This document shows, one piece after another, positions 1 through 44,977 of a DNA stretch of 44,977 bases (position 1 is its first letter; each line of letters begins with the position of its first letter). The notes below the pieces were generated by a model that searched no databases, was not told the DNA's origin, and saw only the letters and a list, made by a program, of their open reading frames with translations. This DNA comes from Frigoriflavimonas asaccharolytica (GTDB lineage Bacteria; Bacteroidota; Bacteroidia; Flavobacteriales; Weeksellaceae): assembly GCF_013294015.1 (NCBI RefSeq), contig NZ_JABSNO010000004.1, positions 2,394-47,370 of the forward strand, written 5' to 3'. Made by a program: the position numbers and the translations under genes.

Positions 1-345
1 TACTGCAAATTTGCCCACAGATTTCACGGATTTACACGGATAAATTTACTCTTCTAGTTTTTTTTCATAATCTGTGCAAATCTGTGAAATCCGTGGTAAT
101 AAAAAAACTAATACTGATTAACTTTATTACTGCAAATTTGCCCACAGATTTCACGGATTTACACGGATAAATTTACTCTTCTAGTTTTTTTTCATAATCT
201 GTGCAAATCTGTGAAATCCGTGGTGAAGAAAAAAACTAATACGGATTAGCTTTATTACTGCAAATTTGCCCACAGATTTCACGGATTTACACGGATAAAT
301 TTGCTCTTCTAGTTTTTATTTTTAAATCCGTTCGCATTTTTTTAC
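1..345. repeat. Tandem palindromic repeat, 127/128-bp period, about 2.5 copies
   Basis: Copies begin at 1, 128 and 256; the third diverges after about position 320. Each complete unit contains an imperfect inverted repeat: a left arm of three CAC(A/G)GATTT-like monomers and, about 50 bp later, the inverted arm ending in GTGAAATCCGTGG. Arm differences are mostly A/G transitions. The same monomer builds the array at the right end of the window (43644 onward), although the spacers differ. No ORF of note lies inside. The array starts at base 1, so its true left edge is not visible. Confidence 0.93.
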
Positions 346-401
346 AATTTAGTTTAAATACATCAAGCGGAGTTTGGTTTTTCATTCCCATTCTAAATCC
401 T

Positions 402-409
402 TAACTTTG
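402..409 (+). promoter_or_regulatory. Promoter -7 element of pruA
   Basis: TAACTTTG is a perfect match to the Bacteroidota -7 consensus TAnnTTTG, about 35 bases before the pruA start. A TTTG at 373-376 could be the -33 element, but the 25-bp spacer is a little longer than usual. It lies just downstream of the tandem repeat. Confidence 0.65.
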
Positions 410-444
410 TGAGATTCCAAATAATAATATAAAATAAATACAAT

Positions 445-2070
445 ATGTCTAAAGCAATTTCGCAAGTTCCTTACGCTGTGAACGAACCCGTAAGATTATA
501 CGAACCCGGATCTCCTGAAGTGAAAAACCTGATCTCTACCTACAAAAAGATGTGGAGCGAGAAATTGGAAATTCCAATGGTCATCAACGGAAAAGAAATT
601 ACCACAGAAAACAAAGAAAGACTTGTTTCGCCACAAGATCATCAACATGATTTTGGTTTCTACTACAAAGGAGATATGAAACATGTAGATGATGCCATCA
701 ATACTGCACTTGCTGCAAGAGCACAGTGGAACAACCTTGGTTGGGAACAGCGTGCTGCCATATTTTTGAAAGCTGCAGACCTTATCGCTGGTCCATACAG
801 AGATCGCTTGAACGCTGCAACCATGATTGGCCAAAGTAAAAATGTGCACCAAACGGAAATAGATGCTGCTTGTGAATTTATAGATTTCTTGAGATTCAAT
901 GTAGAATTTATGACGGAAATATATGCAGAACAACCCGTTTCTAGCGAAGGAATCTGGAACAGATCTGAATACCGACCTTTAGAAGGTTTTTGTTTTGCCG
1001 TTACACCATTCAACTTTACTGCAATTGCCGGAAATTTGCCAACTTGTATGGCAATGATGGGAAATGTAGTGGTATGGAAACCATCTGATAAACAAATATA
1101 CTCTGCACACGTTTTGATGGATTGTTTCCGCGAGGCTGGTTTGCCAGATGGTGTAATCAACATGATCTTCACAGATGGAAAAGAAACTGCAGACAAAGTA
1201 TTGGCGCATCCAGATTTCACGGCTTTGCATTTTACAGGATCAACTTCTGTATTCCAAAGTATGTGGAAGCAAATTGGAGACAACATTCACAAATATAAAA
1301 CCTACCCAAGAATAGTAGGAGAAACGGGTGGAAAAGATTTCGTGATGGTGCATCCTTCTGCAAATGCTGCTGGTGTAGCAACTGCTTTGGTGCGTGGTTC
1401 TTTTGAATACCAAGGTCAGAAATGTTCTGCTGCTTCTAGAGCTTATATTCCAAAATCTCTTTGGAATGAAGTGAAAGAAATAATGGCTGCACAATTGGCA
1501 ACCGTAAAAGTGGGATCGCCAGAAGATCCATCTAATTTTGTGAATGCTGTAATAGACCAAGTATCTTTTGATAGATGCAAAAAATACATTACTAATGCTC
1601 AAAATTCTAGTGAAGCTGAAGTAATTTTTGGTGGAAAATGTGACGATAGCAAAGGATTTTTTGTAGATCCTACTGTAATATTGACTACCAACCCAAAATA
1701 TGAATCTGTGTGTGAAGAAATCTTCGGACCGATACTTTCTATCTACGTTTACGAAGATGAAAACTGGGCAGAAACTTTAAAACTAGTAGACGAAACTTCG
1801 CCTTATTCTTTGACGGGTTCTATCTTTAGCCAAGACAGATATGCAATTGCTGAAGCTTACAAAGCTTTGGAAAACGCTGCAGGTAATTTCTACATCAATG
1901 ATAAACCAACTGGTGCTGTAGTTGGCCAACAACCTTTTGGTGGTGCAAGAGCATCTGGAACGAACGACAAAGCTGGTTCTAAAATGAATCTTTTGCGTTG
2001 GACTTCCGTAAGAAGCATCAAAGAAACTTTTGTAACTCCGAAAGATTATAAATATCCTTATTTGGGGTAA
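445..2070 (+). CDS. pruA: L-glutamate gamma-semialdehyde dehydrogenase (1-pyrroline-5-carboxylate dehydrogenase)
   Basis: Second step of proline degradation: NAD-dependent oxidation of glutamate semialdehyde to glutamate in the cytoplasm. The 541-residue protein is full length for the monofunctional PruA type, with no fused proline dehydrogenase domain. It is an aldehyde dehydrogenase fold throughout. The catalytic Cys is at about residue 327 in GQKCSAASR, the general-base Glu at about 293 in GETGGKD, and the cofactor-binding segment TPFNFTAIAGN precedes WKPSD. No putA/proline dehydrogenase gene is adjacent, so the pathway is split in this genome. A consensus -7 element at 402-409 and a terminator at 2096-2130 suggest a single-gene transcript. 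Confidence 0.96.
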   Translation: MSKAISQVPYAVNEPVRLYEPGSPEVKNLISTYKKMWSEKLEIPMVINGKEITTENKERLVSPQDHQHDFGFYYKGDMKHVDDAINTALAARAQWNNLGWEQRAAIFLKAADLIAGPYRDRLNAATMIGQSKNVHQTEIDAACEFIDFLRFNVEFMTEIYAEQPVSSEGIWNRSEYRPLEGFCFAVTPFNFTAIAGNLPTCMAMMGNVVVWKPSDKQIYSAHVLMDCFREAGLPDGVINMIFTDGKETADKVLAHPDFTALHFTGSTSVFQSMWKQIGDNIHKYKTYPRIVGETGGKDFVMVHPSANAAGVATALVRGSFEYQGQKCSAASRAYIPKSLWNEVKEIMAAQLATVKVGSPEDPSNFVNAVIDQVSFDRCKKYITNAQNSSEAEVIFGGKCDDSKGFFVDPTVILTTNPKYESVCEEIFGPILSIYVYEDENWAETLKLVDETSPYSLTGSIFSQDRYAIAEAYKALENAAGNFYINDKPTGAVVGQQPFGGARASGTNDKAGSKMNLLRWTSVRSIKETFVTPKDYKYPYLG

Positions 2071-2095
2071 ATTTTAGAGGCAATAGTCGAGAATT

Positions 2096-2135
2096 AAAAA
2101 ATCCGTTCCAAGTTTATTGGGACGGATTTTTTTTA
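2096..2135 (+). terminator. Rho-independent terminator of pruA
   Basis: Stem ATCCGTTCC/GGGACGGAT with one G-T pair and a 9-base loop, followed by a run of eight T. It sits 25 bases after the pruA stop. The A-run on the left arm could make it work on the other strand too. Confidence 0.85.
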
Positions 2136-2244
2136 TTAATTTAAAATTAAAAATAGAATTCTAAAGCATTTCAGCTTTTTCTTTAATTAAATAATTTTCT
2201 TTTGCGTTTAAAAATATGTTCCCAAAAATACAACAGTTAAACCT

Positions 2245-2838
2245 TTATTTCAGGTCATTTATTAAAAGACTAATCTTACTAAAATATTTACCATAAAAAT
2301 ATTTGAACCACAGAACTGCTGTAAGATATAGAGAACACAATCCGAATATGCAAAATGATATAAAAATAAACATAAATTCTGTTTGATTTAAAGTTGATTT
2401 AAAGCTGGAAAACTCAAAAATAATAATCATTTCAGTAATAAAAAAAGGAATAAAAGCGATGTAATAAGCATAATAATATTGTTCATTGAGTTTAAATTCG
2501 AACTTTAATTCCTTCAAATTATCTAAAATATTTAGATCTAAATTTGTGATCGAATTATAAAGTTTGAAAAACTTAATAAAATAGAACGCTGTTATCAAAA
2601 TCATAGAAAGTAATAACGTCATTACATAAATTTTTACATGCTCTGAAATAAGGTTTGTAGTTGCACAAAATGTAATCATTAAAAGAATTATAGCCATAGA
2701 AGAGTAAAATTCCATTCTCATATTTTTTCTAATTTTTTCCAGTGGCAAAATAATTTCCTTTTGTTTTTCCAAAGATATTACTGGTGTAGCTGTAGGATTT
2801 TCTTCATCCCAAACGTTTTTTAAATCTTGTATATCCAT
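2245..2838 (-). CDS. Membrane protein paired with ECF sigma factor (possible anti-sigma factor)
   Basis: 197 residues. The first 40 are soluble and acidic (MDIQDLKNVWDEENP), followed by about four hydrophobic helices near residues 45-65, 70-90, 120-145 and 152-178. It starts three bases after the stop of the sigma factor gene, so the two are almost certainly co-transcribed and translationally linked. A soluble N-terminus plus membrane helices encoded directly downstream of an ECF sigma factor is the usual arrangement of a membrane anti-sigma factor. However, no zinc-binding HxxxCxxC motif or recognisable anti-sigma domain is visible, so the role is inferred from position only. Confidence 0.72.
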   Translation of the reverse strand: MDIQDLKNVWDEENPTATPVISLEKQKEIILPLEKIRKNMRMEFYSSMAIILLMITFCATTNLISEHVKIYVMTLLLSMILITAFYFIKFFKLYNSITNLDLNILDNLKELKFEFKLNEQYYYAYYIAFIPFFITEMIIIFEFSSFKSTLNQTEFMFIFISFCIFGLCSLYLTAVLWFKYFYGKYFSKISLLINDLK

Positions 2839-2841
2839 TTT

Positions 2842-3345
2842 TTATTTATTTAAAAGTTCTTTTAATTTTAATTTTGCTCGGTTTAGTTTTACCCGAACAT
2901 TTCCTTCTGTAATTCCCATTTCTATTGCAATTTCTTTTCCGCTGAAATTTTCTAAATAATAGAATATTAATGCTTTATCAATATTATTGAGTTGGTTAAT
3001 GGCCGAATACATACTCTTTAATCTTTCTTCAGTTTCTGATGAGGTTTCATTATCTAAAATTTTGAAATTTTCAATTTGATCTGAGTTGACTGTCAGTTTT
3101 CTTTTTTCTTTCTTTAAAAAAATGATCGCCGTATTTAATGCTATTCTATACAACCAAGTAGAAAATTGGCTATCGCCACGGAATTTGGGATAAGCTTTCC
3201 AAGCTTGATAGGTAATTTCTTGAAATAAATCTTTTTGATCTTCCGCATTATCCATATACATCTTAGAAATTTTGAATAAAATTCCTTTATGCTTTTCTAT
3301 TTCAGCTATAAATTGTTGTTCTGCAAAAATGTTTTTCACTTCCAT
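2842..3345 (-). CDS. RNA polymerase sigma-70 family, ECF-type sigma factor
   Basis: 167 residues, typical of an extracytoplasmic-function sigma factor with only regions 2 and 4. Region 2 spans about residues 15-85 and includes DLFQEITYQAWKAYPKF and the aromatic-rich FSTWLYRIALNTA promoter-melting segment. Region 4 spans about 105-165 with the helix-turn-helix SGKEIAIEMGITEGNVRVKL. It should direct RNA polymerase to a small regulon. The next gene downstream is a membrane protein likely to control it. The start is the first ATG after an AT-rich 167-bp divergent spacer. The regulon cannot be told from the window. Confidence 0.92.
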   Translation of the reverse strand: MEVKNIFAEQQFIAEIEKHKGILFKISKMYMDNAEDQKDLFQEITYQAWKAYPKFRGDSQFSTWLYRIALNTAIIFLKKEKRKLTVNSDQIENFKILDNETSSETEERLKSMYSAINQLNNIDKALIFYYLENFSGKEIAIEMGITEGNVRVKLNRAKLKLKELLNK

Positions 3346-3354
3346 ATGAAGTTA

Positions 3355-3379
3355 GTATAGGAATTAAAAAAAAGTTACA
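3355..3379 (-). promoter_or_regulatory. Possible ECF-type promoter upstream of the sigma factor
   Basis: On the minus strand, TGTAAC (plus 3374-3379) is followed 13 bases later by CTATAC (plus 3355-3360), about ten bases before the sigma gene start. TGTAAC-like -35 boxes are common for autoregulated ECF genes, but the spacing is short and no -10 consensus is certain. Tentative. Confidence 0.3.
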
Positions 3380-3480
3380 GAATTAAGAATATTTACGTGG
3401 TTTAGTAAGAAAAAATTAGTGCGGAATGATAAAATAACAAAAATTAATATTAAAAGAAAAAGATGGTAGAAATAATTTAA

Positions 3481-3488
3481 TAACTTTA
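3481..3488 (+). promoter_or_regulatory. Possible -7 element for the lipoprotein gene
   Basis: TAACTTTA differs from TAnnTTTG only at the last base and lies 25 bases before the ATG at 3513. No convincing TTG -33 box is visible upstream. Confidence 0.45.
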
Positions 3489-3512
3489 CTTCTAATAAAA
3501 AAACATATTACG

Positions 3513-4133
3513 ATGAAAAAATTATTACTATTATCTTGTTCTCTTCTATTTTTAGCAAATTGTGGTAAAAAAGAAGATAAAGTTGAGGAAGATTCCACTT
3601 CTATTTCTGATGTTTTCAATGGAGCTAAAAACCTGAATAATCTCTCCAATTCTTTGGAAGACATTCAGAAAGAAACAGAGGAATTGAAAAAACTAGCTCC
3701 AATATCTAATGATGCGTTGAAAGCGGTGATGCCAGAAACAGTAATGGGAATGAAGAGAACTTCTATTTCTGTTGGAGATAATTCTATGATCCAAATGTCT
3801 TCCGCTGAAGCAGAATATACAGGAGAAGAAAACAAAAAAGTAAAAATAACCGTGATGGATGGAGCTGGAGAAACAGGAAGTGCGATGATATCTATGATGA
3901 AAATGGGACTTGCAACTAATTCTGAAAAAACTACTGATACTAGTTTTGAAAAAATGGGTGAATTTAATGGTGTAAAAGCAAGTATAAAAGAAAGAAATAA
4001 AGACACGTTTGTAGATTCTGAAATTCAATATATATTGAAAAGTAGATTTCTCGTTACAATTGAAGGTAATGGCTACACCACAGACGAACTTAAGGTTGTG
4101 ATGGATACCATAAATTCATCCGATTTAAAATAA
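3513..4133 (+). CDS. Uncharacterised lipoprotein
   Basis: 206 residues. A type II signal peptide MKKLLLLSCSLLFLANC ends in a lipobox (LANC) with the lipidated Cys at residue 17, followed by charged GKKEDK. The rest is soluble: a helical segment around residues 30-70, then a beta-rich part with many Met and Gly residues (DGAGETGSAMISMMKMG). Function is not recognised. It is divergent from the ECF sigma operon and is followed by its own terminator, so it looks monocistronic. Position beside the sigma factor might mean it is a target of that regulator, but no matching promoter was seen. Confidence 0.8.
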   Translation: MKKLLLLSCSLLFLANCGKKEDKVEEDSTSISDVFNGAKNLNNLSNSLEDIQKETEELKKLAPISNDALKAVMPETVMGMKRTSISVGDNSMIQMSSAEAEYTGEENKKVKITVMDGAGETGSAMISMMKMGLATNSEKTTDTSFEKMGEFNGVKASIKERNKDTFVDSEIQYILKSRFLVTIEGNGYTTDELKVVMDTINSSDLK

Positions 4134-4156
4134 AACACAATTATTATTTTATACAA

Positions 4157-4190
4157 AAGCCACAAAATTCTGTTTTGTGGCTTCTTTTTT
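4157..4190 (+). terminator. Rho-independent terminator of the lipoprotein gene
   Basis: Perfect 11-bp stem AAGCCACAAAA/TTTTGTGGCTT with a 5-base loop, followed by C and a T-run; begins 23 bases after the stop codon. Confidence 0.92.
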
Positions 4191-4227
4191 GGATTTTTTA
4201 TATTTGAAAATAGCTTTTTACTTCACA

Positions 4228-4252
4228 TAAAAAAACGGGCAATTAGCCCGTT
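4228..4252 (-). terminator. Rho-independent terminator of katG
   Basis: Stem AACGGGC/GCCCGTT with the 5-base loop AATTA. On the minus strand it is followed by a T-run (plus A-run at 4228-4235) and starts 19 bases after the katG stop. T-rich sequence on the plus side as well makes it possibly bidirectional between the convergent genes. Confidence 0.88.
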
Positions 4253-4271
4253 CAATTATTTTTTTTTTTGA

Positions 4272-6704
<2,433 letters not shown>

Positions 6705-6790
6705 TCAACTCAAGAAAAATTTAAAACCGAACATTTTTCAGGGGGATTTGCTTTTTGCAACTTTAAAAAAATTAGGAAAATATCGAAAAT

Positions 6791-6865
6791 CTGCGCCCCA
6801 GCTTGAATGAAGCTCTCCGCCTCGGCGGAAGCGGGAATGGAAGATGGATCATGGCGCCCAAATAA
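6791..6865 (+). repeat. Dispersed repeat element, copy A
   Basis: About 75 bp with conserved ends: CTGCGCCCCAGCTTGAATGA at the left and GGCGCCCAAATAA at the right. Between them is a perfect hairpin TCCGCC-TC-GGCGGA and the segment GGGAATGGAAGATGGAT. The same end structure occurs at 11935-12112 (copy B) and inverted at 43498-43582 (copy C). It lies in the 354-bp spacer between katG and the receptor gene, is unusually GC-rich for this window, and encodes nothing evident. Confidence 0.72.
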
Positions 6866-6908
6866 TATTAATACCATTTCTCCCGATGATTATCAGGACA
6901 AAAAATAA

Positions 6909-9293
6909 CTAGAATTCGAAAATAAATCCGAAGTATGGAAGTGTGGTTAATTTATCTTGTTCCCCTGTAATCAAAGAATAAACTTGTTGATTTTGTGGAG
7001 CAGTCGGATTGATAATTACGCCATTTCCATTGGTATCTCTATCCAAATTCACGACGGGCAAATTGCTGGGATTGTTGGCGCCATAAATATTGATGACATC
7101 TATATATGTAGTGAATTGCCATTTGCTAAAAATCCATTTTTTCTCTACACGAACATCCAGTTGTTGCACTAAATTTCCACGTTGTTGGTTGAGTTGCGTG
7201 AAATCTTGCACCGGTCCGTTGGAAATATTCCAAATATTGACCAATTGACTTCTATCTAAATTGTAAGGCGTTTCTGGAAGACCAGATTGCAGGCGAAATT
7301 TTGCGCCAATGTTCCAGTTTTTGCCAAAATATTTCCCTGCGGTGATGCTCAAAATATGGCGAGAATCCCAACTAGAAGGAATTAAATCTCCAGAAGCATT
7401 GCTAAATTGCGACTTCCCGAAAGTATAGGCTGCAATTCCATAGAAATTGTTGAGCGTTCTTTTTTGCACCAATAATTCAAACCCATACGTTTCTCCAAAA
7501 CCTCTAGAATCTACAGGTTCTATCCCAACAACACCAAAATCTGCTCCGATATTTGCTAGGGAAATTTGATTTCTCAAAGAGAAAGGATAGTTTTTGTATT
7601 TTTTGTAATAGGTTTCTGCGGTGATTCGCAAATTATCTTTTCCATTATATTCAAAACCTGCTACTGCTTGAGAATTTTTGATGTATTTGAGAAATTGTTT
7701 GTTGATAAGCACATTTTCAGATTGAAATCCTAATGCAGTATAAGCAGGAAGTTGATAGTAAATTCCTGTATTGAAATTGAATGCAAAACGCTCTGCAAAC
7801 TTGTATTGTAGGGCAATTCTTGGGGAGAATTGCTCCAAAGGATTATTCGTCAGTTCGGAATACGAACTTCCATCTGCACGAAAACCTCCGCTTACATTCA
7901 CTTTTCCGTTGGCAAAAGATCTAGAACCTTGCAGATAGAATCCGTATTGCGAAAGGGAAATATCTGATTGATAATTATCCAATTGGAAAGCATTTTGAGA
8001 AACACTTTTCAGGAATGAACGGTTGTTGTATTTGCTAAAATTATAATTAGTTCCAGCACTCATCTTAATATTTGCAAATGTGAAATTTCTATCAACACGG
8101 ATTTTATTTTCCATTTCTTGAGATTGATAATCAGAAAGTAAATTTTCTGGAGTTTCTATATTTCGGAAATATTTTGTGGCTTTATTATCCAGCATATTTC
8201 TACTCATGGTGAAAAGCCAGTTTCCATTTTCTACCAAATGGCGATAACCTGCACCAACGGTATAATTCCATTGTGGCGCGATAGGCAAACGATCTAAAAT
8301 TGTAAGATTTGATAGCGTAGGATCTGCATCTAGATTAAATTTAAATTGATCAATTGCGCCTAAACCTATGAAATACAACTCATCTCCAGATTTAAATTTT
8401 TTGGAAACTTTGAATTGAGAATCGTAATAACTGGGCAAAAATGGCAAACCGATAGCTTTAAATAAAATTTGCAAATTGGATTTGCGAACAGAGAACAATC
8501 CGCTCCAAGATTGGTCTTTAGAAAGTGGACCATCTGCCATCAATTGCAAATCGTCTAAACCAACTACGGCTTTATAGCCAATTTTATCTTTACGTGCTTG
8601 CTTTAAATTAAATTCAAAAAGAGAAGAGATAACGCCGTTTCTACTCGCAGGAAAGGCACCAGAATAGAAATCTACATCCTTCAAAAAATCTACAGTGATG
8701 ATTCCTCTTGGACCACCAGTTGCGCCTTGCGTTTGAAAGTGATTGATAATCGGAACTTCGATACCATCGATGTAAAATTTATTTTCCGAAGATGCGCCAC
8801 CTCTTATAAAAAGATCATTTCGAAAAGTAGAAGTAGAACCAACACCAGGAAAACTTAATATTGCTTTGGAAACATCGCGATTTGCACCGGCGTTTTTTTG
8901 AATTTCTTCACTCGTTATATTTCGTAGAGAAACAGGACTTTCTGCCGTAGTTTTGTAGGCTTTTCTAGTAATAAGAACGGTTTCTATATCGGCCGCTTTT
9001 TGGGAAAGACCGATGGAAAATGTAAGATTTTGGTTGGGAACGATGGTAATATCATTCAATGAATTACTCTCAAAACCAGCTGCAGAAATTTCAAAAGTAT
9101 AATTTCCAGAAGGTAAATCGTTGATTACAACATTTCCTTCGCCAGAAAATTGAGTTTCTGTTCCAGAAATTTTGACGGTAGCAGGAATTGGTTTTTTAGA
9201 AAAATCGTTGTAGACGTTGATGTTGATGCTACCAACTTGCGAGAAAGCAAGATTGAACAGGAAAATAAAAAAGAGGGAAAATTTAAAATTCAT
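6909..9293 (-). CDS. TonB-dependent outer-membrane receptor
   Basis: 794 residues. It has a signal peptide (first 18 residues, ending LAFSQ), then a carboxypeptidase-regulatory-like beta domain at about 20-105, as in many Bacteroidota receptors. A plug domain follows at about 115-225 (ITSEEIQKNAGANRDVSKAI, FIRGGASSENKFYIDG), then a beta-barrel with the C-terminal aromatic end YFGFIFEF. It should import a large or scarce ligand using TonB energy. No SusD-like partner, haem, siderophore or vitamin gene is adjacent, so the substrate is unknown. At under 800 residues it is smaller than SusC-type proteins and closer to stand-alone receptors. Confidence 0.92.
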   Translation of the reverse strand: MNFKFSLFFIFLFNLAFSQVGSININVYNDFSKKPIPATVKISGTETQFSGEGNVVINDLPSGNYTFEISAAGFESNSLNDITIVPNQNLTFSIGLSQKAADIETVLITRKAYKTTAESPVSLRNITSEEIQKNAGANRDVSKAILSFPGVGSTSTFRNDLFIRGGASSENKFYIDGIEVPIINHFQTQGATGGPRGIITVDFLKDVDFYSGAFPASRNGVISSLFEFNLKQARKDKIGYKAVVGLDDLQLMADGPLSKDQSWSGLFSVRKSNLQILFKAIGLPFLPSYYDSQFKVSKKFKSGDELYFIGLGAIDQFKFNLDADPTLSNLTILDRLPIAPQWNYTVGAGYRHLVENGNWLFTMSRNMLDNKATKYFRNIETPENLLSDYQSQEMENKIRVDRNFTFANIKMSAGTNYNFSKYNNRSFLKSVSQNAFQLDNYQSDISLSQYGFYLQGSRSFANGKVNVSGGFRADGSSYSELTNNPLEQFSPRIALQYKFAERFAFNFNTGIYYQLPAYTALGFQSENVLINKQFLKYIKNSQAVAGFEYNGKDNLRITAETYYKKYKNYPFSLRNQISLANIGADFGVVGIEPVDSRGFGETYGFELLVQKRTLNNFYGIAAYTFGKSQFSNASGDLIPSSWDSRHILSITAGKYFGKNWNIGAKFRLQSGLPETPYNLDRSQLVNIWNISNGPVQDFTQLNQQRGNLVQQLDVRVEKKWIFSKWQFTTYIDVINIYGANNPSNLPVVNLDRDTNGNGVIINPTAPQNQQVYSLITGEQDKLTTLPYFGFIFEF

Positions 9294-9310
9294 ATTAGAA
9301 AGATATCTTA

Positions 9311-9318
9311 CAAAAATA
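9311..9318 (-). promoter_or_regulatory. Possible -7 element of the TonB-dependent receptor
   Basis: TATTTTTG on the minus strand, an exact TAnnTTTG match, 18 bases before the receptor ATG. No TTG is seen at the -33 distance. Confidence 0.45.
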
Positions 9319-9350
9319 GACTTTTTAGAATGAAAAACCAGTGAGAATAA

Positions 9351-9656
9351 TCATTCTATTTCATCAAAATATTTTAGATTTTCTGCGGGGTTTTGGAAGT
9401 TTTGAAGGATTTTTATGATAAATAAAACTTCATTTTCAACTTTATAAATTAAAGTGTTATGTTTTGTAATTAAGATTTTTCGGTATTTTGTATCTTCAAA
9501 TTTTTGAAAAATTACATTCTCCTCTAATATTAATTCAACGATATGGTAAAATTTATCTATAAAGTTTTCAAAAATTTCTACATTCCACTTCTGCAAAAGA
9601 TAGTATTCTATTTCTTTTAAATCCTCCAGAGATTGATCAGTGTACTGAACTCTCAT
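9351..9656 (-). CDS. ParE/RelE-superfamily toxin of a type II toxin-antitoxin pair
   Basis: 101 residues with the family outline: an N-terminal helical hairpin (QSLEDLKEIEYYLLQKW), then the core beta-sheet KYRKILITKHNTLIYKV-ENEVLFIIKIL and a short tail rich in NPxE. The conserved Arg in YRKI and the Tyr in LIYKV fit the fold. Its start overlaps the end of the upstream gene by 20 bases, typical of toxin-antitoxin operons. Whether it acts on gyrase (ParE-like) or on mRNA (RelE-like) cannot be decided, because strong RelE catalytic signatures are absent. Confidence 0.82.
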   Translation of the reverse strand: MRVQYTDQSLEDLKEIEYYLLQKWNVEIFENFIDKFYHIVELILEENVIFQKFEDTKYRKILITKHNTLIYKVENEVLFIIKILQNFQNPAENLKYFDEIE

Positions 9657-9981
9657 TTTTAGCTTTTTGGATTCGTTCCTTTACTTTTGCCATTACTTCA
9701 TAAAAGTCATGAACTCTTCCATGTTTTATATCCTCTTCAGAGCGTTTCAAAGATTCCAAAATTTCTTCTTTGGTTTCGTTGCGCCACTCTTTTATTTCTA
9801 CATTTTTTGCGATAATCAAAAGTTCTTCTGGCGTAAATCTTTTCTCTTTCATTTTTTTGAAAAAAGTAGGTTTTTTAATACCAGATTTTTCAATAATGTA
9901 AGACATTTTCAAAGGTGAGTCTTTCAAAATCTGATCGATATTATTTTGAATTTCTATGTATTTTTCGATTTCTGCTATCAT
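9637..9981 (-). CDS. Antitoxin / HTH regulator of the ParE/RelE pair
   Basis: 114 residues. The N-terminal half contains a helix-turn-helix-like stretch (LKMSYIIEKSGIKKPTFFKKMKEKRFTPEELLIIAK, about residues 23-58). The C-terminal half is highly charged and helical, as expected of a toxin-wrapping region. It is encoded first in the operon and overlaps the toxin gene by 20 bases. Three palindromic sites around the promoter (10000-10053) suggest that the antitoxin, alone or with toxin, represses its own operon. An HTH antitoxin of this length preceding a RelE-like toxin is seen in Bacteroidota, but the family was not identified by name. Confidence 0.75.
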   Translation of the reverse strand: MIAEIEKYIEIQNNIDQILKDSPLKMSYIIEKSGIKKPTFFKKMKEKRFTPEELLIIAKNVEIKEWRNETKEEILESLKRSEEDIKHGRVHDFYEVMAKVKERIQKAKNESSVH

Positions 9982-9999
9982 TACTGTATATTATTTACT

Positions 10000-10053
10000 A
10001 TCATTATTTGATACAAATATAATCAAAAATTGATACTTTAATCAAAAATTGAT
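10000..10053 (-). promoter_or_regulatory. Promoter and operator region of the toxin-antitoxin operon
   Basis: On the minus strand the -33 TTG (10043-10045) and -7 TATATTTG (10014-10021) are 21 bases apart. Two identical palindromes ATCAAAAATTGAT lie at 10022-10034 (inside the spacer) and 10041-10053 (over the -33 box). A third, imperfect site ATCATTATTTGAT lies at 10000-10012, near the expected transcription start. This is a classic layout for autorepression by the antitoxin. Confidence 0.8.
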
Positions 10054-10056
10054 CAC

Positions 10057-10482
10057 TTATCTTTCCGCAATATTTTTGATGTTTTGAACGGCCGTAGGAA
10101 AATAATTGGTGAAAAACTGCAAATATTCAACCGGCGCATTGATTGTGATTGTAAGATCAGATTTACCATCATTTTCTACGATATCATAGTTTTCGATGGA
10201 TTCATCTTCATAAATTTTATCGCCAGATTCTCCCGCTTTCACTTCACCAAGATGCGTGAAATACATTTTTTCATTGGGTATCATTTCCGTAACTATTGCA
10301 AACATGCCATCATTATTGGCATCTAAAAACTGAATGGTATTTCCTGCCACCAAATCTCCTTTGATGTGAGATCCTTCGCAGAAAGCTCTCGTCCATTCTG
10401 CATAATTTTCTGCTTTCCAAAGTGCTTCCCAAATTTTTTCTTTGCTTGCGTTTATTTCTATGGTGAATTCTAATTTTTTCAT
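10057..10482 (-). CDS. SRPBCC (START-like) domain protein
   Basis: 141 residues covering one START/Bet v1-like domain: the opening strand KKLEFTIEINASKEKIWEALWKAENYAEWTRAF, with the typical W...A..Y..W pattern, then G..VAGNTIQFLDANNDGMFAIVTEMIPNEKMYFTHLG, and a C-terminal amphipathic helix. Such domains bind hydrophobic ligands in a deep cavity; the ligand here is unknown. It resembles the AHSA1-like group common in Bacteroidota. Its likely promoter (-33 TTG at 10568-10570, -7 TACTTTTG at 10541-10548, spacer 19) lies inside the palindrome-bounded element upstream. Confidence 0.85.
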   Translation of the reverse strand: MKKLEFTIEINASKEKIWEALWKAENYAEWTRAFCEGSHIKGDLVAGNTIQFLDANNDGMFAIVTEMIPNEKMYFTHLGEVKAGESGDKIYEDESIENYDIVENDGKSDLTITINAPVEYLQFFTNYFPTAVQNIKNIAER

Positions 10483-10530
10483 ACGTTTATTTTTTTTTAT
10501 CAGTGCTTGTATTAATTTATTGAAAATAAA

Positions 10531-10667
10531 TATTTAACCACAAAAGTAATAAAAGCATGAGCTTAAACAATTCGTAATAAAGATAAAATAATATGAAAAT
10601 TTCTTAAATTATCCTTATTGAATTGAAATCATTTTTCTTCAACTTATAATTCTTTTGTGGTTATATT
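10531..10667. repeat. MITE-like element with 12-bp terminal inverted repeats
   Basis: A 129-bp AT-rich segment is bounded by perfect inverted repeats TAACCACAAAAG (10535-10546) and CTTTTGTGGTTA (10652-10663). It is flanked on both sides by TATT (10531-10534 and 10664-10667), a possible 4-bp target duplication. The interior encodes nothing. A promoter for the SRPBCC gene appears to lie in its left end. The flanks are low-complexity, so the duplication could be chance. Confidence 0.5.
10541..10570 (-). promoter_or_regulatory. Promoter of the SRPBCC gene
   Basis: TTG (10568-10570) and TACTTTTG (10541-10548) on the minus strand, with a 19-base spacer, fit the Bacteroidota consensus. The -7 box overlaps the left inverted repeat of the MITE-like element. 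Confidence 0.6.
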
Positions 10668-10682
10668 TTAATTAAACTTGCC

Positions 10683-11357
10683 TTAAATTTTTAATAACAA
10701 ATTCGGATCTGGGCAATTTTCCTTATAAAATTCCAATTCCTTTTGGCTGCAAACTCCGGGATAATCGCCTTTTTTGTTTTGAATATCTTTAATAATTTGA
10801 AAATGCAAATGCGGTGCATAATCTCCATTGATGGGCGGTTTTCCCAATTCTGCAATTTTTTCTCCTTTCTTCACCACTTGACCTTCCGATTTTCCATCTA
10901 AACTTTCCAAACTTAAATGACCGTACAAAGTGCAAAAAGTACAACCATCAATTTCATGTTCGATAATAATTGTTGGTCCATAATCTCCATGTGCTGTATT
11001 GTCTTGAAAACTATGAATTTTGCCATCTAAAGCACTCAAAACCGAAGTTCCCGCTTTTATCCAAAGATCTAAACCGATGTGAATATTTCTTTCATCAGTT
11101 ACATTATCTTTAAAATTTTCGCTTCTTCTGTAGAGGTTTCTAACTTCTAAATAACCACCGAAAGCGACTTTTGCCTTATTTTCTGAAAGATGATTTTCTA
11201 CAAACTCCTCGAAAACTTCTGCATCCGTAACATCCAAATCCATTTTATCTGTATTTTTGGCGGAAAGATCTATTGCGACGTAATTTTTGTAATCGATGGT
11301 TGAATCGATTACTTTGATATTGGCTTGGGTTTGGAGGATTTCTGGAAAATTTATCAT
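10683..11357 (-). CDS. M23-family peptidase (LytM-like), no signal peptide
   Basis: 224 residues. The M23 domain lies at about residues 90-205 with all expected zinc and catalytic residues: HxxxD in NIHIGLDLW, then YGHLS, and HLHF. Active M23 enzymes cut peptide crosslinks of peptidoglycan or glycyl bonds. The about 90-residue N-terminal part is not recognised. No signal peptide or membrane helix is present, so the route to the periplasm, or a cytoplasmic role, is unclear. It ends before the MITE-like element and is preceded by another minus-strand gene 46 bases away. Confidence 0.88.
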   Translation of the reverse strand: MINFPEILQTQANIKVIDSTIDYKNYVAIDLSAKNTDKMDLDVTDAEVFEEFVENHLSENKAKVAFGGYLEVRNLYRRSENFKDNVTDERNIHIGLDLWIKAGTSVLSALDGKIHSFQDNTAHGDYGPTIIIEHEIDGCTFCTLYGHLSLESLDGKSEGQVVKKGEKIAELGKPPINGDYAPHLHFQIIKDIQNKKGDYPGVCSQKELEFYKENCPDPNLLLKI

Positions 11358-11403
11358 TTTTTGAATTATCTTTTGTTAATTAACTTAATTTCTAAAAATT
11401 TGA

Positions 11404-11859
11404 TTAAGGTGCACTAATTTGAAAATTAAATAAATAAAGAAGAAACATGGTGATTAAATTATTATCAAAATTATTTTCTACTCTAACTGTAAAATTATTT
11501 GTGCCGAAAAATTTTTGTTTGTAATTTATCGTTAATTGTAATTCGTCATCTTTGTACAAAATATGTTTTTGATTCCACCAACCTTTGTATCTTATGGTAA
11601 AGAACTCTGTATTCTTACCAAAATAAAATAATCTATTTTTTTCAGTATCAATTTTCAATATTATATTTTCATTTAAATCTATCAAACTTTTATCATACCA
11701 CAGAAATCCGCTATGTTTTATTCTGTACATTCTATCATCAAAATAAATTTTGTCGTTAAGTCCATTAATAAAACTAAATAACAATTCTCCGATAACATTC
11801 TTTTCTTGGTCTAACAATTTAAGTGAACTGTTAGAGTCTTTTGTTGTGAAAATTTTCAT
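11404..11859 (-). CDS. Hypothetical beta-rich protein with hydrophobic C-terminus
   Basis: 151 residues. Alternating polar and aromatic stretches (KIYFDDRMYRIKHSGF, NRLFYFGKNTEFFTIRYKGWW) suggest a beta-sandwich or barrel. A short hydrophobic segment at the C-terminus (NNLITMFLLYLFNFQIS) could anchor it in the membrane. The pattern of short strands around Gly and Trp loosely recalls tubby/LURP-like folds, but no family is recognised with confidence. It has no signal peptide. It may share a transcript with the downstream M23 peptidase gene, 46 bases away. Confidence 0.65.
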   Translation of the reverse strand: MKIFTTKDSNSSLKLLDQEKNVIGELLFSFINGLNDKIYFDDRMYRIKHSGFLWYDKSLIDLNENIILKIDTEKNRLFYFGKNTEFFTIRYKGWWNQKHILYKDDELQLTINYKQKFFGTNNFTVRVENNFDNNLITMFLLYLFNFQISAP

Positions 11860-11934
11860 TTATTTGATATTAATACAAATTGGAATTTTTTTAAATTTAG
11901 AAAATTAAATATTCTAAAAAAAATCATTCTTTAA

Positions 11935-12112
11935 CAGCGAATCTCTTGCAACCCGACTTGAGTGGAAATCCTTTTTATTGGTGGCTGAGCTTGTCGAAGC
12001 CAGCAATAAAAAGATTGATTCATAATTTTATTATTTTTATTTAAATCATCGAAACTCGTTCCTCGTTTTGGGAACAGAAGGTCTCGTCTTTAAGGACGAG
12101 ACTGCCCAAATA
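11935..12112 (+). repeat. Dispersed repeat element, copy B (long form)
   Basis: It shares ends with copies A and C: GCAACCCGACTTGAGTGG (from 11949) at the left and GGGAACAGAAGG...GCCCAAATAA at the right. The middle is longer and holds two hairpins. One has 15-bp arms (11972-11986 and 11998-12012) around GGCTGAGCTTGTCGAAGCC. The other is a perfect GTCTCGTC/GACGAGAC at 12081-12102. The element fills most of the 308-bp spacer between hutU and the gene ending upstream. Confidence 0.75.
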
Positions 12113-12114
12113 AA

Positions 12115-12167
12115 ACTACCCCGTCAAAAATTCTCTGAATTTTCGCCACCCCTTCAAAGAAGGGGAA
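12115..12167. repeat. Double-hairpin repeat abutting the hutU stop; may act as terminator
   Basis: Two short hairpins in a row: AAAATTC-TCT-GAATTTT and the perfect CCCCTTC-AAA-GAAGGGG (12149-12165). The second ends two bases from the hutU stop codon. Flanking ACCCCGTC and GCCACCCC make it look like a dispersed palindromic unit rather than an ordinary terminator. Minus-strand transcripts from hutU would form the CCCCTTC hairpin immediately after translation ends. Confidence 0.65.
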
Positions 12168-14153
12168 TTAAAACAAGTCCTCATCTACAAAATTCGGCAG
12201 CGTCACTTTCAAATTCGGTTCTGCTTCCATCGCTCTTTTTATGGCGAAAACTGCGCCTTCGTTTCTTGCCCAAGATCGGCGGGAAATTCCATTGTTTACA
12301 TCCCAAAAAAGCATATTTTTCAATTTTCGTTCTGCTTCTGCGCTTCCATCAAGCAACATTCCGAAACCACCATTAATGACTTCTCCCCAACCAACGCCGC
12401 CTCCATTGTGTATAGAAACCCAAGTTGCACCACGAAAACTGTCGCCAATTACGTTCTGAATCGCCATATCTGCAGTAAATCTGGAACCGTCATAAATATT
12501 AGAAGTTTCGCGATACGGGGAATCTGTCCCAGAAACATCATGATGATCTCGACCTAAAACTACGGCTCCAATTTCTCCATTTTTAATCGCATTATTGAAG
12601 GCTTCCGCAATTTTCATGCGACCTTCTGCATCGGCATATAAAATTCTGGCTTGCGAACCTACGACCAAATTATTCTCTTGCGCCCCTTTTATCCAAGTGA
12701 TATTGTCTTGCATTTGCTGCTGAATTTCCTTCGGCGAATTTTTCATTAATTCTTCTAAAACTTTGCAAGCAATTTCATCGGTTTTTTGTAAATCTTCTGG
12801 TTTTCCACTGGCACAAACCCAACGAAACGGCCCAAAACCATAATCAAAACACATTGGTCCCATAATATCTTGCACATAACTTGGAAACTTAAATTCTCGT
12901 CCCAAACTTGGATTTTCTGCCATCACATCTGCTCCTGCTCTACTTGCTTCGAGTAAAAATGCGTTTCCATAATCGAAAAAATAAGTGCCTTTTTCTGTAT
13001 GTTTATTGATGGCTTTTGCGTGACGACGAAGTGTTTCTTGTATTTTTTCTTTAAATAATTCAGGATTTTCAGCCATCATTTTATTGGCTTCTTCAAATGA
13101 AATTCCGACCGGATAATATCCTCCTGCCCAAGGATTATGAAGCGAAGTCTGATCGGAACCAATGTCTACATGCAGATTTTCGGCATCAAATTTTTCCCAA
13201 ACATCCACGATATTTCCGAGATAAGCCAAGGAAATAGTTTCTTTATTTTCTTGTGCTTTCTGAACTCTTTCTACTAATTCATCTAAATTTTCATGAATTT
13301 CGTCAATCCATTTTTGTTCATGGCGGATTTTGGTAATTTTTGCATTTACATCTGCGCAAATCGTGATGCAACCTGCAATATTACCGGCTTTTGGTTGCGC
13401 TCCAGACATTCCACCTAAACCTGAAGTGACGAAAATTCCGCCTTTTGGTTCTTTTTTAATTTTTCTAAATGCATTTAAAACCGTAATTGTCGTTCCATGC
13501 ACAATTCCTTGTGGACCAATGTACATATAACTTCCCGCCGTCATTTGTCCGTATTGCGAAACTCCCAAAGCGTTCATTTTTTCCCAATCGTCTGGTTTAG
13601 AATAGTTTGGAATTACCATTCCATTCGTAACCACAACTCTTGGCGCATCTTTACTGCTCGGAAATAATCCCATTGGATGTCCAGAATACATGGTTAATGT
13701 TTGTTCGTCCGTCATTTCCGACAAATATTTCATCGTCAAAAGATATTGCGCCCAATTTTGAAAAACCGCCCCATTTCCACCGTAAGTAATCAATTCGTGT
13801 GGATGTTGAGCAACGGCATAATCCAAATTGTTTTGAATCATCAACATAATCGATTTTGCTTGCTCCGATTTTCCGGGATATTCAGAAATTGACCGCGCTT
13901 TCATTTCATAATCTGGACGAAAACGATACATATAAATTCTACCAAAATCTTCTAATTCTTGTCTAAATTCTGGCAATAATTCTGCATGAAATTTAGGTTC
14001 GAAATAGCGCAAAGCATTTTTCAGCGCGAGTTTTTTCTCTTCTTCTGTAAGAATTTCTTTCCGTTTTGGTGCGTGATTGATTTCGGGTTCGTATATTTTA
14101 ATTTCAGGAAGTTCGGATGGGATTCCTTGTTGTATTTGTTCTTGGAAAGTCAT
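12168..14153 (-). CDS. hutU: Urocanate hydratase
   Basis: Converts urocanate to imidazolone propionate, the second step of histidine degradation, with tightly bound NAD+. 661 residues is the long form seen in Bacteroidota and eukaryotes, against about 555 in Pseudomonas. Family segments are clear: ITYGGNGAVFQNWAQY, YIGPQGIVHGTT, the NAD-binding SGLGGMSGAQPKA, the conserved Cys in FGPFRWVCASG, and LGRDHHDVSGTDSPYRETS near the C-terminus. No hutH, hutI or hutG is within the window, so the pathway genes are dispersed. The ATG at 14153 gives the expected N-terminal extension (FQEQIQQGIPSELPEIK). Confidence 0.97.
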   Translation of the reverse strand: MTFQEQIQQGIPSELPEIKIYEPEINHAPKRKEILTEEEKKLALKNALRYFEPKFHAELLPEFRQELEDFGRIYMYRFRPDYEMKARSISEYPGKSEQAKSIMLMIQNNLDYAVAQHPHELITYGGNGAVFQNWAQYLLTMKYLSEMTDEQTLTMYSGHPMGLFPSSKDAPRVVVTNGMVIPNYSKPDDWEKMNALGVSQYGQMTAGSYMYIGPQGIVHGTTITVLNAFRKIKKEPKGGIFVTSGLGGMSGAQPKAGNIAGCITICADVNAKITKIRHEQKWIDEIHENLDELVERVQKAQENKETISLAYLGNIVDVWEKFDAENLHVDIGSDQTSLHNPWAGGYYPVGISFEEANKMMAENPELFKEKIQETLRRHAKAINKHTEKGTYFFDYGNAFLLEASRAGADVMAENPSLGREFKFPSYVQDIMGPMCFDYGFGPFRWVCASGKPEDLQKTDEIACKVLEELMKNSPKEIQQQMQDNITWIKGAQENNLVVGSQARILYADAEGRMKIAEAFNNAIKNGEIGAVVLGRDHHDVSGTDSPYRETSNIYDGSRFTADMAIQNVIGDSFRGATWVSIHNGGGVGWGEVINGGFGMLLDGSAEAERKLKNMLFWDVNNGISRRSWARNEGAVFAIKRAMEAEPNLKVTLPNFVDEDLF

Positions 14154-14235
14154 ATGAAAATCAGTATTTTGAGTTTAATATTCAAAGTTTTAAAGATATT
14201 AAAAATAGAATTTACAACAAATTAAAATAATAAAA

Positions 14236-14262
14236 ATTCCCTTCTTGAAAATAGAAGGGAAT
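14236..14262 (-). terminator. Terminator of the small beta-barrel protein gene
   Basis: Perfect 9-bp stem ATTCCCTTC/GAAGGGAAT with a 9-base loop. On the minus strand it is followed by TTTTTATTATT. It begins about 26 bases after the upstream gene's stop. Confidence 0.85.
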
Positions 14263-14287
14263 AAATAAATTTTGAAAAAATTTAATT

Positions 14288-14818
14288 TTAAAAGCTAATG
14301 TTCACAAATGGTATAAATGGACTGGAATACACACTTTTATCTTTTTTATACAACAAATTGTATTTACCGCCTACAGAAATTTTTGAGGTAATTTGGTAAC
14401 CTGCTCCCACGAAAAGCGCCGAATCCCAGAAATTTTCTTTGTTATTTAAAAGTTTATTATTTCTATTCACATACATTTCTGCGAACTCCGCGGTTGTAAT
14501 TAATTTACCGATCGGTTTATAAAAGAAAAGTGCATTAACACCTGCAGTTGTTGTAGTCTGTATATTTTTTACAGCGTTGTAATTAACCAAGATTCCAGCA
14601 CCAACAGAAATTTTTTCATTCACATTATAGGTTAGATTTGGCGAAAGATTCAAGCTTGTGCCGCCTACGAAATTAAGACCGAATCCTAAACCGAACTGCA
14701 ATTTTTTGCCACCATCGATAGGATTTTCGATCGTTTTTAAACTATCAATCTGTGTTTGAGCTATTGCGTTGAAACTTAAAAATAAGGTAAGAGAAAGGAA
14801 GAATAATTTTTTAATCAT
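14288..14818 (-). CDS. Small outer-membrane beta-barrel protein
   Basis: The ATG at 14818 (MIKKLFFLSLTLFLSFNAIAQ) is preferred over the in-frame ATG at 14848, because it begins directly with a signal peptide cleaved after NAIAQ. The mature protein of about 155 residues has alternating strands with Gly and aromatic residues (LQFGLGFGLNFVGG, VSVGGKYNLLY-like repeats) and ends in Phe (PFIPFVNISF), the usual sorting signal for barrel assembly. The size suggests an 8-stranded OmpA/OmpX-like barrel. No peptidoglycan-binding domain is present. Function unknown. Confidence 0.8.
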   Translation of the reverse strand: MIKKLFFLSLTLFLSFNAIAQTQIDSLKTIENPIDGGKKLQFGLGFGLNFVGGTSLNLSPNLTYNVNEKISVGAGILVNYNAVKNIQTTTTAGVNALFFYKPIGKLITTAEFAEMYVNRNNKLLNNKENFWDSALFVGAGYQITSKISVGGKYNLLYKKDKSVYSSPFIPFVNISF

Positions 14819-14910
14819 AGTTTTTAATTTAGAAATGTAAAATTGCAAGAAAAATCTTACATTCTAGTGGTTTTATTCAAAAATTCTTCATAAATTTTCA
14901 ATCATTTAAA

Positions 14911-14950
14911 TTAAAAAAAAGCCATCTTAGTAAAAGACAGCTTTTTTTTA
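14911..14950 (-). terminator. Terminator of the small acidic protein gene
   Basis: Imperfect stem AAAAAAAGC..TCTT / AAGA..GCTTTTTTT with a 2x2 internal loop, flanked by A-run and T-run on the two sides. It starts 19 bases after the stop of the minus-strand gene. Confidence 0.65.
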
Positions 14951-14968
14951 TATTAATAGATTGTATTT

Positions 14969-15232
14969 CTACTCCTCTATCTCGTTTCCTTTGTGCAAAC
15001 TTTCATCTTCCGTGGGAATCTGACTATTTAATTGCTCATAATTGTCATCATCTTCAAAACCTGGAATGTCTAAACCGAAAGGCATTTCATCTTTTTGATT
15101 TTGATTTGTAATAGGATTTCCATCGCCATCCAAAGAGATATGTTTTTCTTTATTGAAAATATCTTCACTTGAATTGTAATCCATTTCCGCTAGATTTTTT
15201 TCTACTTGATCTTGATTTTCTTCTGGTTCCAT
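14969..15232 (-). CDS. Small acidic protein of unknown function
   Basis: 87 residues, about one third Asp/Glu, with Asn and Gln common and no hydrophobic core apparent (for example FEDDDNYEQLNSQIPTEDE). It is probably disordered. A short central motif EMPFGLDIPGFEDDD is the only patch with hydrophobic residues and may be a binding motif. The ORF has its own terminator and typical codon use, supporting a real gene. It might be translated from the same transcript as the dehydrogenase gene upstream, 53 bases away. Confidence 0.65.
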   Translation of the reverse strand: MEPEENQDQVEKNLAEMDYNSSEDIFNKEKHISLDGDGNPITNQNQKDEMPFGLDIPGFEDDDNYEQLNSQIPTEDESLHKGNEIEE

Positions 15233-15285
15233 AATTTTATTTTTTAGAATTTAATTCAAACAATAATGATTCCAATGTAAGATTG

Positions 15286-16269
15286 TTAAATATTAAAATT
15301 TTCATAAATTTCAGGATTTACGCAATAAGGAAGCTGCTCCCCTTTCGAAAAAGCAATAATATTTGCCGCCACAATCTTCGCCATTCCATTACGAGCTTCT
15401 ACAGTTGCCGATCCTATATGTGGTAAAACGCACACATTTGGTAGCTGCAGAATCTCATTATTCATATCGATTGGTTCTGGATTGGTAACATCCAAACCAG
15501 CTCCCCAAATTTTGCCATTTTTTAGAAATTCTAATAAATCTACTTGATTGTGAAAACTTCCTCTTGCAGTATTGATGAAAATTGAATTCGACTTCATTTT
15601 TTCAAAAACCGAGGCATTGAAAATTTCATTTTGTTCCGCAGAAAAATTGGCGTGAATACTTAATACATCAGCGTTTTTTGCTAAATCTTCGAAGGAAACA
15701 TATTTTGCATCTAACTTCGTTTCTGCTTCTATATTTTGAGTTCGATTGTGATAAATTATGTCCATATCGAAAGCTTTTTTACATTTTTCAGCCATTTCAA
15801 AACCGATTTTGCCTAAACCATAAACGCCCAAAGTTTTGCCATACAATTCTTGACCGAGTTGTTCCAAAGCATCAAAATCTTTCCAATTGCCAGATTGTAC
15901 TTTGTTGATGTTATAACTAGCTCTTCTAGAAACCATTTGCATGAGTAGAAAAGCAACATCAGAAGTCGCTCTACTTAAAACATGAGGCGTATTTCCGACA
16001 GGAATTTTTCTTGCATTGGCAATTTCCATATCGATATTATCATAACCTGCTGCAAATTGTACGATTGCTTTTACATTTGGACAGTTTTCGAAAAAGGTTT
16101 TATCTAATTTTTTTCTACCTACATTCAACAAAACATCGGCTTTTTTGCAATTCTCTAACCATTGTTTGTGGGTTTGCTCTTTATTTTCTGGCAAGAAATA
16201 TTCTATATTTTCTTGGGTTAAAAGTTCTAAAGCAATCGCTGGAATTCTACTATTAATAAATACTTTCAT
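15286..16269 (-). CDS. D-isomer-specific 2-hydroxyacid dehydrogenase
   Basis: 327 residues, full length. NAD(P)-binding Rossmann motif GVYGLGKIG at about residues 149-157. The catalytic Arg236 (NTARGS), Glu265 (NPEPI) and His284 (LPHIGSAT) are all present. Reduces a 2-keto acid such as glyoxylate or hydroxypyruvate, or runs in reverse. The overall pattern (FAAGYDNIDMEIANARKIPVGNTP) is closest to the glyoxylate/hydroxypyruvate reductase group, rather than SerA or D-lactate dehydrogenase, but substrate is an inference. No serine-pathway gene is adjacent. Confidence 0.9.
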   Translation of the reverse strand: MKVFINSRIPAIALELLTQENIEYFLPENKEQTHKQWLENCKKADVLLNVGRKKLDKTFFENCPNVKAIVQFAAGYDNIDMEIANARKIPVGNTPHVLSRATSDVAFLLMQMVSRRASYNINKVQSGNWKDFDALEQLGQELYGKTLGVYGLGKIGFEMAEKCKKAFDMDIIYHNRTQNIEAETKLDAKYVSFEDLAKNADVLSIHANFSAEQNEIFNASVFEKMKSNSIFINTARGSFHNQVDLLEFLKNGKIWGAGLDVTNPEPIDMNNEILQLPNVCVLPHIGSATVEARNGMAKIVAANIIAFSKGEQLPYCVNPEIYENFNI

Positions 16270-16322
16270 GAGTTACAATTAAAAAATTACTAGTGAAATC
16301 TATGTAAATTATTTTGAAAAAT

Positions 16323-16787
16323 TTAATTATTTTCTATATTTTCGAAGATAATTTGAGGATTAATTTTCTGCAAAGTCTCTATAAACAAAAGTTCATTTTC
16401 CGGTGTTATATAAAGATCGTTGTGGTATTTAGCAAAAATTATTAATCCTTTCGTACCTGTACCATACTTGTGAAAACCACTCCACATAGTTTCACCTTTC
16501 CTTATTTTAGTTATTTTTTCAATTTCTGTAGTGTATATATTGAATAGAAATCTGATGGTTAATTTATTTTCTTTTACAATTATCTTAAAAAAATATCGAC
16601 CGCCAAAAGATAAAAAAAGCAGTGAAATAATAATTAATCCCATCGGTAAAAAAACAAAAAAATCGTCTTTTTCTAAGTAGGTGTACCATGAAATACTTAA
16701 TAGCAATAAAATAATCCCAAGATAAAGCATGAAGAACACTTTATCTATTTTCTTAGTTTTAAAAATAATCTCTTCCATGTTATACAT
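16323..16787 (-). CDS. Membrane protein with bacterial PH-like domain
   Basis: A start at 16787 (MYNMEEIIF) or 16778 (MEEIIF) is preferred. The longest ORF start (16889) would overlap pcm by 110 bases, whereas 16787 gives an 8-base overlap and 16778 places the ATG one base after the pcm stop. The protein has about 154 residues. Two adjacent hydrophobic helices at about 15-35 and 40-60 are followed by a beta-rich PH-like domain (FFKIIVKENKLTIRFLFNIYTTEIEKITKI) with a C-terminal helix. This is the usual arrangement of small bPH_2/DUF304-type proteins. Probably expressed with pcm by translational coupling. Function unknown. Confidence 0.75.
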   Translation of the reverse strand: MYNMEEIIFKTKKIDKVFFMLYLGIILLLLSISWYTYLEKDDFFVFLPMGLIIISLLFLSFGGRYFFKIIVKENKLTIRFLFNIYTTEIEKITKIRKGETMWSGFHKYGTGTKGLIIFAKYHNDLYITPENELLFIETLQKINPQIIFENIENN

Positions 16788-17430
16788 TGGTGTTTCCAAG
16801 CATTGGAACAAATTTATACGCGCCAAATTCCTCTTTTTCAAATTCTTTTTCAGAAATTTTTGTAAATCGATATAAAGTTTGATGCTCAAATTTTCCTAGA
16901 GGAATTACCATTTTTCCGCCTATTTTTAATTGATGAAGCAATTCTGTGGGTAAATTTTCTGCTCCGCAAGTCACAATTATTTTATCAAAGGGAGCATACG
17001 TTGGCAAACCTGCGAAACCATCTCCAAAACTTTGAAATTTTGGAAAGAGATTTAATTCTCTCAATTTATTTTTAGAAAAATCATACAAACTTTTTTGTCT
17101 TTCAATGGTATAAACCAATGCTTTCATCTTAATTAGTACTGCTGTTTGATAACCACAACCTGTCCCAATTTCTAAAATTTTCTCATCCTCTTTTACTTCC
17201 AAAAGTTCTGTCTGCTCTGCCACTGTAGATGGATGAGAAATTGTCTGTTGGGATGCTATCGGAAAAGCACGATCTTCATAAGCGTAATCTGCAAAAATAC
17301 TTTCTAGAAATAGGTGGCGTGGAATTTCGTTGATTGCATTTAAGACATTTTCATCTGTAATGCCCAATTTATCACGTAAATAATTAATTAAAATTTTTCT
17401 TTTCCCTTTGTGTAAGTAACTATCTTGCAT
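16780..17430 (-). CDS. pcm: Protein-L-isoaspartate O-methyltransferase
   Basis: Repairs damaged proteins by methylating L-isoaspartyl residues with S-adenosylmethionine. 216 residues, the expected size. The SAM-binding motif ILEIGTGCGYQTAVL lies at about residues 82-97, preceded by the substrate region IASQQTISHPSTVAEQTELL and followed by the post-motif DKIIVTCGAENLP. Also present are LPTELLHQLKIGGKMVIPLG. It is the first gene of a minus-strand pair with the PH-like membrane protein. A promoter with -7 TATATTTG lies just upstream. Confidence 0.95.
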   Translation of the reverse strand: MQDSYLHKGKRKILINYLRDKLGITDENVLNAINEIPRHLFLESIFADYAYEDRAFPIASQQTISHPSTVAEQTELLEVKEDEKILEIGTGCGYQTAVLIKMKALVYTIERQKSLYDFSKNKLRELNLFPKFQSFGDGFAGLPTYAPFDKIIVTCGAENLPTELLHQLKIGGKMVIPLGKFEHQTLYRFTKISEKEFEKEEFGAYKFVPMLGNTNV

Positions 17431-17449
17431 GGTTCTATTTTCTCCTTTT

Positions 17450-17483
17450 CAAATATAAAAAATAAAATACACTTTCCCTACAA
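17450..17483 (-). promoter_or_regulatory. Promoter of pcm
   Basis: On the minus strand, TTG (17481-17483) and TATATTTG (17450-17457) with a 23-base spacer. The -7 box is 20 bases before the pcm ATG. Confidence 0.6.
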
Positions 17484-17537
17484 TTTAAATTTTATTAAAT
17501 ACCAATCAAAAACCCAGAAAGTTTAAAAGATTGTCAT

Positions 17538-17545
17538 TAACTTTG
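17538..17545 (+). promoter_or_regulatory. -7 element of the FabH-like gene; decides its start
   Basis: TAACTTTG matches TAnnTTTG exactly. A possible upstream TTG start (17531) would place the promoter inside the coding sequence, so the ATG at 17582 is the better start, leaving a leader of about 30 bases. Confidence 0.65.
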
Positions 17546-17581
17546 TCCAAAATAAATCAATTTCAAAAAAAATTACACTTA

Positions 17582-18574
17582 ATGACAAAATTAAATGCTA
17601 AAAAAATTAGAGCATATATAAAAAGCACCGGAACTTATGTACCCCCAAAAATCCTAAAGAATGATTTTTTTGAGGCTGTTGGTTCTTCAGATGAATGGAT
17701 TTTCAAAAATTTAGGAATAAAAGAAAGACGCATTGCAGAAGGAGAATTTACCAGTGATCTCGCTACAAAAGCCGGACTCAACGCGTTAGAAGGTTCTGGC
17801 GTTTCTCCATCGGATATAGATTTAATAATAGTAGCAACCTCTACACCAGATAGACAAGCTCCTTCTACTGCTTGTTTTGTACAAGAAAAAATGGGTACCT
17901 ATCAAGCTGTTGCTTTTGATATTTCTGCCGTTTGTTCTGGCGGATTATACGGAATTGCCATTGGTTGCCAATTTGTAGAAACAGGAATGTATAAAAACGT
18001 ATTGGTAATTGGTGCCGATGTTTTTTCATCAATTACAGATTGGACGCGCAAAGATTCTGTCTTTTTTGGAGATGGAGCTGGAGCAATTTTGCTATCAGCT
18101 ACAACCGAAGATAAAGGTTTTTTCGATTTTAAATTGCATGCAGATGGAAGAGGAAAATTACATTTCAATATTCCAGCAGGAGGTTGCGAAATGCCTGCAT
18201 CTGAAGAAACTTTGAAAAACAAACAACATTTTTTCCAGATGAATGGAAAAGAAGTATACGAAACTGCTACCAAAGTTTTGCCAGAAGCAATTATAGAAAT
18301 TTTGGAAGATAATCTAATGACTTCCGATGATGTAAATTATGTAATTCCGCATCAACCAAGTATTAGAATTTTGCAAGAAACAGCCAGAAAAACCAATATT
18401 CCTTTTGAAAAAGTGATGACCAATATGGATCGTTACGCCAATACTTCTGGTGGAACGATTCCTATTATTTTAGATGAAACCTTTAAAACCAAAGAAATAA
18501 AAACAGGCGATATTCTACTTTTCGCAGCTGTAGGTTCTGGCTGGACATGGGGAACTGCGCTTTACAAAGCTTAA
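17582..18574 (+). CDS. 3-oxoacyl-ACP synthase III (FabH-like)
   Basis: 330 residues from the ATG at 17582 (MTKLNAKKIRAYI). The thiolase-fold Cys-His-Asn triad is intact: Cys118 in ISAVCSGGLYG, His257 in VIPHQPSIRI, and Asn287 in DRYANTSGGTIP. It should condense an acyl-CoA or similar starter with malonyl-ACP. It is followed 52 bases later by a FabI-like reductase and is not in a general fab/plsX cluster, so it may be a second KAS III serving a special lipid rather than the housekeeping FabH. The housekeeping role cannot be excluded from this window. Confidence 0.9.
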   Translation: MTKLNAKKIRAYIKSTGTYVPPKILKNDFFEAVGSSDEWIFKNLGIKERRIAEGEFTSDLATKAGLNALEGSGVSPSDIDLIIVATSTPDRQAPSTACFVQEKMGTYQAVAFDISAVCSGGLYGIAIGCQFVETGMYKNVLVIGADVFSSITDWTRKDSVFFGDGAGAILLSATTEDKGFFDFKLHADGRGKLHFNIPAGGCEMPASEETLKNKQHFFQMNGKEVYETATKVLPEAIIEILEDNLMTSDDVNYVIPHQPSIRILQETARKTNIPFEKVMTNMDRYANTSGGTIPIILDETFKTKEIKTGDILLFAAVGSGWTWGTALYKA

Positions 18575-18626
18575 AAATCATCCAAGAATTCATTTTTTAC
18601 TATTTATTTTTTACTTAAAAAAAACG

Positions 18627-19451
18627 ATGCTCAAAAATCGAACATATTTAATAACAGGTATTGCCGACGAAAATTCTTTGGCAATGAAAACAGCAGAAAA
18701 AATTCTAGAAAACAACGGAAACGTAGTTTGTACCGGACTTGGTGTAACGCCTTTTCACAAAAATCTATCCGAAAAAGCCAGTGATTTTTTAAATAAAAAC
18801 CACGAAGATTTCAAAAAAGCTTGCGACAAAGTATTGGGAAAAGATATTTATACCGCTGCTTTAGATGTTACTTTACCAGAAAGCTTAAAGTTTTTAGCTA
18901 ATGATTTAAAAGAAAAAAACATAGGATTAAATGGTTTTCTTCATGCAATTGCAATGGATAAAACCATTAGAAACAAATCTGTGAAACCAATGCTAGAAGT
19001 AACAGCAGAAGAATTTAACGATACGATGAATGTTTCTGCGTATTCTTTAATTTCGCTCAGTCATGCTTTACTTTCCAATGGAGTATTGCAAAATGGAGCT
19101 TCCATTGTTTCTTTAAGCTATATTGCGGCAGAAAAAGTTTCGTTTTTTCCATATATTAATATGAGCATTGCAAAAGCGGCTTTAGAAAGATTAACCATAG
19201 AAATGGCCTATGAATTGGGAAAAAAATATGGAATTAGAGCCAATGCTATCCGATTTTCACCTTATATGGGAAGCAAAGCCGGTAATGCAACTTTGAAAGA
19301 TGAAGATGTAGAAAGAGCGCACAGAATCAGTCCGTTAGGAAATGCTTTACCAGAAGATTTGGCACATGAAATTGTGCATTTATTCCGTCCGGAAACCAGA
19401 ATTACCGGAGAAATTCGCCATGTAGATGGTGGTTTTCATATTATGGGATAA
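18627..19451 (+). CDS. FabI-like enoyl-ACP reductase (short-chain dehydrogenase family)
   Basis: 274 residues. The FabI-type cofactor motif GIADENSLAMKTA at the N-terminus replaces the usual GxxxGxG. The catalytic pair is Tyr-x6-Lys (Tyr176 and Lys183 in PYINMSIAKAAL), as in FabI. The C-terminal TGEIRHVDGGFHIMG is typical of FabI and related SDRs. The middle (NHEDFKKACDKVLGKDIYTAALDV) diverges from the housekeeping Bacteroidota FabI pattern as recalled, so it may be a paralogue with a special substrate. It is the second gene after the FabH-like enzyme and probably works on the same product. Confidence 0.82.
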   Translation: MLKNRTYLITGIADENSLAMKTAEKILENNGNVVCTGLGVTPFHKNLSEKASDFLNKNHEDFKKACDKVLGKDIYTAALDVTLPESLKFLANDLKEKNIGLNGFLHAIAMDKTIRNKSVKPMLEVTAEEFNDTMNVSAYSLISLSHALLSNGVLQNGASIVSLSYIAAEKVSFFPYINMSIAKAALERLTIEMAYELGKKYGIRANAIRFSPYMGSKAGNATLKDEDVERAHRISPLGNALPEDLAHEIVHLFRPETRITGEIRHVDGGFHIMG

Positions 19452-19780
19452 ATTTTCTACAGTTAGAAGAAGTACTTTCCAAATTCGATAATATTTTGAA
19501 ATATTAATAATATATCGCAGATTGTATTTAATTCTACGGATTGCTAAGAAACTGAGAGATTTGGTGAATTTACAGTATTTTTCAAATTAATTTTTTTTCG
19601 ATTATTATTAAAAAATTTCTATCTCGAGCTAAAAACGAGGTGGAATTTTTTTTTTTTTAAAATAAACATATCGAGCAGTTCTACTTTTTCTTTTGGTGAA
19701 TTACCTGGTTTTTGATTGAAATTAAGTACAGATCATCAAACATAATTTTATAATTTAGTGCCATAAAATGACTATTAAAA
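19452..19780. other. 329-bp spacer without a recognised gene
   Basis: AT-rich, with a run of twelve or more T around 19650 and no ORF or strong hairpin. A weak promoter-like TAATTTAG lies shortly before the next ATG (19781). No tRNA, terminator with a good stem, or repeat from the families above was seen. Confidence 0.6.
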
Positions 19781-20810
19781 ATGAAAATAATTAAAACAGC
19801 TTTGATGGCTTATGGAGATTCTAGAAAATTCTTTCATGCTCCTTTTCTTTCTATTTGCGATGGTTTTGAACTAATTGGAGCCTATGAAAGAAGCAGCAAA
19901 AACATCCAAAAAGATTTTGAAAACACAGTAAGTTTTGACAGCTTAGAAGAACTTTTGAGTAGTGATGCAGAATTAATTGTAATTAATACACCAGTTCACA
20001 CGCATTTCGAACTTAGCAAAAAAGCTTTGGAAGCTGGAAAACACGTGTTGGTAGAAAAAAGTTTCACCAGCAATTTGGCAGAAGCAATAGAACTAGATGC
20101 ATTGGCGAAAAAACTTGATCTTAAATTGTGTGTTTATCAGAATAGAAGATATGATAGCGATTTTAAAACGGTGCAAAAAAATACTTCAAGAAAATACTTT
20201 AGGCGAAATTGTAGACGTAGAAATAAGATTTGAGCGCTATAATCCTTCGTTATCTATAAAATCTTGGAAAGAAAAAAATCAGGATGGATCTGGTGTTTTG
20301 TGGGATCTTGGATCTCATATTATAGATCAGGCTTTGGTATTATTTGGTTTCCCCACGCAGATTCATGCGAACTTAAAACAATTTAGAAAAAATACAGAAA
20401 TTGGTGATTATTTTGATATTTTGCTGTATTATCCAGATAAAAATGTGCGATTAAAAGCCACCTTTTTTGCCAAAGAAGTTTTACCAGCTTATGTGTTGCA
20501 AGGTAGAAACGGTAGTTTTCTAAAAATGCGTGCAGATGTGCAAGAAGATGATTTAAAAATGGGAAAAACACCCAATTACACAGATTGGGGAACAGAAAAT
20601 GAGCATCAAAAAGGAATTCTACATACAGAGAAAGGCAGATGCGAAATTGAAAGTTTGCACGGGAATTATTTAGAACTTTTTCAGAAATTACATACCTCAA
20701 TTGTAGAGAATAAACCTGTACCCGTACATCCAGAAGACGCCATACAAACTATGAGAATAATAGAAGCAGCCCAAAAAAGTTCTGAAGAAAAAATAGTTGT
20801 AACGCTATAA
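19781..20810 (+). pseudogene. Gfo/Idh/MocA oxidoreductase, YdgJ-like, interrupted by a frameshift
   Basis: Two overlapping frames (19781-20233 and the part after about 20170) together give one continuous protein of about 343 residues resembling E. coli YdgJ: YGDSRKFFHAPFL, TPVHTHFELSKKALEAGKHVLVEK, LCVYQNRRYDSDFKTV, then GEIVDVEIRFERYNP and GVLWDLGSHIIDQALVLFG. The break lies in a run of seven A at 20175-20181; removing one A restores VQKILQENTLGEIV. The usual EKP motif is EKS here. It is either a sequencing/assembly indel, a true pseudogene, or homopolymer slippage. Its product would be an NAD(P)-dependent sugar or polyol oxidoreductase. Confidence 0.85.
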
Positions 20811-20833
20811 AAAGACTAAGAAAATGTAAATTT

Positions 20834-20862
20834 TTGAGCTTGAGCCTAAATGCTTATATTTA
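20834..20862 (+). promoter_or_regulatory. Likely promoter of the second Gfo/Idh gene
   Basis: TTG (20834-20836) and TATATTTA (20855-20862) with an 18-base spacer; one mismatch at the last base of the -7 box; 25 bases before the ATG at 20888. Confidence 0.5.
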
Positions 20863-20887
20863 CGCTAAAGAATAATAAACTCAATAT

Positions 20888-21850
20888 ATGCTAAAAGCTG
20901 GTTTAGTTGGCGCAGGTCATCTCGGAAAAATTCATTTAAAATTACTACAACAATCGGAAAAATATAATCTTGTCGGTTTTCATGATGCAGATGCAGAAAA
21001 TGGGAAAAAACTAGAGGCAGAATTCGGATACAAATATTTTGAAGATTTCGAAGAACTTTTAAGTCAAATAGTGATGTTGGATATCGTAACTCCTACTCTA
21101 TATCACTACGATTTTGCGATGAAAGCCATTGAAAAAAGAATTCATTTTTTCATTGAAAAACCCATTACGCAAACTTTAAAACAAGCCGAAGAAATTCTCT
21201 ACAAATGCCGAGAATTTGGTATAAAAGCTCAAGTTGGCCATGTAGAAAGATACAATCCTGCATTTATAGCTACAAAATCTTTCATTCAAACACCGATGTT
21301 TATTGAAATTCATCGATTGGCAGAATTTAATCCACGTGGAACAGATGTTTCTGTAGTTTTGGATTTAATGATTCACGATTTAGATATTTTACTTTCTTTG
21401 GTGAAATCTAAAGTGAAGGAAATACACGCAAACGGAGTTTCTGTGGTGAGCAAAACGCCAGATATTTGCAATGCGAGAATTGAATTTGAAAATGGTTGTG
21501 TTGCAAATTTGACGACTTCCAGAATTTCTATGAAAGCGATGCGAAAATCTAGATTTTTCCAACAAGACGCTTACATTTCTGTGGATTTTTTGGAGAAAAA
21601 AGCGGAAGTAATTCGCATGAAAGATGCGCCAGAAATTCCTAATGATTTTGATATGATCATCACAAATGCAGAAGGCGAAAAAAATCAAATACTATTTGAA
21701 TATCCTGATATTCAACCAAATAATGCAATTTTGGATGAATTGGAAAGTTTTGCAGACGCAATTACCGAAGATAAAAACGTAGAAGTTTCTTTGGAAGATG
21801 GAACTGAAGCGTTGAAAGTGGCATTGGAGATTGTGAGGTTGATTTCTTAA
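20888..21850 (+). CDS. Gfo/Idh/MocA-family oxidoreductase
   Basis: 320 residues. The N-terminal Rossmann domain (GLVGAGHLGKIHLKLL) is followed by the family's EKP motif (FFIEKPITQT), then the C-terminal alpha/beta domain with VGHVERYNPAF and VLDLMIHDLDILLSLV, which hold the conserved catalytic Lys, Asp and His. It should oxidise or reduce a sugar or cyclitol with NAD(P). It differs clearly from the YdgJ-like gene just upstream, so the two are not a recent tandem duplication. The substrate is unknown, as no sugar-pathway genes lie nearby. Confidence 0.9.
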   Translation: MLKAGLVGAGHLGKIHLKLLQQSEKYNLVGFHDADAENGKKLEAEFGYKYFEDFEELLSQIVMLDIVTPTLYHYDFAMKAIEKRIHFFIEKPITQTLKQAEEILYKCREFGIKAQVGHVERYNPAFIATKSFIQTPMFIEIHRLAEFNPRGTDVSVVLDLMIHDLDILLSLVKSKVKEIHANGVSVVSKTPDICNARIEFENGCVANLTTSRISMKAMRKSRFFQQDAYISVDFLEKKAEVIRMKDAPEIPNDFDMIITNAEGEKNQILFEYPDIQPNNAILDELESFADAITEDKNVEVSLEDGTEALKVALEIVRLIS

Positions 21851-21855
21851 TTGGG

Positions 21856-21889
21856 CGAATTTTACGAATTATCTCGAATTTTACGAATG
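21856..21889 (+). repeat. Short direct repeat before the beta-lactamase gene
   Basis: CGAATTTTACGAAT occurs at 21856-21869 and again at 21875-21888, a 19-bp period. The second copy runs into the ATG of the beta-lactamase gene. Each copy also contains the inverted pair CGAAT/ACGAAT-like words. It looks like a fragment of a dispersed repeat and fills almost all of the 36-base spacer. Confidence 0.7.
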
Positions 21890-22798
21890 AAAAAAACACT
21901 CTTAATTCTTCTGTCAATTTTCCTTTTTTCTTGCACAGAGAAAAAAAATAATCAAAATCCAGAGCTCGATTTGCAAACTGAAATCAATAAAATTATTGCA
22001 GGAAAAAACGCTACAATCGCTGTTTCTGTAAATTCTATAGAAGATGATTTTAAAATAGACATCAACGGAAATAAAGAGTTACCACTTTTGTCGGTTTTTA
22101 AATTTCATGTTGCGATTGCAATTTTGAATGAAGTAGATGCAAAAAAATTAAATTTAAACCAGAAAATTGCAGTTGAAAAATCTGATCTTCACGACAATAC
22201 TTACAGCCCGTTTCGAGATGAATTTCCTAATGGAAGCAGAGAAAAAACTTTGGGAGAAGTTTTGAAATACGTGGTTTCGCAAAGTGATAATAATATTACA
22301 GATGTTTTAATAAAAAAAATTGGCGGAACAAAAATCGTTCAACAAACTCTGGATAATAAAGGAATTAAAAACTTTAAAATAAGTGCAAACGAAGCAAAAA
22401 TGCATGAAAATTGGAAAAACATGTACCTCAATACAAGTTCTACAAATTCTCTCAACGATGCATTGAAGAAATTGTACGATGGAGATTTACTTTCCAAAAA
22501 TTCTACAGATTTTTTAATGAAAACGATGCTAGAAACCACAACAGGAGCTAATAAAATTGTAGCTCAATTGCCAAAAAACACACCTGTTGCGCATAAAACT
22601 GGAGCTTCTGGAAAAAATGACGCAGGCTTAACTGCTGCAGAAAACGACATCGCAATCATTACTTTACCCAACGGAAAACATTATGCAATTAGCATTTTGA
22701 TTTCAGATTCTATGGAAAGTGAGGAAACAAACACCAAGTTGATTGCAGATATTTCTAAAACAGTTTATGATTACTTAATTAAAATCGAAAGGAAATGA
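21887..22798 (+). CDS. Class A (subclass A2) beta-lactamase, predicted lipoprotein
   Basis: The ATG at 21887 is preferred over a TTG start at 21851; it gives 303 residues starting directly with a lipoprotein signal (MKKTLLILLSIFLFSC, Cys16). All active-site motifs are intact: Ser69-x-x-Lys (SVFK), Ser133-Asp-Asn (SDN), Glu169 (EAKMH) and Lys237-Thr-Gly (KTG). His four residues after the Glu and the EAxMH pattern are features of the PER/CGA/CIA/CME group of Bacteroidota enzymes, many of which hydrolyse cephalosporins. It is likely an intrinsic chromosomal resistance gene. Its stop overlaps the next start (ATGA), so the two are coupled. Confidence 0.92.
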   Translation: MKKTLLILLSIFLFSCTEKKNNQNPELDLQTEINKIIAGKNATIAVSVNSIEDDFKIDINGNKELPLLSVFKFHVAIAILNEVDAKKLNLNQKIAVEKSDLHDNTYSPFRDEFPNGSREKTLGEVLKYVVSQSDNNITDVLIKKIGGTKIVQQTLDNKGIKNFKISANEAKMHENWKNMYLNTSSTNSLNDALKKLYDGDLLSKNSTDFLMKTMLETTTGANKIVAQLPKNTPVAHKTGASGKNDAGLTAAENDIAIITLPNGKHYAISILISDSMESEETNTKLIADISKTVYDYLIKIERK

Positions 22799-23226
22799 AA
22801 AAACTGATTATTTTATGCTTAATCCTAATGCTATCTTTTTCTTACGGACAGAAAAATTTAAAATACATTGAAGTTGGTTTCTCAAGTATTTGTTGTGGAA
22901 CACCTTCTTCTCAACCAATAATAGATTACATTAAAAATTTTCAGAAACAAAATAAACTGAAAAATTTTGAAATTTGGAAGGAAAGTGGATTAGGTTATGA
23001 AGGAGAATATGCTTTGTATATTGGCATCGATCAATTGAACAAACGAAAAAAAGCGTTATTTTTGACAGAATTAAAGAGTATTTCTGAAACTTTCAATAAA
23101 AATAGAAATAACAATCACGATGGATACATTAATATTGGTGAAGTTTTGATTTCTAAAGAAAGCATCATTAAAAATAAAGAAAAACCTAGAAATAGATTTT
23201 CAAAAACGACAGTATTTAAATATTAA
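22795..23226 (+). CDS. Secreted protein of unknown function
   Basis: 143 residues with a signal peptide MKKLIILCLILMLSFSYGQ. The mature part begins KNLKYIEVGFSSICCGTPSSQP with an adjacent Cys pair, then a lysine-rich helical region and a charged tail. No family is recognised. Its ATG overlaps the beta-lactamase stop by four bases (ATGA), meaning translational coupling, but this alone does not imply a role in resistance. Confidence 0.7.
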   Translation: MKKLIILCLILMLSFSYGQKNLKYIEVGFSSICCGTPSSQPIIDYIKNFQKQNKLKNFEIWKESGLGYEGEYALYIGIDQLNKRKKALFLTELKSISETFNKNRNNNHDGYINIGEVLISKESIIKNKEKPRNRFSKTTVFKY

Positions 23227-23251
23227 AATTAATTAAAAATAAATAAAAATC

Positions 23252-24142
23252 ATGAGAAACATAGTAGTAATAGGAGCAGGAACAATGGGAAACGGAATTG
23301 CACATACATTTGCGCAGCAAGGTTTCAGCGTAAAATTGGTAGACGTTTCTGAACAAGCTTTGGAAAAAGGTCTTGCCACCATCGCAAAAAATTTAGACAG
23401 AATTGTAGCTAAAGGAAATCTAACGGAGGAAGAAAAAGCCAAAACTTTAGGCCAAATTTCTACTTTCACAGATTTGAAAGATGCTGCAACAGATGCAGAT
23501 TTAATTGTAGAAGCAGCGACGGAAAATCTAGATTTAAAGCTGAAAATCTTTAAGCAAATGGATGAAATAGCACCAGAAAACTGTATTTTATCTACCAATA
23601 CTTCTTCCATTTCTATTACGAAAATTGCTTCTGTCACCAATAGACCAGAAAAAGTAATTGGTATGCATTTTATGAATCCGGTGCCAATCATGAAATTGGT
23701 AGAGATCATCAAAGGATATTCCACGAGCAAAGAAACTTTTGATGCAGTGTACAAAATGAGCGAAAATTTGGGAAAAGTTCCGGTAGAAGTGAATGATTAT
23801 CCTGGTTTTGTAGCAAATAGAATTTTGATGCCGATGATCAACGAAGCGATAGAAACTTTGTACAACGGAGTTGCAGGTGTGGAAGAAATAGATACAGTGA
23901 TGAAATTGGGAATGGCACATCCAATGGGACCTTTGCAATTGGCAGATTTCATTGGTTTGGATGTTTGTTTGGCGATATTGGAAGTAATGCACGATGGCTA
24001 TAAAAATCCGAAATACGCACCGAATCCATTATTAGTAAATATGGTAATGGCAGGTAAAAAAGGCATCAAATCTGGTGAAGGTTTTTACGATTATTCCGAA
24101 AGTAGAAAGGCCGAAAAAGTAGCGAAAATGTTTGCGAAATAG
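23252..24142 (+). CDS. 3-hydroxybutyryl-CoA / 3-hydroxyacyl-CoA dehydrogenase
   Basis: 296 residues, the stand-alone short form. NAD-binding motif VVIGAGTMGNGIAHTFA at the N-terminus. The catalytic His and partner lie in GMHFMNPVPIMKLVEII at about residues 136-152, and the C-terminal dimerisation domain has GFVANRILMPMINEA and DTVMKLGMAHPMGPLQLADFIGLD. Oxidises 3-hydroxyacyl-CoA in fatty-acid or butyrate-type metabolism. No crotonase, thiolase or acyl-CoA dehydrogenase gene is adjacent, and the neighbours are envelope proteins. Confidence 0.94.
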   Translation: MRNIVVIGAGTMGNGIAHTFAQQGFSVKLVDVSEQALEKGLATIAKNLDRIVAKGNLTEEEKAKTLGQISTFTDLKDAATDADLIVEAATENLDLKLKIFKQMDEIAPENCILSTNTSSISITKIASVTNRPEKVIGMHFMNPVPIMKLVEIIKGYSTSKETFDAVYKMSENLGKVPVEVNDYPGFVANRILMPMINEAIETLYNGVAGVEEIDTVMKLGMAHPMGPLQLADFIGLDVCLAILEVMHDGYKNPKYAPNPLLVNMVMAGKKGIKSGEGFYDYSESRKAEKVAKMFAK

Positions 24143-24145
24143 AAG

Positions 24146-24724
24146 ATGAAAATTTTTAAATTTTTGCTGCTTTTAATATTACCGATTTCAATTTTTTCTC
24201 AAGAGCAATCAATTTCTGCAGATTTTGATGGTGACCAAATTGCTGATAGAGTTTATGTGGATGATAATAGTGGAACTGTAACTTACGAATTGTCTTCTCA
24301 AAAATTTAAAAAAATTATCACAGAAGATTATTTAGATAGTGGAGAAATTTCTTTAAAAAAGAAAAAAAATGGTTTTGAAATAGGAGTAAATCAAATGCGC
24401 GCTGGAAATTCTTTCCAATTTCGGTATGAAAAATCAAACGGAAAAATGAGATTGATTGGAATGCAACGTTATGAATTTGGACCTGCAAACAATGATGGAA
24501 GCGGAAAATCTAGCGTAAATTTATTAACGAATAATTACATCGCAGAATGGAACCATTATGATTTGGACAAAAGTGAATTAATTAAAATTCCAAGCATTAA
24601 AAAGAAAATGGTATTGCCAAAAGCTTATTTCAACGATTTGAAAAATGTATACTCTTTATATTTGGATCAAGATATTAAATACTATCGTTCTGAAAAGAAA
24701 AAAATGCAAAAAAGTAAGAATTAA
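24146..24724 (+). CDS. Secreted protein with a calcium-loop-like motif
   Basis: 192 residues. Signal peptide MKIFKFLLLLILPISIFSQ. The start of the mature protein contains ADFDGDQIADRVYVDD, which resembles the FG-GAP/VCBS or EF-hand-like Ca2+ loop (DxDxDxxxD). The remainder is beta-rich without a known domain (NGFEIGVNQMRAGNSFQFRY). It starts three bases after the stop of the dehydrogenase gene and ends directly before the next ATG, so it belongs to the same operon. The role is unknown; surface or periplasmic location is likely. Confidence 0.7.
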   Translation: MKIFKFLLLLILPISIFSQEQSISADFDGDQIADRVYVDDNSGTVTYELSSQKFKKIITEDYLDSGEISLKKKKNGFEIGVNQMRAGNSFQFRYEKSNGKMRLIGMQRYEFGPANNDGSGKSSVNLLTNNYIAEWNHYDLDKSELIKIPSIKKKMVLPKAYFNDLKNVYSLYLDQDIKYYRSEKKKMQKSKN

Positions 24725-26050
24725 ATGTTAAGAAAAATACCAGAGAAATTTCTTCAAATTTTTATATTAACAGCAACAATTTTAATGATTGTTGCTCGTT
24801 TTCTTTTGAACGAAAAAGGTCGCGTAAATCCTGATTCCATTAGGTATATGCGCCAAGCAAATATTTTTCCGGTGATAGATAATACCACCGCTCCACTTGG
24901 ATATCCTTTGATGATAAAATTTTTTACGTTTTTTAACTTTGATGAATTTTGGTCGAGCAAAATCGTGGCTATTTTATCTTATTTATTCATCATTTATTTT
25001 TCTTATAAAAAGAAATTTTACTTCCGGGAGAGCATTTTACTAGGCGCACTTTTTAGCTTTGTGTCTGTTTTTTCTTACACGATGAGCGAACCTTTCATAT
25101 TGCCTTTTGTGTTTTTGTTTCTGTATTATGGAGCAGAAATAATTGATGGTAAAATCAAACACTGGAAAGCAATTTTTCTGTTGGCTGTTTTGTTAATTTT
25201 AATGTACAACATTCGGTATAGTTCACTTTTTATAATGATGGGATGTGCTGGTTTTGGAATTATATTTTATAAAAAAAAATACGCAAGATATTTCCTAATT
25301 TCTGGGGTTTTAGGTGTACTTTTCATGCTTGGCTATCAGCAATTTTTTATTAAATATTTTAATGAAAGTTATTATGACGTCTTTCTACAGATAGGTTTGC
25401 ATCCAACTTCAAAATTATTAAAAGAATTATTCTTCGGGCTTTGCACCACTTTCAATCCATTTATTCACATTGCAAATCCCGCGGGTGGCTTTATTAATTA
25501 TGGAATCTATGGAATAGGTTTGCTCAATATTTTACTTATTATTTACCTTTTACTTAAAAATAAACTATCTGACAAAGAAAATTTATTCTTAATTTTTGGA
25601 CTTTCCGGAATTTTTGGTTCTTTCTTTATTCAATATTTTTATTCTGTAAACCCGATCGATTATAGATTGTTGGCACCATTTTCCTTTCCCATTTGGCTTT
25701 TGTATTTTAAAAAATTACATTCAAATTTTGGAAATTTCCCTTATGGAATTGCGACCTTAAGTCTTCTGGTTGGTTTCACTTTCACGATGCTGTCTCGGGG
25801 AAATTACCTAGAAAATAGAAAGCAGATGAAAAATTTTTTGGTGAAAGAAAAATTAATAGATCAACCTCTTAAATTTTACATGAAAGATGAACTTTTAGAT
25901 CTTTCTTCCATGCAATTGGCAGAATTAATTAGCACGATTAATCCCGTAATTTATGTAACATTTAAGCCAAAAGATAGTTTGCAGAAATCTACATTAACAA
26001 ATTATAAAATAAGGAGTAAAATAAAATTAGATGAAAATAAATATCAATAA
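24725..26050 (+). CDS. Polytopic membrane protein, possible GT-C-type glycosyltransferase
   Basis: 441 residues with about ten hydrophobic helices across most of the length and a soluble C-terminal tail of about 70 residues. An acidic motif after the first helix (RVNPDSIRYMRQA) and the loop NPIDYRLLAPF resemble the extramembrane loops of GT-C/ArnT-like lipid-linked sugar transferases, but no definite signature is present. The ATG follows the previous stop directly (TAAATG), so the three genes 23252-26050 are co-transcribed. A role in cell-surface glycan assembly is inference only. Confidence 0.7.
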   Translation: MLRKIPEKFLQIFILTATILMIVARFLLNEKGRVNPDSIRYMRQANIFPVIDNTTAPLGYPLMIKFFTFFNFDEFWSSKIVAILSYLFIIYFSYKKKFYFRESILLGALFSFVSVFSYTMSEPFILPFVFLFLYYGAEIIDGKIKHWKAIFLLAVLLILMYNIRYSSLFIMMGCAGFGIIFYKKKYARYFLISGVLGVLFMLGYQQFFIKYFNESYYDVFLQIGLHPTSKLLKELFFGLCTTFNPFIHIANPAGGFINYGIYGIGLLNILLIIYLLLKNKLSDKENLFLIFGLSGIFGSFFIQYFYSVNPIDYRLLAPFSFPIWLLYFKKLHSNFGNFPYGIATLSLLVGFTFTMLSRGNYLENRKQMKNFLVKEKLIDQPLKFYMKDELLDLSSMQLAELISTINPVIYVTFKPKDSLQKSTLTNYKIRSKIKLDENKYQ

Positions 26051-26057
26051 AATTTTC

Positions 26058-26065
26058 TACCTTTG
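26058..26065 (+). promoter_or_regulatory. -7 element of the small acidic protein gene
   Basis: TACCTTTG matches TAnnTTTG, 23 bases before the ATG at 26089; no clear -33 box is seen in the AT-rich end of the previous gene. Confidence 0.55.
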
Positions 26066-26088
26066 CAGGAGTTTAAAATTTAAAAAAA

Positions 26089-26340
26089 ATGAAATTACCA
26101 AAATTTTTATTAGCAGACAATTCAGATTTTCCAGAAGATCTATTTGTAGTGCATACAGAATACCCAAGATTCGTCTTGAATGTGGAAGAAGAAGAAGTAG
26201 AATGGTTTGACGATTTGGAGGGCGAAGACGAAGAAACAATGGCTGAAGAAGCTACCAAAGTTGTAGAAGCTGCCTTCAAATTCTGTGACGATGAACTGAA
26301 CAAATATGACGACGAAGACGAAGATTCTTCTGAAAACTAA
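26089..26340 (+). CDS. Small acidic protein of unknown function
   Basis: 83 residues, about 40 percent Asp/Glu. The N-terminal 35 residues (KFLLADNSDFPEDLFVVHTEYPRFVLNVEEEE) look ordered, with a mixed hydrophobic pattern, and the rest is acidic and helical (EETMAEEATKVVEAAFKFCDDEL) with a DE-rich tail. The well-formed promoter and a strong terminator support a real, separately transcribed gene. Proteins of this look are common hypothetical proteins in Flavobacteriia; the function is unknown. Confidence 0.78.
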   Translation: MKLPKFLLADNSDFPEDLFVVHTEYPRFVLNVEEEEVEWFDDLEGEDEETMAEEATKVVEAAFKFCDDELNKYDDEDEDSSEN

Positions 26341-26346
26341 AAAAAT

Positions 26347-26378
26347 AAAGGACTCAAATGTGAGTCCTTTTTTTTTAT
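26347..26378. terminator. Bidirectional rho-independent terminator
   Basis: Perfect 10-bp stem AAAGGACTCA/TGAGTCCTTT with loop AATG, flanked by A-run and T-run. It separates the convergent genes ending at 26340 and 26375 and can serve both. Confidence 0.93.
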
Positions 26379-26776
26379 TTTGTTTTGCTAAATTTCATAA
26401 GCAAAAGTTTGTCTTTATAGAGTTCTAGAGTATTTCCATCTATATTATATTTATTTACTTTAGATAGCGTACTTAGGAAACTGGATTCAATTTCCATGTT
26501 ATCACACATCATTTTTGTAGTACCAAAATTGGTCAAAATCATTTTTCCACTATTAGATGTTTCTGCAGTACCAAAAAAATTATTGCAACCTGCGAAACCC
26601 ATTATCTTATTTTCTACAAAACTTATAGTTGGGATTTTTCCATTCACTTTATCAACCATTTTCCATGAAGAGCCGACTAAAGTAGGTTGAGAACTTTTCA
26701 TTGTTCCAGATTTTTTCATTGTAGTACAAGAAAATATTACAAGTAATGCTACAAAAGCAATCGCTGAATTTTTCAT
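26375..26776 (-). CDS. META-domain lipoprotein (HslJ-like)
   Basis: 133 residues. Lipoprotein signal peptide with lipobox VIFSC (Cys at residue 17). The META domain covers about residues 35-130: LVGSSWKMVDKVNGKIPTISF, then GFAGCNNFFG, which matches the family's G-x-GCN-x-x-G motif, TNFGTTKMMCDN and a final strand pair. HslJ-type proteins are linked to envelope stress, but their molecular action is not well defined. It is a single gene with a shared terminator downstream. Confidence 0.88.
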   Translation of the reverse strand: MKNSAIAFVALLVIFSCTTMKKSGTMKSSQPTLVGSSWKMVDKVNGKIPTISFVENKIMGFAGCNNFFGTAETSNSGKMILTNFGTTKMMCDNMEIESSFLSTLSKVNKYNIDGNTLELYKDKLLLMKFSKTK

Positions 26777-26842
26777 AATTTATATTTTAATAATTAAAGA
26801 TACTGTTTATTATGTAGTTTTAGTGAAATTATATTAAAACTT

Positions 26843-29239
26843 CTACCTCAAAACAGCGTCAAATTCTTTTTCAAAAGTTTTGATTAATTTATTCATCACG
26901 GCAGAAATTTCTTTTTCTTCCAGTGTTTTTTGCTCATCCAAAAGTTCAAAACTCATCGCGTAAGATTTTTTTCCTTCTGGTAAGTTTTTTCCTTCATATA
27001 CATCAAAAAGATTAATTTCTTTTATCAATTTAGAAACAGTACTCGCTTTGGAGTGCATAGAAGCGTAGGTTACATCTTGATTAACCAACAAAGCCAAATC
27101 TCTTTTTATTTTGTTGAATTTAGAAATTTCTTGAAATTTAAAATTCTCTTTTGTTCTGAAAGATTGCAGCGTTTCTAGTTCTATTTCTGCGTAGTAACAA
27201 TCTTGCGCTACATCTGCATCTTTCAACATCTGAGGTGAAACTTTACCCAATTTTGCAATTGTTTTCCCTTTTGAGATAAAATCTAATCCCTCAGAAAATC
27301 TATCGTCTTCGCTTGGAATCTCTTCTATATCTAAATTAAATTTTGAAAGCAAAACATTCACATAACTTTTAATGTTTGAGAATGTGGAACTAGATTGCGG
27401 TACCAACCAATTTTCCGCTACATTTCTACCGGTAATCAATATTGCCAATTGCTTTCTTTCTAAGTACTTTTCCTTTTTATGGTAAATTTTTCCTAGTTCG
27501 AAAAACTTTAAGTCCGCACTTTTTCTATTAATATTGTAAGCAGCATTATGAAGAAGACCTTCCAAAAGGGATTTTCTCATGCAGGATAAGTCTTTGCTTA
27601 ATGGGTTTAAAATTTTCACCGCATCGGTTTCATCTTTCACAGCAGTGAGAGAATTGTTCATCACTTCATTAAAGCCTACACTTTGCAAAGTTCTTGCAAA
27701 ATTATTTTCTAGTTGATTCTGATCATCCAAATCTACCTTTACAGGCGTGAAAGAAATTTTCTGTGGCGAGCTTATTTTATTGTAACCATAGATTCTTAAA
27801 ATCTCTTCTATCACATCTATTTCTCGCGTTACATCTGCTCTATAAGCTGGAATACTCAATTCTAAACCATTTTGAATTTCATTTAAAATTTCTATTTCTA
27901 AATGTTTCAAAATTTCTTTAATTTTTTCTCGATGAATGGTTGCTCCTAATATCTGATCCAATTTAGAATAACGAAAAACCACATAATGATTTTCAATTTT
28001 CTTAGGATAAAATTCTAGAATATCTCCTTTCAAATTTCCGCCGGCTATTTCTGCTAGCATTTCCACTGCTTCTATCAAAGCAATTTTGGTCATATTTGGA
28101 TCTACACCTCTTTCAAATCTAAAAGAAGCATCTGTATTTAAACCATGAAATTTTGCCGCTTTTCTCACCGCAACAGGATTAAAATATGCACTTTCTAAAA
28201 ATATGGTTTTCGTATCTGCAGAAACTCCAGAATTTGCACCGCCAAAAACTCCAGCAATACACATCGGCTCATCGTTTCCATCTTTTATCATTATTTCGGC
28301 CCCACTCAAAGTTCTTTCTACACCATCTAAAGTTGTAAAATTAGATCCAAAATTATTGGCGCCAACTTTTATGGTATTTCCAGCAATTTTTTCGGCATCA
28401 AAAGCGTGAAGCGGTTGCCCAAGACCATGCAAAATAAAATTGGTAACATCCACCACATTATTGATTGGACTTAAACCAATGGCTTTCAATTTATTTTTCA
28501 ACCAAACTGGCGAATCTTCTATTGTTAAATTTTCTACAACTGCTCCCAAATATCTCGGACAAAGATTTTCATCTTCTACAATCAATTTAAAATCGTTTTC
28601 ACCTTGAATTTCTATGGATTTTTTTGCAACTTTTGAAAAGGATGTTGTAATTTGATTAGAAGCCAAATAGGCGTTCAAATCTCTTGCTACACCATAATGC
28701 GACATGGCATCTGTTCTATTTGGTGTTAATCCAATTTCATAAACAATGTCTTTTTCTACCTCAAAATATTTTGAAAATGCTTCCCCACCTTCATATTTTT
28801 CTGCATCAAGAATCATAATTCCGTCATGACTTTCGCCAATTCCTAGTTCGTCTTCTGCGCAGATCATTCCGACAGATTTTTCTCCACGAATTTTGGCTTC
28901 TTTTATTTCAAAAAATTCTCCGGTGGCATTGTAGATTTTTGTGCCTACAGTTGCAACAGGCACGTTTTGTCCGGCTGCTACATTTGGCGCACCACACACT
29001 ATTTGCACAATGGTATCTTTGCCAATATTTACGGTTGTAATGTTGAGTTTATCTGCATTTGGATGTTTTTCGCAAGTTAAAACTTTGCCAACTACCACTC
29101 CTTCCAAACTTCCTTTTACGCTTTCAAAAGCATCTGCACCTTCTACTTCCAAACCAATATCGGTAAGATATTCTGAAATTTTTTCGGTAGAAATTTCTGT
29201 GGTGATGTATTTCTTGAGCCAAGAATCTGCTATTTTCAT
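26843..29239 (-). CDS. pheT: Phenylalanine--tRNA ligase beta subunit
   Basis: 798 residues, complete. It has the N-terminal Myf-like tRNA-binding domain at about 40-150 (VVVGKVLTCEKHPNADKLNITTVNIG), then B3/B4 editing at about 210-385 with FRFERGVDP. B5 is at about 400-475, then the catalytic-like core (VIEEILRIYGYN, MRKSLLEGLL), and a C-terminal FDX-ACB domain (FPKIKRDLAL-like FNKIKRDLALLVNQDV). It forms an alpha2-beta2 enzyme with PheS. pheS is not in the window, so the subunits are unlinked here. It is on its own in the minus strand. Confidence 0.97.
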   Translation of the reverse strand: MKIADSWLKKYITTEISTEKISEYLTDIGLEVEGADAFESVKGSLEGVVVGKVLTCEKHPNADKLNITTVNIGKDTIVQIVCGAPNVAAGQNVPVATVGTKIYNATGEFFEIKEAKIRGEKSVGMICAEDELGIGESHDGIMILDAEKYEGGEAFSKYFEVEKDIVYEIGLTPNRTDAMSHYGVARDLNAYLASNQITTSFSKVAKKSIEIQGENDFKLIVEDENLCPRYLGAVVENLTIEDSPVWLKNKLKAIGLSPINNVVDVTNFILHGLGQPLHAFDAEKIAGNTIKVGANNFGSNFTTLDGVERTLSGAEIMIKDGNDEPMCIAGVFGGANSGVSADTKTIFLESAYFNPVAVRKAAKFHGLNTDASFRFERGVDPNMTKIALIEAVEMLAEIAGGNLKGDILEFYPKKIENHYVVFRYSKLDQILGATIHREKIKEILKHLEIEILNEIQNGLELSIPAYRADVTREIDVIEEILRIYGYNKISSPQKISFTPVKVDLDDQNQLENNFARTLQSVGFNEVMNNSLTAVKDETDAVKILNPLSKDLSCMRKSLLEGLLHNAAYNINRKSADLKFFELGKIYHKKEKYLERKQLAILITGRNVAENWLVPQSSSTFSNIKSYVNVLLSKFNLDIEEIPSEDDRFSEGLDFISKGKTIAKLGKVSPQMLKDADVAQDCYYAEIELETLQSFRTKENFKFQEISKFNKIKRDLALLVNQDVTYASMHSKASTVSKLIKEINLFDVYEGKNLPEGKKSYAMSFELLDEQKTLEEKEISAVMNKLIKTFEKEFDAVLR

Positions 29240-29920
29240 TTTACTTTTTTATTTTTTTTGAGGCGGACATTTTTAACACATTAGTTTAATTTAGAATACT
29301 TCTTAAAAAGTAAACTTAGGTGCACATTAGTTAAAAAATGATAGATTTTAAAAACTACCAATCAGAAATTAATGTTGAAAAAATTTCTTAATTAAATAAT
29401 TTTTAGAATTAATCGCAAATATCGTGAAATTTTAAGAAAGGATAAAATTTGAATCTACTTTTAATTCATAAAAAAAGACGCAAAAAAATGCGTCTTTAAT
29501 ATTTTTAAATGATGGAAAAATTTTATATTTTTACTTATTGTCATTTAAAATAGTTTAAAAACTAAATTTACTCTATTTCAGAAAAAACTTAATGATGAAA
29601 AACATAGGATTAAACGCGAAATTGCTGAAATGCGGTAACAGAATATTACAGTAAGGAATTAAGAAGTTATTGAGGAATCACATATTGATTTAGATATTTT
29701 TAAAACGTAAAACATAAGCAAATTCTACTTTATTTTAAATAAAATTTAGAAGTTGAACTCTGTGATAAACCACAAGGAAACACCTTAAATCTTTGCAGAA
29801 TTTGGGATGTACATCAAATATGTTTAAAAGCAACTGCTGATGCTGCAATGCGCTATCCTGATTGTCTATTAAAGGCTTTTGGAGGGCTTTAAAATAAAAA
29901 AATGATTTAAAAATATTATT
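29240..29920. other. 681-bp region without intact genes; degraded coding remnants
   Basis: No complete gene was found. A terminator-like hairpin lies at 29473-29497. From about 29579 a plus-strand frame reads QKKLNDEKHRIKREIAEMR, then continues through two stops to EVIEESHIDLDIF. A different frame is open from 29743 to the stop at 29890-29892 without a start codon; it encodes about 49 residues with four Cys (ELCDKPQGNTLNLCRIWD...). These look like remnants of decayed small genes, possibly of a Cys-containing secreted peptide, just upstream of the GLPGLI gene. Confidence 0.45.
29473..29497 (-). terminator. Terminator-like hairpin in the 29.2-29.9 kb spacer
   Basis: Stem AAAGACGCA/TGCGTCTTT with a 6-base A-loop; a T-run follows on the minus strand. 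No intact minus-strand gene ends here, so it may mark a lost gene. Confidence 0.55.
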
Positions 29921-30751
29921 ATGTTTCCAAGATTCACTTTTTATTTTTTGTTCTTATTTGTATCATCACTATACTTTGCTCAAGATTTAACAATCCAATA
30001 TGAGTATAGTAAACGTGAATTTACAGATTCTACAAATATTATCTCACAACGCTCATATTTAAAAATTGGAAAAGAAAGTTCCTTGTTCTTTAGCGAGGCA
30101 GCCTATGTATCAGATTCTATAATGACAGAAAATGAAAAAAATGGAGAAAAAATAAATTTTAAAAATTTACCTAATGATTTGATCGAACTTTTTGTAAGAA
30201 AAAAAATAAAAAGTAAAACTTTAGATTGCTTCTCATTTGAATTTATTGGGCATCAATATGTGTATAAAGAAAGTCCAAATTTTAAATGGAAAGTAACTAG
30301 TACGACTAAAAATATTCTAGGTAAAAAAGTAATCCTTGCAAAAACGTCATACGCTGGACGAGATTATGAAGCATATTTTGCACCAGAGATACCTATACAA
30401 GATGGTCCGTACAAATTTTTTGGCTTACCCGGCTTAATTTTGGAAATTTATGATACAAAATATAATCATCATTTTTTAGCAATTGGAATTTCTACCACTT
30501 CTAAAATTGATGTAAATCACATCTTAGAAAAAGAAAAGTTTTTAGAAATAAGCAAACCTAAATATCTTAAATTAAAGGAAGATATTCAACAAGCGCCATT
30601 AAATGAGATGAAAACAATCATGAGCCAAGCAAATTTAACAGAAAGACAAGACGCTAATGGAAACATGGTAAATATTCCAAATTTAATTAAAAATATGGAA
30701 ACAAAAATGATCAAAGAATTTGAACGTCAAAACGTAATCGAAAAAAATTAA
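29921..30751 (+). CDS. GLPGLI-family secreted protein
   Basis: 276 residues with a signal peptide (FPRFTFYFLFLFVSSLYFAQ). The defining family motif is present in the middle: GPYKFFGLPGLILEIYD (about residues 164-180). Preceding segments (SKRE... LKIGKESSLFFSEAAY; FKWKVTSTTKNILGKKVILA) match the usual layout of this Bacteroidota-specific family, whose function is unknown. It lies ten bases before the next gene, so they probably form an operon. The N-terminal GLPGLI proteins are often next to peptide or receptor genes, but that link is not established here. Confidence 0.9.
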   Translation: MFPRFTFYFLFLFVSSLYFAQDLTIQYEYSKREFTDSTNIISQRSYLKIGKESSLFFSEAAYVSDSIMTENEKNGEKINFKNLPNDLIELFVRKKIKSKTLDCFSFEFIGHQYVYKESPNFKWKVTSTTKNILGKKVILAKTSYAGRDYEAYFAPEIPIQDGPYKFFGLPGLILEIYDTKYNHHFLAIGISTTSKIDVNHILEKEKFLEISKPKYLKLKEDIQQAPLNEMKTIMSQANLTERQDANGNMVNIPNLIKNMETKMIKEFERQNVIEKN

Positions 30752-30761
30752 AATCAATTTT

Positions 30762-31210
30762 ATGAAAAATTTTAAAAAGCTTTTTGTAGCAGTATTACTA
30801 TTTTGCTCCTTTTTTGCGATTGCAAATGATTTAAAAATTACAGATCCAACCTACTATTTGGAATTTAAAAAAAATGAACAACCAGAAAATGTAGAATTTA
30901 AAAGTATTAAACAAAATGAACTGGTGAAAAAGGGGAAGGATATTATTTCAAACTACAATTTGATCAAGAAGACAATTTCATTGGTGCTTCATACGCAAAT
31001 GCAGATTCTACTATAAGTTCTACAACTATTGTTTATTTGGAAGAGATGACCAACTATTTGTTGGATCCAATTAATTCTTCCATATCCGCTGATGTTGTTT
31101 CTGATACGTGCACCCTGAACTGCAATAGAAGCAAGAAATGTTATGATAAAAAAACTAATGAAGAAGCAATAGTTTGTAGTACGACTTGTATACTTGGTTG
31201 CGACGAGTAA
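30762..31210 (+). pseudogene. Secreted Cys-rich protein split by a -1 frameshift
   Basis: The first frame (30762-31016) starts with a signal peptide (MKNFKKLFVAVLLFCSFFAIA). The -1 frame then continues without stop from about 30920 to 31210: GEGYYFKLQFDQEDNFIGASYANAD, ending in a tail with six Cys (DTCTLNCNRSKKCYD..., VCSTTCILGCDE). Joined in AAAAAGGGG (30927-30935) they give one continuous protein of about 148 residues. Either one base is missing (assembly or mutation), or the heptamer-like run supports programmed -1 frameshifting. It is ten bases after the GLPGLI gene and is followed by a strong terminator. Function not recognised. Confidence 0.65.
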
Positions 31211-31221
31211 ACATAATTATA

Positions 31222-31260
31222 AAAAAAAAGAGATTTGAATAATTCAAATCTCTTTTTTTT
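31222..31260. terminator. Bidirectional rho-independent terminator
   Basis: Near-perfect palindrome GAGATTTGAAT-A-ATTCAAATCTC with an A-run before and an eight-T run after. It lies between the convergent genes ending at 31210 and 31279 (dnaN). Confidence 0.9.
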
Positions 31261-31278
31261 GTGATAATTTTAATCAAA

Positions 31279-32406
31279 TTACATCCCAATTACGGGCATA
31301 GAAAGCATTAATAAACTTTCTTCTTCATCCAAACCATCTACAGGTTTTAAAATCCCTGGTTTGTTGGCTTGTGAAAATCTCATAGAAACATCATCAGAAG
31401 ATAAAACAGAAAGCATTTCCGTCAAAAATTTTGAAGAAAAACCTATGTTGATATCTTCGCCATTATAATCGCAAGGAACCTGCATATCTGCTTTGTTTGC
31501 GTATTCTGTATCTTCTGCATGAAGGTGCAAAATATTTGCAGACAATTTGAAACGAATTTGGTTCGTAGATTTGTTAGACATAATAGATGCTCTTCTAATC
31601 GCGTTCAAAAGAAGATTTCTATTTATTGTTAAAACGTTCGGGTTTTCTTTTGGAATTACAGCTGCATAATTAGGATATTTTCCATCTATCAAACGGCAAA
31701 TCCAGATATTTGTACCGAAAGAAAATTTTGCCATTACTTCATTAAATTCAATAGTAACGTCTTCATTTGCGTTATTCAAAATATTTTTGAAAATCGTTAA
31801 TGGTTTTTTCGGCATGATGAATTCCATTGGTTCTGCAATAAGATCTGTTCTTTTGTAAACCACCAATCTGTGAGAATCTGTAGATACAAAATTGGTTTCA
31901 TTTTCGCCAAATTGGAAAAGAACGCCCGTCATTACTGGTCTCAAAGAGTCGTTGCTTGTCGCAAAAAGAGTGTTTGTCAAAGCTTCAGAAAGCACACCAG
32001 ATGGAATCGTTACACTTTGTGCAACATCAAATTCTGGAATTTCTGGATAATCTTCTGCATTGTCTAGTGCTACAGAAAAGTTGTCTTTTTCGTCTAATAT
32101 TTCTAGCAATTGTCCAGATCCTTCTTCATTATCCTTCACCATTAAGGTTAAAGGTTGCTCTCCATAAGTTTTCAAAAAATCTTGAAATATTTTTGCAGGA
32201 ACGGCTATTTTTGCGTCTTCGTCAGATTTTACTTCTATGGAATTAATCAAAGTAGTTTCGCCATCAGAAGCAGTTATTTTTAGCAAATTTTCAGACAATT
32301 CAAATAGAAAATTTTCTAATATCGGTCTAGATTGGGAAGTGGCAATCACTCCGCCTACAGTTTGCAAAGCTTTCTGCAATTCTCCACTGGAAACTATAAA
32401 TTTCAT
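31279..32406 (-). CDS. dnaN: DNA polymerase III subunit beta (sliding clamp)
   Basis: 375 residues, full length; forms the ring that tethers polymerase III to DNA. Three similar domains are visible. The first starts MKFIVSSGELQKALQTVGGVI and includes DGETTLIN. The second has the loop FATSNDSLRPVMTGVLFQF and STDSHRLVVYKR. The third ends with LLMLSMPVIGM, a C-terminus typical of the clamp hydrophobic-pocket region. dnaA and recF are not adjacent, as is usual in Bacteroidota. The leader of about 105 bases from the predicted promoter is rather long. Confidence 0.96.
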   Translation of the reverse strand: MKFIVSSGELQKALQTVGGVIATSQSRPILENFLFELSENLLKITASDGETTLINSIEVKSDEDAKIAVPAKIFQDFLKTYGEQPLTLMVKDNEEGSGQLLEILDEKDNFSVALDNAEDYPEIPEFDVAQSVTIPSGVLSEALTNTLFATSNDSLRPVMTGVLFQFGENETNFVSTDSHRLVVYKRTDLIAEPMEFIMPKKPLTIFKNILNNANEDVTIEFNEVMAKFSFGTNIWICRLIDGKYPNYAAVIPKENPNVLTINRNLLLNAIRRASIMSNKSTNQIRFKLSANILHLHAEDTEYANKADMQVPCDYNGEDINIGFSSKFLTEMLSVLSSDDVSMRFSQANKPGILKPVDGLDEEESLLMLSMPVIGM

Positions 32407-32515
32407 AAGTAAATTTTTATTATTTTTAATTGTGATATGTTTTCGCCAATCTAACTTCTTGTTTCCAAAACAGATTAATGTAAGTTAGCGGTATCATACA
32501 TTATTATTAATTTCA

Positions 32516-32547
32516 CAAATATAAGAAATTGACTTTTAATAGGACAA
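32516..32547 (-). promoter_or_regulatory. Promoter of dnaN
   Basis: On the minus strand, TTG (32545-32547) and TATATTTG (32516-32523) with a 21-base spacer fit the consensus well. The leader contains inverted words CTAACTT/AAGTTAG (32451-32457 and 32482-32488). Confidence 0.7.
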
Positions 32548-32586
32548 GAAATTTTTAGGATTATTAATAATCATCACAATAAAAAA

Positions 32587-32615
32587 TTGAGATTACTATA
32601 TTTTGAATATTTTTG
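32587..32615 (+). promoter_or_regulatory. Promoter of the membrane-protein gene at 32634
   Basis: TTG (32587-32589), 18-base spacer and TATTTTTG (32608-32615), an exact consensus match, 18 bases before the GTG start. Confidence 0.65.
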
Positions 32616-32633
32616 TAAAATTAAACGTAAGAA

Positions 32634-33839
32634 GTGATTAAAATTCATTTGTTGAAACTGGTAGAAGAAAGCGTCAAAAATTTTGATGCAGAAGCATCCG
32701 CTGACCTTATTAAAGCAGAAAAATTTCTAAAAGCACAAGCAAAAATAGAAGACGACATTTCTGTTTATGATGTAGATTCTGTTTTAAATTTATATAAATT
32801 AAATGGCAATTCCTTTGGTGTTTTGCTTAAAGATAACAGCATTCTACAAATTTTAAATGCCGAAACCACAGATCTCAAAAATAAAAGTATTCTTGCAAGC
32901 ATAGAAAATGACGAAATTTTGGAAAATTTCGCGCAAATATTCGAGGGGAATATTAAAGATTTTATCCAAAAAAATATTTTAGTTTTTGGCTGGGGAAATC
33001 TAAAATACCTTGCCGCATACTTCCGGAAAATAATTTCGTCTAGAAATTTAGAATTTTTAAAAACTCAAATTAGTTCAAAAAATCAAACCATTATTTCAAT
33101 ATTTCCATTTCCAGAGAAGTATAAATTTCTTGATAATGAATATAAATATGCGAATGATATTGGTTTTTTTCAACTACAATCTGTGCTAGATCCCTTATTT
33201 TTTGAGGAAGATATTAGAAAAATCAACAATACTTCTATCAATTTTCAAAAAACAGATAAGAGGAACAAATTTTATCTTGGTAGAATAATGATGGCGATCT
33301 ACGGATATAAAACTGATCATAAAAATCTGGCGGATGTGCTGCGCGGAAATTATTCCGTAGGTGCGAATTGGGTAAATTCCTATAAATCTTCAACTTACAA
33401 AGTTTCAGATCTAAAACACGTACGGTATTTTGATTTGCTATCTTATTTCTCTCACCGAAAAACTACGAAAACGAAAGAAATTATTATACTGATAATGATT
33501 TATGGAATGTTAATTTTAACGGTGAGTCCCTTTTTTATTAGAGATTATAAATTTTTAGGTTTAGCACTTCTGGTTGAATTTATTTTATACCTAATATTCA
33601 ATAAAAAACTAAGTAAGAATTTTGAAAAACATTCTAAAACCCAAAACGATTTTTCATTTTATAGAAAATTTAAAAAATTCACGTATAATTTTATCAATTT
33701 AAATTTATTTCTTCTCATTGTAGCAATTTGCATATTAATTATTGTCACCGTTGTTGCTACTTTAATTGCTGTTCCACACAGTATAGTGATTTTTGGTGTG
33801 CTTATTTACAAATTGATACGAAATTTTAATAAAAGATAA
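32634..33839 (+). CDS. Membrane protein of unknown function facing the Hsp70 operon
   Basis: 401 residues from a GTG start, favoured because the ORF begins there and the promoter lies just upstream. The first about 275 residues are soluble, with a helical N-terminus (HLLKLVEESVKNFDAEASADLIKAEKFLKAQAKIE). Four hydrophobic segments follow at about 282-302, 308-324, 355-376 and 378-396. No signal peptide precedes the soluble part, so it should face the cytoplasm with a C-terminal membrane anchor. No family is recognised. It is convergent with the Hsp70-like gene, with a single base between the two stop codons, which suggests a partner gene; this is inference. Confidence 0.7.
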   Translation: MIKIHLLKLVEESVKNFDAEASADLIKAEKFLKAQAKIEDDISVYDVDSVLNLYKLNGNSFGVLLKDNSILQILNAETTDLKNKSILASIENDEILENFAQIFEGNIKDFIQKNILVFGWGNLKYLAAYFRKIISSRNLEFLKTQISSKNQTIISIFPFPEKYKFLDNEYKYANDIGFFQLQSVLDPLFFEEDIRKINNTSINFQKTDKRNKFYLGRIMMAIYGYKTDHKNLADVLRGNYSVGANWVNSYKSSTYKVSDLKHVRYFDLLSYFSHRKTTKTKEIIILIMIYGMLILTVSPFFIRDYKFLGLALLVEFILYLIFNKKLSKNFEKHSKTQNDFSFYRKFKKFTYNFINLNLFLLIVAICILIIVTVVATLIAVPHSIVIFGVLIYKLIRNFNKR

Positions 33840-33840
33840 T

Positions 33841-36327
33841 TTACCGTAAACCGAGATTCCCATCATCTTCTTGAAAAGGATCTTTGGGTTTCTCTATCAG
33901 AAGGCTATACATTTCGCTCACAATATACTTCAATTCCTTGTAAGCTTTATTTTCCAAAGCTTTGTCGCCATTTTCTATTAATCTGTTCAGTTGGTGTTGA
34001 TCTTTATATTCTTGTGGATTTCTACTTTTATAAGAAAAATATAACCCGATATAAGCCTCGTCTTTTTTGTAATAAATGCTTAAATATAACTTAGAAAGTT
34101 CTTTAGTTTTCCTTTTAATAAGCGCTTTTTCATTGGATTCTAAAAAGGCTTTTTCGTCTTTAATTATTTTATTATAAAAATCTATTTGCATTGGCGAAGC
34201 ATCTTCCAAAACCTCATCCATTTCATTTTTTCGCTCTTTATATTCATCTATTTCTGCAATCACATCTCGAAATCTCACCAATTGATCGTAAGATTGCAAA
34301 GCGCGTCTTTTTCTTTCATCTAGTTGAAAAATTTGTTCCGTCGTATCGTTGTCTTCTACTTCTATTAACATAAAACTAACAGCAAAAAGTTCGTCTTTAA
34401 TGGCTTTTAGTTTTGCATAGAATATATAATTATCTTCATCATTTTCTGCGTGATACAGTTCATTATCAATTTCAGAAATAATTTTATTTATATCTGTCTT
34501 AAATTTTTCTTTGTTTAAGATTTTCGCTTGTGGATTGAAGATTTCATTTATTTCGAAATCGATAGAACTGATGTATACAGAAACGCTTAACTCTCGAGAT
34601 TCACTCATTGCAAATTTCAATTCTATATCCATCCCTTTCAGCAGATTTTGGGGTATTTCCTTGCTGTTAATTTCCAAAAAACCAATACTCACATTACTAC
34701 CAGGTAGCGTACCAGCTTTTCCTTCGGTGATATTGATGATGAGTTTATCTTCCTGCGTATTCAGAAAATTTTTGGAAGTGGTTTTATAAATGGTTTTTTT
34801 TAAGGGTAAAATTTCATTTTTGGTAAATATTTTCTCCAAATAAGTATTCCCAAAATTATCATCTACTTCCAAGCAAATATCATTGGGTAAAGGTTGACCA
34901 GAAATGCTATAAACACCATGATTGATGGAAATATCTGCTTTTTCAAAAACTAAATTTTGTTTTCCGTTATAAACAGAAACTGTGAAATCATTTTTTTGTT
35001 TTGGCAAAACTTGTACAAACTCAGAAAATTTTTTTTTAAAGGAAATCAAACCGGTATCAAAACCACCATCTTTCCGGATGATTCTATAAAACCCTTCAAA
35101 GTTTTCGGCAGAAATACCCATCAAAAGTTCTTCTTCATCTTGCGTATTTGCCTCGTTGATAATTTGAAATTCTGTAGAATTTTTCTTTTGGGTAAATGTA
35201 TTTTCTACACTGGTATCCGTAGAAATTTCTTTTACTTTTGTACCTGCAAAATAAGCAGCACCCACCATTATAGAAGTTATAGGATCTATGGAATTATCAA
35301 TCTTAATATGAAAAACGGCCTGCAGTCTTTCTCTGATGAAGGGAATATACGTTGTACCACCGACTAAAATGATTCGTTCTACATCTTGCGCAGTTTTAGA
35401 ATTATCTTCCAATAATTTTTCTATTAAAACTACAGATTCTTCTATTTTTGCAGAAATCACTTGGTTGAAATCGTTTCTGCTAATGTTGAATTCTACAAAA
35501 TAGTCGCCACCATTTAATTCTATTTCAGCAATTGCATTTTCTTTTATAGAAAGTTCTTTTTTAATTTCTTCGGCAATGTAGAGCAACTCAAAATATAATT
35601 TAGACCATGCAGCATCTTGCTTTTGCAACATTTTTTTGTAAAGATTTTCCTCTTTCAAAACTTTTTCAATTTCTGGAACTAGCAATTTTTCGATTACCAA
35701 ATGATCCAAATCTACACCTCCCAGAAAATTGTTTCCTTCATGATCAATCACTTTCAATTCACGTTCATCAATCTTCACTAAAGCAACATCAAAAGTTCCG
35801 CCTCCAAAATCATAAACCAACCAAAATTTTTCTTCCGAATGCTCAATATTCTGAAAATTTGCATATGCCAAACATGCTGCAATTGGCTCTTGCAGCAGTA
35901 CAACTTGCTGAAAACCTGCCAATTTACCAGCTTGTTGTGTTGCATTGGATTGTATCGTATCAAAAGAGGCGGGAATTGTGATAACTGCTGCCGTTGGTTT
36001 TTCTTCTGGTAAAAAGCTAAGCAGCTCTTTTAAAATCATCGAAGATAATTCTACAGGAGTTTTAGAATCTTCAGAATCAGAAATTTTATACGTAAAATCT
36101 GTTCCCATTTTTCTTTTAAAAGAAGAAAAAACATGCGGATTGCCCGTTTTCAAAAGTTCTCTTGCCTTTTCGCCAATCACAATTCTACTTTTGCGAAAAG
36201 CAACTACAGAAGGCAAAGTTTCGCTAAAGCCAACTGGATTTTTGTAGATGATTGCTTTTCCGTCTTGAAGTTTGCAAATACCAGAGTTGGTAGTACCCAA
36301 ATCTATTCCGTAGTTTATATTTTCCAT
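33841..36327 (-). CDS. Atypical Hsp70-family protein
   Basis: 828 residues, much longer than DnaK (about 635). The ATPase domain (about 1-365) has phosphate-1 GIDLGTTNSGI, phosphate-2 VYDFGGGTFDVAL at about 168-181, and the adenosine motif IILVGGTTYIPF at about 319-330; all key residues look intact. A non-DnaK segment of about 130 residues follows (EEELLMGISAENFEGFYRIIRKDGG...). Next is a recognisable substrate-binding-like beta part (about 510-600, with LPGSNVSIGFLEI), then a long charged helical tail (about 600-820). The small GrpE-like gene is three bases upstream. Probably a specialised chaperone with its own cofactors, not the general DnaK. Confidence 0.9.
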   Translation of the reverse strand: MENINYGIDLGTTNSGICKLQDGKAIIYKNPVGFSETLPSVVAFRKSRIVIGEKARELLKTGNPHVFSSFKRKMGTDFTYKISDSEDSKTPVELSSMILKELLSFLPEEKPTAAVITIPASFDTIQSNATQQAGKLAGFQQVVLLQEPIAACLAYANFQNIEHSEEKFWLVYDFGGGTFDVALVKIDERELKVIDHEGNNFLGGVDLDHLVIEKLLVPEIEKVLKEENLYKKMLQKQDAAWSKLYFELLYIAEEIKKELSIKENAIAEIELNGGDYFVEFNISRNDFNQVISAKIEESVVLIEKLLEDNSKTAQDVERIILVGGTTYIPFIRERLQAVFHIKIDNSIDPITSIMVGAAYFAGTKVKEISTDTSVENTFTQKKNSTEFQIINEANTQDEEELLMGISAENFEGFYRIIRKDGGFDTGLISFKKKFSEFVQVLPKQKNDFTVSVYNGKQNLVFEKADISINHGVYSISGQPLPNDICLEVDDNFGNTYLEKIFTKNEILPLKKTIYKTTSKNFLNTQEDKLIINITEGKAGTLPGSNVSIGFLEINSKEIPQNLLKGMDIELKFAMSESRELSVSVYISSIDFEINEIFNPQAKILNKEKFKTDINKIISEIDNELYHAENDEDNYIFYAKLKAIKDELFAVSFMLIEVEDNDTTEQIFQLDERKRRALQSYDQLVRFRDVIAEIDEYKERKNEMDEVLEDASPMQIDFYNKIIKDEKAFLESNEKALIKRKTKELSKLYLSIYYKKDEAYIGLYFSYKSRNPQEYKDQHQLNRLIENGDKALENKAYKELKYIVSEMYSLLIEKPKDPFQEDDGNLGLR

Positions 36328-36330
36328 CTT

Positions 36331-36621
36331 CTATTCTGCTATTACAATTCCTTTTTGCATCAAAATAAAATCTGTTCCATCTTTTTGAAAAATGGCAGGT
36401 TTTAAAACTTTCACAATTTTAGGATTTTTAGAATCCCCAACTAAATTCACCTCCAGAGAAGTATCTCTTTCATCATAATATTTACCTAATGGATTGGAAA
36501 TAAGAAAACCTAAATCTTCAAACTCTTGCTGAATTCTTTCTAAATTCCTTTCGAATAAAGATATATTTTGTTCTAAAGCTTTTTTTTGAATTTCAAAAAC
36601 CTGATTGATAATTTGTAGCAT
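36331..36621 (-). CDS. Small GrpE-like cofactor of the atypical Hsp70
   Basis: 96 residues. The N-terminal half is a coiled coil (QVFEIQKKALEQNISLFERNLERIQQEFEDLG), and the C-terminal half is a small beta part (KIVKVLKPAIFQKDGTDFILMQKGIVIAE) that resembles the V..VL.PA.....G.... beta domain of GrpE. GrpE itself is about 180 residues, so this is a minimal version if it is one. It is the first gene of the operon with the Hsp70-like gene, separated by three bases. A role as nucleotide-exchange factor is inferred from fold pattern and position. Confidence 0.62.
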   Translation of the reverse strand: MLQIINQVFEIQKKALEQNISLFERNLERIQQEFEDLGFLISNPLGKYYDERDTSLEVNLVGDSKNPKIVKVLKPAIFQKDGTDFILMQKGIVIAE

Positions 36622-36773
36622 TGACGATAATTAATGCACTAAAATAGGAAATAAAAAAATGGTAAGTGAAGAATTTTCTTAAAATTTATTCTTAATTATT
36701 TATTTTGGATAATTAATAAATAAAATATGAATGGCCAAAAATTTCAACCCGAAAAAATTAAATAAAAACTACT

Positions 36774-37805
36774 TTATTTTCCAAAAATTGAAAAAATGTT
36801 TCCCACAGAAATTTTATCTTTTCCAGCAAAAGCGATGCGATTTTTATCAATCCACTCACAAACGTAGAAACCTTTCTCATTAGAGATTATTTGCCATGTT
36901 TTTCCGAAATCATGAGAATAAGAAATATGCTGATCTCCAATAGCTACTATTTCTTTTCCCTTCGAGCCAGGACGAATTTTCACGCAAGTAGAATAACCTG
37001 CATTTTTTCCTGAAGCTTGTATTTGCCAAGTTTCTCCGCCATCAAAAGTAGTTGCGATATTGTTGATATTTTCTGCTTGTTTGGTATAATCTCCACCAAC
37101 TGCAATTCCAAATTTATTTTTGTGAAAATCTATAGAATACATTCCTTGGGACGAAGATCCTTGAATGAAGGGTGTTTCTATCGCCTTAATTTCTTCTGTT
37201 TTCAAATTAAATTTTAAAATTCTGGAGGTTATTCCGCCAGTTGCTAACCAAACCCACTTTTGAAAGCTTGCAATATTGGTATTGCTTGCTGCAAACGCTG
37301 CTTCGCCTTTATTTAATTTAAAATTTTTGAAATTTTCTGTATTAAATTTTTGATTGTAGTGGTAAAATTTAGAAAATTGTAGATCTAAGTTTTCAGCGGG
37401 ATCGCTAAATGTGTAGAAAAAACCACCATTAAAATGCAGAGCGTCATAAAATGCAGTCTTCAAAGTATCTGTGTGAACTATTTTTGAAGTCAGTGTTTTT
37501 TTATCAATTTCAAAAAAGTGGGCGGGACTTTCTATATTGATGGCATAAAAGTATTTTCTATTTTGCGATAAAGTCCGGAATTGCAAATTTTTATCGGATA
37601 ATTTAATTTGCTTTTTATTTTTTTGATTTACTAAATCAATAAAGCCAAATTTAGAATCTGTACCAGAATACCAGACTTTTCCATCCCATATTTGCAAAGC
37701 TCTGATAGAAATTTTGTCTTCTAAAATGTTGGTCAACTTTAATTTTTGGGCAGAAAAATTTAGACTTGCTAAAAAAAGTAAGGTATAAATTAATTTGTTT
37801 TTCAT
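36774..37805 (-). CDS. Secreted BNR/Asp-box repeat protein
   Basis: The ATG at 37805 (MKNKLIYTLLFLASLNFSAQ) starts directly with a signal peptide and is preferred over the in-frame ATG at 37823; this gives 343 residues. Two Asp-box motifs typical of BNR/sialidase-like beta-propellers are visible near the C-terminus: TFDGGETW and SHDFGKTW. Upstream blades have related short patterns (ALQIWDGKVWYSGTDSKFGFID). Similar proteins in Bacteroidota are sometimes called oxidoreductase or photosystem-assembly-like, but no catalytic site is visible. Its ligand or substrate is unknown. Confidence 0.8.
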   Translation of the reverse strand: MKNKLIYTLLFLASLNFSAQKLKLTNILEDKISIRALQIWDGKVWYSGTDSKFGFIDLVNQKNKKQIKLSDKNLQFRTLSQNRKYFYAINIESPAHFFEIDKKTLTSKIVHTDTLKTAFYDALHFNGGFFYTFSDPAENLDLQFSKFYHYNQKFNTENFKNFKLNKGEAAFAASNTNIASFQKWVWLATGGITSRILKFNLKTEEIKAIETPFIQGSSSQGMYSIDFHKNKFGIAVGGDYTKQAENINNIATTFDGGETWQIQASGKNAGYSTCVKIRPGSKGKEIVAIGDQHISYSHDFGKTWQIISNEKGFYVCEWIDKNRIAFAGKDKISVGNIFSIFGK

Positions 37806-37825
37806 AATGCTGTAATTTAACAAAG

Positions 37826-37854
37826 AAAAAATCCCGACCGAAATCAGGATTTTA
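37826..37854 (-). terminator. Terminator of the APC permease gene
   Basis: On the minus strand, AAAATCCTGA/TCGGGATTTT (one G-T pair) with a short loop, then a T-run. It starts 13 bases after the permease stop. Confidence 0.85.
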
Positions 37855-37865
37855 AAATTAAGAGA

Positions 37866-39374
37866 TTATTTTTCGTTATTTAGTTTACTATTTTTCATTC
37901 CATATAAAAAGTAGATAGCCAAACCTAAAGCTAGCCAGATTCCCAATCTTTCCCAACTCTCAATTGGCAAACCAGCCATTAACAAAACACAAATTAAAAC
38001 ACCTAAAATCGGCACAAATGGAACCAATGGAACTCGGAAACCACGTACAGCATCAGGATTGGATTTTCTCATCACAATAACGCCAATACAAACCAAAGAA
38101 AAGGCAAACAAAGTACCGATACTTACCATATGACCTAAATCTGATACAGGTACAAAACCTGCAAAAATACTTACAAACACCATGAACATAAGGTTTGTCT
38201 TGTATGGAGTTCTATTTTTTACGTGCAAATCGCTAAATATTTTTGGTAACAAACCATCTGTACTCATACTGTAAAAAACCCTGCTCTGTCCCATCAACAT
38301 TACCAACATTACGGAAGTATAACCTGCGATAATAGCAATAGTTAAGGCGGAATTTAAAAAGGTGTACCCAGTTTTTGCAAAAGCAGATGTAACAGGACTT
38401 GCATCTCCTTTGAAAGCAAGATAATTTTCTAAACCTGTAAGTACAAAAGCAAAAAGCACATATAATACTGTACAAATTACCAATGATCCTAAAATACCAA
38501 TCGGCATAGATTTTTGTGGATCTTTCGCTTCTTGTGCAGCTGTAGAAACGGCATCAAAACCGATGAATGCAAAGAATACAACACCTGCTCCACGCAAGAT
38601 ACCACTCCAACCATAATGACCAAAGAAATCACTTCCAAAAAATTCTAGAAAAGACATTTTTCCGCTTCTCCACATTTCTTCGCCTTCATTTACAGGAATA
38701 AAAGGAGTATGATTTGCTGTATTTATAAAACCCCAACCAAGCGCGATAAACACTAGTACAACAGTAACCTTTAATATTACCAATATATTGTTTAGTAACG
38801 CGGATTCTTTGGTTCCTCTAATCAACAAGAGAGACAACAAACAGATGATTATAATCGCTGGAAGATTCACAATACCTGGTTGAGATACAACTCCTGCAGC
38901 ATCTGTAACCTTATCCCACGGTCCATGCAGCATAGAAACTGGTAAATCGACACCTAATTGACCTAAAAATTTCGAAACATATTGAGACCAACTTGCGGCA
39001 ACTGTTGCAGCACCCAATGCATATTCTAAAACCAAATCCCAACCAATAATCCATGCTACAAACTCCCCCATAGTTGCATAAGAATAGGTGTATGCACTAC
39101 CTGCAACGGGAATCATAGATGCAAATTCTGCATAGCACAAACCTGCAAATGCGCAACCTATAGATGCCAATATAAATGAAAATACAACAGCTGGACCAGC
39201 ATTTTCTGCTGCAGCTATACCAGTAAGTGAAAATAAACCAGCACCAATGATAGCACCAATTCCTAGTGCTACTAAAGATGTTGCACTCAATGTTTTCTTT
39301 AATCCTTTTTCAGTATCATCTGCTTCGGCAAGCAGTTGATGAAGTGGTTTCTTTTTCCAAATGTTAGATGTCAT
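37866..39374 (-). CDS. APC-family amino acid permease
   Basis: 502 residues with twelve or more hydrophobic helices over the whole length. The first helix carries the family substrate/ion site (GIGAIIGAGLFSLTG), followed by AGPAVVFSFILASIGCAFAGLCYAEFASMIPVAGSAYTY, typical of the cationic-amino-acid (CAT) branch. AQEAKDPQKSMPIGI is the conserved cytoplasmic loop. It should import amino acids by proton symport or exchange; the exact substrate is not decided. It is divergent from the AGCS symporter gene, and both fit amino acid use by the cell. Confidence 0.93.
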   Translation of the reverse strand: MTSNIWKKKPLHQLLAEADDTEKGLKKTLSATSLVALGIGAIIGAGLFSLTGIAAAENAGPAVVFSFILASIGCAFAGLCYAEFASMIPVAGSAYTYSYATMGEFVAWIIGWDLVLEYALGAATVAASWSQYVSKFLGQLGVDLPVSMLHGPWDKVTDAAGVVSQPGIVNLPAIIIICLLSLLLIRGTKESALLNNILVILKVTVVLVFIALGWGFINTANHTPFIPVNEGEEMWRSGKMSFLEFFGSDFFGHYGWSGILRGAGVVFFAFIGFDAVSTAAQEAKDPQKSMPIGILGSLVICTVLYVLFAFVLTGLENYLAFKGDASPVTSAFAKTGYTFLNSALTIAIIAGYTSVMLVMLMGQSRVFYSMSTDGLLPKIFSDLHVKNRTPYKTNLMFMVFVSIFAGFVPVSDLGHMVSIGTLFAFSLVCIGVIVMRKSNPDAVRGFRVPLVPFVPILGVLICVLLMAGLPIESWERLGIWLALGLAIYFLYGMKNSKLNNEK

Positions 39375-39425
39375 AATTGGTTTGATTTTTATTATTTAAA
39401 ATTTCATAATTAAATATGAAAGCAG

Positions 39426-39433
39426 CAAATTTA
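39426..39433 (-). promoter_or_regulatory. Possible -7 element of the APC permease
   Basis: TAAATTTG on the minus strand matches TAnnTTTG, 52 bases before the permease ATG. No -33 TTG at the usual distance. Confidence 0.4.
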
Positions 39434-39512
39434 AATAATAGTTGGTATAGAAAAACTAATTTTTTCATTTTTTTTTTGCATATTGCGTACTTAAATAATT
39501 TAAGAATAATTT

Positions 39513-41183
39513 ATGAGAGGAAAAATAACTATTTTGTTTTTGATGATATTGCCTTTTTTAGGTTTTGCACAAGAGAAAGGTTTAGACGAAAAAATAAACG
39601 ATGCATTTATGCCTATAGCAGATACTTGGGAAGGTATCGTACTTTTTAAAGTTCCAATTGGAGAATATAATATCCCTTTTGTAGTGCTTCTATTGGTATT
39701 AGGAGCAACATTTTTCACTTTATATTTTAAATTTCCAAACATTACAAAACTGGGTACAGCCATAAAAACTGTTCGAGGAAAATACACAGATATAGAAATG
39801 CATGGTGCAGATTTGCTCTATGACAACGAAGAACCTATCGGTGTAGAAGATATTCCAAATACGATAAGAGACGAAAGTGCGCATGGAGAAGTTTCCCACT
39901 TTCAGGCATTGGCAACCGCAGTTTCCGGTACTGTGGGTTTAGGAAATATAGCAGGAGTAGCAGTAGCGATAGGTCTTGGTGGACCAGGAGCAACATTTTG
40001 GATGATTATTTGTGGACTTCTTGGGATGTCGACAAAATTTGTAGAATGTACTTTAGGTGTAAAATATAGAGATGTAGGACCAGACGGAACAATCTATGGT
40101 GGACCAATGTATTACCTTACCAAAGGATTAAAAGAAATGGGATTTAAAAATTTCGGGAAAATCTTAGGTGGTTTATTTGCAATTTTATGCGTTGGTGCTT
40201 CTTTCGGAGGTGGAAATGCTTTTCAATCCAACCAAGCTGCGGTGCAAATAAGTTCTATTTTAGGTGTAAAAGGTGGCGCAACTGGTGTAATCATTGGTGT
40301 TGTGCTTGCTATTTTTGTAGGAATTGTAATTATTGGTGGTATCAAACGTATTGCAAAAATTACCGAAAAAATCGTGCCTTTCATGGCAGGTCTTTATATT
40401 GTAGCTTCTCTAATCATAATTTTCGCAAACTTTAGCGATGTTGGTTTTGCTTTTCAATTAATATTTGATGGAGCATTCACGCCAATGGCTGGTTTGGGTG
40501 GTCTGGTTGGTGTTTTAATTGTTGGTTTCCAAAGAGCAGCCTTTTCAAACGAAGCTGGCGCAGGTTCTGCAGCAATTGCTCACTCTGCTGTTCGCACAAA
40601 ATATCCAGCATCAGAAGGAGTTGTAGCGCTTTTAGAACCATTTATAGATACGGTTGTAATTTGTACAATGACGGCTTTAGTTATTATTTTCTTCAATATC
40701 AATGGTTCAGATGCACAATCTGTTTTCAACTATACAGCGGAACATGGAAGTAGTGTGCTATTAAACGCTACGGGTCAACCAATAAATGGGGTAGATTTAA
40801 CTTCGATGGCATTTAATGATACCATTCCACATTTTTCTTATGTATTGACAGTTGCAATAGTACTTTTCGCTTTTTCAACCATGATTTCTTGGTCTTATTA
40901 TGGTTTGCAAGCTTGGAAATATCTTTTTGGTAAAGGGAAATTGGCAGATTTAGTTTATAAATTAATGTTTTTACTTTTTGTAGTAATCGGTGCAGCAGCG
41001 ACATTGGATGCGGTTATTAAATTTTCTGATGCCATGATTCTGGCATTAGTTTTCCCAAACATGATCGGACTTTTATTCCTATTCCCGAAAGTACGAGCAG
41101 AAATGAAACGCTACCTTAGTGCTATTAACACTAAAGAAGTTGCTATAGAAGAAGGAGCGGTAGATTTGAAAGATCATTTGTAG
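39513..41183 (+). CDS. Alanine/glycine:cation symporter (AGCS family)
   Basis: 556 residues. An N-terminal signal-peptide-like segment ([20 protein letters not shown]) precedes about 35 soluble residues and then the usual helices. The family signature is [25 protein letters not shown] at about residues 129-153, and [18 protein letters not shown] marks the second conserved region. Imports alanine or glycine with Na+. About 450 residues is usual; the extra length comes from the signal-peptide-like start and the extended loop [23 protein letters not shown]. Terminated by a strong hairpin, so probably monocistronic. Confidence 0.92.
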
Positions 41184-41230
41184 TATTTGAATTTTACGAT
41201 TAAGGGCCAAATTTTTTAAATATAATTCTA

Positions 41231-41276
41231 AACAGCTTAAGTTTACTCTTTTAAAAAAAAACTTAAGCTGTTTTTT
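41231..41276 (+). terminator. Rho-independent terminator of the AGCS symporter gene
   Basis: Perfect 14-bp stem AACAGCTTAAGTTT/AAACTTAAGCTGTT with a 14-base loop, followed by a T-run; 47 bases after the stop codon. Confidence 0.93.
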
Positions 41277-41328
41277 AATAGTTGTAGAAGCAGAAATACA
41301 TGATCTTAAAAGATTTATACGGACTAAA

Positions 41329-42309
41329 ATGAAGGAGATTGCATTAGAAAAATTTAATATTGGAATTGTTTTATTTTCGTTCTCAATAGCTTTTCTTTTT
41401 CCTTTTGAACTTTTTCTGTTTTCATATGCATTTTTGGGACCTATACATTACTTAACTGAAATAAATTGGCTGCATCAAAAAAAATTTTTTGCAGAAACAA
41501 ACTTTAAATGGACATCTATTTTTGTGGTTTTTACAGTTTTTATTACAGCATCTGTTGTTTTAAATCAAATACCTAGTTACACATATTATATCAAAGATTT
41601 TTTTTATTTAGATTATGCTATATTGTCCATAAGTGCACTATTGTTCTCGATAGGTATGTTATCTCTAAAAAAGAAAACGCACTTAATTTTTGCATTAATT
41701 TCTTGTATCTTCATAGTTATTTTATTTAGAAAATTAATACCTACAGGTTTTTATTTAATTGGTGTTTTTTTACCTACTATTATTCATGTATATATTTTCA
41801 CTATTGCCTTTATGCTCTATGGAAGTTTAAAAAGTAAATCGAGTTTTGGGTTCATATCTCTCTTTATGGTAATTCTTGTTCCAATAGTAATTATCTTATT
41901 TCCAATTGATAAAGTTAACATACTCACTTCCAGTACATTTATAGATACATATAAGGATACAAATTTCACGAAAGTAAATCAATCAATTTCAGTTTTGTTT
42001 AGAATAAGAGATTTTAGTCTAACATCTGCTGTAGGTGTCAAAATTCAAATATTTATAGCTTTTGCATATACCTATCATTATTTAAATTGGTTTTTAAAAA
42101 CAAATATTATTGGATGGAAAAAGAGCATAACTAAAAATAAATTGTTGGCAATTTTAATAATTTGGGCAGGCTCTATTTGTCTATATTTATATGACTACCA
42201 AATTGGATTAATCGCATTATTCTTTTTAAGTATATTGCACGTTTTTCTAGAATTCCCCCTAAATATAATAACTATAAAAGAATCATTTCGACTATTTAAA
42301 AATAAATAA
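41329..42309 (+). CDS. Polytopic membrane protein with conserved-looking His residues
   Basis: 326 residues, eight or so hydrophobic helices and almost no loops. Several His residues sit within or next to helices together with acidic or aromatic residues: FLGPIHYLTEINWLH (about residues 35-49), PTIIHVYIF, AYTYHYLNWFLK and SILHVFLEFPLN near the C-terminus. This recalls membrane His-cluster enzymes such as Brp/Blh carotene oxygenases, but the sequence is not a clear match, so this is a suggestion only. It lies after the AGCS terminator and has no obvious partner. Confidence 0.65.
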   Translation: MKEIALEKFNIGIVLFSFSIAFLFPFELFLFSYAFLGPIHYLTEINWLHQKKFFAETNFKWTSIFVVFTVFITASVVLNQIPSYTYYIKDFFYLDYAILSISALLFSIGMLSLKKKTHLIFALISCIFIVILFRKLIPTGFYLIGVFLPTIIHVYIFTIAFMLYGSLKSKSSFGFISLFMVILVPIVIILFPIDKVNILTSSTFIDTYKDTNFTKVNQSISVLFRIRDFSLTSAVGVKIQIFIAFAYTYHYLNWFLKTNIIGWKKSITKNKLLAILIIWAGSICLYLYDYQIGLIALFFLSILHVFLEFPLNIITIKESFRLFKNK

Positions 42310-42444
42310 CGTGTATTTTAACAAAATGACTGTTTAAATAATAAATTTCCATTATTTATTCCTAAAACCTTAATAATTTTACTAAAATCATCAAACAATT
42401 TAAAAAAGTTAACGCTTCTGTATTTGGAATTGCAAATGCTTTTT

Positions 42445-42477
42445 TTGTTTTAATAAATATTATTTTCATTAACTTTA
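42445..42477 (+). promoter_or_regulatory. Promoter of the Crp/Fnr regulator, very close to its start codon
   Basis: TTG (42445-42447), a 22-base spacer and TAACTTTA (42470-42477), one mismatch from consensus. Only four bases separate it from the ATG at 42482, so the transcript may be leaderless. Confidence 0.55.
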
Positions 42478-42481
42478 TTCA

Positions 42482-43090
42482 ATGATTTTAAAAGACATTT
42501 TCCATTCAGATTTAGTGAAAGAAATTGAAGAATCCGGAAATTTAAAACAATTTGCTGCCGGAGACGTTATCGTGAATATGGATGCTTACATCAAACATAT
42601 TCCCGTGGTAATTTCTGGAAGTATAAAAGTGATTAGAACTGAAGAAGACGGGCGAGAAATCCTACTCTACTACTTAACGCCAGGAGAAAGTTGCATCGTT
42701 TCTATTCTTGCCGGAATGAAAAATGAAACTTCAAAAATAAAAGCGATTGTAGAAGAAGATGCAGAAATAATGCTGATTCCCTCTGATAAAGCCAAAGAAT
42801 GGGTGAAAAATTATCCAGAATGGACAGATTTCATATTTAATTTGTATCAAAAACGCTTCGAAGAATTGCTTGATGTCGTAAATTCTGTGGCTTTCCAAAA
42901 AATAGATGCTCGTCTTTTGCATTTAATAAAGCAGAAAACACAGCTTTATCAATCCAAAGAAATTTCGGTTACCCATCAAAAATTAGCCGATGAATTGGGA
43001 ATTACGCGTGAAGCTACAAGCAGAGTTTTGAAACAAATGGAAAAAGATCATCTTGTAGTTCTTTCTCGAAACAAAATTGAGCTTCTGTGA
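42482..43090 (+). CDS. Crp/Fnr-family transcriptional regulator
   Basis: 202 residues. The cyclic-nucleotide-binding-like domain spans about residues 10-125 (FAAGDVIVNMDAYIKHIPVVISGSIKVIR, then EILLYYLTPGESCIVS). The C-terminal winged helix (about 150-200) contains the helix-turn-helix THQKLADELGITREATSRVLKQME. There is only one Cys, so it cannot hold an FNR-type 4Fe-4S cluster; a small ligand or redox signal is possible. The next gene is a rhodanese 70 bases downstream with its own -7 box and a palindrome that might be this regulator's site, suggesting control of sulfur or redox genes. Confidence 0.93.
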   Translation: MILKDIFHSDLVKEIEESGNLKQFAAGDVIVNMDAYIKHIPVVISGSIKVIRTEEDGREILLYYLTPGESCIVSILAGMKNETSKIKAIVEEDAEIMLIPSDKAKEWVKNYPEWTDFIFNLYQKRFEELLDVVNSVAFQKIDARLLHLIKQKTQLYQSKEISVTHQKLADELGITREATSRVLKQMEKDHLVVLSRNKIELL

Positions 43091-43094
43091 TATT

Positions 43095-43130
43095 GATTAC
43101 TGTAATCTAAATTTCACCGACATAAATTTG
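43095..43130 (+). promoter_or_regulatory. Promoter of the rhodanese gene with palindromic operator candidate
   Basis: TAAATTTG (43123-43130) is an exact -7 match 30 bases before the ATG. The perfect palindrome GATTA-CTG-TAATC (43095-43107) lies upstream, where a Crp/Fnr activator would bind; it resembles the Crp/Fnr consensus half-site TTGAT. Confidence 0.5.
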
Positions 43131-43160
43131 CATCATTAATTACAATTAAAACCCAAATTT

Positions 43161-43472
43161 ATGTTAGATACTATCAATAATCTTTTCGGATTTAAAAAAA
43201 CAGATTACGCAGAATTAGTAAAGAAAGGTGCGATTATCGTAGATGTTCGCAGCAAAGCTGAATACGCAGGTGGACATATCAAAAATTCCATCAATATTCC
43301 TGTTGATCAATTGGCGAATAATCTTTCTAGATTGAAAGATAAAAATAAAACCATCATTACCTGTTGCGCTTCTGGAATGCGAAGCGGTTCTGCAAAAACA
43401 ATCCTTTTAAATAATGGCTATACCGATGTTCACAATGGCGGAGGTTGGGGAAGTTTAAATGGAAAAATTTAA
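43161..43472 (+). CDS. Single-domain rhodanese-like protein
   Basis: 103 residues: one rhodanese domain. The family motifs are DVRSKAEYAGGHIKNSINIP (CH2A region) and the active-site loop CCASGMRSG, which holds the catalytic Cys followed by the five-residue cradle ending in Arg. It should transfer sulfane sulfur to a thiol acceptor or sense persulfide. No signal peptide, so cytoplasmic. It stands next to a Crp/Fnr regulator that may control it. Confidence 0.92.
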   Translation: MLDTINNLFGFKKTDYAELVKKGAIIVDVRSKAEYAGGHIKNSINIPVDQLANNLSRLKDKNKTIITCCASGMRSGSAKTILLNNGYTDVHNGGGWGSLNGKI

Positions 43473-43497
43473 ATTTAAACGAACTTTTTATTCAATT

Positions 43498-43582
43498 TTT
43501 TGGGCAGCTTAATCCGCCTTCCGTTCCCAATCTTTTTTTGTCAAAAAAGGATTTCCACTCAAGTCGGGCTGCGAAAGATTCA
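43498..43582 (-). repeat. Dispersed repeat element, copy C
   Basis: Read on the minus strand it starts GAATCTTTCGCAGCCCGACTTG and ends GCGGATTAAGCTGCCCAAA. The first part matches copy B (11935-12112) almost base for base over about 35 bases, and the ends match copy A (6791-6865). A short hairpin ATCTTTTTTT/AAAAAAGGAT lies between. It directly follows the rhodanese gene and precedes the 180-bp array. Confidence 0.75.
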
Positions 43583-43610
43583 ATAATAAAATTTCAAATT
43601 TCACAACACT

Positions 43611-43643
43611 AAAACCTCGAATTTTTTCGGGGTTTTGTTTTTT
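43611..43643 (+). terminator. Terminator-like hairpin at the start of the 180-bp array
   Basis: AAAACCTCG/CGGGGTTTT with one G-T pair and an 8-base loop, then GTTTTTT. The same hairpin recurs in each unit of the array that follows. Confidence 0.7.
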
Positions 43644-44977
43644 GCACATACATTTTCCACTTTTTTAAGCTCACGGATTTCACAGATTTACACAGATTTT
43701 CTTGTCCGTAAATATGTTCATTCTAAAATTAAAAACTCATCCATGAAAATCTGTGAAATCTGTGTGCAACAATTCAATGCTAATTTTTACTAAAACCTAG
43801 GATTTTTTCGGGGTTTTATTTTTTGCACAAACATTTTCCACTTTTTTAAGCTCACGGATTTCACAGATTTACACAGATTTTCTTGTCCGTAAAAATGTTC
43901 ATCCTAAAATTAAAGACTCATCCGTGATAATCTGTGAAATCTGTGTGCAACAATTCATTGCTAATTTTTACTAAAGCCTCAAATTCTTTCGGGGTTTATT
44001 TTTTGCACAAACATTTTCCACTTTTTTAAGCTCATGGATTTCACAGATTTACACAGATTTTCTTGTCCGTAAAAATGTTCATTCTAAAATTAAAAACTCA
44101 TCCGTGAAAATCTGTGTAATCTGTGTGCAACAATTCATTGCTAATTTTCACTAAAACCTCGGTTTTTTTCGCGGTTTTGTATTTAGCACATATATTTTCC
44201 ACTTTTTTTAACTCACGGATTTCACAGATTTACACAGATTTTCTTGTCCGTGAAAATGTTCATTCTAAAATTAAAGACTCATCCGTGAAAATCTGTGAAA
44301 TCTGTGTGCAACAATTCATTGCTAATTTTCACTAAAACCTCGGATTTTTCGGGGGTTTGTTTTTTGCACAAACATTTTCCACTTTTTTAAGCTCACGGAT
44401 TTCACAGATTTACACAGATTTTCTTGTCCGTAAAAATGTTCATTCTAAAATTAAAGACTCATCCGTGAAAATCTGTGAAATCTGTGTGCAACAATTCCTT
44501 GCTAATTTTCACTAAAACCTCGGATTTTTTCGGGGGTTTGTTTTTTGCACAAACATTTTCCACTTTTTAAAGCTCACGGATTTCACAGATTTACACAGAT
44601 TTTCTTGTCCGTAAAAATGTTCATTCTAAAATTAAAGACTCATCCGTGAAAATCTGTGTAATCTGTGTGCAACAATTCATTGCTAATTTTCACTAAAACC
44701 TCGGATTTTTCGGGGGTTTGTTTTTTGCACAAACATTTTCCACTTTTTTAAGCTCACGGATTTCACAGATTTACACAGATTTTCTTGTCCGTAAAAATGT
44801 TCATTCTAAAATTAAAGACTCATCCGTGAAAATCTGTGTAATCTGTGTGCAACAATTCATTGCTAATTTTCACTAAAACCTCGGATTTTTCGGGGGTTTG
44901 TTTTTTGCACAAACATTTTCCACTTTTTTAAGCTCACGGATTTCACAGATTTACACAGATTTTCTTGTCCGTAAATA
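43611..44977. repeat. Tandem array of at least eight 180/181-bp units
   Basis: The CACGGATTT start of the palindrome recurs at 43672, 43853, 44033, 44214, 44394, 44575, 44755 and 44935, with periods of 180-181 bp. Each unit holds a terminator-like hairpin, GCACAAACATTTTCCACTTT, a palindrome of three CAC(A/G)GATTT monomers with their inverted copies (about 95 bp), and CAATTCATTGCTAATTTTC. Units toward the end are nearly identical, while the first three differ more. No gene lies inside. The array continues past the window. Confidence 0.95.

Follow-up and report, generated by a model that had tools for sequence, protein, structure and literature searches.

An atypical Hsp70 encoded with a predicted miniature GrpE and a linked membrane protein: a candidate dedicated chaperone module of Bacteroidota

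Three adjacent genes form the subject of this study, all of them in one window, by which we mean the whole 44,977-nucleotide stretch of Frigoriflavimonas asaccharolytica DNA that was analysed. According to open reading frame (ORF) calls, an atypical Hsp70 of 828 amino acids is encoded on the reverse strand at positions 33841-36327 (Pfam HSP70, 2e-56), and a gene for a protein of 96 amino acids lies upstream of it on the same strand at 36331-36621, with 3 nt between the stop codon of the small gene and the start of the Hsp70 gene. On the forward strand, at 32634-33839, a gene for a membrane protein of 401 amino acids is convergent with the Hsp70 gene, and the stop codons of the two are 1 nt apart. 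We found no description of this module in the open-licence literature searched.

The Pfam HSP70 match covers only residues 7-363 of the 828-residue protein, corresponding to an ATPase domain at approximately residues 1-366 (35230-36327, reverse strand, as for all parts of this gene). An inserted segment follows at roughly residues 366-480, and most of it (residues ~395-480, 34888-35145) carries a family motif, R-x-DGGFD, in alignments, with no match in Pfam. Beyond the insertion lie a diverged part resembling the beta substrate-binding domain (SBD-beta) of DnaK (residues ~481-600, 34528-34887) and a charged tail (residues ~601-828, 33844-34527), which stands where DnaK has its helical lid and aligns there with more distant family members. 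The link to the substrate domain is transitive only: seven more distant members match DnaK SBD-beta (hhalign 90%, E 1.6e-6), and the window's Hsp70 family matches those seven (hhalign 99.9%), whereas a profile comparison of the family's C-terminal half with the DnaK substrate domain fails when made directly (0.3%). The original prediction had described an intact Hsp70 ATPase domain, an unfamiliar segment of about 130 residues, a divergent substrate-binding part, and a small protein co-encoded three bases away; all four are borne out, the third by this indirect route. It had also taken the charged tail to be helical.

To place the protein among known Hsp70s, we surveyed residues (DnaK numbering) in 79 family members longer than 800 amino acids, including that of the window and leaving aside five shorter ones. 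D8, T11, N13, K70, R71, E171, D194, and T199 are invariant in all 79; the catalytic D8, K70, E171, D194, and T199 among them, together with the Pfam match, place the window protein in the Hsp70 superfamily. Its score against the NCBIfam HscA model, 209.1 bits, is below the cut-off of 708.55. In a tree of 41 ATPase domains, with the root placed by hand on DnaK and HscA and HscC represented by single sequences, the window family forms one clade (support 0.47), joined by the more distant members (0.16) and then by HscC (0.999); given this rooting and sampling, the tree is given no weight in what follows.

The surface on which DnaK receives its J-domain partner is not kept in this way. D35 of the J-domain HPD motif contacts R167 and Q378 of DnaK, while H33 contacts the linker, as described in a 2021 review (PMC8215388), and R167, N170, T173, and E217 are listed among the residues that affect DnaJ binding or stimulation in portions of two further papers (PMC5240922, PMC4022485). 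In all 79 family members, R167 is replaced by V, Y, L, F, A, or T, N170 by Q, T173 by I or V, and Q378 by Y or F. At the first three of these positions the window protein has V143, Q146, and I149 (35881-35901). Y145 has become S, and R151 S or T, in every member; D148 is T in 78 of the 79 and L in the other, and E217 is retained in only one. At V218, 78 members have V or I, and at K155, 75 have K; both positions are tied to J-binding or allostery. R167, N170, T173, and Q378 are all kept in the 26 DnaKs examined from related genomes (26/26) and in DnaK, HscA, and HscC of E. coli, and all four are likewise replaced in eight more distant Hsp70s. The hydrophobic linker with D393 that is conserved in DnaK-type proteins was not found either, its columns being gapped or unrelated across the 79 members in a region past the ATPase domain where the alignment is uncertain. 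The residues that have come in are for the most part conserved in their turn, and the site appears to be under a new constraint rather than decaying. However, R167 also acts in coupling the ATPase and substrate domains, according to parts of the same three sources (PMC5240922, PMC4022485, PMC8215388), so its loss is no proof of J-independence and could reflect altered allostery. A canonical J-domain protein lies within the fetched flanks of only 1 of 84 loci (L066, CbpA-like), the flanks being short on some contigs, and the own genome encodes five J-domain proteins, DnaJ and four more.

Sequence searches with the 96-residue protein return nothing significant in Pfam (best 0.094, far under cut-off), NCBIfam, PADLOC, or the PDB (best 0.63). 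It does not match the Pfam GrpE family PF01025, and its profile reaches only 7% in hhalign against the GrpEs of related genomes. A GrpE relationship thus fails on sequence alone and is visible only in the predicted fold. The AlphaFold2 model, built with 52 family members, has a pLDDT of 96.3 and consists of two short helices (residues 2-17 and 24-36) followed by a six-stranded beta wing. GrpE occupies all of the top nine Foldseek rows, none of which reaches E 0.001. With VIA-align, GrpE entries score Z 9.3 to 8.6 in rows 1-6 and 5.8 in row 7, compared with 3.0 for the first unrelated row. The best alignment, to 8gb3_E, has Z 9.3 and an rmsd of 2.6 over 89 of the 96 residues. Because the aligned part corresponds to approximately residues 92 to 187 of 8gb3_E, and the small protein starts at about residue 92 of both 8gb3_E and 1dkg_A, the long N-terminal helix of GrpE is absent, and the protein is predicted to represent the C-terminal half of the GrpE fold. 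The original prediction, which would have fallen with a fold unrelated to GrpE, had seen a coiled coil plus a GrpE-like beta tail; the beta part stands, in the form of six strands, while the helical part is two short helices rather than a long coiled coil. PF01025 matches once in the own genome, and that match is on a different contig.

Linkage is the second line of evidence that ties the small protein to this Hsp70. Among 99 genomes (the own genome and relatives), a full-length Hsp70 of the window type is listed only in the own genome and in G016, and the small protein occurs in the same two. In a sample of 296 genomes across the phylum, at least 12 have matches to a profile of the Hsp70 clade extending well past the ATPase domain, counted among the matches listed, with at most three candidates scored per genome. 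Six of these 12, including the own genome, carry a window-type Hsp70, the other five proteins being 38-66% identical to the window's over their length, while the remaining six genomes have Hsp70s only 25-33% identical to it. A profile of the small protein finds exactly the same six genomes and none of the other 290.

We then turned to the loci themselves, scanning genome contigs with the family-specific middle part of the Hsp70 and keeping the best 80 of 235 relatives; with the window and three further loci, and after three more were dropped as duplicates, this gave 84 distinct loci. Some come from near-identical species, and counts among them are not independent events. By record title the 80 relatives are all Bacteroidota except L085, which is labelled Limnohabitans, probably through a binning error. 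ORF calling places the small gene directly upstream of the Hsp70 gene and on the same strand in 77 of the 84 loci, at a median coordinate distance of 8; a six-frame search raises this to 80 of 84, one of these being a partial copy at a contig end. In three of the four misses (L115, L120, and L123) the Hsp70 gene is cut at a contig end, and the small protein is found elsewhere in the genomes of L115 and L120 but not in that of L123. The fourth, L155, is a real miss, and the small protein is absent both from the locus and from its genome. Homologues of this Hsp70 that mostly lack the small protein would have spoken against the pairing; what was found is the reverse.

The original prediction had also suggested that the membrane protein at 32634 may supply the co-chaperone or client role. 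Its family occurs within 6 kb of the Hsp70 gene in 76 of the 84 loci (113 genes by single-linkage blastp) and in 67 of the 69 loci with more than 3 kb on both sides of it, the exceptions being L085 and L136; the next commonest neighbour family is found in only 20 of 84. The proposed co-occurrence of all three proteins is thus seen, and the evidence supports the membrane protein as the third component of the module. Its AlphaFold2 model (87 members, pLDDT 88.5) shows a confident all-helical domain over about the first 250 residues, followed by four long helices. In the window this domain spans residues ~1-251 (32634-33386, forward strand), with a pLDDT of 85-98 per ten-residue block, mostly at least 94. 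Hydropathy indicates membrane segments in 82 of 87 family members; the median start of the first segment is residue 264, in a range of 99-317. The helical domain is presumed to lie in the cytosol. After the last membrane segment, 43 of the 82 have fewer than 40 residues and 35 have at least 120.

A homologous helical domain (E 2.1e-11) is encoded on a conjugative Pseudomonas plasmid, in a 724-residue ORF that stands in a row with genes for a 117-residue small protein (E 3e-30) and, directly downstream of the latter, an Hsp70; there, another N-terminal region of ~265 residues precedes the domain. Of 72,556 plasmids no other matches the C-terminal half of the Hsp70 (E limit 1e-5) or the small protein (E limit 0.01). 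Among phages, the C-terminal half of the Hsp70 has no match in 50,697 records, and a pattern search of viral contigs for the small protein gave 123 hits but no confirmed case.

The third protein was examined for a J-domain. Its first modelled helices (residues 3-12, 21-37, and 43-56) have a spacing suggestive of a J-domain, but its profile gives only 2.3% against J-domains in hhalign, and the J-domain family is not among the 25 of 42 Pfam families listed for 87 members. Comparison with known folds, including the PDB, gave no clear match (best Z 7.5, generic helical), and no J-domain among the matches listed, in searches that barely cover residues 1-60. An HPD or HPE motif occurs in the first 100 residues of 3 of 111 members, which we take as chance. 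The protein may be a co-chaperone, but it could instead be a client or an anchor.

How does this module compare with known Hsp70 systems? The 2021 review distinguishes three kinds of prokaryotic Hsp70, each discussed with J-protein partners (PMC8215388). Like DnaK-GrpE-DnaJ, the module combines an Hsp70 ATPase domain, identical in its catalytic residues, with a factor of predicted GrpE fold. It differs in the inserted segment, the diverged substrate part, the canonical linker that was not found, the replaced J-contact site, and a GrpE cut to its C-terminal half, while the canonical GrpE and DnaJ are encoded elsewhere in the same genome. HscA-HscB also pairs a dedicated Hsp70 with a dedicated partner, and serves Fe-S assembly (PMC8215388, in part), but HscA keeps the J-contact residues. 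The nearest working analogue is HscC of E. coli with DjlB and DjlC, a specialised Hsp70 whose gene is likewise convergent with that of a membrane-anchored partner (hscC/djlC). In the review, the function of HscC is proposed to lie at the plasma membrane, DjlB and DjlC are tail-anchored, and HscC and HscA are both thought not to interact with GrpE (PMC8215388); the J-domain partners of HscC carry an HPE motif, according to part of another study (PMC13254874). By the features tested, the window Hsp70 is nonetheless not an HscC. HscC retains the four contact residues and the linker aspartate and is 550-580 residues long (PMC8215388, in part) as against 828, and the window module has a dedicated mini-GrpE and no recognisable J-domain.

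Taken together, we consider it fairly probable that the three genes encode a dedicated machine built on an Hsp70 that is neither DnaK nor HscA nor HscC, with a private mini-GrpE and with the membrane protein as its anchor and probable activator. Judging by its invariant residues, the Hsp70 would bind and hydrolyse ATP with the normal catalytic set. The 96-residue protein, whose predicted fold keeps two elements of GrpE, a short helical part and the wing of beta strands by which the nucleotide cleft is opened, would bind this Hsp70 and act as its private nucleotide-exchange factor. From linkage and anatomy, we infer that the third protein, through its constant helical domain, tethers the Hsp70 to the inner membrane and probably takes over the activating role that J-proteins have elsewhere, while its variable membrane and outer ends may select the client or stimulus. 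Because R167, N170, T173, and Q378 are replaced throughout and the linker was not found, activation through an HPD J-domain is not expected. A bolder version, which we find plausible while holding it short of even likelihood, is that bacteria possess, in this module, a fourth kind of Hsp70 machine, where ATP hydrolysis is triggered through the re-made contact site by a membrane-anchored helical domain rather than an HPD J-domain, and the cycle is reset by a halved GrpE.

The reading originally given, a specialised chaperone or an ATP-driven switch, gains support, and a role as a chaperone system is suggested by family membership. This clade keeps the motor and a factor of predicted GrpE fold, while the residues that would receive a J-domain are replaced in every member examined. 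If the bolder version is true, this would be a natural Hsp70 cycle that is J-independent or in which the J-protein has been replaced, and the small protein would be a minimal natural GrpE. With these three genes one could ask directly if the cycle of an Hsp70 is able to proceed when no HPD J-domain takes part.

The alternative that survives best, though we regard it as unlikely, is that the membrane protein is a dedicated client, alone or as one of a client family, and that the work of the Hsp70 is to fold, insert, or gate it with no need of a J-like activator. Third genes occur as tandem paralogues in several loci, they vary strongly (8-31% identity to the window's), and 107 of the 113 copies are on the strand opposite to the Hsp70, none of which resembles a fixed operon subunit. 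However, it is the N-terminal domain that stays constant and the membrane part that varies, a pattern that a docking domain would be expected to show. On the Pseudomonas plasmid, moreover, the homologous domain sits behind a different N-terminal region and in a gene that lines up with the other two, which speaks against a client.

Doubtful, in our judgement, is the proposal that the module is no chaperone but works as an ATP-driven switch within a conflict or stress-signalling system. One of the larger operons of this Hsp70 clade (L077) continues with a kinase-AAA+ fusion (Pkinase+AAA), TerB, and CpXC proteins. Among loci of the type of L077, L071 adjoins a gene that we take to resemble a type I restriction subunit, and L070 one that presumably resembles an integrase. 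Hsp70, GrpE, and DnaJ domains do occur in some conflict systems, according to part of the survey by Kaur et al. 2020 (PMC7159879), which describes GAP1-N2 systems as GTPase-centred, with GrpE and DnaJ domains, and found mainly in actinobacteria and firmicutes. The likeness is that of an Hsp70 linked to GrpE in a dedicated gene neighbourhood. Against this, no neighbour family beyond the three components occurs in more than 20 of the 84 window-type loci, and PADLOC matches none of the three proteins.

We think it improbable that the small protein retains the GrpE fold without the exchange function, for example as a scaffold or inhibitor of the Hsp70. It does lack the long N-terminal helix and any detectable sequence similarity to GrpE, and where DnaK has its GrpE signature loop (residues 290-295), 67 of the 79 Hsp70 family members have a shorter one, so that a normal GrpE-DnaK interface is not assured. 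Yet what has been retained is the beta wing, which in GrpE reaches into the cleft of DnaK according to the review (PMC8215388, in part), and co-occurrence with the Hsp70 is near-complete, both of which favour a private exchange factor. An ordinary specialised chaperone that borrows general J-proteins such as DnaJ or CbpA, with the membrane gene a client or bystander, also seems a poor prospect: the own genome has J-proteins to lend, one stands beside the module in L066, and V218 and K155 are largely kept, but the four contact residues are replaced in 79 of 79 members, no other of the 84 loci has a canonical J-protein within the fetched flanks, and the membrane gene is present in 67 of 69 testable loci.

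Some of the more distant relatives of the Hsp70 stand in operons of a larger type. Immediately ahead of the Hsp70 gene in L034, L070, L071, L072, and L077 is one for a protein of 300-326 residues with an end like the small protein (E 7e-8 to 0.005); compared by hhalign, this domain and the small protein match at 95% (E 3.1e-8). In all of these except L034, the next gene upstream encodes a protein that starts with a sequence like 'NPYRVIGL' or 'NPFRVLGL', and such proteins show a weak match to J-domains (hhalign 15.8%, E 0.0016). As counterparts of the third protein they find no support (hhalign 0.7%; best E 0.011, outside the N-terminus). L073 has a contig end just ahead of the Hsp70. In L074 and L075 the upstream protein is free-standing and resembles the small protein weakly (E 0.0026 and 5.7e-6, respectively). 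In the 300-326-residue proteins of L034 and L077, a membrane span and a coiled-coil-like stretch are visible by eye.

More distant members of the same Hsp70 clade lie in a larger operon type (loci L034, L070, L071, L072 and L077), where the GrpE-like domain forms the end of a protein of 300–326 aa, preceded in four of the five by a J-like protein without the HPD motif. All five Hsp70s carry E at the position of DnaK R167, one of the residues contacted by the HPD aspartate, and this may be a charge swap matching the loss of that aspartate. Among the 84 loci of the window's type, only L066 has a J-protein in the fetched flanks: a CbpA-like neighbour, encoded together with a 96-aa protein that may be CbpM-like, at 11321–12514 and divergent from the adjoining module.

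The third-gene family occurs as two or three tandem paralogues in four loci (L065, 10609–12983; L109; L114; L138), which suggests that one Hsp70 serves several receptors or clients.

The complete triad is also found as a run of three genes on a conjugative Pseudomonas hygromyciniae plasmid (L223, 5274–10308), where it is annotated as “hypothetical, hypothetical, Hsp70 family protein”. A Bacteroidota-like module in a MAG labelled Limnohabitans (L085), sharing 68% identity with the window across the part used as query, is probably mis-binned. In the window itself, two ORFs of 276 and 84 aa (29921–31016), which resemble GLPGLI-type secreted proteins, are unrelated to the module.
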